Notes under the pieces: model-generated
What the model saw: only the letters and a program-made list of their open reading frames with translations
Told to the model about the DNA's origin: nothing
Database searches by the model: none
Position numbers and translations under genes: made by a program
Part shown: positions 1 to 64,000 of the stretch, one piece after another
Layout: each line of letters begins with the position of its first letter
How positions within the stretch are numbered: position 1 is the first letter of the stretch
Origin: Oscillibacter valericigenes
GTDB lineage: Bacteria > Bacillota > Clostridia > Oscillospirales > Oscillospiraceae
DNA: 64,000 nucleotides
Direction: 5' to 3'
Assembly: GCF_021531315.1 (NCBI RefSeq)
Contig: NZ_JAFBIQ010000008.1
Location: 1 to 64,000, forward strand

Positions 1-453
1 GGCGACCCGCTGGAGATCTACACAAGCAAGGAGGGCGAGGTCATCTTCAAGAAATACTCGCTCATGGGCGGCGTGGACGAGTTCGCCGCGCAGATCTGCG
101 AAACGCTCAGCAAGACCACCGGCGTAAGCGTCGCCGTGACGGACCGCGACAGTGTGATCGCCGCGGCGGGCAGCGCGCGGCGCGACCTGATCGGTAAGCG
201 CATCAGCACCGAGCTGGAGCAGATCATGGAGGACCGCGCCATCTACCGCGCGCAGGAGGGCAAGCGCAGCGTCTATGTCACCGACACGCTCGACCGCTGC
301 TGCGCGGCCATCGCCGCGCCCATCATCTCTGAGGGCGACGCGCTGGGGCTGGTGCTGTTTGTGGAGAACGAGGGCGAGAGCCATGTCGGCGAGACGGAGT
401 ACAAGCTCGCGCAAGCCATCGCCTCCTTCCTCGGCAGGCACATGGAGAGCTGA
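1..453 (+). CDS. spoVT: Stage V sporulation protein T (SpoVT), C-terminal part
   Basis: The window opens inside this gene; the frame is open from base 1 and ends with TGA at 453. The visible 150 residues are a GAF-like domain beginning just after the DNA-binding AbrB-type domain, which would lie upstream. The linker (GDPLEIY, then VIFKKYS) and the domain start (LMGGVDEFAAQICETLSKTT) match the SpoVT pattern. SpoVT is a forespore transcription regulator that tunes sigma-G dependent genes. It points to a spore-forming host. AbrB paralogues usually lack the GAF part, so SpoVT is the best call. A hairpin terminator follows directly. Confidence 0.88.
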   Translation, partial: GDPLEIYTSKEGEVIFKKYSLMGGVDEFAAQICETLSKTTGVSVAVTDRDSVIAAAGSARRDLIGKRISTELEQIMEDRAIYRAQEGKRSVYVTDTLDRCCAAIAAPIISEGDALGLVLFVENEGESHVGETEYKLAQAIASFLGRHMES

Positions 454-456
454 AAA

Positions 457-489
457 AAGGGGAGCGTCCCGCAGGCGGGGCGCTCCCTT
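457..489. terminator. Bidirectional hairpin terminator
   Basis: A 15-16 bp GC-rich stem (457-472 with 475-489) and 2-nt loop sit between the convergent spoVT and hydrolase genes, flanked by an A run on one side and T-rich sequence on the other. Confidence 0.75.
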
Positions 490-500
490 CCTTTGTGTTT

Positions 501-1028
501 TCAGTCGTTGATGACATTGATCTGGCACATCTTCATCGTTTCCAGCGCGTGACGGTGGCCCTCCGGCGTCACGCCGGCGCAGCAGCTCGCGTCCACGGTG
601 ATGGGCGCCTCGGGCATCGCCGCCTTGAAAAGCAGCGCATTGGACACCACACAGATGTCGGTGCAAAGGCCGACCAGCTCCAGCTCCAGCGCCTCCTGCG
701 CGCGCTCGGTCATGAGGATCGCGGCGAGCTTATTCGAGCCGAAGGTGGGCTTATCGATGACCGTCGCCTTCTCCGCGGCCTGGGCGATCTCATCATTGAG
801 CTGCCAGCCCTGCGTGCCCTCGATGCAGTGCTCGACGGGGAGATTGCGCCCCTCCTGCGTGTCGAGATAGTTTTCATAGTGCGTGTCGCGCGTGAGATAG
901 ATATTCCACGGGTCGTACTCCTTCATTTTCTCTAAGACCCTCGGCACGATCTGCTCCGCCTCCTTCGTGCCGAGCGAGCCGTTGATGAAGTCGTTCTGCA
1001 TGTCGATGACAACAAGAATTTTACGCAT
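501..1028 (-). CDS. Isochorismatase/nicotinamidase-family cysteine hydrolase
   Basis: 175 residues, the usual length for PncA-like cysteine hydrolases. The triad is visible: Asp in VVIDMQNDF (about residue 9), Lys in IDKPTFGS, and the nucleophilic Cys in the region GLCTDICVVSNAL. The likely reaction is deamidation of nicotinamide to nicotinate in NAD salvage, but family members also act on other amides, so no symbol is given. The start is set by AGGAGGG about 8 nt upstream. It is the last gene of the minus-strand block that includes cysS, 48 nt downstream of that gene. Confidence 0.82.
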   Translation of the reverse strand: MRKILVVIDMQNDFINGSLGTKEAEQIVPRVLEKMKEYDPWNIYLTRDTHYENYLDTQEGRNLPVEHCIEGTQGWQLNDEIAQAAEKATVIDKPTFGSNKLAAILMTERAQEALELELVGLCTDICVVSNALLFKAAMPEAPITVDASCCAGVTPEGHRHALETMKMCQINVIND

Positions 1029-1076
1029 AGCGATGCCCTCCTGTACGATGGGGCGGAGCCCCTTTGATGTTGTTGC

Positions 1077-2525
1077 TTACACTCTTTTCCACTTCGCGCC
1101 GTTGGGAATATCCGTCACCTCGATGCCCTGCGCCTTCAGCTCGTCGCGAATACGGTCGGCCTCGGCGAAGTTCTTCGCCTTCTTCGCCTCTGCGCGCCGG
1201 CGGATAAGACTTTCAATGGCCTCGTCCGCCACGCCGTCCTCGGCGATGACCGTAAACGCGCCAGCGCTCTGCACGGCGGCCGCGTTCCTCTCGCGCAGCG
1301 CAGCGGCCTTGGCGATGAGATCAAGGCTGAGCACCATGTCAAGGTCGGCGATGACCGCGAGCTTCGTTGCGTCGCCCGTCTTGGCCTTGAGCACATCGTA
1401 GAGCACCGTGACGCCCATGGCGGTGTTGAGGTCGTTGTCCATCTCCTTAGAGAATTTCGCGCGGTACTCGGCGCGCACGGCCTCGTCGACCTCGCCCTCG
1501 CTCTTGAGGTTTGCGATCTTCGTGAGCAGCTTATTATACGCGAGCGCGGCGTTGTCAAGGTTCTCCCAGGTGAACACAAGGCTCTTGCGGTAGTGGCTCT
1601 GCAAGCAGAAGAAGCGGTAGACCAGCGGGTCGTAGCCCTTTTCCTCCAGCAGCGAAACGGTCAGAAACTCGCCCTTGGACTTGGACATCTTGCCGTCGCT
1701 CGTGTTGAGGTGCGCGACATGGCACCAGTGCGGGCACCACGCATGGCCGAGGTAGCTCTCGCTCTGCGCGATCTCGTTCGTGTGGTGCGGGAAGGCGTTG
1801 TCCACGCCGCCGCAGTGCAGGTCGAGGTATTCGCCGTTGAACTTCATCGAAATGCCGGAGCACTCGATGTGCCAGCCGGGATAGCCCACACCCCACGGGG
1901 AGTCCCACTTGAGCGCCTGATCCTCAAACTTGGACTTGGTGAACCAGAGCACGAAGTCGTTTCGGTTCTTCTTGTTCGTGTCCTCCTCCACGCCCTCGCG
2001 CACGCCCACGGCGAGATCCTCCTCGTTGTGGTCATTGAAAATATAGTAGCGCGCGAGCTTGCTCGTGTCGAAGTAGACATTGCCGCCGGCGAGGTAGGCG
2101 TAGCCTGTGTCGAGGAGCTTGGTGATGATCTTGATATAGTCGTCAATGAGGCCCGTGGCGGGCTGCACGATGTCGGGGCGCTTGATGTTGAGCTTTTTGC
2201 AGTCGGCAAAGAAGGCGTCGGTGTAGAACTGCGCGATCTCCATGACGCTCTTGTGCTCGCGCTTGGCGCCCTTGAGCATCTTGTCCTCGCCCTCGTCGGC
2301 GTCGCTCGTGAGGTGGCCGACGTCGGTGATGTTCATCACGCGGTTGACGCTGTAACCCGCGAAGCGCAGGTACTTCTCCAGCACATCCTCCATGATGTAG
2401 CTGCGCAGATTGCCGATGTGGGCAAAGTGATAGACGGTCGGGCCGCAGGTGTACATCTCGACATGGTTCGGGGTATGGGTCTTCAGCTCTTCCTTCTTAT
2501 GCGTTGCGGAATTATAGAGATACAT
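1077..2525 (-). CDS. cysS: Cysteine--tRNA ligase
   Basis: 482 residues, a class I aminoacyl-tRNA synthetase charging tRNA-Cys. The HIGH-type signature is FAHIGNLRSY near residue 35, the KMSKS loop is at GKMSKSKGEF (about residue 280), and zinc/cysteine-site residues appear in YTCGPTVY, HIECSG and HHTNEIAQSE. The C-terminus carries the anticodon-binding helical DALR region. AAGGAG lies 7 nt before the ATG. It is downstream of pgsA on the same strand (34 nt gap), consistent with co-transcription. Confidence 0.97.
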   Translation of the reverse strand: MYLYNSATHKKEELKTHTPNHVEMYTCGPTVYHFAHIGNLRSYIMEDVLEKYLRFAGYSVNRVMNITDVGHLTSDADEGEDKMLKGAKREHKSVMEIAQFYTDAFFADCKKLNIKRPDIVQPATGLIDDYIKIITKLLDTGYAYLAGGNVYFDTSKLARYYIFNDHNEEDLAVGVREGVEEDTNKKNRNDFVLWFTKSKFEDQALKWDSPWGVGYPGWHIECSGISMKFNGEYLDLHCGGVDNAFPHHTNEIAQSESYLGHAWCPHWCHVAHLNTSDGKMSKSKGEFLTVSLLEEKGYDPLVYRFFCLQSHYRKSLVFTWENLDNAALAYNKLLTKIANLKSEGEVDEAVRAEYRAKFSKEMDNDLNTAMGVTVLYDVLKAKTGDATKLAVIADLDMVLSLDLIAKAAALRERNAAAVQSAGAFTVIAEDGVADEAIESLIRRRAEAKKAKNFAEADRIRDELKAQGIEVTDIPNGAKWKRV

Positions 2526-2559
2526 AGAAAAACTCCTTTACAGGAAAAATTTACAATTC

Positions 2560-3093
2560 TCAGTCCGGTTCGCGGAACACATCGGCGTTTTTGGCGAGGT
2601 ATTCCAGACCGGAGTAGGCGGTGGTGAGCACGATGACGGCGTTGCACAGCGGATCGAACCAGGCATAGCCGCCGAAGACATTGAGCAGCATCGCGCACAG
2701 GCAAATCATGGTCGAGGCGGTCTTGACCTTGCCCGACCACGCCGCGGCGATGACGCGCCCCTGCTCGACTGCCACGAGCCGCATACCGGATACGGCAAAC
2801 TCGCGCAGCAGCACGACCGCCAGACACCAGCCGGGCATCTGCCCGATCTCGACGAGGTAGCACATCGCCGCCATCACGAGCACCTTGTCCGCCAACGGGT
2901 CCATGAACTTGCCGAAGTTGGTGACCTGATTATAGTGGCGGGCGATGTAGCCGTCGGCAAAATCGGTCAGGCAGGCGATGACGAACACAGCGAAGGCGGC
3001 GTAGCGCGCGTAGGGGAAGTCAAGATACAAGATCACAAGGAAAATGGGGATCAGCGCCACCCGCGCAAGGGTGAGCTTATTGGCAGTCGTCAT
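2560..3093 (-). CDS. pgsA: CDP-diacylglycerol--glycerol-3-phosphate 3-phosphatidyltransferase
   Basis: 177-residue integral membrane enzyme that makes phosphatidylglycerophosphate from CDP-diacylglycerol and glycerol-3-phosphate, the first committed step to phosphatidylglycerol and cardiolipin. The CDP-alcohol phosphotransferase signature D-x2-DG-x2-AR-x8-G-x3-D-x3-D is present from about residue 44 (DFADGYIAR then GKFMDPLAD). Several hydrophobic helices flank it. AAAGGA lies upstream of the ATG. The rimO-pgsA order, with recA nearby, is common in Firmicutes. Confidence 0.94.
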   Translation of the reverse strand: MTTANKLTLARVALIPIFLVILYLDFPYARYAAFAVFVIACLTDFADGYIARHYNQVTNFGKFMDPLADKVLVMAAMCYLVEIGQMPGWCLAVVLLREFAVSGMRLVAVEQGRVIAAAWSGKVKTASTMICLCAMLLNVFGGYAWFDPLCNAVIVLTTAYSGLEYLAKNADVFREPD

Positions 3094-3161
3094 CTGTGAA
3101 CAGTCCTTTCAAGGCGCTCGCGCGCCGTTGTTTGCTATTTTTGCCGCGTCGGCGCGGCGGT

Positions 3162-4487
3162 TCATTCCTCCGCCAGCTCGCCGGTCAGCTCGCCGTCCAT
3201 CGCGCCGGTGATGCGCACGGGTACGAACTCGCCAGCCGCGACCTCGCGGGAGGCGGAAAAGTAGATGCGTCCGTCGATGTCGGGCGACTCGGCGTAGCTG
3301 CGGCCGGTGAAGAGCATCGACTGGCCGTCGAAGCCCTCGCAGAGGACCTCGAGCACATCGCCCTGCCGCTCATCGTTCCATGCGTCGATGATGTCGCTCT
3401 GAAGGTCCACCACCAGCTCGGCGCGGCGCACGGCCTCGTCGGTGTCGACTCGCTCCATCCTCGCCGCGCGCGTCCCCTCCTCGGGAGAGTAGGGGAATAC
3501 GCCCGCGCGCAGCATCTTCTGCTCGCGCAGAAATCCGCACAGCTCGTCGAACTCCGCCTCGCCCTCGCCGGGCAGGCCCGTGATGATGGAGGTGCGCAGC
3601 ACGAGACCGGGGATGCGCTCGCGCAGCCGGCCGAGCAGCGCGCAGATGTACTTCTTGTCGCCGCGGCGGTTCATCTTTTTGAGAATTTTGTCGTTGCAGT
3701 GCTGGAGCGGAATGTCAAGGTACTTGACGATCTTATCCTCGCGCGCGATGACCTCGATCAAATGCTCGTCGATCCACTCAGGGTAGAGATAGTGCAGCCG
3801 GACCCAATGAAAATCGAGCTTGCACAGCTCCTCTAAAAGCTCGGCCAGATGGGGCTTGCCGTCCCAGTCCATGCCGTAGCGCGTGATGTCCTGTGCGATG
3901 ACGAGCAGTTCCTTCACGCCGCCGTCGGCAAGGCTCTTCGCCTCGGCGAGCACATTTTCCATCGCGCGTGAGCGGTATTTGCCGCGCAGCTTCGGAATGA
4001 TGCAGAACGCGCACCAGTTGTCACAGCCCTCGGCGATGCGCAAAAAGGCGTAGTGGCAGGGCGTGGTGAGCACGCGGCCGAACTCATCGACCGGCGCGTT
4101 GATGTCGTCAAAGCGGCTGACGCTGCCGCCCGCCATCACGGTCTCCACTGCGTCCACAATGTCCTTGTAGCTGCCGGTGCCGAGGATGCCATCCACCTCC
4201 GGAAGCTCCGCCGTCACCTCGCCCTGATAGCGCTGCGTCATGCAGCCGGTGACGAGGATCCTTTGCAGCTTGCCGGCCTTTTTCAGCTCCGCCATCTGCA
4301 AAATGTTGTCGATGGCCTCCTCGTTCGCGCTCGAGAGAAAGCCGCAGGTGTTGACCACCGCGACATCGCAGCCCTCGGCGCCTGCGCAAAGCTCCATGCC
4401 GGCGTCGCGGCACAGCGCCATCATCTGCTCGCAGTTGACCGTATTCTTCGCGCAGCCGAGCGAAATAAAATGCAGTTTATACGCCAT
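3162..4487 (-). CDS. rimO: Ribosomal protein S12 methylthiotransferase RimO
   Basis: About 441 residues, a radical SAM methylthiotransferase that modifies an aspartate of ribosomal protein S12. The N-terminal MTTase domain has its three cysteines in SLGCAKNT, VVNTCGF and VTGCMTQ. The radical SAM motif C-x3-C-x2-C is in EGCDNWCAFCIIP (about residue 150). A C-terminal TRAM-like domain ends the protein. Two ATGs are possible; the second (4487) is chosen because GGGAAG is 6 nt before it, whereas the first (4493) directly abuts that motif. RimO is preferred over MiaB because of the SLGCAKNTVN start. Confidence 0.93.
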   Translation of the reverse strand: MAYKLHFISLGCAKNTVNCEQMMALCRDAGMELCAGAEGCDVAVVNTCGFLSSANEEAIDNILQMAELKKAGKLQRILVTGCMTQRYQGEVTAELPEVDGILGTGSYKDIVDAVETVMAGGSVSRFDDINAPVDEFGRVLTTPCHYAFLRIAEGCDNWCAFCIIPKLRGKYRSRAMENVLAEAKSLADGGVKELLVIAQDITRYGMDWDGKPHLAELLEELCKLDFHWVRLHYLYPEWIDEHLIEVIAREDKIVKYLDIPLQHCNDKILKKMNRRGDKKYICALLGRLRERIPGLVLRTSIITGLPGEGEAEFDELCGFLREQKMLRAGVFPYSPEEGTRAARMERVDTDEAVRRAELVVDLQSDIIDAWNDERQGDVLEVLCEGFDGQSMLFTGRSYAESPDIDGRIYFSASREVAAGEFVPVRITGAMDGELTGELAEE

Positions 4488-4508
4488 ATCCATCTTCCCG
4501 TTTCGTCG

Positions 4509-5140
4509 TTACGCTTCCTCGTCCGCGTCCGTCAGCGCCGCGCCCGCCGTCCGCAGGGCGGTCTTGACCTCACCCCACGAAAAGCCGCGGCGCAGCAGCG
4601 CGTCCGACAAGCGTTTATATTCCTTTTCGTTTAAGGGCCTTCCCCTTGTCCGCGCCGCGATGACGCGCGCGAGGGTCTCCTGTGCATCGGGGGCTGTTTC
4701 CAGTGCCCCGTCCCACAGCTCGCGGGGAACGCCGCGGCGGTACAGCTCGTCGCGCAGACGCGCGCTGCCGTAGCCCTGCGCGCTGTAATGGCGCACGAGC
4801 ATGGCGGCATAGGCCGCGTCGTCCAGCGCGCCGACATTCTCCAGATACTCCGCCGCCGCGTCGGCGTCATCCGCCTCGGAGCCCTTTTGCACGAGGCGGC
4901 GCGTCAGCTCGCGCTTGGAGAGCGGACGGGCGGAGATCATATTGGCTGCGCGCACGCGCGTTTCGCTGCGCGCGCCGCATCTGCGTAATTGTACCACAGT
5001 CTCGGGTGAAATGTCCAGCCCCACATATAAGCCGAAATGCAGAAGCTCGCTCTCGGTGATCCGAAGGAGGTCTCCCCCCTCCAGATACACGAGAACGCGC
5101 TCCTGCTTATGCTTCGATCTTTCGATGCGCTCGACTCTCA

Positions 5141-5141
<1 letters not shown>
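4509..5141 (-). CDS. recX: Recombination regulator RecX
   Basis: 210 residues, Arg- and Leu-rich, all helical, the RecX pattern of tandem three-helix repeats (LSKRELTRRLVQKG, then YGSARLRDELYRRGV and GFSWGEVKTALR). RecX binds RecA filaments and modulates them. The start ATG shares its A with the recA stop (TGATG overlap), so the two are translationally coupled. Similarity between RecX proteins is low, but the position right after recA is diagnostic. Confidence 0.9.
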
Positions 5142-6244
<1,103 letters not shown>

Positions 6245-6283
6245 AACTTCGTCCTCCTTATTTCGCTGCTATCTCTAAATTTT

Positions 6284-7150
6284 TCAGATCTCTTTGCAAA
6301 GCCGCCCGTAGACCACGCGCGGAATGTCGTGCAGGTCGCGGACGATCTGCACGTCGCCGAAGCCGTTCGTGCGCATGATGCGCAGCACCTCGTCCGCCTG
6401 ACCGATGCCGACCTCGAAGGCCAGCAGACCGTTCGGTACAAGCGCGTCGCGCCACTTGTCCGAAATGGCGCGGTAGAAATCCAGCCCGTCCGCGCCGCCG
6501 TCGAGCGCGAGGTGCGGCTCGTGGTCGCGCACGGAGGTGTCGAGCGCTTCGATGTCCGCCGTAGGGATGTAGGGCGGGTTCGACACGATGCAGTCAAACT
6601 CGCCGAGCTGGCGCGAGGGCTTCTCGCGCGCGTCCATGCGCAGGCTCGTCACGCGCGCCGAGAGCTGGTTGCGCCGGATATTCTGCCGGCAGACCTTGAG
6701 CGCCTCGTCGTCCCACTCGCCGAGCAGCACGCGGCTGCGCAGCACTTGACTTGCCACGGCAAGGCCGATGCAGCCGCTGCCCGCGCACAGGTCGAGCACG
6801 CGGCAGTCCGCGCCGGAATCCAGCTCATGCACGACCGTCTGCACCAGCACCTCGGTGTCGGGGCGCGGGATCAGCACGGCGGGCGAAATGTCCAGCCCCA
6901 GGCCGTAAAACTCCCACTCACCGATGAGATAGGCCACCGGCTCACCGGCAAGGTGCCGCGCGCAAAGCTCACAGGCCGCGCGCTCGACCTCGGGCGAGGC
7001 GTAAAGCAGGCCGTCGCGCAGCAGCTCGTTTTTCGTTTTTCCCGACGCGGTGCACACCAGCTCGCGCGCCGCCTGCGTCGCCTCCTCCACACCCGCCTTG
7101 CGCAGACGCGCGCGCAGGTCCATGTAGAGGTCGTTATACTTGATCGCCAT
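6284..7150 (-). CDS. prmC: Peptide chain release factor N5-glutamine methyltransferase
   Basis: 288 residues. An N-terminal helical domain is followed by a SAM-binding Rossmann domain with DLCAGSGCIGLAVA (about residue 120) and the catalytic NPPY motif in IVSNPPYIPTADI (about residue 188). PrmC methylates the GGQ glutamine of release factors RF1 and RF2. The ATG follows the stop of the DUF1385 gene immediately, so the genes are coupled. That pairing is widespread in Firmicutes, where prfA is often adjacent; prfA is not seen here. Confidence 0.94.
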   Translation of the reverse strand: MAIKYNDLYMDLRARLRKAGVEEATQAARELVCTASGKTKNELLRDGLLYASPEVERAACELCARHLAGEPVAYLIGEWEFYGLGLDISPAVLIPRPDTEVLVQTVVHELDSGADCRVLDLCAGSGCIGLAVASQVLRSRVLLGEWDDEALKVCRQNIRRNQLSARVTSLRMDAREKPSRQLGEFDCIVSNPPYIPTADIEALDTSVRDHEPHLALDGGADGLDFYRAISDKWRDALVPNGLLAFEVGIGQADEVLRIMRTNGFGDVQIVRDLHDIPRVVYGRLCKEI

Positions 7151-8110
7151 TTACCACTCGTCCTTACCCTTCTGCTCTGGAATGACCAGCTCCATCGCGC
7201 GGATAGCGACCTCGAGCATACTGTCGTCCGGCTCGTTGGTGGTGAAATTTTGCAGCCACAGCCCCGGCTTTGCCAGCGCATTCGTCACGGGATTGTCGTG
7301 CCCGCCGACATAGCGGTTGAACTCATAGGTCACGCCCACAACGGGGATGAGCAGCAGCAGGTGCAGCACGATGCGCACCCACACGCTGCGCCAGTCGACG
7401 AAGCTGAACACCACGCTTGAGACAAGGATGGACACCACGACCACCACGAACAGAAAGCTTGTGCCGCAGCGCGGATGGTGGCGCGGCTGGATGCGGCAGT
7501 TCTCCACCGTCAGCGGCAGCCCCGCCTCGTAGCAGAAAATCGTCTTATGTTCCGCGCCGTGATACTGGAATACGCGCTGGATGTCCTTCTGCTTCGAGCA
7601 TAGAAGCAGGTAGCAGAAGAAGATGGTCAGCTTGATGACGGACTCGACGAGGTTGTGTACGACCACATTCGGAATGAATTTTCCGAGCAGCCCCGCGAGA
7701 AAGGTCGGCAGGATCATAAAAAGGCCGATCGTCAGCCCCAGCGACAGCACGACCGCCAGCGCTGCGACGAGCTTCTGCATTTTCTCGCTGCCGAGCTTTT
7801 TTTCAAGCCACCGGTCGAACTTCGATGGCTCGCCCTCCTCCTCGGGGAAAAAGTCTGCCGAGTACATCAGCGCCTTCACGCCGCGCACCATCGAATCCAC
7901 GAAGGTCACTGCCCCGCGGAGCACGGGCAGGCCGAGAACGGGATAGCGGTCGCGCACGAGCTTCAATTCCTCGACCTTTTCGACCAGCCCCTCCTTCGAT
8001 CTTACGACGATGGCCTGCTTTTCCGGCCCGCGCATCAATATGCCCTCGATCAGCGCCTGTCCGCCGATGGAGGTGCGAAATTTTGCTTTGGTTTGCTTTT
8101 GCTCTGCCAT
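7151..8110 (-). CDS. DUF1385 domain-containing membrane protein
   Basis: 319 residues from the ATG at 8110; an upstream in-frame start exists but AAGGAG lies 8 nt before 8110. The DUF1385 (YqhQ-like) features are visible: SIGGQALIEGILMRGP near the N-terminus, GAEHKTIFCYE in the middle, HPRCGTSFLF after it, and about four hydrophobic segments. Molecular function is unknown. It heads the prmC-recA-recX string and has its own predicted promoter. Confidence 0.9.
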   Translation of the reverse strand: MAEQKQTKAKFRTSIGGQALIEGILMRGPEKQAIVVRSKEGLVEKVEELKLVRDRYPVLGLPVLRGAVTFVDSMVRGVKALMYSADFFPEEEGEPSKFDRWLEKKLGSEKMQKLVAALAVVLSLGLTIGLFMILPTFLAGLLGKFIPNVVVHNLVESVIKLTIFFCYLLLCSKQKDIQRVFQYHGAEHKTIFCYEAGLPLTVENCRIQPRHHPRCGTSFLFVVVVVSILVSSVVFSFVDWRSVWVRIVLHLLLLIPVVGVTYEFNRYVGGHDNPVTNALAKPGLWLQNFTTNEPDDSMLEVAIRAMELVIPEQKGKDEW

Positions 8111-8130
8111 GTAGGTTTCTCCTTGCGATG

Positions 8131-8159
8131 ATGGTATCATATCCTGCTGAAAATTGCAA
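8131..8159 (-). promoter_or_regulatory. Predicted sigma-A promoter for the DUF1385-prmC-recA block
   Basis: On the minus strand, -35 TTGCAA (8159-8154), a 17-nt spacer and -10 TACCAT (8136-8131) preceded by an extended TG. It would start transcription about 15 nt before the ribosome site. Confidence 0.5.
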
Positions 8160-8173
8160 CAGTTGTTCTAAAA

Positions 8174-9595
8174 TTATTTTTCCATGGGCAGCGTCATCGT
8201 CACGACTGTGCCGCCGCCGTCGGCGTTGGCGATGTCAAAGGTGCCGTTGTGCAGTCGCATGATCTCGTCGCACACGGCAAGGCCGATGCCGCTGCCGCGC
8301 TCCTTGGACGAGCCCTTGTAGAATTTCTGCTTGACATAGGGCAGCTCCGCGATCGGGATGCCGGGGCCGAAGTCGCGCACGCGGATGACCATGCTGCCGT
8401 CCTCCGCGGTGACGGACACATCGATACGCTTGCCGCTGCCGCCGTGCTTGGCGGCGTTGTCGAGCACGTTGCAGAAGACCTGCTTCATGCGCTCGCCGTC
8501 GGCGATGATCGGCGGCAGGTCGTCCGCGCATTCGTAGCGCAGCTCAATGCCCTCCTGCCCGAAAAGCTCGCGGTAGGTGAAGATGGCGTCCTCCAGCTCA
8601 GCGAGCAGGTCGGTCTCCTCCACGCGCAGCGTGAAGCGTCCGTCCTGCATCTTGGTGAACTCCAGCAGCTCCTCGACCATCGAGGTCAGGCGGCGGGACT
8701 CCTTGACGATGATGCCGAGGCCCCGCTGCGTCTGCTCGGGATTTGCGCAGGGATCGGCGGCAAGGGTCTCCGCCCAGCCGTTGATGGCCGTGAGCGGCGT
8801 GCGCAGCTCGTGCGACACAGAGGAGATGAACTCCTGCTGAATCTTCTCGGCCTGCGAGATCTTGAGCGACATATCGTTGATGTTGTCCACCAGCTCGCCC
8901 AGCTCGTCGCGGTAGCGGTTCTCGATCATAATACCGTAGCTGCCGGCGGAGATGCGCCGCGCGGCGTCGCTGACGACGGCGACCGGACGGACGACGCTGG
9001 TGATAAAGATAGCGTTGGAAAAGATCGTCAGGCCGATGCACAAAAGCGCGACGCCGACAGCGACGGCAAGGTTGATCAGCACGCTGCGGTCCGCCTCGCG
9101 CAGCGAGGTGACATAGCGCAGCACGCCGATCACGCGCCCGTTGAAGAGCAGCGGCGCGGAGACCGAGAGGATCTTTTCTCCCGTCTGCGGGTCAAGCCCC
9201 TCAAAGCCTGCCGGCTTTCCGGTGGCAACGGCATCGGCCACATCGCTCGTGCCGGGCTGGGTACCGGCAGTCAGGCCGTAGCTTGACACCTGCACGCGCC
9301 CGTTGACATTGACAAACTGCAATTCCAGCCGGTCCTTCTCCTCGAAGGTCTCCACCGTGATGGTGGCGTAGCGGAAATACTCGCTGTAGCTTTTAAGACC
9401 GTAGCTTGAAAAGTTGTCCGCCGCAACGCGGGCGCGCGTTTCCAGTCCCGAGCGCATGGCGCTGTAATAGGCTTGGCGCACGCCGAGCGTATAGAGCGAA
9501 ACGATGGCGATGACCACCAGAACGATGGGCAGCATGGCGTTCACGAGCCAGCGCTGGCGCAATCCGCGGATGCGCAGGCCGCGCTTTGCGTGCAT
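8174..9595 (-). CDS. Sensor histidine kinase
   Basis: 473 residues. Layout: N-terminal transmembrane helix (about 17-37), extracytoplasmic sensor region, second helix (about 165-190), HAMP linker, HisKA domain with the phospho-accepting His in SSVSHELRTPLTAI (about residue 258), and HATPase domain with N-box NVLDNAAKHG, G1 RDFGPGI and G2 GSGIGLAV. It phosphorylates the regulator encoded just upstream (9643-10338). The ATG at 9595 is chosen over a GTG at 9604 because AAAGGA is 10 nt before it. The signal is unknown; the co-encoded lipoprotein may be part of the sensing arrangement. Confidence 0.93.
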   Translation of the reverse strand: MHAKRGLRIRGLRQRWLVNAMLPIVLVVIAIVSLYTLGVRQAYYSAMRSGLETRARVAADNFSSYGLKSYSEYFRYATITVETFEEKDRLELQFVNVNGRVQVSSYGLTAGTQPGTSDVADAVATGKPAGFEGLDPQTGEKILSVSAPLLFNGRVIGVLRYVTSLREADRSVLINLAVAVGVALLCIGLTIFSNAIFITSVVRPVAVVSDAARRISAGSYGIMIENRYRDELGELVDNINDMSLKISQAEKIQQEFISSVSHELRTPLTAINGWAETLAADPCANPEQTQRGLGIIVKESRRLTSMVEELLEFTKMQDGRFTLRVEETDLLAELEDAIFTYRELFGQEGIELRYECADDLPPIIADGERMKQVFCNVLDNAAKHGGSGKRIDVSVTAEDGSMVIRVRDFGPGIPIAELPYVKQKFYKGSSKERGSGIGLAVCDEIMRLHNGTFDIANADGGGTVVTMTLPMEK

Positions 9596-9642
9596 GGCGG
9601 TCACTTCCTTTCTGCTTTGAAATCGTTTTCAGCGCCCGGCGC

Positions 9643-10338
9643 TCAGTCCGTGCTCCACTTGTAGCCTCTGCCCCATACGGTGGCGATGTAGCGCGGCTCC
9701 TGCGCGTCGTCCTCGATCTTCAGCCGCAGGCGGCGGATGTTGACATCCACGATCTTCACCTCGCCGAAGTAGCCGCGCCCCCACACCGCGTCGAGAATAT
9801 CCTCGCGCGTGAGGGCCTTGTCGGGGTTTTCCATAAAGAGCTTCATGATCTGATACTCAAGCTGGGTAAGCTTGAGCCGCTTGCCATTTTTCGACACCGT
9901 GCGGTCGGTCGTGTTGAGCAGGAACGGCGGCTGCGACAGCTCACCGGGCGCGGCGCTGACGATCGGTGCGTCGCCCGCGCGGCGCAGCAGCGCGTCCACG
10001 CGCGCGGTCAGCTCGGCGGGAGAGAAGGGCTTGGTCACATAGTCGTCCGCGCCGGTCATCAGGCCCGTCACCTTGTCCATCTCCTGCGAGCGCGCGGTGA
10101 GCATGATGATGCCGATGTGCGGATAGGCCGCGCGCACGCGGCGGCAGACCTCAAAGCCGTCGATGCCCGGCAGCATGATGTCGAGCAGCGTGACGCGCAC
10201 ATCGGGGTTCTCGCTGAGCTTTTCCAGCGCCTCCTCGCCGGTCTCGGCCTCGACGACCTCATAGCCTGCGCGGATCAGATTGATGACGATAAAGCTGCGG
10301 ATGCTGGACTCGTCCTCTAAAACCAACACTTTTTTCAT
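9643..10338 (-). CDS. OmpR/PhoB-family response regulator
   Basis: 231 residues: receiver domain with the acidic pocket (LEDE), phospho-acceptor Asp in LLDIMLPGIDG (about residue 53) and Lys in VTKPFSP (about residue 104), then a winged-helix DNA-binding domain ending YIATVWGRGYKW. It lies between the lipoprotein and the histidine kinase, all on the minus strand with gaps of 18 and 47 nt, so one operon is likely. Targets are unknown. Confidence 0.95.
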   Translation of the reverse strand: MKKVLVLEDESSIRSFIVINLIRAGYEVVEAETGEEALEKLSENPDVRVTLLDIMLPGIDGFEVCRRVRAAYPHIGIIMLTARSQEMDKVTGLMTGADDYVTKPFSPAELTARVDALLRRAGDAPIVSAAPGELSQPPFLLNTTDRTVSKNGKRLKLTQLEYQIMKLFMENPDKALTREDILDAVWGRGYFGEVKIVDVNIRRLRLKIEDDAQEPRYIATVWGRGYKWSTD

Positions 10339-10356
10339 CGCGGCACAGTTCCTTTC

Positions 10357-11694
10357 TCAGTTTTCGCCCGTCGTCCATTCGGCGACGATCAGGCTGAAGC
10401 TTGCCTTTACGGCGTCCTCGTCCACCGCGCCGGCCCAGTCGCCGCAGGGCAGCAGCTCGGCGGTGTAAACGGTCTCGACCTGACGGGCGAGCAGGAAGCG
10501 GTCGCCGCGCTGTGCGCGCTCCTCGCGGCCGCTGCCCGTGAGGGCGCAGATCTCCAAAAAGGGCTGCGTCTGTCCGTTGCCGTCGCGGCGGAAGAAGAGG
10601 ACCGAGCTTTCCTCCGGCGTTCCGCCGCGCAGGAGCGATACCCGCTCATCCCATGCCTCCGGCAGGATCAAACTCCAGCCGTCGGCGGCGTTGTGGAAGG
10701 TGCGGCGCACGACGGTGCTGTTGCCTGCGCTGTCGTAATCGTGCCAGAGGATGCGGTAATAGACCTCGCCATCCTCGTCGAGCAGCGGGAAGGGGACTGG
10801 CTCGGGGATCTCGACGACGCCGCTGCCGTCGATGTCGGCAGGGTAGAGGGAGAGAAAGCGGAAGCCGCCGTCCGAGGCGGACGAGGCCGTATCGGGCGCC
10901 ACATTGCGCAGCACGCCGTTTTTCACGGTCAGAATATCGTAGACGGCCACGCTGTTGTCCGCCACGCCGGTGACATAGAGCGCCTGCTTGCCGTCGGAGA
11001 GCGCTCCCGCCGTCACGCGCGAGAGCTCAGGCGCGGAGAAGGACAGCTCCAGCGTTGAGATGCAGCTCAGCTCGCGGTCGTCCCAGGTGTAGCAGTCGAC
11101 CATGCAGCGATTTTCCTCGCCGCTGTAAAATACGGTCAGCTCCTGCCGGCCGTTGCCGTCAAGGTCGCTCACAGTGTAGCGCAGATACGCGGTCGTGAGC
11201 AGGTTCAGCGGCTCGCTGCCGCGCAGCGCGTAAACGGAGAGCATCTGCACCTCTGTGCCGCTTTTGAAGCCGACTAAAATTTCACGCTGGCCGTCGCCGT
11301 CAAGGTCGTAGTAGGCGATGGAGTAGAGCGAGCCGGCGGTGCCTTCGATGAGCGCCATCTGCTCGTAGCTGCTGCCGTTGGACTTGAAGAAGTAGATCTT
11401 CATGGGCTTCTGGTCCGTCGCCTTGCGGAAGAAGGCCACAGCCTCCTCCACACCGTCGCCGTCGAGGTCGACCATCTGCACACTTTGCAGATTGCTGCCG
11501 GAGGTGGGCGCGGCGTGCTCCGCGCCGGTGGAGAGCAGGGCGTTGATCTCCGTTTCGAGGGAGGCATACTCCGCGGGGAGGCGCGGCAGGGCGTAGAGCC
11601 TGTCGGTCGATACGTTCGTCGCGCAGCCGCCGAGCAGCAGACACAGCGCCGCGAGCGCCAGCGCGCGGATCAGTTTTCCGCCGGTTTTCGCCAT
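10357..11694 (-). CDS. FG-GAP/VCBS-type repeat lipoprotein
   Basis: 445 residues from the ATG at 11694, chosen because GGGAGG lies upstream and the protein then begins with a signal peptide and lipobox LLLGGC (about residue 22). The mature part repeats Ca-binding-like motifs DLDGDGVEEAV, DLDGDGQREILVGF, DLDGNGRQELTVFY and DIDGSGVVEI, typical of FG-GAP beta-propellers. It is probably anchored outside the membrane. It is the first gene of an operon with a two-component system, so it may help sense an envelope signal. No enzymatic motif was recognised. Confidence 0.82.
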   Translation of the reverse strand: MAKTGGKLIRALALAALCLLLGGCATNVSTDRLYALPRLPAEYASLETEINALLSTGAEHAAPTSGSNLQSVQMVDLDGDGVEEAVAFFRKATDQKPMKIYFFKSNGSSYEQMALIEGTAGSLYSIAYYDLDGDGQREILVGFKSGTEVQMLSVYALRGSEPLNLLTTAYLRYTVSDLDGNGRQELTVFYSGEENRCMVDCYTWDDRELSCISTLELSFSAPELSRVTAGALSDGKQALYVTGVADNSVAVYDILTVKNGVLRNVAPDTASSASDGGFRFLSLYPADIDGSGVVEIPEPVPFPLLDEDGEVYYRILWHDYDSAGNSTVVRRTFHNAADGWSLILPEAWDERVSLLRGGTPEESSVLFFRRDGNGQTQPFLEICALTGSGREERAQRGDRFLLARQVETVYTAELLPCGDWAGAVDEDAVKASFSLIVAEWTTGEN

Positions 11695-11809
11695 GCGTTT
11701 CCCTCCCTTGTCCTGTTTTGGGCATAAGCCCACTAATACAAATAACAGCATACCACAAAGCATACAAAAAGGGTAGTCCCCATTTGTGCTTTTGCCGGAA
11801 AAATTTATC

Positions 11810-11838
11810 TTGCAAATCTCCGCGCAGTCCTCTATAAT
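11810..11838 (+). promoter_or_regulatory. Promoter of tRNA-Leu
   Basis: TTGCAA (11810-11815), 17-nt spacer, perfect -10 TATAAT (11833-11838), placing the start a few bases before the tRNA. Confidence 0.8.
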
Positions 11839-11851
11839 ATCCTCTGTTATC

Positions 11852-11937
11852 GCCGGTGTGATGGAATGGTAGACGTGACGGACTCAAAATCCGTTGGTGG
11901 CGACACCGTGTGGGTTCGAGTCCCACCACCGGCACCA
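11852..11937 (+). tRNA. tRNA-Leu (anticodon CAA)
   Basis: The 86-nt cloverleaf folds by eye. The acceptor stem GCCGGTG pairs with CACCGGC, the anticodon stem is ACGGA/TCCGT around the loop CTCAAAA (anticodon CAA, reading UUG), the long class II variable arm is GGTG/CACC, and the T-arm is GTGGG-TTCGAGT-CCCAC. Discriminator A is followed by an encoded CCA. It is transcribed alone between its own promoter and terminator. Confidence 0.97.
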
Positions 11938-11941
11938 AACC

Positions 11942-11987
11942 AAAAAGGAGGTCCCGCAAACGCAAGCGTTTGCGGGACCTCCTTTTT
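11942..11987. terminator. Strong bidirectional terminator after tRNA-Leu
   Basis: A perfect 22-bp inverted repeat (11942-11963 with 11966-11987), 2-nt loop, with A5 at one end and T5 at the other. It serves the tRNA and the convergent phosphatase-GNAT gene. Confidence 0.92.
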
Positions 11988-12007
11988 CTTTGATCGACAG
12001 ATGCGCC

Positions 12008-13015
12008 TCAATTCTCCCGATATTCAAAATTCTTCCGAAATTCGAGCCAGTCCGCACCCTCGCCGGCCTGCGTGAAGCCCCACTCCCGCACGCGGCGCAG
12101 ACCGTGCTCGTTGCTCTTGGCAATGCGTCCGGTCGAGAGTGTCCGGCAGTCGTGCGCGCGGGCGTAGGAAAGCGCCTGCCCGATGAGCTGCTGGCCGAAG
12201 CCGAGCCCCTGCGCATACTCCTCCAGCCAGTATTCGCCGATGGTCGCAACGCCGTTCTCGCAGCCCTCCACGCTCACCGCGCCGACGATCTCGCCCGCGC
12301 GGCAGACGTCAAAATGCCCCGCCGCGCCGGAGGGTGTATAGTAGATGCCGCCCTCGAAGCCGCGCGCATTTTTGAGCCAGGCCTGCCGCTTGAGACTCAT
12401 CAGCTCGTCCGTCAGGTGGCTCGCATCGTCGCGGTAAACGACGCGGAACGCGCCGTTTTCGTATTCGAGCCTGCTCACGGCGGTATTCTCCGCGTGGCCT
12501 GTGCCGTCGATCTCGTGCAGGGAAAGCCCCTGCATCGTGCCGACCGTCAAGCGGATCGCCATGCCGTGCGAAAACACGGCGACGGTGCCGTTTGGGTGCG
12601 CCTCGGCGATCTCGCGCAGCGCGGAAAGCATCCGCTCGCGCACGGCGGGCAGCTGCTCGCCGCCCTCGATGTGCCAATGCTCGGCGTCCGTATTGAAGCG
12701 TTCGAGCTGCTCGCCGTCCGTGCGCTCGATCTCCGCCCACGGAAGGTCCTCCCACACGCCGATGCCGATCTCGCGCAGCCGCGGCGTCGTCAAAAGCGGC
12801 AGGCCGTGCGTTTGATACACCGCGCTCGCCGTGGTCATCGTGCGGTAGCGGTCGCTGGAATACACCGCGTCAAACTGCGTTTCCGCAAAGCGCCCGGCGA
12901 GCGCCGCGATCTGCCGATAGCCGCGGTCGGTGATGACGCTGTTGTACCAGCCGTGGGCGCGGCGGTAGAGATTGCCGTCCGCCTCGGCGTGGCGGATGAG
13001 ATAGATGGTGGTCAT
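12008..13015 (-). CDS. Histidine phosphatase - GNAT acetyltransferase fusion
   Basis: 335 residues in two domains. Residues 1-200 are a phosphoglycerate-mutase-like histidine phosphatase: catalytic IRHAE (His about residue 9), YSSDRYRTMTTA, and second His in VFSHGMAIRL. Residues about 225-335 look like a GNAT acetyltransferase, with the acetyl-CoA loop in QGLGFGQQLIGQALSYA and a C-terminal NEHGLRRVREWGF segment. The junction is in one open frame without a stop. Substrates of either domain are unknown. A promoter with perfect TATAAT lies upstream. Confidence 0.85.
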   Translation of the reverse strand: MTTIYLIRHAEADGNLYRRAHGWYNSVITDRGYRQIAALAGRFAETQFDAVYSSDRYRTMTTASAVYQTHGLPLLTTPRLREIGIGVWEDLPWAEIERTDGEQLERFNTDAEHWHIEGGEQLPAVRERMLSALREIAEAHPNGTVAVFSHGMAIRLTVGTMQGLSLHEIDGTGHAENTAVSRLEYENGAFRVVYRDDASHLTDELMSLKRQAWLKNARGFEGGIYYTPSGAAGHFDVCRAGEIVGAVSVEGCENGVATIGEYWLEEYAQGLGFGQQLIGQALSYARAHDCRTLSTGRIAKSNEHGLRRVREWGFTQAGEGADWLEFRKNFEYREN

Positions 13016-13050
13016 GGTCCTTCCTCACTTTTTTGCTTGATTTTTTACTC

Positions 13051-13079
13051 ATTATAGCGAAAATGGCGCATCTTGGCAA
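13051..13079 (-). promoter_or_regulatory. Promoter of the phosphatase-GNAT gene
   Basis: On the minus strand, TTGCCA (13079-13074), 17-nt spacer, perfect TATAAT (13056-13051). Confidence 0.72.
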
Positions 13080-13147
13080 CGGACATTCCGACTTTTTTGC
13101 GCCGCGCGGGGCATACTGCTCTTGTGCGAAAAAGGAGTGTGAGCGAA

Positions 13148-13324
13148 ATGAAAGGGACCGCGTTTTTGTGCGGTGTCAGCGCCGGCGTGGTGCTCGGCGC
13201 GGTGGCGGGCATGGCAGTCTGCCCCCGGCAGAAATCCATGAAGACCTGCGTGGGACAAACCATGCAGAATATGGGTAACGCCGTGGACAACGCCTGGGAG
13301 GACTTCCTGCGCGCCATCGAATAA
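13148..13324 (+). CDS. Small YtxH-like membrane protein
   Basis: 58 residues from the ATG at 13148; AAGGAG is about 10 nt upstream, and a longer frame to 13073 has no ribosome site. The N-terminal hydrophobic, Gly-rich segment (FLCGVSAGVVLGAVAGMAV) is followed by a short amphipathic tail ending WEDFLRAIE. This layout resembles short YtxH-type proteins. Function is unknown. It is a single-gene unit, divergent from the phosphatase fusion and closed by a terminator. Confidence 0.7.
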   Translation: MKGTAFLCGVSAGVVLGAVAGMAVCPRQKSMKTCVGQTMQNMGNAVDNAWEDFLRAIE

Positions 13325-13364
13325 AAGCCATCGCTCCCCGCCGCTTGTCGGCGCGGCATGGCGG

Positions 13365-13398
13365 AAAAGGCCGGCACGAGAGCGCGTGCCGGCCTTTT
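13365..13398. terminator. Bidirectional hairpin terminator
   Basis: A 14-bp stem AAAAGGCCGGCACG with its complement and a 6-nt loop lies between convergent genes. Confidence 0.85.
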
Positions 13399-13424
13399 CT
13401 GTATCCGATTTGAAGAATGTGCGC

Positions 13425-14051
13425 TCAGCGCGCGCCGCCGCGCGTATGCTCGCGGTGATCCCCGCGGTGGGCGCTGCGCAGGCCGATCTCCGTCCCCTTA
13501 TAGATGCGCACGATGTTGCCCCTGTGCTTATAGATGATGACAGCCGAGAGGGGCAGGAGCATCAGTGCGGCGATCCGGCTGCCCGACCACGCGTTGTAGA
13601 GCGGAAAGCTGACAACCGTGGTCATCGTGCCGAGCACAACATAGTCGGTCACGAGCGTAATGACCACAACGGCAAGGAGAAGCACCAGCGCAAAGCGCCA
13701 GTTCAGCGCGAGCGTCATGCCGAGGTAGGAGGCAAAGCCCTTGCCCCCGCGAAAGCCCATGTAAAACGGGAACATGTGCCCGGCCACGCAGGCAATGCCC
13801 GCCAAGGCCCCCGCAAGCGGGTCCGCGGAGAAGAGCGTCCGGCACAAAAACACCGCAAGGAAGGCCTTGCCGATGTCGTGCGCGCACACGAGGATCCCCG
13901 CGCGCCAGCCCATCAGGATCAGCGCGTTGGATGCGCCGGGATTTCCGCTGCCGCCCGCGCGCAGGTCGATATGCCGCGCGGAGGCGAGGTAGACCGCCAT
14001 ATTCGAGCAGCCGAGCAGATAGCCGATGAGTACGGTGAGTAAATAATGCAT
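13425..14051 (-). CDS. plsY: Glycerol-3-phosphate acyltransferase PlsY
   Basis: 208 residues with about five membrane helices. The PlsY motifs are visible: GSGNPGASN (about residue 34), the glycerol-phosphate loop in GFRGGKGFAS (about residue 98) and a conserved IIYKHRGNIVRI near the end. It transfers the acyl group of acyl-phosphate to sn-glycerol-3-phosphate, the first step of phospholipid synthesis. The Arg/His-rich tail after residue 195 is unusually polar. Confidence 0.95.
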   Translation of the reverse strand: MHYLLTVLIGYLLGCSNMAVYLASARHIDLRAGGSGNPGASNALILMGWRAGILVCAHDIGKAFLAVFLCRTLFSADPLAGALAGIACVAGHMFPFYMGFRGGKGFASYLGMTLALNWRFALVLLLAVVVITLVTDYVVLGTMTTVVSFPLYNAWSGSRIAALMLLPLSAVIIYKHRGNIVRIYKGTEIGLRSAHRGDHREHTRGGAR

Positions 14052-14125
14052 GAAGGGCTCCTTTACGGCTGGGCGCCGCGCCCGCCGTCGATCTTACAAT
14101 TTGCGCAGGGACTCTGCCGTTCGTT

Positions 14126-14677
14126 TTACAGGGCTGTCTCCTCCGCGGGAAACGGCTGCCGCTCCCGCAGGGCTTGATAATCCCTCAGATAACGGTCTAA
14201 ATAGACCTTGTTGACGATGGCAGAAATGGTGTTGCGGAGCAGGTCCTTCGCGTCGGAGTGCGTTTCGCCGAGCTCCCGCGCCGCGGGGGCGAGGCCGAAG
14301 GCCGCGCCGAGCATATTTTCCAGCTCGTCGCAAAAGTAGTCGTAGGCTGTGCAGAGGTCGTAGCTCTCCTCCTGTATGGCGAACATCAGCCGCAGACCGT
14401 CGAGCGGGACGACCGGCTTGACCACGGCGATGAATAAGAGCCGCGCAAGATGCTCAGCCATATAGGCTTTTTTTTGCGGCGGAGGGATCAGCCGCTGCTT
14501 GACATAGTTGCTCACCATTGAGAGCGTGAGCTCCGGCTCGCCCAGCGGGGCGAGGTGGGTGTTGACATAGCGCACCACCTGCTCTAAATACAGCCCGATG
14601 TCGGGGATCTGCGCGTAGCGCGGCAGGCGGAAGGACGCGGCGTCCGCCGCCATTCTGTTTTGCAAATTATTTTCCAT
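14126..14677 (-). CDS. DUF1836 domain-containing protein
   Basis: 183 residues. The DUF1836 pattern is clear: LPRYAQIPDIGLYLEQVVRYVN, then LTLSMVSNYVKQRLIPPPQKKAYM, and a helical part starting LDGLRLMF. The first half resembles a MerR-like helix-turn-helix, so a DNA-binding role is plausible but unproven. It reads from its own promoter and lies upstream of plsY on the same strand with a 74-nt gap. Confidence 0.85.
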   Translation of the reverse strand: MENNLQNRMAADAASFRLPRYAQIPDIGLYLEQVVRYVNTHLAPLGEPELTLSMVSNYVKQRLIPPPQKKAYMAEHLARLLFIAVVKPVVPLDGLRLMFAIQEESYDLCTAYDYFCDELENMLGAAFGLAPAARELGETHSDAKDLLRNTISAIVNKVYLDRYLRDYQALRERQPFPAEETAL

Positions 14678-14683
14678 GGCATC

Positions 14684-14712
14684 ATTATAGCGGCTCTTTT
14701 CGCAAACTGCAA
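14684..14712 (-). promoter_or_regulatory. Promoter of the DUF1836 gene
   Basis: On the minus strand, TTGCAG (14712-14707), 17-nt spacer, perfect TATAAT (14689-14684). The -10 lies about 7 nt from the predicted ATG, so the transcript would be nearly leaderless unless the next in-frame start is used. Confidence 0.62.
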
Positions 14713-14751
14713 CGGGTTTGAAAAAATTTTTTATCCGTTTTTGAAAAACGG

Positions 14752-14780
14752 TTGACGGAATAAGTGGAAACTGTTACACT
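14752..14780 (+). promoter_or_regulatory. Promoter of degV
   Basis: TTGACG (14752-14757), 17-nt spacer, TACACT (14775-14780). Confidence 0.72.
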
Positions 14781-14838
14781 GTCGTTACCGGCGCGCAGCG
14801 TCGGCAGCCGCAGTCTTTTCTTTTTTGGAGGATACTCT

Positions 14839-15672
14839 ATGAATTCGATTCGCCTTGCCGCAGATTCAAGCTGCGACCTTCTTTCGCTCGACGGGATGGA
14901 TTTTGTCAGCGCCCCGCTCACCCTTCGCACCGAAACGCTGGAATTTCGTGATGACGCCCGGCTCGATGTCGACGCAATGGTCGCAACGCTGCGCGCCACC
15001 AGGGGGCGCTCTTACAGCGCCTGCCCGAATGTGGACGACTGGGAAAAAGCCTTCGGCGAGAGCGGCGATGTGCTTGCCTTCACGATCACAAGCGCCCTTT
15101 CCGGCAGCTACGGCGCCGCCTGCGTGGCAAAGCAGAGCTGCGAGGAGCGCGACCCCGGCCGCCATATCCATGTTGTGGATACGCTCTCGGCGGGCCCCGA
15201 GATCATGCTTTTGATCGAAAAGGCCGCCTCTGCGCTGCGTGACGGCGCGTCGTTTGACGAGCTGTGCCGCATTGTGGAGGACCATCGGCAGCACACCCAT
15301 CTGCTCTTTTCGCTTGAGTCGATGCACAACCTCGCGCAGAACGGGCGCATCAGCAAGCTCGCGGCGACCGCGGCGGGTGTGCTCGGCATCCGCGCCGTCG
15401 GACTGGCGAGCGGGGAGGGAACGCTTGAGATGCTCGGCAAGTGCCGCGGCGCGAGAAAAACGCAGGAATTTTTGCTGCATGAGATGGAGCGGCTCGGCTA
15501 CAAAGGCGGGAGCGTGCGCATCGGACACTGTCAGAACGCCGCGTTCTCTCTGGAGCTTTACGCCGAGATCCGCCGCTGCTTCCCGGAGGCCGACATCCGG
15601 CGCTATCCGCTGCGGGGCCTGTGCAGCTACTACGCCGAGCGCGGCGGCATCATGCTGGGCTTTGAGGTGTAA
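14839..15672 (+). CDS. DegV family fatty-acid-binding protein
   Basis: 277 residues from the ATG at 14839 (GGAGG 7 nt upstream). DegV/FakB features: the N-terminal AADSSCDL motif, TITSALSGSYGAA in the middle (about residue 80), and the C-terminal RIGHCQNA region. Family members bind a fatty acid and present it to the kinase FakA, a homologue of which lies at 42213-43874. The next gene (PAP2-like) starts 5 nt downstream, so they form an operon. Confidence 0.9.
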   Translation: MNSIRLAADSSCDLLSLDGMDFVSAPLTLRTETLEFRDDARLDVDAMVATLRATRGRSYSACPNVDDWEKAFGESGDVLAFTITSALSGSYGAACVAKQSCEERDPGRHIHVVDTLSAGPEIMLLIEKAASALRDGASFDELCRIVEDHRQHTHLLFSLESMHNLAQNGRISKLAATAAGVLGIRAVGLASGEGTLEMLGKCRGARKTQEFLLHEMERLGYKGGSVRIGHCQNAAFSLELYAEIRRCFPEADIRRYPLRGLCSYYAERGGIMLGFEV

Positions 15673-15677
15673 GGGCG

Positions 15678-16277
15678 ATGCGCTCTGACAAAAAGGAACG
15701 CGCGTCAAATCTGCGCCACCTCGTGGTGCGTATTCTGACCCTGCCGCCCATCGTCATCGGCGTAACGCTGCTTTTGCTCTACGCTCAGGCAGGGCTCCTG
15801 ACGCGCCGCGAGCTTCTTTTGTGCGAGCTCTTTTTGCTGCTCATCCCGATGCTCGCGTATCCGCTGCGGGAAATATTCCACATCGGCACAGACCGCAGAA
15901 GGGGACAGCGCGGCACTGCGCTGATCTGCAGCGCGGTCGGCTATGTGCTCGGCTTTCTCTGGTCGCTGCTGGCCCCCTGCTCCTGGCTCGTGCACATTCT
16001 GTTTTTGTCCTATGTTTTCTCCATCGCCGCGCTTTTGCTGCTCAACGCAGGCTTCGGCCTGCACGCCAGCGGCCACGCCTGCAGCACGACGGCTTCGGCA
16101 TTTTTGCTGACCTGGAAGCTGCACCCGCTTGCGATCATACCCTCGGCGCTGCTGATCGCCGCCGTGTACCGCTCCTCTTTGAAGCTCTCGCGCCACACGC
16201 TGCCACAGCTTCTGACCGGCTCGGCGGTCAGTCTGCTCGCCTGCGGCGTTGCGATCTCGGTCTACGGAACAGGATAA
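15678..16277 (+). CDS. PAP2-related multi-pass membrane protein
   Basis: 199 residues with five or six hydrophobic helices. Two PAP2 phosphatase hallmarks remain: ASGHA (about residue 130) and an Arg-x-His-type third motif in KLSRHTLPQLLTG (about residue 170). The first PAP2 motif (K-x6-RP) is not visible, so catalysis is uncertain. It follows degV by 5 nt and is likely co-translated. It could be a lipid-phosphate phosphatase relative. Confidence 0.65.
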   Translation: MRSDKKERASNLRHLVVRILTLPPIVIGVTLLLLYAQAGLLTRRELLLCELFLLLIPMLAYPLREIFHIGTDRRRGQRGTALICSAVGYVLGFLWSLLAPCSWLVHILFLSYVFSIAALLLLNAGFGLHASGHACSTTASAFLLTWKLHPLAIIPSALLIAAVYRSSLKLSRHTLPQLLTGSAVSLLACGVAISVYGTG

Positions 16278-16294
16278 TATCACCCCAACGCGCC

Positions 16295-16328
16295 AAGACG
16301 GCGCCGCGCAAAAGCGCGGCGCCGTCTT
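16295..16328. terminator. Bidirectional hairpin terminator
   Basis: A perfect 15-bp stem (16295-16309 with 16314-16328) with AAAA loop, between the PAP2-like gene and the feo operon end. Confidence 0.88.
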
Positions 16329-16334
16329 TCTGCT

Positions 16335-16508
16335 CTACTGCTTGTCGTGACACCGGCCATGCATGGCACAGTGCGCGCAGTTGCAGCCACAGGAGGACTT
16401 CCCCCGTTTTCTCTGCCGGATCAAATGGAGGGATATAGAGGTGACAATGGCAAGAAGAATGGCAGAGACAACGATAGTCGAAAGGTTTTCGGTGATCCAA
16501 TGCAACAT
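16335..16508 (-). CDS. FeoB-associated Cys-rich membrane microprotein
   Basis: 57 residues, read directly from the minus strand. One N-terminal transmembrane helix (about residues 10-29) is followed by RQRKRGKSSCGCNCAHC and MHGRC, so the tail has five cysteines. AAGGAG lies about 8 nt before the ATG at 16508. It is 28 nt downstream of feoB, the usual place for FeoB-associated Cys-rich proteins (FeoC-like in position). Its role in iron uptake is not established; the Cys cluster may bind iron. Confidence 0.88.
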   Translation of the reverse strand: MLHWITENLSTIVVSAILLAIVTSISLHLIRQRKRGKSSCGCNCAHCAMHGRCHDKQ

Positions 16509-16536
16509 GAGAGTTCACTCCTTTGGAAGAAAAGTA

Positions 16537-19029
16537 TCAATGGGAAAAACGGACCTTGGCGCTGAGCTTCGCCGCCTCCTTGTAGGGGCGGAACAGCAGG
16601 TAGAGCATCCCCGCAAGCGCCGCCGCGGCGGCGGCCAGCCCGATGGCGCTGGGACTGCCGGTGAGGGCCTTGCCGAACTGGTTGACCATCAGCGCTACGA
16701 GATAGGCAAAGCCGCACTGATAGCCGATGGCGAACCATGTCCACTTCGCGTTGTTCATCTCGCGTTTGATGGCGCCGATGGCGGCGAAGCAGGGCGCGCA
16801 CAGCAGGTTAAAGACGAGGAAGGAATAGCCGCTGATCTGCGTGAAGGCCGCGCCGATCTCAGACCAACCGGCGGGATACAGGATGCCCATGGTACCGACG
16901 ATGTTCTCCTTGGCGACAAGGCCGGTGATGGAGGCTACCGCCGCCTGCCAGCTGCCCCAGCCCAGCGGGACGAAGACCCAAGCCAGCAGACTGCCGATGC
17001 GGGCGAGAATGGAGGCGTCGATCTGCTCCTCAGAGAGCATCTGGAAGCTGCCGTCCACCCAGCCGAAGTAGGTGGTGAACCACACGAAGATGGTCGAGAG
17101 CAGGATGATCGTGCCGGCCTTTTTGATGAAGCTCCAGCCCCGCTCCCACATGGAGCGCAGCACATTGCCGACGGTCGGCCAGTGGTAGGCGGGCAGCTCC
17201 ATGACGAAGGGCGCGGGCTCCCCGGCGAACATCTTCGTCTTTTTGAGCATGATGCCGGAGATAATGATGGCAGCCATGCCGACGAAGTAGGCGGAGGTAG
17301 CGACCCACGCGGCGCCGCCGAAGATCGCGCCCGCGATCATGCCGATGAAGGGCACTTTCGCGCCGCAGGGGATAAAGGTCGTAGTCATAATGGTCATGCG
17401 GCGGTCGCGCTCGTTTTCAATGGTGCGCGAGGCCATCACGCCGGGGATGCCGCAGCCGGTGCCGATGAGCATGGGGATAAAGCTCTTGCCGGACAGGCCG
17501 AACTTGCGGAACACGCGGTCGAGCACGAAGGCGATACGCGCCATGTAGCCGCAGGCTTCCAGGAAAGCCAGCATCAAAAACAGCACCAGCATCTGCGGCA
17601 CGAAGCCGAGCACCGCGCCCACACCGGCCACGATGCCGTCCAAAATCAGGCCGTTGAGCCAGTCGGCGGTGCCGACGGCCTCCAGCGCGCCGCCAATGAG
17701 GACAGGTACGCCGGGCACCCACACGCCGTAGTCGGCGGGGTCAGGCTCATCAAAGCCGTTTTCCTCAAAATAACTGACGGCGTCCACATAGGTCATCTGG
17801 ACAACATCGTCCATCTTGTCCGCGCCCTCGGGCAGCGCGTCGTAGTAGGCGGTCTTCTCGCTGACGGCAAGGGTCTCCTCGTCCTCCACTTCGACCGTGG
17901 CGGTATCTTCGGCGGGTTCAAAGCTTTTCAGCGCATCGAGCATGGCAGACGCGTCGAAACCTTCTTCCTCGGTGTCAAGGCCAACGAACGCATCGGCGGC
18001 CTCAGCCGCGGCAGTATACTCGTCGCTCGCCTCGCCGTAGGCGGCGGAGCCGATGCCGAGGAAGTGCCAGCCATCGCCAAACAGACCATCATTCGCCCAG
18101 TCGGTGGCCGCCGCGCCCACCGTCACCATAGAGATGTAGTAAACCAAAAACATGACCACCGCGAAGATGGGCAGGCCCAGCCAGCGGTTGGTGACGACCT
18201 TATCGATCTTGTCGGACGCGGAGAGCGCGCCGATGTTTTTCTTCTGATAGCAGCCCTTGATGAGCTGTGCAATGTAGATATAGCGCTCGTTGGTGATGAT
18301 GCTCTCCGCGTCGTCGTCCAGCTCGGTTTCGGCGGCTTGGATGTCTGTTTCGATGTGGGCCATCGTTTCGGCGGGGATACGGAGCGTTTCGAGTACCTTG
18401 TCGTCGCGCTCAAAAATTTTGACGGCGTACCAGCGCTGCTGTTCCTCGGGCAGACCGTGGACCGCCGCCTCCTCGATGTGGGCGAGGGCGTGCTCCACAG
18501 GGCCGGAGAAGGTGTGCATGGGGACGGTCTTGGTTCCCTCGGCGGCTTTCACGGCGGCCTCGGCAGCCTGCATCACGCCGTCGCCCTTGAGCGCGGAGAT
18601 CTCCACGATCTCGCAGCCCAGTTCACGGGACAGCTCCGCCACATTGATTTGGTCGCCGTTCTTGCGCACCACGTCCATCATGTTGATGGCGATGACCACC
18701 GGGATGCCCAGCTCCGTAAGCTGGGTGGTGAGATAGAGATTGCGCTCCAAATTCGTGCCGTCGATGATGTTCAAAATAGCGTCGGGGCGCTCGGCGATGA
18801 GATAGTTTCGGGCGACGACCTCCTCCAGCGTGTAGGGGGAGAGGGAATAGATGCCCGGCAGGTCCATAATGACCACATTATCGTGCCGTTTCAGCCTGCC
18901 CTCCTTCTTCTCCACGGTGACGCCCGGCCAGTTGCCCACGAACTGGTTCGAGCCGGTCAGCGCGTTGAACAGCGTTGTCTTGCCGCTGTTCGGATTGCCC
19001 GCAAGGGCAATTTTGATCTGCTTTTCCAT
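16537..19029 (-). CDS. feoB: Ferrous iron transporter FeoB
   Basis: 830 residues. The N-terminal GTPase domain has G1 GNPNSGKTT (residues 10-18) and G3 DLPGIYSLSPYT, followed by a GDI-like helical region. Two Gate-type membrane blocks contain the conserved GTGCGIPGVMASRTIEN and CGAKVPFI segments. It imports Fe(II) with FeoA. Between the first and second helices, roughly residues 310-440, lies a long acidic insertion rich in Glu, Asp and Ala, absent from shorter FeoB proteins and probably extracytoplasmic. It is preceded by two feoA genes in the same operon. Confidence 0.96.
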   Translation of the reverse strand: MEKQIKIALAGNPNSGKTTLFNALTGSNQFVGNWPGVTVEKKEGRLKRHDNVVIMDLPGIYSLSPYTLEEVVARNYLIAERPDAILNIIDGTNLERNLYLTTQLTELGIPVVIAINMMDVVRKNGDQINVAELSRELGCEIVEISALKGDGVMQAAEAAVKAAEGTKTVPMHTFSGPVEHALAHIEEAAVHGLPEEQQRWYAVKIFERDDKVLETLRIPAETMAHIETDIQAAETELDDDAESIITNERYIYIAQLIKGCYQKKNIGALSASDKIDKVVTNRWLGLPIFAVVMFLVYYISMVTVGAAATDWANDGLFGDGWHFLGIGSAAYGEASDEYTAAAEAADAFVGLDTEEEGFDASAMLDALKSFEPAEDTATVEVEDEETLAVSEKTAYYDALPEGADKMDDVVQMTYVDAVSYFEENGFDEPDPADYGVWVPGVPVLIGGALEAVGTADWLNGLILDGIVAGVGAVLGFVPQMLVLFLMLAFLEACGYMARIAFVLDRVFRKFGLSGKSFIPMLIGTGCGIPGVMASRTIENERDRRMTIMTTTFIPCGAKVPFIGMIAGAIFGGAAWVATSAYFVGMAAIIISGIMLKKTKMFAGEPAPFVMELPAYHWPTVGNVLRSMWERGWSFIKKAGTIILLSTIFVWFTTYFGWVDGSFQMLSEEQIDASILARIGSLLAWVFVPLGWGSWQAAVASITGLVAKENIVGTMGILYPAGWSEIGAAFTQISGYSFLVFNLLCAPCFAAIGAIKREMNNAKWTWFAIGYQCGFAYLVALMVNQFGKALTGSPSAIGLAAAAAALAGMLYLLFRPYKEAAKLSAKVRFSH

Positions 19030-19076
19030 GCTTCTCGCTCCTTTTGGTTTGAGTGCTTTAACCGCGCCTCAAAAAA

Positions 19077-19298
19077 TTATTCGACCTCGATCATTTCGGT
19101 GTCGGCCTTGCGCAGGCTCAATTCATAGCCGCGCACGGTGACCTCCATGGGGTCGCCCAGCGGGGCGACCTTGCGGACGAACACCTCCGTCCCGCGGGTG
19201 ATGCCCATATCCATGATGCGGCGCCTGACAGGGCCCTCGCCGTGCAGCTTCACGACCTTGGCGGTCTCGCCGATGGGAATATTTCGCAGTGTTTTCAT
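19077..19298 (-). CDS. feoA: FeoA family protein (second copy, next to feoB)
   Basis: 73 residues from the ATG at 19298, with AGGAGG about 6 nt upstream; a longer open frame exists but lacks a ribosome site. SH3-like FeoA fold, with KVVKLHGEGPVRRRIMDMGI and KVAPLGDPMEVTVRGYELSLR. It is thought to contact the FeoB G-domain. It lies between the other feoA and feoB. Confidence 0.92.
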   Translation of the reverse strand: MKTLRNIPIGETAKVVKLHGEGPVRRRIMDMGITRGTEVFVRKVAPLGDPMEVTVRGYELSLRKADTEMIEVE

Positions 19299-19333
19299 CG
19301 TTTTCTCCTCCTGCTTCAAAGCATAATGATCGT

Positions 19334-19546
19334 TCAAATCATGATCTTGCGCGCCATCTCTTCGCTGATGGCAACGCGGGACTCCTTGATCTTGACGATG
19401 AGGTTTCCGCCCAGCGACGCGACCACCGTGGCGGTCCCGCCGGGGACAAAGCCGAGGTCCTCCAGATGCTTTTTGACCTCGGGGTCTCCGCCCACGCGCA
19501 AAATCAACTGTTCCTCGCCGACATTGGCAAGTGCAAGCGGCATCAT
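19334..19546 (-). CDS. feoA: FeoA family protein (first copy, operon head)
   Basis: 70 residues, starting MMPLALANVGEEQLI with GGGAGG upstream; the second ATG (19543) is equally possible. The FeoA core is KKHLEDLGFVPGGTATVVASLGGNLIVKIKESRVAI. It is the first gene after the regulated promoter. Tandem FeoA genes ahead of FeoB are common in Clostridia; the split of roles is unknown. Confidence 0.9.
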   Translation of the reverse strand: MMPLALANVGEEQLILRVGGDPEVKKHLEDLGFVPGGTATVVASLGGNLIVKIKESRVAISEEMARKIMI

Positions 19547-19633
19547 GTTCTATCCCTCCCGTCTTTGGTTTGTTTTGGCTAACCTGACAGACATATGGAA
19601 ACGCCGAAACAGTGGGCCGTTCCCACACTGCAC

Positions 19634-19653
19634 AAGTTAGCTATCTCTAACTT
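19634..19653. promoter_or_regulatory. Perfect inverted repeat, candidate iron-repressor operator
   Basis: AAGTTAG-N6-CTAACTT immediately downstream of the feo -10 box. Half-sites resemble DtxR/IdeR-type TTAG sequences, though the 6-nt centre is wider than the classical box. A second imperfect copy (AGGTTAG ... TAAACT) overlaps the spacer and -10. A metal-dependent repressor (Fur or DtxR type) is inferred. Confidence 0.65.
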
Positions 19654-19661
19654 TCGCAGTG

Positions 19662-19690
19662 AGTTTAATATATCTAACCTATTTTGTCAA
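19662..19690 (-). promoter_or_regulatory. Promoter of the feoA-feoA-feoB operon
   Basis: On the minus strand, perfect -35 TTGACA (19690-19685), 17-nt spacer, -10 TAAACT (19667-19662). AGGTTAG in the spacer and the repeat at 19634-19653 flank the -10. Confidence 0.78.
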
Positions 19691-19793
19691 GGGCTTTTTG
19701 AAAAATATTTCCGCGCGGCGGCCGCCCGCTTTGCGGGAAGGGAAAAAATCCGAAGCGTCTTTTGCGCAAGCGCTTTATTTTTTCATATTTATA

Positions 19794-19802
19794 TGATATA
19801 CT
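19794..19802 (+). promoter_or_regulatory. Extended -10 promoter for phosphoketolase
   Basis: TG-A-TATACT with no clear -35 (TTTATT at the 17-nt position). It lies about 100 nt before the ATG. Confidence 0.5.
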
Positions 19803-19903
19803 TTATTTCACTGTGTCCGGCCGCCGTGCCGCACCGTTACACATGAAAGAACCGCCGCGGAAAACCGCCGCGACGGCAAGAAGATAAAGGAGGTACCCGT
19901 TTT

Positions 19904-22315
19904 ATGTCCGTACTGAAGGCCGCGCGGCTTTCCAAAAAACCGCCGCTGAACCAGCAGGAGCTCCGCCAGCTCGACGCTTACTGGCGCGCTGCAAACTACC
20001 TGACCGCCTGCCAGCTCTACCTGCTCGATAACCCCCTGCTCGAGCGCCCGCTCAAAAAGAGCGACCTCAAGCAGACCATCGTCGGTCACTGGGGCACCTG
20101 CCCGGGCCAGAACTTCATCTACACGCACTTAAACCGCGTCATCAAGCGCGACGACCTCGATATGATCTACCTCTCAGGCCCGGGCCACGGCGGCAACGCC
20201 ATGGTCGCGCAGGACTGGCTCGACGGCAGCTACACCGAGGTCTACCCCAACATCACCCGCGATAAGGAGGGGATGCAGAAGCTCTTCAAGCGATTTTCCT
20301 TCCCCGGCGGCATCCCGAGCCATGTCGCGCCCGAGACCCCCGGCTCCATTCACGAGGGCGGCGAGCTGGGCTACTCCCTCGCCCACGCCTTCGGCGCGGT
20401 GGCGGACAATCCCGACCTGATCGCCGCCTGCGTGGTCGGCGACGGCGAGGCGGAGACAGGACCGCTTGCGACCTCGTGGCACGGCAACAAGTTCATGAAC
20501 CCCATCACCGACGGCGCGGTGCTGCCGATTTTGCACCTCAACGGCTTCAAGATCGCCAACCCCACCATCTTCTCCCGCATGAGCCACGGGGAGGTCGAGA
20601 GCTTCTTCCGTGGCTGCGGCTGGGAGCCGCGCTTTGTCGAGGGCGATGAGCCCATGGCAATGCACCAGCAGATGGCCGCGGCGCTCGACTGGGCGATCCG
20701 CGAGATCAGGCGCATCCAGCGCACCGCGCGCAAGAGCGGCGAGGCGAAGCGCCCGCGCTGGCCGATGCTCGTGCTGCGTACCCCCAAGGGCTGGACGGGG
20801 CCGAAGGAGGTCGACGGCCTGCCCGTCGAGGGCTGCTGGCGCGCCCATCAGGTGCCCATCTCTCTTGGCGCGGACACTGACCGCCACCTTGACGAGCTGG
20901 AGGAGTGGCTGCGCAGCTACAAGCCCGAGGAGCTCTTCAACGCCGACGGCACACCCGTCGAGCTGGTCGCCGCTTTCCCGCCGACGGGCAAGCGCCGCAT
21001 GGGCGCGAACCCCCACACGAACGGCGGACTGCTGCTGCGCGACCTGCGCACGCCCGATTTCCGCGACTATGCCGTGGAGGTCAAGGCCCCCGGCGCGGTC
21101 GAGGCGCAGGATATGTATGTCCTCGGCACCTATGTGCGCGATGTGATGAAGCTCAATATGGACGCGCGCAACTTCCGCATCTTCGCGCCCGACGAAACGG
21201 CGTCAAACCGCTTACAGGCGGTCTTTGAGGTCACGGGCCGCCGCTTCCTCGACGAGCAGCTCCCGGGCATCGACGACCATCTCGACCCCGACGGCCGCGT
21301 GATGGACTCCCTGCTCTCCGAGCACTTCTGCGAGGGCTTTTTGGAGGGCTACCTGCTCACGGGACGCCACGGCTTTTTTGACAGCTACGAGGCGTTCATC
21401 CGCATCGTGGACTCCATGTTCGCCCAGCACGCCAAGTGGCTCAAGATGTGCAGCGAGCTGCCGTGGCGGCAGGACATCGCCTCGCTCAACTACATCCTCG
21501 CCTCAAATGTCTGGCAGCAGGACCACAACGGCTTTACGCATCAGGACCCCGGCTTCCTCGACCATGCGGCCAACAAGAAGGCCGATGTCGTGCGCATGTA
21601 TCTGCCGCCGGATGCCAACTGCCTGCTCTCCTGCTTTGACCACTGCATCAAAAGCCGCAACTATGTGAACATCATCGTGGCGAGCAAGCACCCGCGCCCC
21701 CAGTGGCTCACGATGGAGCAGGCGGTCAAGCACTGCTCGCAGGGCATCGGCATCTGGGGCTGGGCCTCGAACGATCAGGGGCAGGAACCGGATGTCGTCA
21801 TGGCCTGCTGCGGCGATACGCCCACGCTCGAAACGCTCGCCGCCGTCAGCATCCTGCGCCGTGAGCTGCCGGAGCTGAAGCTCCGCGTGGTGAATGTGGT
21901 GGACCTGATGAAGCTCCAGCCGCACACCGAGCATCCCCACGGCCTGACCGACGAGGAGTACGACGGCCTGTTCACCAGGGATAAGCCCATCATCTTCGCC
22001 TACCACGGCTACCCCACGCTCGTCCACGAGCTGACCTACCGCCGCCACAACCGCAACCTCCATGTGCGCGGCTACAAGGAGGAGGGCACCATCACCACGC
22101 CCTTCGATATGCGCGTTTTGAACGACATCGACCGCTTTGACCTCGTCATCGACACGGTCCGCCGCCTGCCGCAGCTCGGCAACCGCGGCGCCTACCTCGT
22201 GCAGAAGATGCAGGATAAGCTCGTCGAGCACCGCCAGTACATCCGCGACAACGGCATCGACCTGCCCGAGGTGCGGAACTGGAAGTGGGAGGACGGCAGC
22301 GCCTCTTCGACATAA
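19904..22315 (+). CDS. xfp: Phosphoketolase (xylulose-5-P/fructose-6-P)
   Basis: 803 residues, full length. Visible features include [33 protein letters not shown] (phosphate/TPP region, about residue 90), [28 protein letters not shown], and the TPP-Mg site [19 protein letters not shown] (about residue 180). It cleaves xylulose-5-phosphate and/or fructose-6-phosphate to acetyl-phosphate plus a smaller sugar phosphate. AAGGAGG lies upstream. It is a stand-alone gene with its own promoter. Confidence 0.96.
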
Positions 22316-22367
22316 AAGAAGCATCACAGACCAAAAACAAATTCAGAAAAACAGGGAGGGACCAGAC

Positions 22368-23978
22368 ATGAAGCAGCATCGCATCCTTTTTCGGGCGCTG
22401 AGCGCGCTCCTTTGCCTCGGCCTCTGCGCGGCGCTGACGGCCTGCGGCAATCAGCGTGGGAACGACCCCGAGCCTACACAGGATAAGACCTACAACGACA
22501 GCCTCATTACCGAGGTGCTCAGTGAGGAGGGAACATTCACCGACGAATTCGATCAGGACTGGGACTACTCCTACTACATCCCGCAGCTTGTGAGCGACAC
22601 GGCGGACGCCAAGGCGATCAACGCGGAGATCATGGGGAGCTTCGGCGACGATGTAGCCGCCGCGCTCGAGAGCATCTCCGCGTCACAGATGCCGCAAATC
22701 TACTTCGAGGACATCTCGTGGCGGAGCTGGTGGAACGACAGCCTGCTGAGCCTTTCCATTGAGGCCGCGGGCTGGGTCGACAACATGAGCTATCAGGTCT
22801 ATCACTACGATTTCGCAAGCGGCAAGCGGCTGACAAACGCGCAGGTGCTCGACCGCTTCGATGTGGACGAGGCCGACTTCCTTGCCGCTCTGCGCCGCGC
22901 GGCGGCGCAGACCTACGACGCCGCCTACGCGCCGTGGGGCGTGCCCGAGCTCTCGCCGGACGACGAAAACTTCGGCCCCATGTGCATCGAGCTGGCCTCG
23001 ATGCGCGCGTGGACGGTCGCGGCGGAAAATTATGAGCTGGAGAGCGCCATGTTCTGCCCGAACGGCGACGGCACCTTCCTCGCCTTCCAACCCGTCGGCT
23101 CGGTGGCGGGCGCAAGCTGGTACTACAAGGAGATGACCGTGAAGCCCGCTGAGAGCGAGTGGCAGACCGGCGGGGCACAGTCCGGCTATGGCTTTGTGAG
23201 CGCGGTTTTGAACGATGACGGTCCTGCGGTCTATTTCACGCGGCACAGCGACGGTATGTTCGACAGCGAGGAATACCGCCCCTATGTCGGCTTTTCCTAC
23301 GATATGGAGTATCCCATCGACGGCTGCTACGGCGACTATGAGGATGTTTTTGTCGGCACCTTCGGAAACGGAATGGAGCCCTACGCCTTCCTTCTCACCA
23401 AGGATGGCACAGTGGAGTATGTGAACATCTTCCGCGGCTTTGAAAGCGGCATCCTCTGCTCCGGCGGCCCGCTCTACGGGCTGGGCGAGATCGTCGGCTT
23501 TGAAAACGGCGAGCGCGAGGGCGGGTATGAAGAAGGCTGCCAGACCGTGTACGCCGTGGACAAGAGCGGCGCGCGGTACGACCTCGCCACGCGCATCATA
23601 GCGATGTCCAATTCCATGCCCTACATGGTCACCGGCGACTGGCGCGCCGAGGTCACCCACCGCGTGGACGGCGGCGGCAGCTATACGGGTACTTACGATC
23701 TCTCCTTCAGCGAAAACGGCTTTACGAGTGTGGAGGATGTGATGGAGGATGCGTGCGTCCTCCTCTGTGGCGGCTACTGCTCCTACCTTGGCATGACGGA
23801 GCAGGGGATGTTTTACAGCTTTAACCTCTACAACGGCAGCGAGGCGAGGGACGGCACCTTCACCCTTGATTTCTACGACAGCTGGAGCGACACGCTGCTT
23901 GTCGCCCCCGTTTCCGGCGTGAACCTCTTCGACGCCCCCGAGGGCGGCTGCACCGCCTTTACCCGCCTCTACGGCTGA
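22368..23978 (+). CDS. DUF3298-like lipoprotein
   Basis: 536 residues from the ATG at 22368 (GGGAGGG upstream). Signal peptide with lipobox LTAC (about residue 22). Residues about 60-220 look like the DUF4163/DUF3298 arrangement seen in RsiV and PdaC: an N-terminal paired domain, then YQVYHYDFASGKRLTNAQVLDRF. The C-terminal half has no recognisable domain and is rich in Gly, Tyr and Asp. Function is unknown. It lies 52 nt after phosphoketolase, possibly by read-through. Confidence 0.7.
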   Translation: MKQHRILFRALSALLCLGLCAALTACGNQRGNDPEPTQDKTYNDSLITEVLSEEGTFTDEFDQDWDYSYYIPQLVSDTADAKAINAEIMGSFGDDVAAALESISASQMPQIYFEDISWRSWWNDSLLSLSIEAAGWVDNMSYQVYHYDFASGKRLTNAQVLDRFDVDEADFLAALRRAAAQTYDAAYAPWGVPELSPDDENFGPMCIELASMRAWTVAAENYELESAMFCPNGDGTFLAFQPVGSVAGASWYYKEMTVKPAESEWQTGGAQSGYGFVSAVLNDDGPAVYFTRHSDGMFDSEEYRPYVGFSYDMEYPIDGCYGDYEDVFVGTFGNGMEPYAFLLTKDGTVEYVNIFRGFESGILCSGGPLYGLGEIVGFENGEREGGYEEGCQTVYAVDKSGARYDLATRIIAMSNSMPYMVTGDWRAEVTHRVDGGGSYTGTYDLSFSENGFTSVEDVMEDACVLLCGGYCSYLGMTEQGMFYSFNLYNGSEARDGTFTLDFYDSWSDTLLVAPVSGVNLFDAPEGGCTAFTRLYG

Positions 23979-24083
23979 GCGCGCGGCGAAATGAGAGAAA
24001 AATTGGGAAAAACGGGAACTTTTTCCCGCTTTTGAGCGTCAAACCCTTCAGAGACCCCAAATAAAAGATCGAGGTGACGGAAG

Positions 24084-25061
24084 ATGAAAAGAACGCTTGC
24101 CCTTTTTCTCAGCGTGCTGCTGCTCCTTGCCCTGCTCACGGGCTGCGGCAGCAAGTCGGCGCCGCGCGACAGCGCCGCCGGCAGCGACTACATGATGACC
24201 AACCAAAGCTACGCCAAAACGGACGATAGCTTCGCCTACGACGAGCCGGAGCTCCCGACGCCCGACGCCGAGAACGGCTATTGGGACGGCGGTGAAAGCC
24301 AGACGCTCACCGGCGGCATGACCGCTCCGGGCGACGCGAAGATGATCTACCGCGCGAGCATCGATGTGCAGACGCAGGACTACGCGACGAGCGAGACCGC
24401 CATCACCGAGCTTGTGAAGTCCTGCGGCGGCTACTTTGAGAGCAAAAGCCTGAGCAATCGCTCGAGCGGCTACCGCTACGGCGAATTTGCCGTGCGCGTC
24501 CCCGCGAAGGAGTATGAGCGCTTCTGCGCTCAGGTCGGCACGCTCTGCCATGTCACCTATATGTCCTCCTCGGCGGAGAACATCACCGAGGCGTACTACG
24601 ACACCGACTCTCGCCTCAAGACCGCGCAGATCAAGCTCGAGCGCTTACAGGAGCTGCTCTCGAAGGCGGACAACATGGCGGACATCATCACCATCGAGAG
24701 TGCCATCAGCGAAACGGAGTACACCATCGAGTATCTCTCCGGCGAGCTGCGCCACTATGACGCGCTGGTGGACTACGCCACCGTCTACCTCACGCTCAGC
24801 GAGACCTACAAGCTCGACGAAAACGCCAACGCGCCGCTGACCTTCTCCCAGCGCATCGCGCGCTCTTTTACGGACGGTCTGCGCGCCGCGGGCGAGTTCT
24901 TTGAGGAGCTGATCCTCTTCTTGGCGGGCAGCTGGATCTTCCTGCTGGTGCTGGCGGCGGTCATCGTCGTGCTCGTGCGTGTGCTGCGCAGAAAGCCGCT
25001 CCTTCGCAGAAGGAGCAAAAAGCTCCCCACCGCCGAGGAGACGAAAAGCGAAGAAAAATAA
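24084..25061 (+). CDS. DUF4349 domain-containing lipoprotein
   Basis: 325 residues. Lipobox LLTGC near residue 20; low-complexity linker; DUF4349 from about residue 90, starting MIYRASIDVQTQDYATSETAI, with GEFAVRVPAKEYERF; a coiled-coil stretch around residues 170-215 (LKTAQIKLERLQELLSKADN); then a C-terminal transmembrane helix near residues 275-300 with a basic tail. It is therefore anchored at both ends. Function is unknown. Confidence 0.85.
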   Translation: MKRTLALFLSVLLLLALLTGCGSKSAPRDSAAGSDYMMTNQSYAKTDDSFAYDEPELPTPDAENGYWDGGESQTLTGGMTAPGDAKMIYRASIDVQTQDYATSETAITELVKSCGGYFESKSLSNRSSGYRYGEFAVRVPAKEYERFCAQVGTLCHVTYMSSSAENITEAYYDTDSRLKTAQIKLERLQELLSKADNMADIITIESAISETEYTIEYLSGELRHYDALVDYATVYLTLSETYKLDENANAPLTFSQRIARSFTDGLRAAGEFFEELILFLAGSWIFLLVLAAVIVVLVRVLRRKPLLRRRSKKLPTAEETKSEEK

Positions 25062-25073
25062 GGAGAAATGCCC

Positions 25074-25685
25074 ATGAAACTCACCTGGCTCGGCCATTCC
25101 TGCTTTGCCGTCGAGAGCGGCGGCTGCCGCATTGTGCTCGATCCCTATACGGTCGAGAGCTATCCGCCGCTGCATGTTGCCGCGAACGAGGTGCTCTGCT
25201 CGCACCATCACCGCGACCACGACTTTGTCGAGGCCGTGACGCTCGCGCCGCGAGGGGACAGCCCCTTCACGGTGCGGATGGTCGAGACCTTCCACGACGA
25301 CCAGGGCGGCGCCTTGCGCGGGACGAACACCGTGCACCTTCTCGCCGCCGAGGGCTTGCGCGTCGTCCATCTCGGCGACCTCGGCCACGAGCTGAGCGAG
25401 GCGCAAATCGCGCCGCTGCGCGGCTGCGACGCGCTGCTGCTGCCGGTCGGCGGCTACTACACCATCGACGCGCAGACTGCCAAGCGCATCGCGGACGCCC
25501 TCGCGCCGCGCGTGATCGTGCCGATGCACTACCGCCACGGTAGCCATGGCTACGATGTGATCGCCACGGTGGAGGATTTCCTGCGGCTCTATCCCGCGTC
25601 CGCGGTGCAGCGGCTCGACGGAAACTCCTTCGAGCTGACCGCCGACGCCCCGCGCGGCGTGGTCGTGCCGAAGTTCGCGGACTGA
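25074..25685 (+). CDS. MBL-fold metallo-hydrolase
   Basis: 203 residues from the ATG at 25074 (AGGAG 8 nt upstream; the ATG at 25068 is too close). Metal-binding motif HHHRDHD (about residue 45), WLGHSCFAV start, further His and Asp in HLGDLGHE and a terminal PMHYRHG. It resembles UPF0173-like zinc hydrolases; substrate unknown. The start is 12 nt after the DUF4349 gene. Confidence 0.88.
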   Translation: MKLTWLGHSCFAVESGGCRIVLDPYTVESYPPLHVAANEVLCSHHHRDHDFVEAVTLAPRGDSPFTVRMVETFHDDQGGALRGTNTVHLLAAEGLRVVHLGDLGHELSEAQIAPLRGCDALLLPVGGYYTIDAQTAKRIADALAPRVIVPMHYRHGSHGYDVIATVEDFLRLYPASAVQRLDGNSFELTADAPRGVVVPKFAD

Positions 25686-25697
25686 TACCAATACGAG

Positions 25698-25737
25698 AAA
25701 AAAGGGAGCGAAGGATTTTTCCTTCGCTCCCTTTTTT
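25698..25737. terminator. Bidirectional hairpin terminator
   Basis: A perfect 18-bp stem (25698-25715 with 25720-25737), TTTT loop, with A6 and T6 ends, between convergent genes. Confidence 0.92.
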
Positions 25738-25746
25738 CGTTGCTCT

Positions 25747-27237
25747 TCAGAACCACTTCTTCTCCTGTGCCTTCGTGAGCACAAAGGGCAGCAGCTCCTC
25801 GCGGTCAAGCACCGTGGTGTGGCGCGCGGCTCGCTCGCGCAGGCCGCGCAGATTTTTCGGCGCGGGAATACCTGTGAGGCGTTCGAGCTGCGCCATGACG
25901 GCGAACTCGTCGCCCTCGGCGCGCTCGCCGAGCCCCTCGAGCACGGCGGCGGGGAACTTGTAGGGCGAGGCGGTGGAGAGCACCACGACCGGCGCATGGT
26001 CGGGATTTTCCGCCTTGTACTGCTGCGCGACGCTCCACGCGACGGCGGTGTGCGTGTCGCAGAGATAGCGGTGCTCCCGCCAGACCCTGCCGATGGTCTG
26101 CTTCGTTTCCGCGTCGTCACAGCAGCCCGCCCAGAAGAGGGAGCGGATCTTATCCCGCAGCTCCGCGGGGACCTCATACGCGCCATCCTCGGTGAGCTGG
26201 CGCATCAGCCCTGCCACCAGCTCCTCGTCGCCGGAGAGCAGGAACAGCAGCCGCTCGAGGTTGCTGGACACTAAAATGTCCATCGACGGCGAGCTTGTGA
26301 GGTAGAACGGGCGCTTTTTATCATAGCGGCCCGTGCGGATGAAGTCCGTGAGGACATTGTTCGCGTTGGACGCGCACACGAGTGTGCCGACAGGCAGTCC
26401 CAGCTCGCGGGCAAAGTATCCGGCAAGGATGTCGCCGAAGTTGCCGGTGGGCACGACATAATCCACCTTGTCCCCGGCCTTGACCGTGCCGCGGCTTACA
26501 AGATCGGCGTAGGCGCGGAAGTAGTAGACCACCTGCGGGGCGAGGCGGCCGATGTTGATGGAGTTCGCGCTCGACAGCCGCACGCCCTTGCCCGCGAGCA
26601 GCCCCTCGCCGCCGACCTTGGCAAAAACCTGCTTCACGGCGGTCTGTGCGTCGTCGAAGTTGCCGCGCACAGCAGCGACGCAGGTGTTGTCCCCGCCCTG
26701 CGTGACCATCTGCGCCTTCTGCACGGCGGACACGCCGCCGTCGGGATAAAAGACGATGATCCTCGTGCCCGCGACGTCGCAGAAGCCCTCCATCGCGGCC
26801 TTGCCGGTGTCGCCGGAGGTCGCGGTGAGGATCAGAATTTCGTCGTCCACGCCGCATTTCTTCTTCGCCGCCGTCATCAGGTGCGGCAGCATCGAGAGCG
26901 CCACATCCTTGAAGGCGCTCGTGGGGCCGCGGAACAGCTCGAGCACCGTGTCCTCGCCGACCGAAACGGTGGGCGTCAGGTCCTCGGTCTCGAATTTGCC
27001 GGTGTAGGCGGCATGGACGAGCTGCGCCATCTCCTCGTGCGTGAAATCGGGCAGCAGCGCGCACAGGATCTCCGTCGCCATGCCCTGCGTGGAGAGCGTC
27101 AGGCAGTGCCGCCAGTCAAAGTCCAGCCCCGCAAGGGTCGGCATGGCGTACAGCCCGCCGTCAGGGGCAAGACCGTTTAAGATCGCCTCGGCGCTCGTGG
27201 CGGTGAGGGCAGCGTTTCGTGTGCTTTGATACTTCAT
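25747..27237 (-). CDS. thrC: Threonine synthase
   Basis: 496 residues, PLP-dependent, converting O-phosphohomoserine to threonine. The PLP lysine is in GPTSAFKDVALS (about residue 112). Other fold-type II landmarks are LTATSGDTGKAA and VPTGNFGDILAGYFA. The length fits the long (yeast/E. coli-like) class. GGAGG is 8 nt before the ATG. It is divergent from hom-lysC-asd, which make its precursors. Confidence 0.97.
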   Translation of the reverse strand: MKYQSTRNAALTATSAEAILNGLAPDGGLYAMPTLAGLDFDWRHCLTLSTQGMATEILCALLPDFTHEEMAQLVHAAYTGKFETEDLTPTVSVGEDTVLELFRGPTSAFKDVALSMLPHLMTAAKKKCGVDDEILILTATSGDTGKAAMEGFCDVAGTRIIVFYPDGGVSAVQKAQMVTQGGDNTCVAAVRGNFDDAQTAVKQVFAKVGGEGLLAGKGVRLSSANSINIGRLAPQVVYYFRAYADLVSRGTVKAGDKVDYVVPTGNFGDILAGYFARELGLPVGTLVCASNANNVLTDFIRTGRYDKKRPFYLTSSPSMDILVSSNLERLLFLLSGDEELVAGLMRQLTEDGAYEVPAELRDKIRSLFWAGCCDDAETKQTIGRVWREHRYLCDTHTAVAWSVAQQYKAENPDHAPVVVLSTASPYKFPAAVLEGLGERAEGDEFAVMAQLERLTGIPAPKNLRGLRERAARHTTVLDREELLPFVLTKAQEKKWF

Positions 27238-27301
27238 CTATAAAACCTCCGCTTTCGGAATTTTTCAATTCGCCGTTTCAAAAAGTTTTTTCATTTTCCT
27301 A

Positions 27302-27330
27302 TTGCATTTCGACAAAGCCCATGTTATATT
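27302..27330 (+). promoter_or_regulatory. Predicted promoter of hom-lysC-asd
   Basis: TTGCAT (27302-27307), 17-nt spacer, TATATT (27325-27330). A leader of about 100 nt follows, with a distant 8-bp inverted repeat GTCAAGTG/CACTTGAC (27345-27352, 27398-27405). Confidence 0.55.
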
Positions 27331-27436
27331 GTTCCCATCAAAAAGTCAAGTGTCTTTTTCTCGTGGACATTTCCGTGTAAAATGCACAAAGCGTCCGCAC
27401 TTGACGGATTTCACAAAAGAAAGGTGGGCAACCACG

Positions 27437-28534
27437 ATGAATATTGCTTTACTCGGCTTCGGCACCGTCGGAAGGGCCTTCTATGAACTCGCGCTCGGGC
27501 GCGGGGATCTTCGTGTGACGACCGTTTTATCCCGTCGGGCGCGTCCAGAGCTCCGCTGCACCGTGACCGACCGCTTTGAGGACATTCTCCGCGACCGCTC
27601 GATCGATACGGTGGTCGAGGTCATGGGCGGGCTGGAGCCGGCATACGGCTATCTCTGTGAGGCCATGCGCGCGGGCAAGCACATCGTCACGGCGAACAAG
27701 CAGCTCATGTGCGCGCATTATGACGAGCTTCTGACGCTGGCGCAGGAGTGCGGCGTGTCGCTGCGCTGCACGGCGGCGGCGGGCGGCGGCATCCCGTGGC
27801 TCACCTCGCTCTCCCGCGCGGCGCGGCTCGACGAGCTCACCGCCGTCGGCGGCATCCTGAACGGCACGACGAACTATATGCTCTCGGCCATGACGGCCTC
27901 CGGCACCGATTATACCACCTGCCTGCGCGAGGCGCAAGCGCTCGGTTACGCCGAGGCCGATCCCACTGCCGATGTGGAGGGCTACGACGCGCGGCGCAAG
28001 CTGGTGCTCAGCGCGAACCTCGCCTTCGGCGTCTCGGTGCGCGAGGAGGAGATCCCCTGCTTCGGCATCTCGAGCGTGGACGCCGCGGACTTCGCCGCGT
28101 GGCGCGAGATGGGCAGGGTCTGCAAGCTCTTTGTCCGCGCCGAGCGGCACGACGGGCGCATCTCCGCCTTCGTCTGCCCCACGCTCTTTCCCACCGCGTC
28201 TCCGGTCGCGCAGACAAACGGCACGGGCAACCTCGTCACGCTGCGCGGCGCGCGCTTCGGTGAGCTGAGCTTTTCGGGCGCGGGCGCGGGCGGCTATCCC
28301 ACCGGCAGCAGCGTTTTGAGCGACTGCGTGGACATCGCCGAGGGCTGCCCGAGCTTTTATGTCACGCGCCACGAGCCGAAGCCCATCGACAATTCCGCGG
28401 CGGTCAGCCGCTTCTACCTGCGCACGGGGGATGGCGGCACCTGCACCGGGCCGATCACCGTCGCCGAGGCGTTCGCGCGCATCGAGCGCGCACGCGGCGA
28501 GCAGGTATTCTTAGCAAGGCTCGAGGAGGAGTGA
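27437..28534 (+). CDS. hom: Homoserine dehydrogenase, short form without ACT domain
   Basis: 365 residues from the ATG at 27437 (AAAGGTGG upstream). NAD(P)-binding GFGTVGRA at the N-terminus, then GGLEPAYGYLCEAMRAGKHIVTANKQLM and the substrate-binding block GILNGTTNYML plus AQALGYAEADPTADVEGYDARRK. It reduces aspartate semialdehyde to homoserine. Most Firmicute enzymes are about 430 residues with a C-terminal ACT domain; here the protein ends soon after the catalytic domain, so allosteric control may be lost or moved to LysC. The stop is 5 nt before lysC. Confidence 0.93.
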   Translation: MNIALLGFGTVGRAFYELALGRGDLRVTTVLSRRARPELRCTVTDRFEDILRDRSIDTVVEVMGGLEPAYGYLCEAMRAGKHIVTANKQLMCAHYDELLTLAQECGVSLRCTAAAGGGIPWLTSLSRAARLDELTAVGGILNGTTNYMLSAMTASGTDYTTCLREAQALGYAEADPTADVEGYDARRKLVLSANLAFGVSVREEEIPCFGISSVDAADFAAWREMGRVCKLFVRAERHDGRISAFVCPTLFPTASPVAQTNGTGNLVTLRGARFGELSFSGAGAGGYPTGSSVLSDCVDIAEGCPSFYVTRHEPKPIDNSAAVSRFYLRTGDGGTCTGPITVAEAFARIERARGEQVFLARLEEE

Positions 28535-28539
28535 AGAAG

Positions 28540-29877
28540 ATGCTCAAGGTTCTCAAATTCGGCGGCTCGTCGCTCGCCGACGCACAGCAGTTCGCCAAGG
28601 TCAAGGCCATCGTCGAGGCCGACGAGGCCCGCCGCGTGGTCATCGTCTCTGCGCCCGGCAAGCGCTTTTCCGGCGACCACAAGATCACCGACCTTTTGTA
28701 CCTCTGCGCCGCGCACATCCAATACGGCGTGAGCTGCGAGGATATTTTCAATATGATCCGTATGCGCTACCTTGAGATCGCGCGCGACTGCGGATTGAAG
28801 TCCGACCTCAACGCCGACTTCGACGCGCTGTGGGAGCGGATGCAAAGCGGTGTCGAGAAGGACGAGCTGGCCTCGCGCGGCGAATACTTCTCCGCGCGGC
28901 TCATGGCCGAGTACCTCGGCTGCGAGTTCCTCGATGCTGCCGGATGGGTGAAATTCAAGCTCGACGGCACAGTGGACACCGACGCGAGCTATGAGGCGCT
29001 GCGCCGCGCGGCGGGTGAGCGCCGCGTGGTCATTCCGGGCTTTTACGGCGTGATGCCCGACGGGCGCATCCGTACCTTCTCCCGCGGCGGCAGCGACATC
29101 ACCGGCGCGCTCGCCGCGGCCGCGCTGGACGCCGATGTGTACGAAAACTGGACGGATGTGTCGGGCATCCTGATGGCCGACCCGCGCATCATCGAAAACC
29201 CCGCGCCGATCCGCCACCTCACCTACGGCGAGCTGCGCGAGCTGAGCTACATCGGCGCGCAGGTGCTTCATGAGGGCACCATCTTCCCCGTGCATGAGAA
29301 GAATATCCCGCTCAACATCCGCAACACCAACGAGCCGGACCACCCCGGCACGACCATTTTGGAGAGCATCAAGGAGGACGCGAACGACGGCAGCTTTATC
29401 ACCGGCATCGCGGGCAAGAAGGGCTTCTCCGTCATCACCATCGCCAAGACCGGCATGTCCGGCGAGCCGGGCACGCTGGTGAAAATTCTGGCGATCCTCG
29501 CCAAGCACGAGGTCAATGTCGAGTACATCCCCTCCGGCATCGACATCGTTTCGCTCGTCGTCGAGAGCCAAAAGGTCTCCAAGCGCCTCTACACCATGCT
29601 GGGCGAGCTGCAAAAAGAGGTGCAGCCGAATAAGATAACGGTAACGGAGCATATCGCGGTCGTCGCGGCGGTCGGTCGGAAGATGGCGTACCGCCCCGGC
29701 GTATCCGGCAAGATCTTCGCCAAGCTCGGCGAGAACGGCGTGAACATCCGCATGATCACGCAGGGCCCCGAGGAGCTGAACATCATCGTCGGCGTGGAGG
29801 AAAAGGACTTCGAGCAGACCATCCGCGTGCTGTACGACAGCTTTGTCAAGGAACATATTGAAGGGAAGAGAGGATAA
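28540..29877 (+). CDS. lysC: Aspartate kinase
   Basis: 445 residues from the ATG at 28540, preferred over a GTG at 28531 because GGAGGA ends 9 nt before the ATG and abuts the GTG. Kinase motifs KFGGSSLAD and SRGGSDITGALAA; two C-terminal ACT domains (SVITIAKTGMSGEPG and AVVAAVGRKMAYRPGVSGK). It phosphorylates aspartate, the entry to Lys/Thr/Met synthesis, and is the only enzyme of this cluster with feedback domains. 4 nt lie between its stop and the asd start. Confidence 0.95.
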   Translation: MLKVLKFGGSSLADAQQFAKVKAIVEADEARRVVIVSAPGKRFSGDHKITDLLYLCAAHIQYGVSCEDIFNMIRMRYLEIARDCGLKSDLNADFDALWERMQSGVEKDELASRGEYFSARLMAEYLGCEFLDAAGWVKFKLDGTVDTDASYEALRRAAGERRVVIPGFYGVMPDGRIRTFSRGGSDITGALAAAALDADVYENWTDVSGILMADPRIIENPAPIRHLTYGELRELSYIGAQVLHEGTIFPVHEKNIPLNIRNTNEPDHPGTTILESIKEDANDGSFITGIAGKKGFSVITIAKTGMSGEPGTLVKILAILAKHEVNVEYIPSGIDIVSLVVESQKVSKRLYTMLGELQKEVQPNKITVTEHIAVVAAVGRKMAYRPGVSGKIFAKLGENGVNIRMITQGPEELNIIVGVEEKDFEQTIRVLYDSFVKEHIEGKRG

Positions 29878-29881
29878 CAGC

Positions 29882-30886
29882 ATGAAGCTTTATAACATCG
29901 GCATCCTCGGCGCGACGGGCGCTGTGGGACAGGAAATGATGAAAATTCTTTTGGAGCGCAGCTTCCCCGTCGGCGCGCTGCGCCCCATCGCCTCCGCGCG
30001 CAGCGCGGGCGGCACGATCGACTTCGGCGGCAGGCCCTGCACGATCGTCGAGGCGTCGGACGATGCCTTCGAGGGTCTCGACATCGTTCTCGGCGCGGCG
30101 GAAAACGACATCGCCGAGCGCTTTGCCCCCGCCATCGTCAAGGCGGGCGCGGTGTTCGTGGACAACTCCAGCGCCTTCCGCCTCGATCCCAAGGTGCCGC
30201 TGGTCATCCCCGAGATCAACCCCGAGGATGTGAAGCACCACAGCGGCATCATCTCCAACCCCAACTGCACCACCATCGTCACCCTCGTCGCCATCCATGC
30301 GCTCGCAAAGGAGAGCCCCATCGAGAGCATCGTCGCCAGCTCCTATCAGGCGGTCTCCGGCGCGGGCAAGAACGGCATCGACGAGCTCTATAACGAGGTC
30401 GCGGCGCTCGCCCACGGAAAGAGCTTCGAGCCGAGGGTGTTCCAGTATCAGATCGCCTACAATGTCATCCCCCAGATCGGCGGCGAGGCGTACAGCGGCT
30501 ACACAAGTGAAGAGATGAAGCTCCAGAATGAGGGCCGAAAGATCCTCCACCTGCCCGAGATGAAGGTCAGCTGCACCTGTGTGCGTGTGCCGGTGGTGCG
30601 CAGCCATTCGGTCTCCGTCGTGCTGCGCACGAGGGAGAAGATCAGCGTCGAGCACGCGCGCGAGCTGATCGCCGCCGCACCAGGCTGCCGTCTGACGGAC
30701 GACCTGGCAAGCAAGATCTATCCCATGCCGCTCGACACCTCCGATCAGGACCTTGTTTTCGTCGGCCGCATCCGCGACGATCTCACCGACGAGCGCGGGC
30801 TGAACCTCTGGTGCTGCGGCGACCAGGTCCGCAAGGGCGCGGCGACCAACACCGTGCAGATTGCGGAGCTGCTGCTGGAAAAGTGA
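29882..30886 (+). CDS. asd: Aspartate-semialdehyde dehydrogenase
   Basis: 334 residues. NADP-binding GILGATGAVGQ at the N-terminus, catalytic Cys in ISNPNCTTI (about residue 127), and GEAYSGYTSEEMKLQNE with the later substrate region. It converts aspartyl phosphate to the semialdehyde. The start codon lies 4 nt after the lysC stop; AGAGGATAACAGC upstream carries the ribosome site. Confidence 0.97.
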   Translation: MKLYNIGILGATGAVGQEMMKILLERSFPVGALRPIASARSAGGTIDFGGRPCTIVEASDDAFEGLDIVLGAAENDIAERFAPAIVKAGAVFVDNSSAFRLDPKVPLVIPEINPEDVKHHSGIISNPNCTTIVTLVAIHALAKESPIESIVASSYQAVSGAGKNGIDELYNEVAALAHGKSFEPRVFQYQIAYNVIPQIGGEAYSGYTSEEMKLQNEGRKILHLPEMKVSCTCVRVPVVRSHSVSVVLRTREKISVEHARELIAAAPGCRLTDDLASKIYPMPLDTSDQDLVFVGRIRDDLTDERGLNLWCCGDQVRKGAATNTVQIAELLLEK

Positions 30887-30947
30887 CCCTTCCGCTGTCT
30901 GAATACACCACCAGGGGCGCCGCGGCGCCATGAAAGGCTGATCTCAC

Positions 30948-32432
30948 ATGAAGCGTTCCTCCGGCATCCTGCTGCCGATCTCCTCGCTCCCCTCGCCCTA
31001 CGGCATCGGCGCCTTCGGCAGGGCGGCTTATGACTTCGCCGACTTTCTCCACGCGGCGGGGCAGAGCTATTGGCAGCTTTTGCCGCTCGGCCCCACGAGC
31101 TGCGGCGACTCGCCCTATCAGAGCTTTTCGACCTTCGCGGGCAACCCCTATTTCATCGACCTCGACCTGCTCGTCGAGGACGGGCTGCTCACAAAGTGGG
31201 AGGTGACGGACTGCGCGTGGGGCGCGGAGCCGCGCTATGTGGACTACGGCAGGCTCTACGAGGGCCGTTTTCCCCTGCTCGCGCGTGCCAAGGCGCGCGG
31301 CTGGGCGCGCGACCGCGCGGCGGTCGCCGCCTTCGAGGCGGAAAACAGCCGCTGGCTCCCCGACTACGCGCTCTTTATGGCGCTCAAGCGGCACTTCGGC
31401 ATGAAGGCGTGGACCGAATGGCCCGACGAGGGAGCGCGGCTGCACAGGCCCGACGCGCTGGAGCGCTATCGCGCCGCGCTGCGCGAGGAGGTGGAGCTCT
31501 TTACCTACCTCCAGTTCCTCTTCTTCCGCCAGTGGAGTGCGCTGAAGTCCTATGTCAACAGCCTCGGCCTCCGCATCATCGGCGACCTTCCCATCTATGT
31601 AGCGATGGACTCCGCCGATGTGTGGAGCGAGTCGGAGAACTTCCGCCTCGACGAGCGCGGCGTACCGGTCGAGGTCTCCGGTGTGCCGCCGGACTATTTC
31701 AGTGCCGACGGCCAGCTTTGGGGCAACCCGCTCTACGACTACGAGGCCATGCAGCGCGACGGCTTCGCGTGGTGGATCCGCCGCGTCGGCGGGGCCGCGC
31801 GGCTCTACGATGTCGTCCGCATCGACCATTTCCGCGGCTTTGCGAGCTACTGGGCGGTGCCCTACGGCGAAACGACCGCGAAAAACGGCCGTTGGGTGAA
31901 GGGCCCCGGTATGGCGCTCGTCGGCGTGCTGACCAACTGGTTCCATGACCTTGCCTTCATCGCCGAGGACCTCGGCGCTCCCGCGCAGGAGGTCACGCAG
32001 CTCCTTGCCGACTCGGGCCTTCCCGGCATGAAGGTGCTGGAGTTCGCCTTCGATCCGCGCGAGCCGAGCAGTCACCTGCCGCACCGCTGCGGCGAAAACT
32101 GCGTCTGCTACACCGGCACGCACGACAACGCCCCACTCGCCCTTTGGCGCACGGAGGCGGGCGGCGCGGAGCTCGCCCTCGCCGAGCGCTACCTCGGCCT
32201 CAACGAGCGCGAGGGCTTCGAGCGCGGCATGATCCGCGGCGGCATGGGCTCGGTGGCAAGGCTCTTCATCGCGCAGATGCAGGACTGGCTCGGCCTCGGC
32301 GCGGGCCACCGCATGAATGTCCCCGGCACGGGCCGCGGCAACTGGGCGTGGCGCCTGCTTCCCGGTGAGGCGAGCGCAAGGCTCGCCGAAGAGATCCGCG
32401 ATCTGACCCGCCTCTACGAAAGACTCCCCTGA
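30948..32432 (+). CDS. malQ: 4-alpha-glucanotransferase
   Basis: 494 residues, GH77. SSGILLPISSLPSPYGIG start, GPTSCGDSPYQSFSTFAGNPYFIDLD, catalytic-region motifs RIDHFRGF and IAEDLG, and TGTHDNAP near the C-terminus. It disproportionates alpha-1,4-glucans in glycogen or maltodextrin metabolism. It follows asd by 61 nt; the metabolic link is not obvious. Confidence 0.96.
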   Translation: MKRSSGILLPISSLPSPYGIGAFGRAAYDFADFLHAAGQSYWQLLPLGPTSCGDSPYQSFSTFAGNPYFIDLDLLVEDGLLTKWEVTDCAWGAEPRYVDYGRLYEGRFPLLARAKARGWARDRAAVAAFEAENSRWLPDYALFMALKRHFGMKAWTEWPDEGARLHRPDALERYRAALREEVELFTYLQFLFFRQWSALKSYVNSLGLRIIGDLPIYVAMDSADVWSESENFRLDERGVPVEVSGVPPDYFSADGQLWGNPLYDYEAMQRDGFAWWIRRVGGAARLYDVVRIDHFRGFASYWAVPYGETTAKNGRWVKGPGMALVGVLTNWFHDLAFIAEDLGAPAQEVTQLLADSGLPGMKVLEFAFDPREPSSHLPHRCGENCVCYTGTHDNAPLALWRTEAGGAELALAERYLGLNEREGFERGMIRGGMGSVARLFIAQMQDWLGLGAGHRMNVPGTGRGNWAWRLLPGEASARLAEEIRDLTRLYERLP

Positions 32433-32440
32433 AATAACGG

Positions 32441-32477
32441 CAGCAGCCGCACCCTATTCGGTGCGGCTGCTGTTTTT
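32441..32477. terminator. Bidirectional hairpin terminator
   Basis: 12-bp stem CAGCAGCCGCAC with its complement (32461-32472), then T5, between malQ and the ABC transporter. Confidence 0.85.
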
Positions 32478-32494
32478 GCGAGAGCAGGGGAAAG

Positions 32495-33238
32495 TTACAG
32501 CACCTTATCCAGAAAGCTCACGAGCCGCGGGCTTTCGGGGTGCGCAAACAGCTCATGCGAGGGCTTATCCTCCTCGATGTGGCCGCCGTCTAAGAAGATG
32601 GTGCGGTCGCTGACCTCGCGCGCGAAGCGCATCTCGTGCGTCACGACGATCATCGTCATGCCGCTCTCGGCAAGGTTCTTCATCACATCGAGCACCTCGC
32701 CGATCATCTCGGGGTCGAGGGCGCTGGTCGGCTCGTCGAAGAGCATGACCTCGGGGTCCATCATCAGCGAGCGCACGATGGCGATGCGCTGCTTCTGCCC
32801 GCCGGAGAGCTGGCTCGGATAGGCGTCCGCACGGTCGGCAAGTCCCACGCGGCCGAGCAGCTCAAGCGCCTTGGCCTCCGCCGACTCCTTCGCCATGCCC
32901 TTGATGCGCACGGGCGCGGCGGTGAGGTTTTTCATCACATTCATGTTGTTGAAGAGGTTGAACTGCTGAAACACCATGCCCATCTTCTGCCGGTGCGCGT
33001 CGATGTGCTTACTTTGCCCCTTGGCGCAGAGGTCCACGCCGTCGAAGAGGATATGACCCGAGGTCGGCGTTTCCAGCAGGTTCAGACAGCGCAGGAAGGT
33101 GCTCTTTCCGCCGCCCGAGGGGCCGATGATGGATACGACCTCGTTCCTTTCAAAGTCCACGCTGATGTGTCGGAGGACCTCCAACCGATGAAAGCTCTTG
33201 CACAGGTCCACGACCCGAAGGATCTTCTCACCTGCCAT
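32495..33238 (-). CDS. Polar amino acid ABC transporter ATPase (GlnQ-like)
   Basis: 247 residues. Walker [10 protein letters not shown] (about residue 38), Q-loop [11 protein letters not shown], signature [11 protein letters not shown], Walker [15 protein letters not shown] and a switch His in VVTHEM. The family exports energy to a GlnP-type permease; substrate is probably a polar amino acid. AAAGGAGG upstream. The start overlaps the permease end by 11 nt. Confidence 0.94.
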
Positions 33239-33920
33239 GGTTCATCCTCCTTTCCGCCAGCGCGATCAGCCGCCCTCCGGTGAAGGTCATCGCAAAGTAG
33301 CAAAGCGCCGCGATGGCAAGGCAGGCAAGGCTCTTGTAGGTCAGCGCGATGACGTCGTTCGTGCGGAATATCAGGTCGGCGATGCCGATGACCGAAACGA
33401 TGGACGACTCCTTGATGACCGTGACGAACTCATTGCCGAGCGCGGGGAGAATATTCCTGACCGCCTGTGGCAGCACGACAAGGCGCATCGCCTGACTGTG
33501 GCTGAAGCCGACGCTGCGCGCGGCCTCCATCTGCCCGTAGTCGACTGCCTGCACGCCCGAGCGGATGATCTCGGCGACATAGGCGCAGCTGTTGATGCTC
33601 ATGGCGATGATGCCGGCGGCAAAGCGCGAAAAGTTCGGGATCCACGAAATGTCAGGCAGCGTAAAGCCGGCCATCGGAAGGCCGTAGAAAATGAACATGA
33701 GCTGCACCATCAGGGGGGTCCCGCGGATGAACTCGATGTAGGCGACCGCCAGCCACCTGAGCGGCAGGATGCGGCTCATGCGCATACCGGACATGAGCGT
33801 GCCGAAGATCGTGCCGAGGAGCACGGTGAAGGCCGCGATGATGAGCGTATTGACGATGCCCTCTTCAAAAAAGCTGTGGTAGCGAACGATGAGCTTTCCC
33901 ATCGTCTGAATGAATTCCAT
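33228..33920 (-). CDS. Polar amino acid ABC transporter permease
   Basis: 230 residues, HisM/GlnP-type, with about five membrane helices, the [14 protein letters not shown] motif near residue 65, and the EAA loop [30 protein letters not shown]. It pairs with the ATPase and the binding protein on either side. GGAGGAG is upstream. Confidence 0.94.
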
Positions 33921-33940
33921 GGGGACTCCTCCTCAAAGAA

Positions 33941-33976
33941 CTGCGCTCTTCGCCGCCGAAACGGCGAAGAGCGCAG
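33941..33976 (-). terminator. Intercistronic stem-loop between binding protein and permease
   Basis: A perfect 15-bp stem (33941-33955 with 33962-33976). Read on the minus strand it is followed by only a short T-rich stretch, so it probably stabilises or partly terminates the binding-protein transcript rather than ending it. Confidence 0.65.
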
Positions 33977-34003
33977 CTTGCGTTTTTGCGGCTTGCCCGC
34001 ACC

Positions 34004-34885
34004 TCACAGGCCGAGGCTCGCGGCGAGGGCGACGGCGTCGTCGTAGGCCTTCTGATAGCTGCCGTCTGCGACGACCTTGTTGATGACCTCGTTTACGGCC
34101 TCGACCAGCTCCTCGTTGCCCTTGGCGATGACGACGGACTTACCGAAGGAGGCTTCCTCGGCGGTGAACGCGAAGTTGGAGACCTCAAGACCGCCGTTGC
34201 TGGTGGCGACGAGCGCCTCACCGACCGCCTGATCGACGACAAGGCCCGCGATGTTGCCGTTTTGCACCTCAAGGGCGAGGGCGGGATACTTCTCCAGCTC
34301 GAAAAGCTCGCTCTCGGGCAGCGCGGACAGGATCAGCTGAGACTGGATGGTGCCCTTCTGCGCGCCGACCTTCTGCCCCGCAAGGGACTCCTTGGTGGAA
34401 TACTTGTCGGCGTTGCCGGCCTTGACGATCAGCAGCTGCGCGCTGGTCTCGTAGAGGTCGCTGAAGTCGATCTCCTCGGCGCGCTCGGGGGTATTGGTAA
34501 AGGCGGCGATGCCGAGGTCGACCTGGCCTGACTGGACGGCGGGGATGATGCCGTCAAAGGCCATGTCCACGACCTCCAGCGTAACGCCGAGGCTGTCGGC
34601 GATCTGCTGGGCCAGCCACATATCGCAGCCTGCAAAGTTGGCGTCAAGATCCTTGAACTCATAGGGGGCGTACTGGGCCTCGGTGCCGACCACGAGCTTG
34701 CCCTTGGACTTGATCTTCTCAAGCAGGGTGGCGGGCTCGGCAGGCTGCTCCTGTTGTTGCTGCGTGTCGCTGTTCTCAGGCTCCTGCGTTTTCTCCTTCT
34801 TGCCGCAGCCGACCATCGCCGATAGCAGCATCGCTGTGCCGAGAGACAGCGCCAGCAGCTTTTTCATCATGTTGCAGTGTTTCAT
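34004..34885 (-). CDS. Amino acid ABC transporter substrate-binding lipoprotein
   Basis: 293 residues from the ATG at 34885 (GGAGG 7 nt upstream). Signal peptide and lipobox SAMVGC, Gln/Glu-rich linker, then a periplasmic-binding-protein fold starting KLVVGTEAQYAPYEF with DMAFDGIIPAVQSGQVDLGIAA, typical of polar amino acid receptors. Likely first gene of the transporter operon. Confidence 0.94.
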   Translation of the reverse strand: MKHCNMMKKLLALSLGTAMLLSAMVGCGKKEKTQEPENSDTQQQQEQPAEPATLLEKIKSKGKLVVGTEAQYAPYEFKDLDANFAGCDMWLAQQIADSLGVTLEVVDMAFDGIIPAVQSGQVDLGIAAFTNTPERAEEIDFSDLYETSAQLLIVKAGNADKYSTKESLAGQKVGAQKGTIQSQLILSALPESELFELEKYPALALEVQNGNIAGLVVDQAVGEALVATSNGGLEVSNFAFTAEEASFGKSVVIAKGNEELVEAVNEVINKVVADGSYQKAYDDAVALAASLGL

Positions 34886-34938
34886 TTTGTCCTCCGTTCC
34901 GTGCATTTGTATGCGCGTTTTCGTATTTGATGCGGATA

Positions 34939-34947
34939 ATTATACCA
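34939..34947 (-). promoter_or_regulatory. Extended -10 promoter of the amino acid ABC operon
   Basis: On the minus strand, TG-G-TATAAT with the -10 at 34944-34939. The -35 (ATTTAC at the 17-nt position) is poor. Confidence 0.6.
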
Positions 34948-35042
34948 ACTGGAACGGATTTGTAAATAGACGCCTCAACTGACAATAATGAAAAGTTATC
35001 CAGTATTTTCGTGCAAATTATGCAAAAGGCGGAGAAGGACGC

Positions 35043-36197
35043 TCAGAACGACAGCGCTTCCATGCGGTCGAAGGCAGCCTTTAACCGATGCATATCAACG
35101 GTGCAGGCGATACGAAAATGCCCCGCGCCGCTCACGCCGAAGGGTGTGCCGGGGCTGACCAGAAGGTGCGCCCTCTCCAGCAGAAGGGAGCAGAAGGTCT
35201 GCTCGTCCAGACCCGTCTTTTCCACACCGGGGAAGAGGTAGAAGGTCCCTTTCGGCCGCACAAGGCTGAGATAGGGGATTTTTTCGATGCGGTCCGCGGC
35301 GTAGAAAATGCGGTCGCGGTAGGCGGCGATGTACTTTTCCCGAATTTCCCTGCGCATGGCGAGGGCTTGAATGGCGGCGCGCTGGGAGATCGAGGGCGCA
35401 GAATAGATGAGCGCACCATTGATCGTATTCAGCACCGCTATAAGATCGGATTCGGCGATAATAACGCCCACGCGCCAGCCCGTCATCAAAAAATTTTTGG
35501 AAAAGCTGTTGAGCGTGATGGTGCGCTCGGCCATGTCGAGCAGCGTGCGCAGCGGGCGGAAGTCGCCCTCGTAGAGATAGGTGGTGTAGATCTCGTCGGC
35601 GGCGACGAGCAGGTCGTGCTCCCGCGCGACGCGCGCGAGCATTTCAAGCGTTTCCGCGCCGTAGGCCATGCCGGTTGGGTTCGTGGGATTGTTGAAAATG
35701 ATGGCCTTGGTGCGCGGCGTGACGGCCGCGCGCAGGCGCGCCTCGTCGATGGCATAGCCCTCGCCCGCATAGGTCGGCACCTCGACGCATACGCCGCCAG
35801 CCAGCTCGATCTGCGCGCGATACATGGGGAAATAGGGCGAAAAAACGATGACCTCGTCGCCGGGGTCGAGGATGGCGAGCATCACGAGCGCCATGCCGAG
35901 ACAGCTCGACGCGCTCACGAGCACCCGATCGCGCGCAAGGCTCTGACCGAAATCCTCCTCCCACGCGCGGCAGACCGCGCCAATCAGCTCGGGGTCGCCC
36001 TTGGGGTCGCCGTAGTGCGTGTGGCCGGCCCGCGCATCGCGGAAGGCGGCGCCGATGATGGCCTCGTCGGTGGTGAAATCGGTGTCGCCGATGCTCAGGT
36101 CGATGATGTCCTTGTACTTGGCGAGCGCCGCGGTGTCGAGCGACAGGCTCGCGCCGCCGCTGCCCTGAAACCGCTTGGCGATATAGCTGCGCTTCAT
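35043..36197 (-). CDS. Class I/II pyridoxal-phosphate aminotransferase
   Basis: 384 residues from the ATG at 36197 (AAGGAGG about 8 nt upstream). PLP Lys in TLNSFSKNFLMTGWRVG (about residue 233), Asn/Asp region FNNPTNPTGMAYGAE, and DEIYTTYLY. It is AspC/PatA-like; substrate not determinable. The larA reading frame runs through the first 554 nt of this gene, see the larA entry. Confidence 0.9.
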   Translation of the reverse strand: MKRSYIAKRFQGSGGASLSLDTAALAKYKDIIDLSIGDTDFTTDEAIIGAAFRDARAGHTHYGDPKGDPELIGAVCRAWEEDFGQSLARDRVLVSASSCLGMALVMLAILDPGDEVIVFSPYFPMYRAQIELAGGVCVEVPTYAGEGYAIDEARLRAAVTPRTKAIIFNNPTNPTGMAYGAETLEMLARVAREHDLLVAADEIYTTYLYEGDFRPLRTLLDMAERTITLNSFSKNFLMTGWRVGVIIAESDLIAVLNTINGALIYSAPSISQRAAIQALAMRREIREKYIAAYRDRIFYAADRIEKIPYLSLVRPKGTFYLFPGVEKTGLDEQTFCSLLLERAHLLVSPGTPFGVSGAGHFRIACTVDMHRLKAAFDRMEALSF

Positions 36198-37479
36198 GTC
36201 CGGAGACCTCCTTAATGTGCGGAATGACGGTCGAGCCGTTCGGAATAACATAGATGGATTTGCCCTCTAACTGCGCTGCGTCGAGCAGAGAGGATATATC
36301 GGAAAAAGCCTCAATACCCATCGGCGCGACCGACGACGGAGCAATGCTCGAATAGAGCAGGATGCGGTAGCGCTGCGCCTGCTCGCAGTTGAGGAAAAAG
36401 ATGTAGCCCGCGACGGTGAAGTGCTCGCGCAGCCGCCGCTCGATGGTGTCGGCGGCAAGGTCCTTGGCCCAGTCGAAATACTCGGCGGGGCCGCCGCCCT
36501 CGCGCGCCTCGATGAAGAGGATGAGCGTGCCGCCCAGCTTGAGGCCGGACTCCACATTGTCAATGGTCTTGGTGCCTTGATAGAGCGAGATGTCCTTCGG
36601 GAAGCCGCCGCAGCTCGTGATGACAACATCGGCCTTTTCGGGGATATCCACCCGATAGATGCGCTCCACCATGCGGCAGGCCGCCTCCCATGAGGAGAGG
36701 TAGTGACCCGAGAAGATGGCGGCGAGCTGCATCTGCGCGTTCATCACAAGACTGATGATGAAGAGGCTTTTCACCATGTCCGCCGCCTCGCACATATCCT
36801 CATGCAGCGGGTTGCCCTTGAGTATGCCGTTGCCGATGGCGGGATTGGAGCGCAGCGCCGCGGCATCAAGGGAGAAGGCGTGGTTGTGGAAGATGGTCTC
36901 GCGGCCGCTGATGCCCGGCAGGATGCTCTTGCGTCCGCCGCCGAAGCCCGCCATCACATGCTGCGTCACCGCGCCGAGACAGACCACAAGGTCGGCCTCC
37001 GCCGCCGTGCGGTTGATCTCGACCTTTGTGCCGTGCGGCGTGGTGCCGAGATAGACAAGGTCCTTCGCCTCACAGTCGTGGTTCTCGACCCTGACACGCT
37101 CGTAGACCGCGTCGGTCACGAGCGTGCGCAGCTCCTGCTCGTCGCCGCCGAGGTGTGTGCCGTTGGCGACGACGATGGTGATGTCCGCCTCGCGCACGCC
37201 GCAGCGCTCCATAAGATAGTCCACAAGGTGCGGGATCACAAGGTCCTGGCGCATCCAAAAGCGCGTCATGTCGCTCACGGCCAGCGCGACGGTGTCGCCG
37301 CCTCTGGCGCGCTCGCACAGCGGCGCGCTGTCGATCGGCGCGTCGAGCGAGGCCCACAGCGCCGCGCGAAGATCGGAAAGAGGGGCGACGGCGTTGCCGT
37401 GCAGCTCGCCGAGCACGGTTTTCTCGTCCAAGGGCAGCTCTACCGTGCCGTCGCCGTAGGGGAATGAATAGTTTTTCAT
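35644..37479 (-). CDS. larA: Lactate racemase family protein (LarA-like), with run-on C-terminus
   Basis: Start at the ATG 37479 (CGGAG upstream). Residues 1-427 are LarA-like, matching the family's usual length: VVANGTHLGG, TQHVMAGFGGGRKS (conserved His and Lys) and IFHNHAFSLD fit the active site built around the nickel-pincer cofactor. Homology ends near 36198 with VIPNGSTVIPHI. Instead of stopping, the frame stays open for 184 more codons across the aminotransferase gene, giving an Arg-, His- and Gly-rich tail that looks like an out-of-frame translation. The stop has probably been lost, or a frameshift near the end is present. Neighbour: aminotransferase. larB, larC and larE are not in the window. 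Confidence 0.82.
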   Translation of the reverse strand: MKNYSFPYGDGTVELPLDEKTVLGELHGNAVAPLSDLRAALWASLDAPIDSAPLCERARGGDTVALAVSDMTRFWMRQDLVIPHLVDYLMERCGVREADITIVVANGTHLGGDEQELRTLVTDAVYERVRVENHDCEAKDLVYLGTTPHGTKVEINRTAAEADLVVCLGAVTQHVMAGFGGGRKSILPGISGRETIFHNHAFSLDAAALRSNPAIGNGILKGNPLHEDMCEAADMVKSLFIISLVMNAQMQLAAIFSGHYLSSWEAACRMVERIYRVDIPEKADVVITSCGGFPKDISLYQGTKTIDNVESGLKLGGTLILFIEAREGGGPAEYFDWAKDLAADTIERRLREHFTVAGYIFFLNCEQAQRYRILLYSSIAPSSVAPMGIEAFSDISSLLDAAQLEGKSIYVIPNGSTVIPHIKEVSGHEAQLYRQAVSGQRRREPVARHRGARQVQGHHRPEHRRHRFHHRRGHHRRRLPRCAGRPHALRRPQGRPRADWRGLPRVGGGFRSEPCARSGARERVELSRHGARDARHPRPRRRGHRFFALFPHVSRADRAGWRRMRRGADLCGRGLCHRRGAPARGRHAAHQGHHFQQSHEPNRHGLRRGNA

Positions 37480-37658
37480 CAAATCACTCCGTGCTGAAAA
37501 TGAAATAATATGGCAGTATATGTCGAAATGGCACAAAAATCAAGAGTAAATATTCATAAATTTCAAAAGGGAGACGAGGGAAAATGGAGCAAACATTTCA
37601 AATGCGACTGCGGCGGAGACCGCAGGATATAGCATTTAGAAAAAATTCAAAATAGCTC

Positions 37659-37687
37659 TTGACAAGAGTGCGGGAATGGCTTAGTAT
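37659..37687 (+). promoter_or_regulatory. Promoter of sdpR-sdpI
   Basis: Perfect TTGACA (37659-37664), 17-nt spacer, TAGTAT (37682-37687). Confidence 0.68.
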
Positions 37688-37689
37688 CT

Positions 37690-37709
37690 ATTTAGAAAAG
37701 CATCTAAAT
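37690..37709. promoter_or_regulatory. Perfect inverted repeat, probable SdpR operator
   Basis: ATTTAGA-N6-TCTAAAT, lying just after the -10 where a bound repressor would block initiation. A lone half-site ATTTAGA occurs upstream of the -35 at 37634-37640. Autoregulation is inferred from family habit and position. Confidence 0.65.
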
Positions 37710-37730
37710 GCTTTGAGAGGGGTGAACGGC

Positions 37731-38003
37731 GTGGGCCTGAGCGAGACGATGAAGGCGCTGGGCGATCCGGTGCGGCGAGAGATTTTGAACCTGCTCAAGG
37801 GCGGGCGCATGACGGCGGGCGACATCGCGGGCCGCTTTGAGATGACGGCGGCGACGGTCTCCTACCACCTCTCGCAGCTCAAAAAGGCGGGACTTATTTA
37901 TGAAAGCCGCGAGAAGAACTATATCTATTACAGCCTCAACGCCTCCGTTTTGGAGGAGGTGCTGCTGTGGTTACAGGATTTGAGGGGGGAGAGGGAACCA
38001 TGA
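37731..38003 (+). CDS. sdpR: ArsR/SdpR-family transcriptional regulator
   Basis: 90 residues from the GTG at 37731, chosen because GAGAGGGG is 8 nt upstream and the protein then starts in the family style (M)GLSETMKALGDPVRREIL. A winged helix-turn-helix follows, with the recognition helix in MTAATVSYHLSQLKKAGL and a wing at REKNYIYYSLN. SdpR family members repress their own operon with the membrane protein SdpI. The stop overlaps the sdpI start (ATGA). Confidence 0.88.
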   Translation: MGLSETMKALGDPVRREILNLLKGGRMTAGDIAGRFEMTAATVSYHLSQLKKAGLIYESREKNYIYYSLNASVLEEVLLWLQDLRGEREP

Positions 38004-38656
38004 AGATAAACAAAAAAGAACTGCTGCTGACCTCGCTGGTCTGCCTGCTGCCGCTGCTTGCGGGCGCGGCGCTCTACCCGCGCTTGCCCGAAACGATGGC
38101 GACGCATTGGGGGATCGATGGAACGGCAAACGGCTGGTCGTCGCGCGCCGCCACGGTGTTCGGCTTGCCGCTGTTTATCCTGGCGCTGCATCTCGTCTGC
38201 TTTTACGCCGAGAGCCACGGGACAAACAGAAATATGAATCCCGCGCTGCGGACGGTGCTGCTGTGGTTCTGCCCCGCAGTGTCGCTGCTCGGCGGTGCGC
38301 TCACGCTCGGCACGGGACTGGGCTATGAAATGCACATCAGCACCGTGGTGCCGGTGTTCATGGGGCTGCTGTTCCTGATCCTTGGCAACTACCTGCCGAA
38401 GATCCGGAGGAACCTCACCGTGGGTATCAAGCTGCCGTGGACGCTTGCGAGCGAGGAGAACTGGAGCCGCACGCATCGCATCGCGGGATTTCTGTGGGTG
38501 CTTGCGGGGCTGGTGACGCTTGCCGTCACACTGCTCGGCGCGTGGTCGTCCGGCCTGTTCTTCGCGCTGCTTGTGCTGACGGCGGGCATCCCCACGCTCT
38601 ATTCCTATTGCTATTACCGCCGCCACGAAAGGGAGGACAAGGATGGAAACGATTAA
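38000..38656 (+). CDS. sdpI: SdpI/DUF1648-family membrane protein
   Basis: 218 residues, six predicted membrane helices. N-terminal DUF1648 motif LPETMATHWGIDGTANGWSSR (about residue 29), later SdpI motif GNYLPKIRRNLTVGIKLPWTLASEENWSRTHR. In Bacillus, SdpI gives immunity to the SdpC toxin and sequesters SdpR. No SdpC-like toxin is visible here. 4-nt overlap with sdpR. Confidence 0.88.
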   Translation: MKINKKELLLTSLVCLLPLLAGAALYPRLPETMATHWGIDGTANGWSSRAATVFGLPLFILALHLVCFYAESHGTNRNMNPALRTVLLWFCPAVSLLGGALTLGTGLGYEMHISTVVPVFMGLLFLILGNYLPKIRRNLTVGIKLPWTLASEENWSRTHRIAGFLWVLAGLVTLAVTLLGAWSSGLFFALLVLTAGIPTLYSYCYYRRHEREDKDGND

Positions 38657-38858
38657 GCCGGGACGCTACCGCCACTTCAAGGGCAACGAATATGAGGCCG
38701 TCGGCCTTGCAAAGCACAGCGAAACGCTGGAGGAGCTGGTCGTCTACCGCGCGCTCTACGGCGAGCGCGGGCTGTGGGTGCGCCCCGCCGCGATGTGGAA
38801 CGAGACCGTTGAGCGCGACGGCGTGACCTGCCGCCGCTTTACCTATCTGGGCGAATGA
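38643..38858 (+). CDS. DUF1653 domain-containing protein
   Basis: 71 residues: IKPGRYRHFKGNEYEAVGLAKHSETLEELVVYRALYGERGLWVRP is the DUF1653 pattern. Beta-rich, function unknown. It starts inside the last codons of sdpI (14-nt overlap) and overlaps the next gene at ATGA, so translation is coupled. Confidence 0.85.
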   Translation: METIKPGRYRHFKGNEYEAVGLAKHSETLEELVVYRALYGERGLWVRPAAMWNETVERDGVTCRRFTYLGE

Positions 38859-39370
38859 CGGACTACACGCTTATCCGCTCGCGGCGGCGGACGCTCTCGA
38901 TGGAATTGAAGCGCGACGGCACGCTCGTCGTCCGTGCGCCGCTGCGCCTGAGCGCGGAGAAGATCGAAGCCTTTGTCGCCGCGCATGAGGACTGGCTCGC
39001 GCGCGCCCGCGCGCGGCAGGCTGTGCGCCTTGCCGCGCACCCTGAGCCGACGGAGGCCGAGCGCGAGGCGCTCATTGCAAAAGCTGAGACGGAGCTGCCC
39101 GCGCGCGTGGCGTACTGGAGCCGCATGACGGGCCTCACGCCGACCGGCGTGAGGATCACGGGCGCGCGGACGCGCTTCGGGAGCTGCAGCAGTAAAAACA
39201 GCCTCTGCTTTTCGTGGCGGCTGATGCAGTATCCCGACGCGGCCATCGACCTTGTGGTGGTACATGAGCTGTGCCATATCGCCCACCGTGACCATGGCGC
39301 GGGCTTTTACGCCCTGCTCGGCAGCATTCTGCCCGATTACCGCGAACGCATGAAGCTGCTGAAAGAATAA
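38855..39370 (+). CDS. YgjP-like (DUF45) M48-type metallopeptidase
   Basis: 171 residues. HELCHIAHRDHG (about residue 137) is the zinc motif; TRFGSCSSKNSLCFSWRLMQYP before it is the DUF45 signature. It is likely a small cytoplasmic zinc peptidase or related enzyme with unknown substrate. 4-nt overlap with DUF1653; last gene of the sdp unit. Confidence 0.88.
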   Translation: MTDYTLIRSRRRTLSMELKRDGTLVVRAPLRLSAEKIEAFVAAHEDWLARARARQAVRLAAHPEPTEAEREALIAKAETELPARVAYWSRMTGLTPTGVRITGARTRFGSCSSKNSLCFSWRLMQYPDAAIDLVVVHELCHIAHRDHGAGFYALLGSILPDYRERMKLLKE

Positions 39371-39406
39371 AGAGGTTGGAAAGCCGAAGGGCTTTCCAAC
39401 CTCTTT
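39369..39406. terminator. Bidirectional hairpin terminator
   Basis: A perfect 17-bp stem with GAAG loop between convergent genes, ending in T4. Confidence 0.9.
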
Positions 39407-39427
39407 TCCTCTCTTGTATGCGGTGTG

Positions 39428-40108
39428 TCAGTCGTCCTCAAGGAGACGAAGGCCCGCCGTATCGGAAACGGGCAGGGTGAAGCAGACGGACTTCGCCTTG
39501 CTCTCCATGCCCGCTTTGCACATGATGGCGGACATGATGGCGTTGCGCTGCTCACGGTGGACGACGATGTAGATCATTTCCTTCTCGGCGGCGAGGGAGA
39601 TGCCGAGGAACTTCTCCGCACCCTCCATGCCGGTGCCTTTGGCGTGAATGACCGTGCCGCCCGCCGCGCCCGCGCCGCGCGCCGCATCCATGATGAGGTC
39701 GCTGTATCCGTGGTTGGCGACGACGATCAAAAGCTCATAATTGGTGTCCTTCATGGTGGATTCCTCCCCCTTCTGATAATTCTGATGCTCGGTCAAAAAT
39801 TGCAGCTCGCGCCGCCCACCGACCGAGCTGAGCGGGACGATGAAGGCGATGCCCGTGCCGGGGACATCGATCCGCAGCTCGCGGCGCAGGCCGCGGCGCA
39901 GCTCCTCCCACTTTTCGCCTGTGACGAAGCTCATGAAGACGCATTTGTCGCTGCGCTCTAAGCCGAGGTAATTGAGCATATCGCTGCTCGCCGTGCCAAG
40001 GGCGAGCGAGATGAGCTGTACGGGGACCTGCCGCTCGCGGTAGAACGAGAGAAAGGCTGTGAGCTTGCTGCGCTCGACGATGGTGACCATCAGATAGAGT
40101 TCACTCAT
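39428..40108 (-). CDS. Tandem PII-like signalling protein
   Basis: 226 residues in two ferredoxin-like PII halves. The second half (from about residue 118) carries a PII-type segment GGTVIHAKGTG (T-loop base/nucleotide site) and ends in a long beta region. The first half is more divergent. It lies 12 nt downstream of the DUF1538 gene. By analogy with GlnK-AmtB, a nucleotide-sensing control of that membrane protein is inferred; ligands are unknown. Confidence 0.78.
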   Translation of the reverse strand: MSELYLMVTIVERSKLTAFLSFYRERQVPVQLISLALGTASSDMLNYLGLERSDKCVFMSFVTGEKWEELRRGLRRELRIDVPGTGIAFIVPLSSVGGRRELQFLTEHQNYQKGEESTMKDTNYELLIVVANHGYSDLIMDAARGAGAAGGTVIHAKGTGMEGAEKFLGISLAAEKEMIYIVVHREQRNAIMSAIMCKAGMESKAKSVCFTLPVSDTAGLRLLEDD

Positions 40109-40120
40109 ATACTACCCTCC

Positions 40121-41650
40121 TTACAGGTCGATGATGGCGAGGTCGTCCGAGGCGAGGACGCTGCCGGAGAACGACGGAGCGGGAGCCGCCGCGCCGCGCT
40201 TTGTGCGCAGGCGGTAAATGAGGCCAAGCCCCTGAATGGTGAGCAGCGGCGTCATGGCGACCATGGCGACCACGCCGAAGGCGTCGGTGACGATGCTGCC
40301 GCCGACCGCCGAGCATGCGCCCATCGCAAAGGGCAGCAGGAAGGTCGTCGCCATCGGGCCGGAGGCGACGCCGCCGGAGTCGAAGGCGATGGCGGTGAAG
40401 AGCTTGGGGACGAAGAACGAGAGCGCGATGGCGAGCGCGTAGCCCGGCACGAGCAGATAGAAAATGGAGATGCCGGTGAGCACGCGGAGCATCGCAAGGC
40501 CGACCGACACGGCAACGCCGATGGAGAGCGAGTGCTTCATCGCACTGCCGGGGATCGCGCCGTCGGTCAGCTCCTCGACCTGACGCATGAGGACATAGAC
40601 CGCGGGCTCGGCCATGACGATGAAGTAGCCGATGAGCATACCGATGGGGATGAGGATCCAGTTATAGCGCAGCCCCGCGATGACGCTGCCGAGGTAGTTG
40701 CCCGCGGGCATGAAGCCGACATTCACGCCGGTGAGGAAGATGACGAGGCCGAAATAGGTGTAGGCAAGTCCTACGCCGATGCGGATGAGCTGCTTGCGCT
40801 CAAGGCGCAGGGAGACGAGGTTGAAAACGCCGAAGAAGGCCGCGATGGGGAGGAGCGAGATGGCGATCTCCTTAAAATAGGTCGGGAAGGCGACGAAGAA
40901 GAGCTGCCAGAGCGCGGCGGTGTCGCCGATCTCGGGGATGACGACGGGGGTGTAGCTGCCGCCGTCCGGTCGGAAGATGAGCCCGAGGAGCATCACCGCG
41001 AGGATGGGCCCGATGGAGCAGAGCGCGACGAGGCCAAAGCTGTCGTTCGCGCTGTGCTTATCGCTTCGGATGGCGGAGACGCCGACGCCCATCGCCATGA
41101 TGAACGGCACGGTCATGGGTCCCGTGGTCACGCCGCCGGAGTCGAAGGCGACGGCGAGAAAATCGCGCGGCACGAACATCGCCAGAACGAAAACGATGAT
41201 GTAAAAGCCCACCAGCAGCGTGTTGAGCGGCACAGAGAGGAGCATACGCAGCATGGCGAAGCAGAGGAACAATCCCACGCCGATGGCGACGGTGAGAATG
41301 AGGATGCGGTTCGGCACCGCCTGCACCTGATTGGCCAGCACCTGAAGGTCCGGCTCGGAGATGGTGATGAGAAAGCCCAGCAGGAAGCCGAGCGTGAGCA
41401 TGATGCCGACCCTGCGCGTTTTTGTGATGCACGCGCCCACGCGCTCGCCCATCGGCGACATGGCCAGCTCCGCGCCGAGGGAGAAGAACATCATGCCCAC
41501 CACCAGCAGCACCGCGCCAAAGAGAAACGCCATCAGCACGCTCGTCGGAAGGGGGGCGATGGTAAAGCTCAGCACGAGCACGATGGCGAGAATGGGCAGC
41601 ACCGCGGCAAGCGATTCCTGCATTTTTTCGTTGAGTTTGCTGCGATACAA
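40121..41650 (-). CDS. DUF1538 multi-pass membrane protein
   Basis: 509 residues from a TTG at 41650, chosen because AAGGAG is 8 nt upstream. Two tandem DUF1538 halves, each with the same signature AFDSGGVxxGPM (about residues 185 and 430) and around six helices. The duplication and the membrane topology suggest a transporter; no substrate can be assigned. Operon with the PII-like protein. Confidence 0.85.
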   Translation of the reverse strand: MYRSKLNEKMQESLAAVLPILAIVLVLSFTIAPLPTSVLMAFLFGAVLLVVGMMFFSLGAELAMSPMGERVGACITKTRRVGIMLTLGFLLGFLITISEPDLQVLANQVQAVPNRILILTVAIGVGLFLCFAMLRMLLSVPLNTLLVGFYIIVFVLAMFVPRDFLAVAFDSGGVTTGPMTVPFIMAMGVGVSAIRSDKHSANDSFGLVALCSIGPILAVMLLGLIFRPDGGSYTPVVIPEIGDTAALWQLFFVAFPTYFKEIAISLLPIAAFFGVFNLVSLRLERKQLIRIGVGLAYTYFGLVIFLTGVNVGFMPAGNYLGSVIAGLRYNWILIPIGMLIGYFIVMAEPAVYVLMRQVEELTDGAIPGSAMKHSLSIGVAVSVGLAMLRVLTGISIFYLLVPGYALAIALSFFVPKLFTAIAFDSGGVASGPMATTFLLPFAMGACSAVGGSIVTDAFGVVAMVAMTPLLTIQGLGLIYRLRTKRGAAAPAPSFSGSVLASDDLAIIDL

Positions 41651-41750
41651 GGTAAAAGCTCCTTTCCCGAAGTGTATTATGACTACTATACTACATGATA
41701 CCATAGAAAGATGTTACGATAGTGTTAAGATTGCTCTGCGGAAATTCCTC

Positions 41751-41779
41751 TTGTTATTCTGCGATACATCGTATATAAT
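41751..41779 (+). promoter_or_regulatory. Promoter of the Asp23-FakA operon
   Basis: TTGTTA (41751-41756), 17-nt spacer, perfect TATAAT (41774-41779). Confidence 0.75.
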
Positions 41780-41845
41780 ACCATTGATTACGCAGCAAAG
41801 GAATTGATTTTCCAGAACGCAGCTTTGCAGAAAGGATGCGCGAAC

Positions 41846-42196
41846 ATGATAGAACTGAAAAACGAAAAGGGCGGCATCTTCGTGAGCGACACGGCACTTT
41901 CCGGCATCACCGGCGCGGCGGCCACAAGCTGCTTCGGCGTGAAGGGCATGGCCTACCGCTCGATGACGGACGGCATCGTCCACCTGCTGCGCCGCGAGGC
42001 GATGAGCAAGGGCGTCCATATCACCCAGCACGAGGGCAATGAGATCTCCATCGAGCTGCACATCATTGTGGAGCACGGTGTGAACATCGCGGCGGTCTGC
42101 CAGGCCATCATCGGGCAGGTGCGCTACCTTGTCACCGAGAATACCGGCGCGGCTGTGCGCGATGTGAATGTCTGCGTGGACAGCATGACCATGTAA
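41846..42196 (+). CDS. Asp23/Gls24 family protein
   Basis: 116 residues from the ATG at 41846 (AAAGGA upstream). Asp23 fold: KGGIFVSDTALSGITGAAATSCFGVKGMA, then ISIELHIIVEHGVNIAAVCQAIIGQVRYLVTENTG. These proteins sit upstream of DAK2-type FakA in most Firmicutes. Role unclear, linked to envelope stress in some species. Confidence 0.92.
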   Translation: MIELKNEKGGIFVSDTALSGITGAAATSCFGVKGMAYRSMTDGIVHLLRREAMSKGVHITQHEGNEISIELHIIVEHGVNIAAVCQAIIGQVRYLVTENTGAAVRDVNVCVDSMTM

Positions 42197-42212
42197 AGGA
42201 GGAGCCTTTTCT

Positions 42213-43874
42213 ATGCACGATACCATTACCGGCCCTGTTTTCCAGGAGATGCTGCTCTTCGGCGCGGCCTCCATCGCAAGAGAAAAGCAGGGGATCAACG
42301 ACCTCAATGTCTTCCCCGTGCCGGACGGCGACACGGGCACCAATATGAGCCTGACCATGAGCACCGCGGCGCAGGAGCTTGAAAAGCGCAGCCCCGCGAC
42401 GGTGGAGCTGGCCTCGTCTATCACCGCCAGCGCTCTGCTGCGCGGCGCGCGCGGCAACTCCGGCGTCATCCTCTCGCTGCTCTTCCGTGGCATCTCCAAG
42501 GGGCTCAAGGGCTGCGTCACTGCGGACGGCTGCGCCTTTGCCGCCGCCATGCAGGAGGGTGTGGGCGTGGCCTACAACGCGGTCATGAAGCCCGCCGAGG
42601 GCACGATCCTCACCGTTTCCCGCCTTGCCGCCGACCGCGCGATGGAGGCGAGCGCCGAGAAAAACAGCGTGGAGTATGTGCTCGAGCAGGCCATCGCTCA
42701 GGGCGAGGAAACGCTGAAGGAGACCGTCAACATGAACCCCGTGCTCAAGAAAGCCGGCGTTGTGGACGCGGGCGGCAAGGGCTATCTCGTCATCCTCAAG
42801 GGGATGCTCGCCGCGCTGCGCGGCGAGGCCAGACCGGAGCTCGAGCCGGAGAGCGCGGCGCGCGACAAGGCGGACTTCGCCGCCATCGGCGACGAGGACA
42901 TCACCTTTGCCTTTGATACCGTCTTTATCGTCCGACGCATTGACGATCGCTCCATCGAGCCGTTCCGCGAGTTTTTGAACGGCATCGGCGACAGCCTCGT
43001 CATCGGCGAGGACGACGAGGCATTCAAGGTCCATGTTCACACCGACACCCCGGGCGTCGCGCTGACCGAGGCGCAGCGCTACGGTACGCTCGAGCTTGCC
43101 AAGATCGAAAATATGCGCACGCAGGCCGAGGATCTCGCCGCGGGGCGCAAGGCACAGAGCACGGACGATCTGGAGGAGGACGACGGGCAGGACGCTCCTG
43201 CGGAGCAGGAGCTCAAGCCCTTCGGTTACCTCGCCGTGTGCGCGGGCGACGGCCTTGCCGCCGTATTCAGCGACCTCGGCGTGGACGGCATCGTGAGCGG
43301 CGGGCAGACCATGAACCCCTCCACCGAGAGCATCCTGACCGAGATCGAGAAGATCGCGGCGGAGACGGTTTTTGTCCTGCCGAACAACAAGAACATCGTC
43401 ATGGCGGCGCAGCAGTGCGTGGGCCTGAGCGAGAAGAAGGTCGTCGTCATCCCGACAGCGACCGTGCCGCAGGGCATCGGCGCGATGATGGCGGTCGATC
43501 CCGACGAGACGGACGAGGCGGCCATCGAGCAGGCGATGAACGCCGCGGCCTCCGCCGTCACCACGGCGCAGATCACCTACGCCGCGCGCAACAGCGAGTT
43601 TGACGGCTTTGCCATCCGCGAGGGCGACTATCTGGCGCTGCTGGAGGGCAAGCTCTTCGACACGGACACCGACCTCGACGCGGTGCTGGAAAAGCTCGCG
43701 GGCGAGGCGAAGAGCCGCGGCGCGGAGTTCGTGAACCTCTTCTACGGCCTTGATGTGAGCGAGGAGGACGCGCAGAAGGCCGGCGAGCTGTTCGGCAAGC
43801 TCTGTCCGAATGCGGAGGTCAATGTGATCAGCGGCGGCCAGCCGGTGTATTACTACATCATTTCGATGGAATAA
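42213..43874 (+). CDS. fakA: Fatty acid kinase catalytic subunit (DAK2 domain, FakA/YloV)
   Basis: 553 residues. N-terminal DAK2 domain with the nucleotide/metal motif NVFPVPDGDTGTNMSL (about residue 30) and LLRGARGNSGVILS; middle linker with acidic stretch; C-terminal DegV-like part (VSGGQTMNPSTESIL, LPNNKNIVMAA). It phosphorylates fatty acids carried by FakB/DegV proteins, one of which is at 14839-15672, for PlsX/PlsY acylation. Confidence 0.93.
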   Translation: MHDTITGPVFQEMLLFGAASIAREKQGINDLNVFPVPDGDTGTNMSLTMSTAAQELEKRSPATVELASSITASALLRGARGNSGVILSLLFRGISKGLKGCVTADGCAFAAAMQEGVGVAYNAVMKPAEGTILTVSRLAADRAMEASAEKNSVEYVLEQAIAQGEETLKETVNMNPVLKKAGVVDAGGKGYLVILKGMLAALRGEARPELEPESAARDKADFAAIGDEDITFAFDTVFIVRRIDDRSIEPFREFLNGIGDSLVIGEDDEAFKVHVHTDTPGVALTEAQRYGTLELAKIENMRTQAEDLAAGRKAQSTDDLEEDDGQDAPAEQELKPFGYLAVCAGDGLAAVFSDLGVDGIVSGGQTMNPSTESILTEIEKIAAETVFVLPNNKNIVMAAQQCVGLSEKKVVVIPTATVPQGIGAMMAVDPDETDEAAIEQAMNAAASAVTTAQITYAARNSEFDGFAIREGDYLALLEGKLFDTDTDLDAVLEKLAGEAKSRGAEFVNLFYGLDVSEEDAQKAGELFGKLCPNAEVNVISGGQPVYYYIISME

Positions 43875-43885
43875 GAGAAAAAGCG

Positions 43886-43912
43886 AAAGGGAGAGGCGGC
43901 GCCTCTCCCTTT
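43886..43912. terminator. Bidirectional hairpin terminator
   Basis: 12-bp stem AAAGGGAGAGGC with its complement, 3-nt loop, T-rich end. Confidence 0.82.
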
Positions 43913-44530
43913 TTACATTGTGCCCGCGAGCAGAGCGAGCATGGCGCGGGCGTGGCGGTACTCGTCCTGCGAAAATTCCAGCAAAAGCTCCTGCAGGCAG
44001 GGGTCGAGCGTTTCCTGCGCGGCGCGGCGGTAGTTGAAGCCGCCGCAGGCCTCCTCGTGGTAGCGCCCGCGCAGCACGGCGCAGTAGCCCGCGTAGCGCA
44101 GCGGGGGATAGCAGAGCGCGGGGCAGTAGCGCTCGCCGGTGATGAGGTAAACGGCGGCGGAGAGCCGGCGCGCGTGACGCTCCTCGTCTGCCGCGACGGT
44201 GCGAAAGACCTGCCGCGCCTGCGCCGTCGGCGCACGGCGCGCGAGAAAGAGATAGGTGCGACGGTCGGAAAGCTCCTCGCGCAGAAAGCCCTGAAGCACC
44301 TCGAGCGACTCCAGCGCCGCCGTACCCATGCAGCAGGGATCGGCCTGCGCGCCGGCGAGCGAAAGCTCGCCGCCTTGCTCCGCCGCGGGCGTGTCGGCGC
44401 GCGCGGCCATCGCGGCCGCGGCGCGTACCTCGGGGTAGGGCGTCAGCGTCGGGTCCACCCGCTGCCAGATGCGATCGCAGCGGCGGTAATCGTAGGCGGC
44501 GTTCTGCGCCGCGGACAGCTCCTGTTCCAT
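43913..44530 (-). CDS. Ferritin-like domain protein
   Basis: 205 residues from the ATG at 44530 (AAAGGAGGAG upstream). Residues about 85-205 form a ferritin-like bundle with probable metal ligands in REELSDRRTYLFLARR, AADEERHARRLSAAVY and SQDEYRHARAML; extra cysteines (DPCCMG, YCPALCY). It is rubrerythrin-related. Its position divergent from sufC suggests a link with iron or oxidative stress, which is an inference. Confidence 0.72.
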   Translation of the reverse strand: MEQELSAAQNAAYDYRRCDRIWQRVDPTLTPYPEVRAAAAMAARADTPAAEQGGELSLAGAQADPCCMGTAALESLEVLQGFLREELSDRRTYLFLARRAPTAQARQVFRTVAADEERHARRLSAAVYLITGERYCPALCYPPLRYAGYCAVLRGRYHEEACGGFNYRRAAQETLDPCLQELLLEFSQDEYRHARAMLALLAGTM

Positions 44531-44681
44531 GAAAAGCTCCTCCTTTATGACGGCTCGGTCTTGTATCGCTATTTTATGCGCGCAGGGCTGGCCACTTTTC
44601 ATTGATTTTTTCTGCAAAAGCTGGTAAACTATATAGCGTTTTGGGATTTTCGGAAGAATTTTGCGGAGAATGGAGAAAAGT

Positions 44682-44695
44682 GTTGCATCTGCAAC
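44682..44695. promoter_or_regulatory. Perfect 14-bp palindrome at the suf promoter, candidate operator
   Basis: GTTGCA-TC-TGCAAC, immediately upstream of the -35 position for sufC and between it and the divergent ferritin-like gene. No matching known box is claimed. Confidence 0.55.
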
Positions 44696-44717
44696 TTTTT
44701 GTTTTTCCGAAAAAGGC

Positions 44718-44723
44718 TATACT
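44718..44723 (+). promoter_or_regulatory. Candidate -10 box of sufC-sufB
   Basis: TATACT, 35 nt before the ATG. The -35 position (44695-44700) reads CTTTTT and is poor, so activation or the nearby palindrome may matter. Confidence 0.5.
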
Positions 44724-44758
44724 TTAGATAAACTCCGAGGAAATGAGGAGGAAATTTT

Positions 44759-45487
44759 ATGTTAGAGCTCAAGAATATCAGCTATACGGTCTCCACGCCC
44801 GAGGCGGGGGAGCAGACCATCCTCAAAAACATCAGCCTGACCATTCCCGACAGCAAGCTCATCGTCTTCACGGGTCCCAACGGCGGCGGCAAGACGACGC
44901 TCGCCAAGGTCATCATGGGCCTTGTCACGCCGACGGGCGGACAGATCTTCTGGAACGGCGAGGACATCACAGCGCTCGACATCACGGCGCGCGCGCGGCT
45001 GGGCATCAGCTACGGCTTTCAGCAGCCGCCGCGCTTTAAGGGCATCACCGTGCGCGACCTTCTCACCATTGCCAGCGGCGACAGCAAGCTTTCCAAGGAT
45101 CAGTGCTGCCGCTATCTCACGCAGGTGGGGCTTTGCGCGAACGACTACCTTGACCGCGAGGTGGATGTGTCCCTCTCCGGCGGCGAGGTCAAGCGCATCG
45201 AGATCGCGACGCTGCTCGCGCGCCACTCCGCGCTGATGATCTTCGACGAGCCGGAGGCCGGCATCGACCTGTGGAGCTTTGCCCGCCTGACCGAGACCTT
45301 TGAGCAGATCCACCGCGAGCACACGGCGAGCATGATCATCATTTCCCATCAGGAGCGCATCATCCAGCTTGCCGACGAGATCATCGTGGTCGGCGGCGGC
45401 GAGCTGCGCCACCGCGGCACGACCGAGGAGATCTTCCCGCTCATCATGGCGGACACGCTTGGCTCCTGCCCCGTGCTGAACCGCTGA
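44759..45487 (+). CDS. sufC: Fe-S cluster assembly ATPase SufC
   Basis: 242 residues. Walker A GPNGGGKTTLAK (about residue 39), SufC-typical FQQPPRFKGITVRDLL, signature LSGGEVKRIEI, Walker B ALMIFDEPEAGIDLW. It drives scaffold assembly with the SufB-like protein 18 nt downstream. GAGGAGG upstream. No sufS, sufU or sufD next to it. Confidence 0.94.
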   Translation: MLELKNISYTVSTPEAGEQTILKNISLTIPDSKLIVFTGPNGGGKTTLAKVIMGLVTPTGGQIFWNGEDITALDITARARLGISYGFQQPPRFKGITVRDLLTIASGDSKLSKDQCCRYLTQVGLCANDYLDREVDVSLSGGEVKRIEIATLLARHSALMIFDEPEAGIDLWSFARLTETFEQIHREHTASMIIISHQERIIQLADEIIVVGGGELRHRGTTEEIFPLIMADTLGSCPVLNR

Positions 45488-45505
45488 GAAAGGAGAGACG
45501 AGACT

Positions 45506-46429
45506 ATGTTGACCGAAATCGACTCCCGTTTGCTGGAAAAGATCGCAGACCTCACGGGCAAGCCCGTGGGCGCGTTCAACATCCGTAAGGACAGCGGCTG
45601 CGAGGCCCGCCAGTCCACCGAGCACATCGAGATCACCCCGCAGAGCGAGGGCAAGAGCGGCATTGTCATCCGCATCAAGCCCGGCACGAAGGGCGAGCAG
45701 TGCCATATCCCCGTCATCATCAGCAAGAGCGGCCTTTCCGAAATGGTCTACAACGACTTCTACATCGGCGAGGACTGCGATGTGGACATCGTCGCGGGCT
45801 GCGGCATCCACAACACAGGCTGCGACGAGAGCCGCCACGACGGTGTACACACCTTTTATGTCGGCAAAAATTCCCGCGTCCACTACGCCGAGAAGCACTA
45901 CGGCGAGGGAGACGGCAACGGCAAAAATGTGATGAACCCGCAGACCATCGTGTATCTGGAGGAGGGCGCGAGCATCCAGATGGAGACCGTGCAGATCCGC
46001 GGCATCGACTCCACCAAGCGCTACACGAAGATCGTCTGCGGCAAGGACGCCGAGGGCGTCATCACCGAGCGCCTGCTCACCCACGGCCATCAGGAGGCCA
46101 CGAGCGACATGGAGATCGTGCTCGACGGCGAGAACGCCCGCGGGCGCGTGATCTCCCGCTCCGTCGCGCAGGACGAGTCCAGCCAGCTCTTCTATCCCCG
46201 CATGGTCGGCAACGCCAAGTGCTTCGGCCATGTGCAGTGCGACTCGATCATCATGGGCAGCGCCAAGATCCGCTCGATCCCCGAGATCGCGGCAAATTCC
46301 ACCGACGCCCAGCTCATCCATGAGGCGGCCATCGGCAAGATCGCGGGCGACCAGCTTTTAAAGCTCCAGACCCTCGGCCTGACCGCTGAGGAGGCGGAGG
46401 ACACCATTCTCAAGGGCTTCCTCGCGTAA
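45506..46429 (+). CDS. sufB: SufB/SufD-family scaffold of a minimal SUF system
   Basis: 307 residues, shorter than usual SufB or SufD. Beta-helix core with HIPVIISKSGLSEMVYNDFYIGEDCDVDIVAGCGIHN, then HYAEKHYGEG and the C-terminal IIMGSAKIRSIPEIAANSTDAQLIHEAAIGKIAGDQLLKLQTLGLT. Paired only with SufC, it matches the two-gene minimal SUF arrangement found in anaerobic Clostridia and archaea. It assembles Fe-S clusters on a SufC2-SufB2-like complex. Cys for cluster binding may include the DCDVDIVAGC region. Confidence 0.88.
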   Translation: MLTEIDSRLLEKIADLTGKPVGAFNIRKDSGCEARQSTEHIEITPQSEGKSGIVIRIKPGTKGEQCHIPVIISKSGLSEMVYNDFYIGEDCDVDIVAGCGIHNTGCDESRHDGVHTFYVGKNSRVHYAEKHYGEGDGNGKNVMNPQTIVYLEEGASIQMETVQIRGIDSTKRYTKIVCGKDAEGVITERLLTHGHQEATSDMEIVLDGENARGRVISRSVAQDESSQLFYPRMVGNAKCFGHVQCDSIIMGSAKIRSIPEIAANSTDAQLIHEAAIGKIAGDQLLKLQTLGLTAEEAEDTILKGFLA

Positions 46430-46445
46430 AAGAGAACAAAAAAAG

Positions 46446-46474
46446 CCGCGGCTGCGATGCAGCCGCGGTCTTTT
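46446..46474. terminator. Bidirectional hairpin terminator
   Basis: 10-bp stem CCGCGGCTGC with its complement, 3-nt loop, then T6. Confidence 0.88.
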
Positions 46475-46492
46475 TTGGCGTAAAATACAGGC

Positions 46493-46918
46493 TTACTCCT
46501 GAACGGGCGTCTCGGTGGGGGCCTCGACGGGAGCCGTCGCAACAGGCGCTTCGACGGGGGCTTCGGCGGGAGTCGTCTCAACGGGAGCCTCGGCGACGGG
46601 CGCGGCGCACGCGGCCTCGACGGGCGCATCCTCACCCTGCAGCGCGGCGATCTTCGCCTGGCTGGTGCGAATGGCGGCGACGATGTCGGCGACCGCCGCG
46701 GGGGCCTCACCCCTGAGCTCGGAGACATACCACTCGCCGATGGCGCGGTAATTCTTCTCGATGGCACGCTGCTCGCCGGCGATGGCGACATTGGTCTTGA
46801 CGGTCTCGGCGGCGTCCTGCGCCTTCTCGCTGGCGACGGCGGCGACCTCCTTGCTCTTTTCGGCCGCGACGAAGGCGGCGTTCTGCACCTTCTTGCTCAG
46901 GTTCTCAAAAAATGACAT
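46493..46918 (-). CDS. Hypothetical protein with Ala/Pro/Val/Glu tail
   Basis: 141 residues. Helical N-terminal half (SKKVQNAAFVAAEKSKEVAAVASEKAQDAAETV, in short amphipathic repeats) and a tail from about residue 100 of repeated APVE units. No signal peptide. A soluble, highly charged protein with no recognised family and a strong promoter. AAAGGAG is upstream. Confidence 0.65.
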   Translation of the reverse strand: MSFFENLSKKVQNAAFVAAEKSKEVAAVASEKAQDAAETVKTNVAIAGEQRAIEKNYRAIGEWYVSELRGEAPAAVADIVAAIRTSQAKIAALQGEDAPVEAACAAPVAEAPVETTPAEAPVEAPVATAPVEAPTETPVQE

Positions 46919-46963
46919 GGTTCACTTCTCCTTTCATTGATCGGGGATTTGCTCATTGCCCTT

Positions 46964-46992
46964 ATTATACGCGCATGAGCGCGCGCTTGCAA
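46964..46992 (-). promoter_or_regulatory. Promoter of the Ala/Pro/Val/Glu-tail protein
   Basis: On the minus strand, TTGCAA (46992-46987), 17-nt spacer, perfect TATAAT (46969-46964). Confidence 0.78.
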
Positions 46993-47135
46993 GCGGAGAA
47001 ATGGGGGAGAATGTAAAAAAATTGTGTCCCGCCGTGCAGAAGAAGAAAATTGCCCATGCCTTTCCCCTGTTAAACGCGGAAAAGCTGTGGTATACTGATT
47101 TTATGAACACAGCGCACAGAAAGGGGCAAAGCGAC

Positions 47136-48068
47136 ATGGAAAAGAGAAAAGAATTTACCTTCCCCTCCGCCGACGGAAGGACCGCCATTCACGCGGTCGA
47201 ATGGCATCCCGAGGGGGAGCCGACCGGCATTTTGCAGATCGCGCACGGCGTGGCGGAGTACGCGCTGCGCTATGAGCCGCTCGCGCGCTTTCTGAACGCG
47301 CGGGGCTTTCTCGTCGTGGCGAACGACCACCTCGGCCATGGCGCGTCGGTCGCCGAGGGCGCGCCGCGGCTCTACTTCGGGGAGAAGGGGAGCTGGCAGT
47401 ATGTGGTGGACGATCTGTACACGCTCCGCCGCCTGACGGGGGAGAAGTACCCCGGCCTGCCGTATTTCCTCATGGGGCACTCGATGGGCTCGTTCCTCAC
47501 GCGCACCTATCTCATCCGCTATCCCGGCACGGTCAGGGGCGTGATCCTCATGGGCACGGGACAAAATCCAGACACGCTGCTCATCGGCGGCAAGGCGCTG
47601 GCGTCGGTGCTGGCGCGGAGGGTCGGGCGTGAAAACCCGAGCCGCACCGTGGAGCTGCTCGCCTTCGGCGGCTACAACAAGGTCTTTGCGCCCAACCGCA
47701 CGAGCTGCGACTGGCTGAGCGCGAGCGAGGAAAATGTGGACGCCTACCTTGCCGACCCGCTCTGCGGCGGCTGGGCGAGCACAGGGCTGTTCCTCGAACT
47801 GCTCGACGGCATGGCCTTCATCAAAAAACCTGCCAATCTGCGCCACATGAACATGGCGACGCCGGTGCTGTTCCTCTCCGGCGAGGACGACCCCGTGGGC
47901 AATATGGGCAAGGGCGTGCGCGCGGCGTACCGCAGCTTTCTGCGCGCAGGCGTGCGCGACGCAGAGCTGAAGCTCTATCCCGGTCTGCGGCACGAGATTT
48001 TGAACGAGGACTGCGGCGAGCAGGTCTGTGCCGACATTTGGGACTGGCTCGCGCGGCACAACGGATAG
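47136..48068 (+). CDS. Alpha/beta hydrolase, lysophospholipase-like
   Basis: 310 residues from the ATG at 47136 (AAAGGGG upstream). Hydrolase-4 pattern: QIAHGVAEYALRYEPLARFL, NDHLGHGAS, nucleophile GHSMGSFL (Ser about residue 122), acid in SGEDDPVG and catalytic His in RHEILNE. Likely acts on monoacyl lipids. A TATACT box at 47092-47097 is a possible -10. Confidence 0.9.
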   Translation: MEKRKEFTFPSADGRTAIHAVEWHPEGEPTGILQIAHGVAEYALRYEPLARFLNARGFLVVANDHLGHGASVAEGAPRLYFGEKGSWQYVVDDLYTLRRLTGEKYPGLPYFLMGHSMGSFLTRTYLIRYPGTVRGVILMGTGQNPDTLLIGGKALASVLARRVGRENPSRTVELLAFGGYNKVFAPNRTSCDWLSASEENVDAYLADPLCGGWASTGLFLELLDGMAFIKKPANLRHMNMATPVLFLSGEDDPVGNMGKGVRAAYRSFLRAGVRDAELKLYPGLRHEILNEDCGEQVCADIWDWLARHNG

Positions 48069-48072
48069 ACGA

Positions 48073-48099
48073 AAAGCACGGGCGTCGCCCGCGCTTTTT
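48073..48099. terminator. Imperfect bidirectional hairpin terminator
   Basis: AAAGC and GGGC pair with GCCC and GCTTT around a 3-nt loop, with a 2-nt internal mismatch and T5 at the end. Confidence 0.6.
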
Positions 48100-48642
48100 C
48101 TATGCCGACCGCAGCCTGCGCCGCAGGCGGCTCGGCGCGAGCAGCTCGACATCGCCCCAGCGCAGCAGGACGCCGACGCTCCAGAGCGCGTCGACGCCGA
48201 GAGCGAGCAGGACGGTGTTCGTTACGGCGAGGGGGATAGCGGCGGCAAAGGATGCCATCACGGGCTGCACGAGGCGCACGGCGAGTGCGCCGAGCAGCCC
48301 CCACGCGAGGGAAAAGGGCAGGCAGATGCGGCCGTTGACATCCATTTTCGTCGCGCTGTAATCCCAAAACTGCACGCCGAGCACGGCGTCGCAGAAGAGG
48401 TGAACGGCGTATTCTGCGGCTGTGGCGATGATGGCGCACAGCAGCGCCAGCTCCCACGCGGGGCCGACGCGCTCCGCGCCGAGGGCGAGCACAGCGCACA
48501 TGGCGAGGCCGTACACGGGGCAGACGGGCGCGAGCAGAAAGCCCTTGCGCACGCGGCGCGGCGAGCGCGTGAGCAGGGCGAAGAGCTTTTCGAGCAGATA
48601 GCCCAAAAAGCCGTAGCCTAAAAAATACCAGAGATATGCCAT
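48100..48642 (-). CDS. PF06541-type (ABC_trans_CmpB) membrane protein
   Basis: 180 residues from the ATG at 48642 (GGGAGGGG upstream). Motifs of the family: GYGFLGYLLEKLFALL, RKGFLLAPVCPVYGLA, WDYSATKMDVNGRICLPFSLAWGLLG; about five helices. Often annotated as putative ABC transporter permease, but there is no ATPase partner here, so transport is unproven. Confidence 0.8.
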   Translation of the reverse strand: MAYLWYFLGYGFLGYLLEKLFALLTRSPRRVRKGFLLAPVCPVYGLAMCAVLALGAERVGPAWELALLCAIIATAAEYAVHLFCDAVLGVQFWDYSATKMDVNGRICLPFSLAWGLLGALAVRLVQPVMASFAAAIPLAVTNTVLLALGVDALWSVGVLLRWGDVELLAPSRLRRRLRSA

Positions 48643-48767
48643 TGCGTCCGTCCCCTCCCGTCTGCCTTGCAGTTTACCCGTGCGGAGAGAAAAAATGCGC
48701 CGCGGCGCATTGCAAAAAAGAGGAAATCGTGCTACCATGGACGCAGAGAAAAAAAGGGGGGAGCGAT

Positions 48768-49352
48768 ATGGACGAACGCTGGGAGGAGCTGGAGCGGCGC
48801 TGCCAAAGCTGCCGCGAGTGCTCGCTGTGCGAAACGCGGACGAATGTTGTGTTCGGCACGGGCAGCCGCACGGCGGAGCTCCTGTTCGTCGGCGAGGGGC
48901 CTGGCGCGAACGAGGACGCGCAGGGCGTGCCCTTTGTCGGCAAGGCGGGGCAGCTGCTCGACGATATGCTCGCCATCATCGGGCTGGACCGCACGAAGGT
49001 CTACATCGCAAACATCGTCAAGTGCCGCCCGCCGCAAAACCGCGATCCCCTCGGCGTGGAGCAGGACGCCTGCATCGGCTATCTGCGTGAGCAGACGGCG
49101 CTGCTGCGTCCGAAGCTGATCGTCTGCCTCGGCCGCATCGCGGCGATGCGCCTGATCCGCGATGATTTCAAGATCACGCGCGAGCATGGACAGTGGGTGA
49201 AAAAGGGTGAATTTGAGCTGATGGCGACCTATCATCCCGCGGCGCTGCTGCGCGATCCCACGCGCCGCCCCGAGGCCTTTGAGGACCTGATGAGCCTGCG
49301 CGAGAAGGTGCGCGCGGTGTGCGAGCATACGCCGATTCCCGAAAGGCTGTGA
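48768..49352 (+). CDS. Type 4 uracil-DNA glycosylase
   Basis: 194 residues from the ATG at 48768 (GGGGGGAG upstream). Family-4 features: cysteines of the N-terminal CxxC cluster (CRECSLCETR), GEGPGANEDAQGVPFVGKAGQLLD active site, KCRPPQNRDP, a further Cys in QDACIGYL for the 4Fe-4S cluster, and YHPAALLR. Excises uracil from DNA. Confidence 0.93.
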   Translation: MDERWEELERRCQSCRECSLCETRTNVVFGTGSRTAELLFVGEGPGANEDAQGVPFVGKAGQLLDDMLAIIGLDRTKVYIANIVKCRPPQNRDPLGVEQDACIGYLREQTALLRPKLIVCLGRIAAMRLIRDDFKITREHGQWVKKGEFELMATYHPAALLRDPTRRPEAFEDLMSLREKVRAVCEHTPIPERL

Positions 49353-49379
49353 AAAAGAGAGGCATTACGCCTCTCTTTT
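49353..49379. terminator. Bidirectional hairpin terminator
   Basis: 11-bp stem AAAAGAGAGGC with its complement, 5-nt loop. Confidence 0.83.
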
Positions 49380-49401
49380 CGTTTCCTCTCGGACAGGCGC
49401 C

Positions 49402-49908
49402 TCAGCCCTCCTCTGCGAGCCACGGCGCGAGCGCCGCGCGCCAGTGCGCGCTCAGCGCCTCGACGGACGAGCGCGCGTTGGCGGGACTGGTGGAGGGCAG
49501 CGGCTCCGCCGCGCCGAAGCGCGCCTCGTCGTACCGCCGATAGTACCGATGCGCCGTGCCGCCGTTGCAGAAGATGCGGCGGATGGGGGCGGCGTCCAAA
49601 ATGCGCGTGAGATCGTTCGGCACGACATTCGTGATGCTCGCGTCGGAGGAGCCTGCGATCTCGCACGAGGCGATGACATCCCACAGCGCCACGCCGCGGC
49701 GCAAAAGCAGGGAGCGCTTTTCCTCCACCGTCTGCGGCACTTCCTCCTCCAGCACGGCGGCGAGCACGCGCCAGAAGCGGTTTTGCGGGTGGGCGTAGAA
49801 AAACGCCGCCTCGCGCGACTTGACCGAGGGGAAGGAGCCGAGGATCAGTATTTTGCTGCGCCCGTCGTATATGGGTGCGATGGTGTGGAGCTGAGGCTGC
49901 TTTTCCAT
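49402..49908 (-). CDS. DNA-deoxyinosine glycosylase (UDG superfamily)
   Basis: 168 residues from the ATG at 49908 (GGGGAG upstream). Signature LGSFPSVKSREAAFFYAHPQNRFWR (about residue 22 on), GVALWDVIASCEIAGSSDASI, and a STSPAN region in place of the usual HPS loop. This matches the family-6 hypoxanthine-DNA glycosylases. It sits tail-to-tail with the uracil glycosylase. Confidence 0.86.
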   Translation of the reverse strand: MEKQPQLHTIAPIYDGRSKILILGSFPSVKSREAAFFYAHPQNRFWRVLAAVLEEEVPQTVEEKRSLLLRRGVALWDVIASCEIAGSSDASITNVVPNDLTRILDAAPIRRIFCNGGTAHRYYRRYDEARFGAAEPLPSTSPANARSSVEALSAHWRAALAPWLAEEG

Positions 49909-50093
49909 GTCGTTCTCCCCTCGTATTTGTGCTGCCATCGTACCACGGCGGCGGAGGAAAAACAAGCGGGGAGCGGCAAAAACCACCGGAGGAGGAGCTT
50001 TCGCTCCTCCTCCTTTCAAACGAACGGCAAGGCAAGGTCGCGCCGCCGTGCGTCTGAGAGGTATCATGCGCGGAAATCCGCAAAAAATACACT

Positions 50094-50121
50094 TTGCCTT
50101 TTGCGCCGTCTGTGCTACAAT
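50094..50121 (+). promoter_or_regulatory. Promoter of the DUF5662 gene
   Basis: TTGCCT (50094-50099), 16-nt spacer, TACAAT (50116-50121) preceded by TGC (extended -10). Confidence 0.62.
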
Positions 50122-50158
50122 AGGCTCACTGTGACAGACGAGAGCGAAAGGAGCCGCC

Positions 50159-50707
50159 ATGCAGCCTTTGGCACATTTCAAAACCATCACGCACCACCGA
50201 CATCTGGTGTGTAAATACTGCTTCCGACTGGGACTTTATCGGCAGGGGCTGCTGCACGACCTGAGCAAGTACGCGCCCTGCGAGTTCTGGCGCGGCGCGA
50301 AATACTATCAGGGCTACCGCAGCCCGAACGACGCCGAGCGCCGCACGAACGGCGTGAGTCTTGCGTGGCTGCACCACAAGGGGCGCAACCGCCACCACTT
50401 TGAATACTGGATCGATTACTGCATCGGCGAGGACGGCAGGCCCTACATGGGCGGGTGCAAAATGCCGCTGCGCTATGTGGCCGAGATGTTCTGCGACCGC
50501 ATCGCCGCCTGCAAAACCTATCTCAAGGACCAATATACGCCCGCCGCGCCCTATGACTATTACATCCGCTCGAAGGGTCATATTCTCATCCACCCCGAAA
50601 CGAGCGACGAGATCGAGGAAATGCTGCGCGTGCTGCGCGACGAGGGCGAGGAGGCGGCGTTTTCCCATGTCCGTGCGCTGCTGCGGCGGGAAAATGCGGA
50701 AAAATAA
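50159..50707 (+). CDS. DUF5662 family protein
   Basis: 182 residues. LLHDLSKYAPCEFWRGAKYYQG near residue 33, WLHHKGRNRHHFEYW and AEMFCDRIAACKTY. Several His/Asp pairs (HD, HHK, RHH) suggest metal binding, as in HD-like folds, but this is inference. Ribosome site AAAGGAG. No known function. The radical SAM gene follows 88 nt downstream. Confidence 0.82.
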   Translation: MQPLAHFKTITHHRHLVCKYCFRLGLYRQGLLHDLSKYAPCEFWRGAKYYQGYRSPNDAERRTNGVSLAWLHHKGRNRHHFEYWIDYCIGEDGRPYMGGCKMPLRYVAEMFCDRIAACKTYLKDQYTPAAPYDYYIRSKGHILIHPETSDEIEEMLRVLRDEGEEAAFSHVRALLRRENAEK

Positions 50708-50795
50708 CGCACAAAAGTGCGTTTCTCCCTTGCATTTTTTCTTTAACGGGAGTAAACTACTTATCGAATTTTGCAATAGGACGGACAAAACTGCT

Positions 50796-51683
50796 ATGAG
50801 CCACCCGTACAAAACCCGCGAGGGCGGTGCGACTGTTACGGTCTTCGTGCCTTACGACTGCCGCAACCACTGCCCCTTCTGCATCAATAAAAGAGAATAT
50901 GCCGACTGCTCCGGCTTCAGCGTGGAGGCCATTTTGAAGTCCATCGCCGTGATGGACGCGATCACGCCGTACTGCGACTTTGTCTTTACCGGCGGCGAGC
51001 CCTTCGCCCAGCTCGACGACCTGCAGCGGATGCTCGACGCGGTGCCCGGAACGCACAAGGTGTATATCAACACCACCTTCCCCGTGCAGCCGGGGTGCAG
51101 TGCGGAGGAGATGCTCGACTTTACCCGCCGCAACGCGGACAAGATCTCCTGCATCAATGTTTCGCGCCATCTCCAGCGCTATGTGGAGGAGTCGCCGGAC
51201 GAGGTGGTGGGAGCCATCGCCACCCCCACGCGCATCAACTGCGTGCTCTATCGTAATTATCCCTCAGATCAGCTCACCGCGTATGCCGAGCGCTGGCGGA
51301 AGTATGACATTCCCGTCCAGTTCCGCTACGACTACACTGAGACCACGCCGGAGAACCTCTACGAGCAGGAAAACGACAGGATCTTACAGGACCTCAAGCG
51401 CCAGTTCACCTACAAGGGGCTCGACGGCTGTCGGATGCGCAACGGCTTTCACTTCGACTACAAGGGCCTGCACATGACCTATCACAAAACGCTGCCCTAC
51501 TCGACCATCGTGGAAACGGGCGAGGATGGCGTGACCTACGATATCCTCTACGATCTGCTCATCAAGCAGAACGGTGAGCTCCAGTCCGACTGGACGGGCG
51601 AGCCGCTGGATGTGGAGAAGTACCGCAGGGTCGTCTATGAGCCCTATGACCTCCATGTGATCGAGGGTATCGTCGATTTCTGA
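50796..51683 (+). CDS. Orphan radical SAM protein
   Basis: 295 residues. The canonical CxxxCxxC (CRNHCPFC, about residue 22) and a SAM-binding FTGGEPF loop are visible. No SPASM or other C-terminal Cys cluster is seen; the C-terminal part is Tyr/Asp-rich. The start is set by the only in-frame ATG; the ribosome site (AGGA, 13 nt) is weak. Short organising-type radical SAM enzymes are possible relatives; substrate unknown. Confidence 0.82.
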   Translation: MSHPYKTREGGATVTVFVPYDCRNHCPFCINKREYADCSGFSVEAILKSIAVMDAITPYCDFVFTGGEPFAQLDDLQRMLDAVPGTHKVYINTTFPVQPGCSAEEMLDFTRRNADKISCINVSRHLQRYVEESPDEVVGAIATPTRINCVLYRNYPSDQLTAYAERWRKYDIPVQFRYDYTETTPENLYEQENDRILQDLKRQFTYKGLDGCRMRNGFHFDYKGLHMTYHKTLPYSTIVETGEDGVTYDILYDLLIKQNGELQSDWTGEPLDVEKYRRVVYEPYDLHVIEGIVDF

Positions 51684-51704
51684 TACAGCGGACAAACGAA
51701 CAAC

Positions 51705-51738
51705 AAAAGCTCCGGCCGGTTTTTCGGTCGGAGCTTTT
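51705..51738. terminator. Bidirectional hairpin terminator
   Basis: 14-bp stem with one G-T pair (51705-51718 with 51725-51738), 6-nt T-rich loop. Confidence 0.85.
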
Positions 51739-51751
51739 CTTCGCAAGGGGG

Positions 51752-52711
51752 CTAACGCAGCTGTGCCGCGCGCTCCTGCCGCAGCTCACGCAGCGTGGGG
51801 ACGATGACGCACAGCGAGGCGGCGAGGAAGAAGACGATGCCGATCATGCGGTTGACGCTGATGACCTCGTGATACACGAGCACCGCCAGCAGCGTCGCCA
51901 GTACGGGCTTGATGAGGTAGATGAACGAGGCTTCGGTCGCGGAGGTGTACTCGGCGATCTTTGCTGTGAGGAAAAAGCCGATGGCCGCGCAGCCGATGCC
52001 GACATGGCAGAGCAGGAGCGTCGAACTGAGCGTGAAGCCGGTGAAAAAGGGCACATCGGCAAAAATATCCAGCCCAAGGCGGCGGTACAGCGCGCCGACG
52101 GCGGGAAGATGGCCGAGCAGCAGCAGCGCGAGCAGCTCAGCGCCGCCGAGGAGCAGGTTGAAGGTCGAGATGGCCAGCGCGCCGAGCCGCGGGAGGCGCA
52201 GCTTGCAGAGCGTGCCGTACAGGGCGAAGAGCAGCGTTGCGAGCAGGATCTCGACAAAGCCGCGTGGGCTGAGCTCAAGCTTTGCGGGGTTGAGGATAAA
52301 GAGAATGCCGATCAGCTCGACGCCGATGGCGATGAGGTGGTTCTTTTTCAGCGGCTCGTGCAAAATGAGGTGTGCGGCGGCGAGAGCGAAAACGGGGTTG
52401 CCTGAGTAGATGATGGAGGTCGCCGAGGCGTCCATGTGCAGCACCGCCATTTGCAGGAGCGACATGTGCAGCGTGACCGTCAGAAAGCCGAGCAGGGCAA
52501 AATAGCGCCAGTCGGAGCGGGTGAGCCGGACACCCCGCTGCCGCAGCGAGCGCAGGGCGAAGGGCAGCAGCGCCAGCGCGCCGAGCAGCACGCGCTCGGC
52601 GGTGACCTGCATGGGCGCGAACGCGCCGCCGAGGGCCTTGAGCGCGACCTCGGTGGTGGAGTAGAGCATGGCGGCGAGCAGGATGTAAAGATAGCCGCGT
52701 TTCCGATTCAT
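51752..52711 (-). CDS. EamA-family (DMT) transporter
   Basis: 319 residues, ten predicted helices in two EamA repeats, starting MNRKRGYLYILLAAMLYSTTEVALKAL. The first repeat ends near residue 145, the second is QLLLGG-type with LSSTLLLCHVGIGCAAIGFF. Probably exports or imports a small metabolite. The ribosome site is weak (GAGGG). Confidence 0.9.
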   Translation of the reverse strand: MNRKRGYLYILLAAMLYSTTEVALKALGGAFAPMQVTAERVLLGALALLPFALRSLRQRGVRLTRSDWRYFALLGFLTVTLHMSLLQMAVLHMDASATSIIYSGNPVFALAAAHLILHEPLKKNHLIAIGVELIGILFILNPAKLELSPRGFVEILLATLLFALYGTLCKLRLPRLGALAISTFNLLLGGAELLALLLLGHLPAVGALYRRLGLDIFADVPFFTGFTLSSTLLLCHVGIGCAAIGFFLTAKIAEYTSATEASFIYLIKPVLATLLAVLVYHEVISVNRMIGIVFFLAASLCVIVPTLRELRQERAAQLR

Positions 52712-52782
52712 GGCGTCAGCCCTCGCTTTCCATAGGATCAAGCAGAGTCATTGTATGCTCCGAGCGCAGAAAAAGCAACAAG

Positions 52783-52814
52783 AAAGTGCCGCTTCCGAGA
52801 GGAAACGGCACTTT
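52783..52814 (-). terminator. Hairpin terminator after the symporter gene
   Basis: AAAGTGCCG and TTCC pair with GGAA and CGGCACTTT around GAGA; it lies downstream of the minus-strand symporter gene. Confidence 0.75.
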
Positions 52815-52836
52815 TTCTGATCGGGCTGCGCTTTTG

Positions 52837-54069
52837 TTACTTGACTTCGGCGGCCTTCTTGCTCTCCCACTTGGTGACGCAGAGCGCGCAGGAGATGTCG
52901 CCGGTGATGTTCAGGCAGGTACGGCCCATGTCGAAGAGACGATCCACGCCGTAGATGATCATGATCATATCGACGGGGATGTTCATCGCCTGAAGCACCA
53001 TGGCGAGCATGATCATGCCCGCGCCGGGGGTGCCGGCGGTGCCGATGGAGGCGAGCGTCGCGGTGACGACGATGGTGACCATCTGGCCGACAGTCAGCGT
53101 CATGCCGCAGCAGGTGGCGAGGAAGATGGTGGCGACGCACTGATAAATGGCGGTACCGTCCATATTGATGGTCGCGCCGAGGGGGATGACGAAGGAGGAA
53201 ACATCATTCTCCGCACCCAGCTCCTCCGAGCACTCCATGCTCAGCGGAATGGTCGCGGCGGAGGAGGTGGAGGTGAAGGCGAAGATCATCGCGGGGGACG
53301 CCTTCTTGAAGAAGGTGATCGGATTGACGCCCGCGAACGCCTTGGCGGAGACGGAGTAGCAAAGGACTGCGTGGACGATGTAGCCAAGGTAGGCGCAGCC
53401 GAGGACGATGCCGAGGGAGCCGAGGATCTCGGGGCCCTGCGTGGCAACAACCCAAGCCATCATGGTGAACACGCCGATGGGGCTGAGAGAAATGATGAAG
53501 GCCATCACGCGCTCGATGACCGCGTAGAGGGAGGTGACCATATCCTGCGCGAGCTTGCCCTTTTCGCCTGCCGCAAGGATGCCGCCGCCGAGAAGAATGG
53601 CGATGACGATGACCTGAAGCATATTGGAGGTGCGGAAGGACTCCCAGAGGTTACTGGGGAAGATGCCGATGAGGGTATCCATGAAGTTGGCGCTGGTGGC
53701 CTTCTCCCAGACCTGACCGTCAACGAGCTGCAGGGTGGGGAAGAGGCCGACGTTGTTGAAGATGTTGGCAAACACGAGGCCGATGACGCAGGCAACGGCG
53801 GTGGTGACGAGGAAGTACGCGACGGTCTTCCAGCCGACGGAGCCGACCTTCTTCATGTCGCCCATGGAGATGATGCCGTCGATCATCGACAGCAGCACGA
53901 CAGGCACGACGATGAACTTGAGAAGGTTGACAAAGATGGTGCCGAAGGGCTTGAGGTAGTTGGTCGTGATCTCGGGCTTACCCATAAAGTAGAAGGCAAG
54001 GCCGACCACGATGCCGAGAATCAGAGCAATTACGATCTGTACCGGCAGGCTGAGTTTTTTCTTTTCCAT
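52837..54069 (-). CDS. Dicarboxylate/amino acid:cation symporter
   Basis: 410 residues from the ATG at 54069. DAACS family: hydrophobic N-terminal helices, serine-rich re-entrant loop AFTSTSSAATIPLSM (about residue 265), GATINMDGTAIYQ (about residue 293), and GTAGTPGAGMIML. Sodium- or proton-coupled uptake of aspartate, glutamate or dicarboxylates. AGGAG is 12 nt before the ATG; a GTG at 54078 is closer but less likely. Confidence 0.94.
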   Translation of the reverse strand: MEKKKLSLPVQIVIALILGIVVGLAFYFMGKPEITTNYLKPFGTIFVNLLKFIVVPVVLLSMIDGIISMGDMKKVGSVGWKTVAYFLVTTAVACVIGLVFANIFNNVGLFPTLQLVDGQVWEKATSANFMDTLIGIFPSNLWESFRTSNMLQVIVIAILLGGGILAAGEKGKLAQDMVTSLYAVIERVMAFIISLSPIGVFTMMAWVVATQGPEILGSLGIVLGCAYLGYIVHAVLCYSVSAKAFAGVNPITFFKKASPAMIFAFTSTSSAATIPLSMECSEELGAENDVSSFVIPLGATINMDGTAIYQCVATIFLATCCGMTLTVGQMVTIVVTATLASIGTAGTPGAGMIMLAMVLQAMNIPVDMIMIIYGVDRLFDMGRTCLNITGDISCALCVTKWESKKAAEVK

Positions 54070-54130
54070 AATACACACGCTCTCCTATACTGTTTTTGAC
54101 TTATAGAAATAACCTATAAATCACACTGCC

Positions 54131-54159
54131 ATTATACTGCGAAGCGGCGGGTTTTGCAA
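54131..54159 (-). promoter_or_regulatory. Promoter of the symporter gene
   Basis: On the minus strand, TTGCAA (54159-54154), 17-nt spacer, perfect TATAAT (54136-54131). Confidence 0.8.
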
Positions 54160-54252
54160 GAGCAACGACCGTTTTTCTATATGTGATTTTCCACAAAATA
54201 TAAAGGAAAAGCGATCGGCGATATGGGCAGGCAAAAAATTTTGTGCGGCTAC

Positions 54253-54281
54253 TTGCAATATGCGGAACTTTTCGGTACGAT
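54253..54281 (+). promoter_or_regulatory. Promoter of rsmD-coaD
   Basis: TTGCAA (54253-54258), 17-nt spacer, TACGAT (54276-54281). Confidence 0.68.
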
Positions 54282-54328
54282 AGAAACAGAAAACGCAAGA
54301 CGCCGCACGGCGGCGGAAAGGATCGGCT

Positions 54329-54886
54329 ATGAGAGTCATCACAGGCACAGCGCGCGGGCGCCGACTGAATGAATTGAAGGGCTTTGATACCCGCCCGACG
54401 ACCGACAAGGTCAAGGAGGGCATTTTCTCCGCGATCCAGTTTGAGGTGGAGGGCGCGCGCGTGCTCGACCTGTTCGCGGGCACGGGGCAGCTGGGCATTG
54501 AGGCGCTCTCGCGCGGGGCGGCGCGCGCGGTGTTTGTCGAACGGCGCAGCGACGCGGTGAAGCTGATCCGCGAAAATCTGGCGCTGACAGGGCTGGAGAG
54601 CGGCGCGCAGGTCGTGTGCGGCGACGCGGCAGCCTATCTGGGCGCCCTGCGGGAGCGGTTCGACATCATTTTCCTCGACCCGCCTTACGCCGACGACCTG
54701 CTGGAGCGCAGCATCGCGCACATCGCGCGGTTTGACATTTTATCGCCCGATGGTATAATGATCGCAGAAAGTCCGGCGGAGAAAGAGCTGCCTGCGCTCA
54801 GCGCGCCCTACCGTGCGGCGCGGGAGTATCGCTACGGCAGGATCAAGGTCACGCTCTACCGCCGCGACAGGGAGGAGACGACATGA
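54329..54886 (+). CDS. rsmD: 16S rRNA (guanine966-N2)-methyltransferase
   Basis: 185 residues. RVITGTARGRRLNELKGFDTRPTTDKVKEGIF start, SAM site DLFAGTGQLGIEALSRGA (about residue 46) and catalytic DPPYAD (about residue 116). Methylates 16S rRNA. Overlaps the coaD start (ATGA), as in most Firmicutes. Confidence 0.95.
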   Translation: MRVITGTARGRRLNELKGFDTRPTTDKVKEGIFSAIQFEVEGARVLDLFAGTGQLGIEALSRGAARAVFVERRSDAVKLIRENLALTGLESGAQVVCGDAAAYLGALRERFDIIFLDPPYADDLLERSIAHIARFDILSPDGIMIAESPAEKELPALSAPYRAAREYRYGRIKVTLYRRDREETT

Positions 54887-55377
54887 GAGAGGAACGCATC
54901 GCCGTATTCCCCGGCAGCTTCGACCCCGTGACGCTCGGCCACATGGACATCATCGAGCGCGCGGCAGAGCTTTTCGACCGCGTGTATGTCGCCATTGTGC
55001 CGAACGGCGCGAAGGCGCACCCGATGTTCACCGACGAGGAAAAGCTGGAGCTGATGCGCGTGAGCGTCGCGCCGCTGGAGAATGTCGAGGCGGCGCTGTG
55101 GCACGGTCTGCTGACCGATTTTGCCGCGCAGAAGGGCGCGCGCTTTCTCGTGCGCGGCGCGCGGAACAGTGTGGATTTTGACGCGGAGTATCAGCTTTCG
55201 CTGATTTATAAGGATGTGTCCGGCGGGACGCTCGACACGGTGCTTTTCTGTGCCGCGCCCGCACACCAGCACATTTCCTCCACGATGGCGCGCGAGATGG
55301 TGAAGTACCGTCAGCCGCTGGAGAAGTATCTGCCGGCCGCGGCCGCGGACTTGATCAAGAGAAAGGATAGGGGATAA
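54883..55377 (+). CDS. coaD: Pantetheine-phosphate adenylyltransferase
   Basis: 164 residues. FPGSFDPVTLGHMDIIERA (TxGH motif, about residue 18), LVRGARNSVDFDAEYQL, and the ISSTMARE C-terminal signature. Fourth step of coenzyme A synthesis. 4-nt overlap with rsmD. Confidence 0.97.
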   Translation: MREERIAVFPGSFDPVTLGHMDIIERAAELFDRVYVAIVPNGAKAHPMFTDEEKLELMRVSVAPLENVEAALWHGLLTDFAAQKGARFLVRGARNSVDFDAEYQLSLIYKDVSGGTLDTVLFCAAPAHQHISSTMAREMVKYRQPLEKYLPAAAADLIKRKDRG

Positions 55378-55379
55378 CG

Positions 55380-55907
55380 ATGGCTGAAGAGAATGTGCAG
55401 AAGCTGCTGGATATGCTGTATGAAATGATCGACGAGGCAAAAAACGCGCCGCTGTCGAGCGACAAGTGCGTGCTCAACCGCGACGAGGCGCTCGACCTGC
55501 TCGATGAGATCCGCGCGCAGATGCCCGTTGAGCTCAAGCGCGCGCAGGAGCTGGTCCGCGCCCGCGACGAGTATGTCGAGGCCGCCAAGCGCGATGTCGA
55601 GCGCATGATGCAGAAGGCGGAGTTTGAGGCCAAGAGCAAGGTCTCCGAGAGCGAGGTGCTCACCGCCGCGCGCAACAAGGGGCACGACATCGTCAATCGC
55701 GCCGAGGAGCGCTCGCGCGAGATGTACCGCGTGGCGAACGACTACTCCGAGGATGTGCTGCGCCGCACGGAGGAGGCGGTCCAGATGGCGCTCGACGAGG
55801 TCAAGCAGACGCGCGTGCGCTTCCGCGCCGCCTCGGCAGAGCAGATGCAGCGCCGCCGCGAGGAGCTGAACCGATCTTTGGAGAAAAACGACAAAGAGGA
55901 TAGGTAA
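55380..55907 (+). CDS. Coiled-coil hypothetical protein
   Basis: 175 residues, nearly all helical and highly charged, with heptad-like repeats throughout (ELKRAQELVRARDEYVEAAKRDVERMMQKAEFEAKSK). It resembles DivIVA- or ATP-synthase-b-like coiled coils without a signature. It starts 2 nt after the coaD stop, so it is translated together with it. Function is unknown. Confidence 0.75.
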   Translation: MAEENVQKLLDMLYEMIDEAKNAPLSSDKCVLNRDEALDLLDEIRAQMPVELKRAQELVRARDEYVEAAKRDVERMMQKAEFEAKSKVSESEVLTAARNKGHDIVNRAEERSREMYRVANDYSEDVLRRTEEAVQMALDEVKQTRVRFRAASAEQMQRRREELNRSLEKNDKEDR

Positions 55908-55974
55908 AATTCGTTATATCTGACAAGGGACTTCTTTGAATTTTACCGCATGATTATATTTTGCGATGGGAATG

Positions 55975-56008
55975 AAGCACGCCACAAGATGTTGTGGCGT
56001 GCTTTTTC
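55975..56008 (+). terminator. Terminator of the rsmD-coaD operon
   Basis: 13-bp stem AAGCACGCCACAA with its complement, GATG loop, then T-rich tail. Confidence 0.88.
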
Positions 56009-56112
56009 TTCTCTCTTCGACAATGAAACGGGTGTTTTGGTTTCTGCGAAAAATGCCGCGGAAAAATGCCGGAAAAGCGCGGGAAAGCCTTAAAAATAAG
56101 GAAAATTTCTGC

Positions 56113-56141
56113 TTGCAATTCAAAAAAAGATTATGTATACT
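56113..56141 (+). promoter_or_regulatory. Promoter of the division and cell-wall cluster
   Basis: TTGCAA (56113-56118), 17-nt spacer, TATACT (56136-56141). Confidence 0.75.
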
Positions 56142-56150
56142 CAAAACATG

Positions 56151-56190
56151 AAGTGGGGAAAAGTGGTGCCAGGTGTTTAAAAGTGGTGCC
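56151..56190 (+). promoter_or_regulatory. Tandem 10-bp repeats, probable MraZ-binding boxes
   Basis: AAGTGGGGAA, AAGTGGTGCC, a degenerate AGGTGTTTAA, then AAGTGGTGCC, all in 10-bp register immediately after the -10. MraZ is known to bind tandem G-rich direct repeats at its own promoter, so autoregulation is likely. Confidence 0.75.
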
Positions 56191-56302
56191 ATTGCCCCCA
56201 AAATGCAGGAGAGTGGAGCGAAGCGACTTCCCCGAAAAAAGAGGGAGCCGCTGCTTTGCCCTCTTTGCAGCATCTCTAAATCAACGCCGAGGGGGGAGCG
56301 CT

Positions 56303-56719
56303 TTGACGGGTCAGTATCAGCACAGCATTGACGCCAAGGGCAGAGTGTTTATCCCCGCGAAGCTCCGCGAGGAGCTCGGCGAGACCTTTTATGTCACGAT
56401 GGGCATGGACTCCTGCCTGAGCGTTTATTCCGACGCGAGCTGGGCCAAGTTCACAGAGAAGTTCGAGAGCCTGCCCTACACCAAGACCAAGGCCATGCGC
56501 CCGCTCTTCGCCAACGCGGCGAAGTGCGAGCCGGACAGTCAGGGGCGCATCCTGCTGCCGCAGAAGCTGCGCGCCTACGCGGGGCTGGATAAGGATGTTG
56601 TCATCATCGGTGTATCCAACCGCGCCGAGATCTGGAACGCAGAGCGCTGGGCCGCGCTGGAGGCCGAGCAGCTCGATCCCGAGAACCTTGCCGCCGTGAT
56701 GGAAGAGCTGGGCTTCTGA
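56303..56719 (+). CDS. mraZ: Transcriptional regulator MraZ
   Basis: 138 residues from the TTG at 56303 (GAGGGGGGAG upstream); a longer frame back to 56066 covers the promoter. Two AbrB-like halves, GQYQHSIDAKGRVFIPAKLREEL and CEPDSQGRILLPQKLRAYAGL, each with the DxKGR-type motif. It controls the division cluster and itself. The stop is directly followed by rsmH. Confidence 0.95.
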   Translation: MTGQYQHSIDAKGRVFIPAKLREELGETFYVTMGMDSCLSVYSDASWAKFTEKFESLPYTKTKAMRPLFANAAKCEPDSQGRILLPQKLRAYAGLDKDVVIIGVSNRAEIWNAERWAALEAEQLDPENLAAVMEELGF

Positions 56720-56720
56720 G

Positions 56721-57665
56721 ATGGACGAGATCAACTACGGCCACAAGCCGGTGCTGCTGCACGAATGTCTCAATGCGCTCGCCATCAAGCCGGACGGCAT
56801 CTATCTCGATGGGACGCTCGGCCGCGCGGGCCACTCGCTGGAGATCGCCCGCCGCCTGACGGCGGGAGGGCGGCTCATTGCCCTCGACCGCGACGAGACC
56901 GCCATCGCGGCGGCGACGCGGCGGCTCGCGGACTATATGGACCGCGTGACGCTGGTGCACTCCAACTTCAGCGCGCTCGACGAGGTGCTGCGCGAGCTGG
57001 GCGTTCACGGCGTGGACGGAATGCTCTTCGACCTCGGCGTTTCCTCGCCGCAGCTTGACGACGCGAGCCGGGGCTTTTCCTACAAGCAGGACGCGCCGCT
57101 CGATATGCGCATGGACGAGAGCGCGAGCTACACTGCGCGCGAGCTCATCAACACCGTGAGCTATGACGAGCTCAAGCGCATCCTCTATGAATACGGCGAG
57201 GAGCGCTGCGCGCCCGCCATCGCCAAAAAAATCTGCGCCTGCCGCGAGCAAAGGCCCATCGAAACGACGCTGGAGCTGGCAGACATCATCCGCGCGGCGA
57301 TGCCTGCCGCGGCGCTGCGCGAAAAGCAGCACCCCGCCAAGCGGAGCTTTCAGGCCATCCGCATCGCGGTCAACGACGAGCTGGGCGAGCTGCCGCCGAT
57401 GCTCTCCGCCGCCGAAAAAAATCTCAAGTCGGGCGGCAGGCTCGCGGTCATCACCTTCCATTCGCTCGAGGACCGCATCGTCAAGCGCGAGCTGCAAGCG
57501 CTCGCCACGGGCTGCACCTGCCCGCCAGAGTTTCCGGTGTGCGTGTGCGGGAAAAAGCCGAAAATGAAGCTCATCACCCGCAAGCCCATCGTCTCGGGCG
57601 AGGAAGAACTGAACGATAACCCACGCGCGCGCAGCGCCAAGCTGCGCGTGGCGGAAAAGTGCTGA
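56721..57665 (+). CDS. rsmH: 16S rRNA (cytosine1402-N4)-methyltransferase
   Basis: 314 residues. HKPVLLHECLNAL start, SAM site DGTLGRAGHS (about residue 32), FDLGVSSPQLDDASRGFSYKQDAPLDMRMD, and HPAKRSFQAIRIAVNDEL. Standard member of the cluster, 1 nt after mraZ. Confidence 0.97.
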   Translation: MDEINYGHKPVLLHECLNALAIKPDGIYLDGTLGRAGHSLEIARRLTAGGRLIALDRDETAIAAATRRLADYMDRVTLVHSNFSALDEVLRELGVHGVDGMLFDLGVSSPQLDDASRGFSYKQDAPLDMRMDESASYTARELINTVSYDELKRILYEYGEERCAPAIAKKICACREQRPIETTLELADIIRAAMPAAALREKQHPAKRSFQAIRIAVNDELGELPPMLSAAEKNLKSGGRLAVITFHSLEDRIVKRELQALATGCTCPPEFPVCVCGKKPKMKLITRKPIVSGEEELNDNPRARSAKLRVAEKC

Positions 57666-57686
57666 AGTAGTCGGAGGGAGAACGCT

Positions 57687-58253
57687 ATGGCACGCACGAG
57701 CCGCAGACAACCGAATAGCTACCGCGGCGGCCGTGTGGTCGGCAATCTTGCCTATGATTACAGCTACGCCGAGCGGCGGGAGCGCCGCGCCCCACAGCCC
57801 GCGCCGGAGCGGCGCGAGGAGTTTATCCGTCCGCCGCAGCGGAGGGAAAAGGCCGCTGTGCGCCCGCGCGTGCGCGAGCGGCAGAGGGTATCGGGCGTGC
57901 TGACGCTCGGCTTTGCCGCGCTTGCCGCGCTGATCGTGGTCGTGCTGATGAGCTACGCACAGCTCACGAGCATTTCCGCCGAGGTGGTCTCGATGCAAAA
58001 GGAGCTCAAGTCGCTCGACGCCGAGCATGTCGCGCTGCTCACGCAGTATGAGCGGACCTACGATCTGGAAACGGTGAAGGCGGCGGCCGCCGCCACCGGC
58101 ATGAGCAAGCCCAGCTCCTCGCAGATCAGCTACATCGACCTCTCCGCCCCCGACAGCGTGGAGCTTTGCCAAACGCAGGGCGTCAGCGTCCTCAGCCGGG
58201 TGTTCACCTCGCTGGGGCAGGGCGTGTGCAGCGTGGTGGAATATTTCAGTTGA
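57687..58253 (+). CDS. ftsL: FtsL-like cell division protein
   Basis: 188 residues. Arg-rich N-terminal cytoplasmic part (about residues 1-68), one transmembrane helix (VLTLGFAALAALIVVVLMSY, about residues 70-90), then a coiled coil (SAEVVSMQKELKSLDAEHVALLTQYERTYDLE). The position between rsmH and the class B PBP is that of FtsL. Similarity is too low for a sequence-only call; topology and place decide. Confidence 0.78.
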   Translation: MARTSRRQPNSYRGGRVVGNLAYDYSYAERRERRAPQPAPERREEFIRPPQRREKAAVRPRVRERQRVSGVLTLGFAALAALIVVVLMSYAQLTSISAEVVSMQKELKSLDAEHVALLTQYERTYDLETVKAAAAATGMSKPSSSQISYIDLSAPDSVELCQTQGVSVLSRVFTSLGQGVCSVVEYFS

Positions 58254-58268
58254 GCGAAGCCTATACAT

Positions 58269-58299
58269 AAGGAGTAAGGAGCTTCCTTACTCCTTGTTT
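58269..58299 (+). terminator. Stem-loop between ftsL and the PBP gene
   Basis: A perfect 12-bp stem AAGGAGTAAGGA with its complement (58284-58295), 3-nt loop, followed by GTTTT. It looks like a terminator or attenuator inside the cluster. Confidence 0.68.
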
Positions 58300-58337
58300 T
58301 GCCATTATGCCCCCTTGCGCCATGAGGAGGAACGACC

Positions 58338-60569
58338 GTGCCGACACCCCCGAAAAGAAGACCCGACAGCGCGCGCCGCGCCAACCGCATCATCCAGCAG
58401 AGGACGCTACTGCTGCTGGCTTTGCTGGGCGTCGGCAGCTTTGTGCTGCTCTTTTTCCAGCTCTACAAGCTGCAGATCCGCCAGCACGACGAGCTGCAGA
58501 ACCTCGCCGTGCGCCAGCAGACGCTGCGCACGACCGTGGAGGCCAGCCGCGGCATGATCTACGACCGCAACAGCGATATCCTCGCCATCTCCTCAACGGC
58601 GGAGAATGTCTGCGTTTCGCCGCTTGACATCGCGCGGAACGAGCAGGATCAGGAGCTGATCGCAAACGGCCTCGGCGAGATCCTCGGTGTGGAGCCGGCG
58701 TATATCCTCGATGAGATGAAGAATACGGCCTCGCAGTATGAGGTCATCAAGTCCAAGGTCGAGCAGGAGACCGCGGACAAGGTACGCGCGTTCATCAGCG
58801 AAAATAAGATCAAGGGCGTTTTCCTCAGACCGACCTCCAAGCGCTACTACCCCTATTCCTCGCTCGCCGCGCATGTCATCGGCTTTGTCAACGCCAACGG
58901 CGGTGCCTACGGGCTTGAGGCGGTGTATGACGAGGCGCTGACGGGCCAGAGCGGCATGGTGGTCTCCGCGCGCGACCGCGACGGCCGCCCGCTGCTCTAT
59001 GACTATGAGCAGTATTTCGACGCCGAGAACGGCGACAGCCTGGTAACGACACTCGATAAAACGGTGCAGTATTATCTTGAAAAGGGGCTTGAGGAGCTCG
59101 AGAGCCGCTACGGCACCGGCGTGGGCGCGACCGGCATCGTCATCGATGTGAATACCGGCGGCGTGCTCGCCATGGCGTCGCTGCCGACCTACGACCTCAA
59201 CGCGCCCGCCGCCATTTTCAACCAGGAGATGCTCGCTGCGGGCATGAGCGACGAGGAGCTCAGCGCAGCGGCCAAGGACTTACAGAATGTCCAATGGCGC
59301 AACAAGGCCATCAACGACACCTTCCAGCCCGGCTCGACCTTCAAGATCATCACGCTGGCCATGGCGCTGGAGGAGGGCAAGGTCAAGCTGTCCGACACCT
59401 TCAGCTGTTCGGGCTATCTGATGGTGGAGGGGGCGAAGATCAACTGCTCCAAGCGCACCGGTCACGGGCAGCAGGACCTCATCACCGCCTTCGCAAATTC
59501 CTGCAACCCCGCCTTTATGAACATCGGTATGCGCCTTGGCAACACGACCTTTTATAACTATATGAAAGCCTTCGGCTTGACCGGCAAGAGCGGCATCGAC
59601 ACCACCGGCGAGGCGAGCGGCTTTGTCAACAAGGAGATCGAATACTCCACGCTGGCGCTGGCGTGCTACTCCTTCGGACAGAACTTCAATGTCACGCCGC
59701 TTTCCCTCATCAACGCGCAGGCGGCCTGCGTCAACGGCGGCTATCTGCGCAAGCCCTACATCGTCTCCGAGGTGCTCGACCAGGAGGGGAATGTCAAGTA
59801 CCGTCACGACACCACGCCCCTGCGCCAGGTCATCTCCGAGGACACCTCCAAGACCGTGCGCGACATCATGGAGTATGAGGTCGAGAGCGGCACGGGCAAG
59901 AACGGCAAGGTCGTCGGCTACCGCATCGGCGGCAAGACCGGCACCGCCGACCAGATCGACGGGAGCGTCACGGTCTCGTTCACCTGCTGCGCGCCGGCGG
60001 ACGACCCGCAGATCATGATGCTGCTCACCCTCAGCAACGCCAGCGACAAGACCGGCACCTACCGCTCGGGCGGCAACATGGCCGCGCCCGTGGCGTCGAG
60101 CGTGATGGCGGAGATCCTGCCCTATCTCGGCATCGAGCCGACTTACAGCGCCGACGAGCTGGTCGGCGCGGACAAGACCGTGCCGAATGTCGTCGGGCTC
60201 AGCCTCGACGCGGCGACGGCGAAGCTCAAGGCCGAGGGCTTTTCCTGCCGCGGCATCGGCGCGGGTGAGACCGTGACCGACCAGACGCCGCTCGGCGGCG
60301 CGATCGTGCCGAACAACGCGGAGATCCTGCTCTACCTCGGCGCGGAGAAATCCACAGAGCTCTGCATCGTGCCGAGCGTCGTGGGCGACAGCGCCGCGAC
60401 GGCGAACCGCAAGCTGACCGACGCGGGACTGATCATGTCCGTATCGGGTGCGAGCGGCGGCAGCTCGGCGAGCGTGCGCGCCATCTCGCAGTCGGAGGAG
60501 GCGGGCAAGGAGGTACCCGCCGGAACGGTGGTGCGCGTGCAGTTCAGCGACGGCTCCGTAAGGGATTAA
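58338..60569 (+). CDS. spoVD: Class B penicillin-binding protein (FtsI/SpoVD-like) with two PASTA domains
   Basis: 743 residues from a GTG at 58338 (GAGGAGG upstream). One N-terminal transmembrane helix (about residues 25-45), dimerisation domain (SRGMIYDRN), transpeptidase domain with PGSTFK (catalytic Ser, about residue 332), SCN (about residue 390) and GGKTGTAD (about residue 533). Two PASTA domains close it (VPNVVGLSLDAATAKLKAEGF and VPSVVGDSAATANRKLTDAGL). Crosslinks septal or spore cortex peptidoglycan; SpoVD and FtsI cannot be separated from sequence alone. Confidence 0.9.
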   Translation: MPTPPKRRPDSARRANRIIQQRTLLLLALLGVGSFVLLFFQLYKLQIRQHDELQNLAVRQQTLRTTVEASRGMIYDRNSDILAISSTAENVCVSPLDIARNEQDQELIANGLGEILGVEPAYILDEMKNTASQYEVIKSKVEQETADKVRAFISENKIKGVFLRPTSKRYYPYSSLAAHVIGFVNANGGAYGLEAVYDEALTGQSGMVVSARDRDGRPLLYDYEQYFDAENGDSLVTTLDKTVQYYLEKGLEELESRYGTGVGATGIVIDVNTGGVLAMASLPTYDLNAPAAIFNQEMLAAGMSDEELSAAAKDLQNVQWRNKAINDTFQPGSTFKIITLAMALEEGKVKLSDTFSCSGYLMVEGAKINCSKRTGHGQQDLITAFANSCNPAFMNIGMRLGNTTFYNYMKAFGLTGKSGIDTTGEASGFVNKEIEYSTLALACYSFGQNFNVTPLSLINAQAACVNGGYLRKPYIVSEVLDQEGNVKYRHDTTPLRQVISEDTSKTVRDIMEYEVESGTGKNGKVVGYRIGGKTGTADQIDGSVTVSFTCCAPADDPQIMMLLTLSNASDKTGTYRSGGNMAAPVASSVMAEILPYLGIEPTYSADELVGADKTVPNVVGLSLDAATAKLKAEGFSCRGIGAGETVTDQTPLGGAIVPNNAEILLYLGAEKSTELCIVPSVVGDSAATANRKLTDAGLIMSVSGASGGSSASVRAISQSEEAGKEVPAGTVVRVQFSDGSVRD

Positions 60570-60633
60570 AAGCACCGAAGAGAGCAAGACTTGACGGAGA
60601 AAGGACGATGCGCCTACGAAGCTCTGTGAGCTT

Positions 60634-62055
60634 TTGAGCGCCCTTGACAGCTTTACCCTCCTCCGCGCCGACGCGCGGACGGAGATCAGAGACCTCACGC
60701 TCGACTCCCGCGCCGCGGGGGAGGGCAGCCTCTTTTTCGCGCTGCATGGCGAGCAGGAGGACGGCGCAGACTACGCGGGAGAGGCGATTGCGCGCGGCGC
60801 GGTCTGCGTGGTGACGGAGCGCTCGGCCGCAAATACGCCCTGCGTGCTCGTCCCCGACGCGCATGAGGCGGCGGCAAGGCTCGCTGCAAAATGGTACGGC
60901 GAGCCGGCGAAGCGCATGAGGGTGGTCGGCGTGACCGGCACGAACGGCAAGACGACCACGACCTATCTTTTAAAGCAGCTTCTCGAGCGCTGCCTTGGCG
61001 CAAGGGTCGGGCTGATCGGCACCAATCAGAACCTGATCGGCGAGCGCGTGCTGCCCGCCGAGCGCACCACGCCCGATGCGCTGACGCTCCAGCGGCTGCT
61101 GCGCGAGATGGCGGACGAGGGCTGCACCCACGCGGTGATGGAGGTCTCCTCCCACGCGCTCGTGCAGCGCCGCGTCGGTGCGATCGAATTCGCGCTCGGC
61201 GTGTTTACCAACCTCACGCAGGATCATCTTGACTACCATGGTACAATGGAAGCCTACTGTGATGCGAAGGCGCGGCTCTTTCGCCAATGCCGCGCCGCCG
61301 TGGTCAACGGCGACGATCCGTGGACCGAACGGCTGCTGCGCGGCGTGAGCTGTCCGCTCACGCGCTTCGGGCAGGGGCTGGCGAACGACCTTGTCGGCTG
61401 GGACGCGCACTACTGCGCCGACCGCGTGAGCTTCACCCTGTGCAGCGACAGCGAGCAGTTTCCCGCCACGCTGCACATCCCGGGCGCGTTTTCGCTCTAC
61501 AACGCGCTGGCGGCGCTCGCCGCGGCGCGCGCCCTCGGCGTATCGCTCACGGACGCCTCACGCGCGCTTTCGCTCTGCCGGGGCGTGCAGGGACGGGCGG
61601 AGGTCGTGCCGACGGAGACGGACTACACCGTGCTCATCGACTACGCCCACACGCCAGACGGGCTTGCCAACATCCTCTCGGCGGTGTGCGGCTTTGCCGA
61701 CGCGCGCGTGCTCGTGGTGTTCGGCTGCGGCGGCGATCGCGACCGCACGAAGCGCGCCGAGATGGGGCGCATCGCCGCGCGGCTCGCGGACGAGGTGATC
61801 CTCACCTCGGATAACCCGCGCACGGAGGATCCCTACGCGATTTTGCACGAGATCCTCGGCGGCATGGCGGGCAGCACGACGCCCTTTGCCGTCATTGAAA
61901 GCCGCCGCGAGGCCATCGCCTGCGCGCTCGACCACGCCCGCACGGGCGATGTGGTGGTGCTTGCAGGCAAGGGACACGAGACCTATCAGGTGGTCGGCAC
62001 CGAAACGCTGCCGCTCGACGAGCGGCAGGTGGTGCGTGAGCACCTGAGCCGATAA
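60634..62055 (+). CDS. murE: UDP-MurNAc-tripeptide synthetase MurE (DAP-adding type)
   Basis: 473 residues from a TTG at 60634. Mur ligase: P-loop GTNGKTTTTY (about residue 95), NITQDHLDYHGTM-type motif (NLTQDHLDYHG), IDYAHTPDGLANIL, and the DAP-specific SDNPRTEDP. The start is problematic: the ATG at 60608 has ideal GGAG spacing but is out of frame and stops after nine codons, while in-frame codons upstream of the TTG (KLCELLSAL) look like the normal MurE N-terminus. See findings. Confidence 0.9.
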   Translation: MSALDSFTLLRADARTEIRDLTLDSRAAGEGSLFFALHGEQEDGADYAGEAIARGAVCVVTERSAANTPCVLVPDAHEAAARLAAKWYGEPAKRMRVVGVTGTNGKTTTTYLLKQLLERCLGARVGLIGTNQNLIGERVLPAERTTPDALTLQRLLREMADEGCTHAVMEVSSHALVQRRVGAIEFALGVFTNLTQDHLDYHGTMEAYCDAKARLFRQCRAAVVNGDDPWTERLLRGVSCPLTRFGQGLANDLVGWDAHYCADRVSFTLCSDSEQFPATLHIPGAFSLYNALAALAAARALGVSLTDASRALSLCRGVQGRAEVVPTETDYTVLIDYAHTPDGLANILSAVCGFADARVLVVFGCGGDRDRTKRAEMGRIAARLADEVILTSDNPRTEDPYAILHEILGGMAGSTTPFAVIESRREAIACALDHARTGDVVVLAGKGHETYQVVGTETLPLDERQVVREHLSR

Positions 62056-62097
62056 AAAACGAAAGAGCCGCGCGCCGCGCGGCGGAAGGACTACGCT

Positions 62098-63087
62098 ATG
62101 AAACTGATCGCTGCCTGCATTGTGAGCTTTCTCATCACTGCCGTTACAGGACACTTCCTCGTCCCCGAGCTGCGCAAGCTCAAGGCGGGGCAGAGCATTC
62201 GCGAGGACGGCCCGACATGGCATGCGGGCAAGTCCGGCACGCCGACGATGGGCGGGCTGATGTTCATTTTCGGCATCTTAGCCACCATTCTGATCTTCGG
62301 CTGGAGCGCCATGCGCGCGGGCAGCTTCGCACACCTCTATGTCTTTGCCTTTGCCGCCGTGTTCGGGCTGATCGGCTTTTGTGATGATTATCAGAAGGTC
62401 AAAAAGCATCAAAATCTCGGCTTGACCGCGATTCAGAAGTTTGCGCTCCAGCTTGCCGCCGCGGCGGCGTTCCTCTGCCTGATGCGCTATGAGGGGCTGC
62501 TGACGCCGAACCTCTATGTGCCCTTCTTCCATGTGTCGCTCGTGATGAACTGGCCGGTCTACATGGTGTTCGCGGCCTTTGTCATCGTCGGCACGGTCAA
62601 CGCCGTCAACATCACCGACGGCATCGACGGCCTTGCCGGCAGCGTGACGGTGCCCGTGGCGCTGTTTTTCGCGGTGGTCGGCGCGTGGTGGGGCTATGAA
62701 AACGACCTCGGCGTTTTCGCCGCGGCGATGGTCGGGGGACTGTTCGGCTTTCTCGTCTACAACTTCCATCCCGCCAAGGTGTTCATGGGCGACACAGGCT
62801 CGCTCTTCCTCGGCGGCGCGGTGGCAGGGCTGGCCTTTGCCTATGATATGCCGCTCATTTTGCTGGTCGTGGGCATCGTCTACATCTGCGAAACGCTCTC
62901 GGACATCATTCAGGTCGCCTACTTCAAGGCAACGCACGGCAAGCGCATCTTCAAGATGGCGCCGCTGCACCACCACTTTGAGCTGTGCGGCTGGAGCGAG
63001 GTCAAGCTTGTGACCATCTTCACGCTGGTCTCCGCCGTATTCTGTATGTTAGCCCTGTGGGGCGTGATCGGGAGATACCATTTCTGA
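62098..63087 (+). CDS. mraY: Phospho-N-acetylmuramoyl-pentapeptide transferase
   Basis: 329 residues, ten predicted helices. Signatures PTMGGLMFIF, DDYQK (about residue 96), NITDGIDGLAGS (about residue 175), FMGDTGSLFLGG and MAPLHHHFE. It makes lipid I. In the usual order murF lies between murE and mraY; it is absent here. Confidence 0.97.
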   Translation: MKLIAACIVSFLITAVTGHFLVPELRKLKAGQSIREDGPTWHAGKSGTPTMGGLMFIFGILATILIFGWSAMRAGSFAHLYVFAFAAVFGLIGFCDDYQKVKKHQNLGLTAIQKFALQLAAAAAFLCLMRYEGLLTPNLYVPFFHVSLVMNWPVYMVFAAFVIVGTVNAVNITDGIDGLAGSVTVPVALFFAVVGAWWGYENDLGVFAAAMVGGLFGFLVYNFHPAKVFMGDTGSLFLGGAVAGLAFAYDMPLILLVVGIVYICETLSDIIQVAYFKATHGKRIFKMAPLHHHFELCGWSEVKLVTIFTLVSAVFCMLALWGVIGRYHF

Positions 63088-63121
63088 AAACGCATCAAAA
63101 GCCGTTGGGAGGTGAGGACAC

Positions 63122-64000
63122 ATGACCAGGGAAGAGCGCGAGCTGCGGCGCGAACAGCGCGAGCACATGAAGCGCATGGAGGCCGCCGCGAAGGAGGCGG
63201 GCCGCGGGCCGATCGATGTGCCGTTCCTCCTGCTTGTGCTGCTGCTCACGGGCATGGGGCTGATCATGCTGCTCTCAGCGAGCTTTCCCTCCGCCTATTA
63301 TGAGACGGGCAACCCGCTCTACTACTTCAAGCGGCAGGCGGAATTTGCCGCACTTGGCCTTATCGCCATGGTCGTCATCGGGCGCATCAACTACGCGCGC
63401 TTCCGCGGCGTGGCGCAGATCGCGCTGATCATGTCGGCCGTATTGCTGGCGATGGTTATTGTGCCGGGCATCGGCATCACGAGCCACGGCGCGACGCGCT
63501 GGCTCGGTATTCCGGGTACGGACCTGCAATTTCAGCCCTCGGAGATCGCCAAGCTCGGTGTCATCCTCCACTTTGCCGACAGCATCTCGAAGAAAAAGGA
63601 CAAGATGAAAACGATCCGCTACGGCATTTTGCCCTATGGATCTATTCTTCTTATTATTGCGGTGCTGATGTATTTTGAACCCCATCTTTCTGGCACCGTG
63701 CTCATTCTCGGCGTCGGCGCGGCGATGATGTTCGTCGGCGGCATCCGAGGCTATTGGGTCGGCATCGGCATCGGCGGTATCGCGGCGGTGGCGTATGCGT
63801 TCCTCTCGGGCCTCATCACCTACAACTCCTCGCGCATCGCCATCTGGCTCGATCCGCTCAACGATGCCTTTAAGACGGGCACGGGCTATCAGACGCGCCA
63901 GAGCCTCATCGCCATCGGCTCGGGCGGACTGCTCGGCCTCGGCCTCGGCAAAAGCCGGCAGAAATTTCTGTTTCTGCCCGAGGAGCACAACGACTGCATC
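63122..64000 (+). CDS. ftsW: FtsW/SpoVE-family lipid II polymerase, truncated by the window end
   Basis: The first 293 codons of an open frame from the ATG at 63122 (GGGAGGTGAGG upstream). Polar N-terminus of about 40 residues, then SEDS helices: GLIMLLSASFPSAYYETGNPLYYFKRQ, GATRWLGIPGTDLQFQPSEIAKLG, YGILPYGSILL, LYFEPHLSGT-like YFEPHLSGTV and GTGYQTRQSLIAIGSGGLLGLGLGKSRQK. Continues beyond the window. Confidence 0.95.
   Translation, partial: MTREERELRREQREHMKRMEAAAKEAGRGPIDVPFLLLVLLLTGMGLIMLLSASFPSAYYETGNPLYYFKRQAEFAALGLIAMVVIGRINYARFRGVAQIALIMSAVLLAMVIVPGIGITSHGATRWLGIPGTDLQFQPSEIAKLGVILHFADSISKKKDKMKTIRYGILPYGSILLIIAVLMYFEPHLSGTVLILGVGAAMMFVGGIRGYWVGIGIGGIAAVAYAFLSGLITYNSSRIAIWLDPLNDAFKTGTGYQTRQSLIAIGSGGLLGLGLGKSRQKFLFLPEEHNDCI

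Follow-up and report, generated by a model that had tools for sequence, protein, structure and literature searches.

A DUF1538 Membrane Protein and a Tandem PII-Like Protein Are Encoded as a Conserved Pair That May Form a Switched Cation/Proton Antiporter

Two adjacent genes in a 64,000-nt stretch of Oscillibacter valericigenes DNA (the window; contig NZ_JAFBIQ010000008.1) encode a DUF1538 membrane protein and a tandem PII-like protein, and on balance we lean toward reading them as an operon for a cation/proton antiporter of the UmpAB type with its own dedicated PII-like switch. The pair suggests a so far undescribed bacterial way of adjusting ion balance. Few bacterial sensors are as well known as the PII proteins. 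In the consulted part of a 2023 review, the transporters named as PII-controlled carry either nitrogen sources or bicarbonate (PMC10710835). If our reading is true, PII would act on a cation/proton antiporter as well, and a switch of this type would also govern pH and salt balance; DUF1538, for which one experimentally described pair was found in the literature, would gain a third component, and a PII gene would have two products from one frame. Antiport by UmpAB was known beforehand; the probable inverted repeat, the internal start, the split loop motifs, and the link to PF00999 are added here.

The DUF1538 gene lies on the minus strand, where its longer open reading frame spans positions 40121 to 41704 (527 aa). 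A TTG at 41650, with AAAGGAG 8 nt upstream of it (41659 to 41665, minus strand, read from the sequence), is a likelier start than 41704, and the double-domain, UmpAB-like membrane protein was placed at 40121 to 41650 from the open reading frame, Pfam, and this Shine-Dalgarno site. PF07556 matches the protein twice (464.4 bits against a curated cut-off of 22.6, Pfam), as domain 1 (40976 to 41593, minus strand) and domain 2 (40217 to 40846, minus strand), with a motif repeated in both halves, AFDSGGVTTGPM / AFDSGGVASGPM; this agrees with the earlier note, which had described a duplicated DUF1538 protein with a repeated AFDSGG signature and had called the membrane protein unrelated to AmtB. The tandem PII-like gene (39428 to 40108, minus strand, 226 aa) begins with an ATG 12 nt after the DUF1538 stop (40121), the spacing claimed beforehand and read again from the sequence, and the interval holds its ribosome binding site, GGAGGG (40115 to 40120, minus strand), directly after that stop. 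Beyond the gene, a hairpin and then a T-rich stretch (39370 to 39405, minus strand, recognized by eye) form a possible terminator. The hairpin meets the end of a convergent plus-strand gene (38855 to 39370), presumably metallopeptidase-like by its VVVHELCHIAHRDH motif, and the window also holds, at 37659 to 38656 on the plus strand, what we take to be a gene for a small ArsR-like regulator and, after it, one for an SdpI-like membrane protein.

Pfam recognizes P-II (PF00543) only in the second half of the PII-like protein (residues 126 to 221; E value, 3.9e-9; 37.2 bits against a cut-off of 25), and a scan up to an E value of 1, with filters that drop weak matches, listed P-II and DUF2179 only. 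Both halves score against iterated HMMs of the family made from its relatives (78 and 104 bits). In the AlphaFold model (mean pLDDT, 82.3; pTM, 0.80), two consecutive domains show a PII-like order of strands and helices, each with poorly ordered residues at the place of the T-loop. The N domain (39785 to 40108, minus strand) is classed as PII-like by the family HMM and by the secondary structure order of the model, so that the two-domain, fused tandem read earlier from the letters stands. Foldseek matched the model to GlnK1 (2j9c; E value, 3.4e-5), VIA aligned its residues 124 to 223 with 1hwu (Z, 10.9; 84 aligned; rmsd, 2.2), and SbtB was among the nearest folds of the C domain (39431 to 39754, minus strand; 6mmo; Z, 10.5, tied with many PII proteins). 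The structure models of both proteins are monomers. In the organism's own genome (98.9% complete), no other PF00543 match was found at an E value of 0.01. An ordinary GlnK-AmtB copy was considered and rejected, given the DUF1538 partner and the lack of a canonical PII match in that genome.

PF07556 is common in this group, with matches in 84 of 249 genomes of the phylum and in 67 of 196 of the class. In the phylum set (80 stretches among the matches listed, with some genomes giving two), a PII-like open reading frame is next downstream of DUF1538 on the same strand in 78; one miss (L102) ends at a contig end, and the other (L061) is a true exception, in which a convergent gene adjoins DUF1538 and whose genome (G218) carries a tandem PII (L214) on another contig (C77). 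The named-genome set (best 80 loci) has the pair in 78, both misses stopping at a contig end, and the class/genus set has it in 40 of 41 distinct loci, the single miss being cut by a contig end. Across these three sets, which may share species, the pair is kept in 196 of the 197 loci not cut by a contig end (phylum: among the matches listed); the earlier note had proposed checking its conservation, and frequent separation was not seen. Between the DUF1538 stop and the beginning of the PII domain lie no more than 269 nt, with a median of 4 to 17 nt. Within the window's genus, DUF1538 is present in 13 of 18 genomes, its own included, and the other 12 all have the tandem PII. Nine of 72,556 plasmid records have DUF1538; all five that were read have the pair, with the PII annotated as P-II, two of them are Alphaproteobacteria (Chelativorans, Methylocystis), and the eight plasmid records matching the window's PII-like protein are all among the nine. 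A search of viral contigs confirmed none. Because the pair is so conserved, chance adjacency is excluded, and, judged from gene order, an operon partnership of DUF1538 and PII is near certain.

The pairing was not described in the literature searched, mostly freely available papers seen in part. The main texts of PMC5484666, PMC5996927, and PMC6055358 contain neither PII nor P-II as a term, the letters PII occur in PMC7221264 only as part of a peptide motif, and P-II is absent from PMC13255231. For PII-like proteins with antiporters or other transporters, the pairing was likewise absent from titles and the first part of abstracts of mostly freely available papers.

Both partners occur single, as neighbors, or fused. 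With D for DUF1538 and P for PII, the phylum set comprises DD+PP (40 loci), D+D+PP (11), D+P (9), D+D+P (6), and D+D+P+P (4), and the remaining ten loci have a mixed, repeated, broken, or PII-less form. Single DUF1538 goes with one PII domain in 9 of 9 cases in this set, and fused DUF1538 goes with two wherever PII is present and uncut. This matching of domain numbers, and the keeping of the pair through single, paired, and fused forms at all but one assessable locus, argue against the PII-like protein being mainly a soluble sensor for other targets, such as a c-di-AMP or nucleotide receptor, in which case adjacency would reflect shared expression and not contact. We hold that alternative to be improbable, while noting what speaks for it: PII proteins can have several targets, according to the part of the review available to us (PMC10710835), a few PII genes of the group lie away from DUF1538, and a c-di-AMP riboswitch precedes two of the operons.

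These two riboswitches (RF00379) lie on the minus strand directly before the DUF1538 operon in two genera (L050, 74.9 bits, 5071 to 5198; L093, 81.6 bits, 4749 to 4896) and are 2 of the 80 c-di-AMP riboswitches found in 49 of 80 genomes. Among 48 loci scanned with Rfam, c-di-AMP was the only riboswitch class before DUF1538, in these two, with that of L034 lying downstream; a motif scan of 165 loci (L032 to L196), some with little upstream sequence, gave no further riboswitch (2 of 165 in total). The organism's own genome gave no c-di-AMP riboswitch, and the Rfam scan of the window returned tRNA only. By rough arithmetic, well under 0.05 chance placements of a c-di-AMP riboswitch before DUF1538 would be expected, and c-di-AMP signals potassium in many Gram-positive bacteria, as stated in the consulted part of PMC8822347. 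The c-di-AMP link of the operon is offered as a hint and as no general rule.

For PII-like genes away from DUF1538, a PII-group profile was run over the same 249 genomes (among the matches listed) and over 24 of them in full. Matches of about 75 bits and up were mostly of the DUF1538-linked kind, and below about 50 bits, N domains that match less well appeared together with canonical PII and with a second group of PII-like proteins (both among the matches listed). Twenty stretches from the matches listed were read, 13 with DUF1538, one cut, and six, L214 among them, without a DUF1538 neighbor. In L212 (87 bits; 262 to 2103), about 10 nt separate PII from a preceding PF00999 antiporter with TrkA_C; in L227 (49 bits; 2752 to 4436), PII precedes a PF00999 antiporter, and in L211 it faces an ArsP_1 permease. 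Seventeen weaker matches among those listed were also viewed (L237 to L253); seven adjoin a PF00999 antiporter (L237, at 252 to 1889, L239, L243, L246, L249, L250, and L252), seven resemble, on visual inspection, PII linked to nif or amt, and the other three are L238, L240, and L244. PII-like genes adjoin PF00999 antiporters in nine loci in total among the matches listed, and this repeated neighborhood is the best independent hint that DUF1538 here is an antiporter; PF00999 is another cation/proton antiporter family with the same kind of PII-like partner. Two other loci were seen in passing: a PII gene that follows transhydrogenase subunit PNTB (841-residue open reading frame) with no DUF1538 beside it (L210, 148 bits, 408 to 3547), and a truncated or frameshifted PII-like remnant (L213, 2938 to 3396) in a genome without a DUF1538 match (G049).

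UmpAB of Halomonas zhaodongensis, a DUF1538 pair, is a measured Na+(Li+,K+)/H+ antiporter; co-expressed, it gives Escherichia coli KNabc, a laboratory strain lacking nhaA, nhaB, and chaA, salt and alkali tolerance, and its exchange of Na+(Li+,K+) for H+ in KNabc vesicles was best at pH 9 (PMC5484666). DUF1538 is also among the 20 top-ranked Pfam families in a prediction of growth pH (PMC13255231, Table 1). The earlier note had called the solute unknown, which needs qualifying now that a relative in the same Pfam family proves to have been measured. The window's protein falls below the UmpA and UmpB equivalog cut-offs (NF041627, 160.9 of 490 bits; NF041628, 139.4 of 500 bits) and is, from these scores, a DUF1538 relative and not a UmpA/UmpB equivalog; being so far under the cut-offs, it may use a different ion. 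Cation/proton exchange is the probable activity here. The clones that gave UmpAB activity in E. coli are described without mention of a PII, so PII would be at most a regulator. The DUF1538 protein might instead carry something other than Na+ or K+, an organic solute or another ion, with the PII sensing its metabolism much as in SbtB/SbtA. The low equivalog scores would suit such cargo, as would the ammonium, nitrate/nitrite, urea, and bicarbonate carried by the PII-controlled transporters listed in the part of the review consulted (PMC10710835), but the PF00999 cation/proton antiporters beside PII-like relatives, the acidic motifs conserved across the DUF1538 family, and the place of DUF1538 as a growth-pH feature (PMC13255231) all point away from it, and we rate it as rather unlikely.

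UmpA and UmpB are each predicted to have seven spans (PMC5484666). For topology, K and R were counted in loops, with loop limits and spans set by hand from the model helices. The window's protein has a K+R bias of +4 in domain 1 and −5 in domain 2; among fused DUF1538 proteins, the mean is +5.06 for domain 1 and −5.82 for domain 2, with domain 1 above domain 2 in 125 of 125. Gene pairs have +1.72 for the first gene and −3.80 for the second (25 each), and the values of nine true single-domain proteins run from −2 to +1. Five of the 14 rows labeled single (L034, L040, L075, L099, and L102) were left out of that last group, their partner domain being cut or broken; their biases (−6, −7, +4, −7, and +6, respectively) fit halves of fused or paired proteins. 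The opposite charge bias of two homologous halves suggests that the window's protein is probably an inverted-repeat transporter, in which domain 1 would have its N terminus inside and domain 2 would probably be inverted relative to it; from charge alone, single-domain DUF1538 proteins may insert in both orientations.

In the numbering of the window's DUF1538 protein, each half carries two acidic residues, E117 (SEPDL) and D188 (AFDSGG) in domain 1 and E366 (AEPAV) and D442 (AFDSGG) in domain 2. In a 15-row DUF1538 alignment, E366 and D442 are invariant, E117 is kept in at least 90%, and D188 is replaced by Glu in two rows; across 73 closer rows, all four are invariant. These residues are likely candidates for ion or proton sites, one pair per half. 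The DUF1538 model had no Foldseek match at an E value of 0.001 or better (best, 8qrs; E value, 0.014), and a sequence search for solved DUF1538 relatives gave none at an E value of 1 or better. In VIA, the best Z scores (5.4 for MRP4 and 5.2 for CLC-7) lie within the noise stated for helical proteins, so the fold is shown to be neither new nor old.

The canonical PII B-loop motif is G[DE]G[KR]. It occurs in 0 of 301 domains of the PII-like family, in which PGxGIAF and GGTI..RGxG..E are conserved instead; for GlnK, the B-loop is given as TGxxGDGKI in the consulted part of PMC6516651. The window's N domain has a B-loop-like PGTGIAF (39842 to 39862) and is without GGT, and its C domain has AGGTVIHAKGTG (39632 to 39667) and is without PGxGI; the GGTVIHAKGTG segment reported earlier for the second half was found there. 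Single PII domains of the phylum set have a PGxGI-like motif in 27 of 31 and GGT or GAT in 30 of 31. The named-genome tandems, the window's nearer relatives, divide the two: of their 74 N domains, 66 have PGxGI and 2 have GGT/GAT, and of their 74 C domains, 2 have PGxGI and all have GGT/GAT; the division is weaker in the wider phylum tandems (PGxGI in 46 N and 41 C domains of 57; GGT/GAT in 34 N and 57 C domains of 57). The two domains may now form one joint site, or each may have degenerated. Loss of nucleotide-site residues, which the earlier note had said would count against PII control, applies to the canonical B-loop and does not extend to the family's own motifs.

Between the two PII domains is a candidate internal start (39752 to 39767, minus strand), with GGAGG (39763 to 39767), an 8-nt spacer, and an ATG (39752 to 39754), which would give the C domain alone. 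TTG and ATG are both start codons. In an alignment of 73 tandem PIIs, 40 have Leu, 23 have Met, and 10 have another residue in the column of the window's Met119, and a Shine-Dalgarno site precedes the internal TTG/ATG. Leu in this column is TTG in 40 of 40 rows, while TTG makes up 14.8% of the Leu codons in these genes and does not exceed 22% in any other column with at least 30 Leu; the rows are related by descent, and so are not independent trials, and other Leu columns in the same rows vary. Counted at a duplex energy of −7 or better in the linker, with expectations from codons redrawn for the same protein, an internal start with a Shine-Dalgarno site is present in 69 of 74 named-genome tandems (23.2 expected) and in 55 of 57 phylum tandems, the window included (about 31 expected). 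A narrower earlier scan, which stopped before the start codon in the window's row and probably in others, gave 40 among the 74 (19.9 expected) and 23 among the 57 (9.7 expected). The start is also present in 18 of 23 class-set tandems and in all 12 of the genus set, and the joint between DUF1538 domains, taken as a control, has no excess (9 of 80 and 5 of 45, with 7.3 expected for each).

The TTG-only Leu column and the Shine-Dalgarno site between the domains make it highly probable, as far as codon statistics reach, that the second PII domain is also made alone, giving two products from one PII gene. The start could otherwise be left over as an unused relic from the time when two PII genes fused: in some loci, PII is encoded by two separate genes, from which the fused form plausibly came, and 5 of 41 further tandems miss the duplex-energy threshold. 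A relic would sit poorly with Leu rows that use TTG without exception, and with an excess over synonymous resampling in both large sets that the DUF1538 joint lacks, and we give it little credence. The conserved in-frame internal start between PII domains is new here; no PII isoform from internal initiation was found in titles and the first part of abstracts of mostly freely available papers.

In the mechanism we propose, the homologous, oppositely oriented DUF1538 domains would form an inverted-repeat transporter, and the PII-like protein, nearly always next downstream, is shown by this conservation to be a dedicated partner. With the second, internal start of the tandem gene, which codon statistics strongly suggest, the cell would make both the two-domain protein (N-C) and free C domain. 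On the cytoplasmic side, these may come together in a PII-type ring that sits on the antiporter and, depending on its bound ligand, blocks or frees it. The ligand would probably be a nucleotide or another small metabolite, held by the PGxGIAF and GGTI..RGxG loops in place of the canonical ATP B-loop, and exchange of Na+ or K+ for H+ would be tuned to energy, pH, or osmotic state. We infer direct control of the DUF1538 protein by PII to be probable; an N-C-C ring on the antiporter is speculation. In the consulted part of the review, PII control seems restricted to transporters able to act as trimers (PMC10710835), and the UmpAB paper calls that pair a hetero-dimer (PMC5484666), which counts against a PII switch for DUF1538. 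A wider version, in which a general class of PII-like switches serves DUF1538 and PF00999 antiporters, the tandem and free C domain close an N-C-C ring, and a joint site forms from the N-domain B-loop and the base of the C-domain T-loop, is put forward only tentatively and is more doubtful than the core proposal.

Among known systems, GlnK-AmtB likewise has a PII-type protein encoded beside a membrane transporter, in the part of the review consulted (PMC10710835), but here the partner is DUF1538 and the PII is a tandem with a different loop motif. SbtB-SbtA, from the same part of that review, also joins a PII-like partner to a Na+-linked secondary transporter (SbtA is a Na+/bicarbonate carrier; PMC10710835), but the transporter family differs and the PII here is a tandem. 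Like PstA/DarA, as described in the consulted part of PMC6516651, the PII-like protein is without the classic PII ligand loops; PstA/DarA is a c-di-AMP receptor and two DUF1538 operons carry a c-di-AMP riboswitch, and the PstA/DarA family is absent from the Pfam listing of the window's protein up to an E value of 1, from which weak matches are filtered. The DUF606 family includes antiparallel membrane proteins in single, paired, and fused form (Lolkema 2008, cited through the consulted part of PMC3962082), and DUF1538 resembles it in that singles have near-zero bias, pairs are oppositely biased, and fusions are probable inverted repeats; DUF1538 is a different family, in which every form is accompanied by a PII-like partner. 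UmpAB shares PF07556 and two homologous halves that are required jointly, shown there as a hetero-dimer, and is described without any PII, umpB being the last open reading frame named on the 4.2-kb clone (PMC5484666). Unlike UmpAB, the protein of the window is under the UmpA/UmpB equivalog cut-offs, has its two DUF1538 halves fused, and is followed by a PII-like partner.
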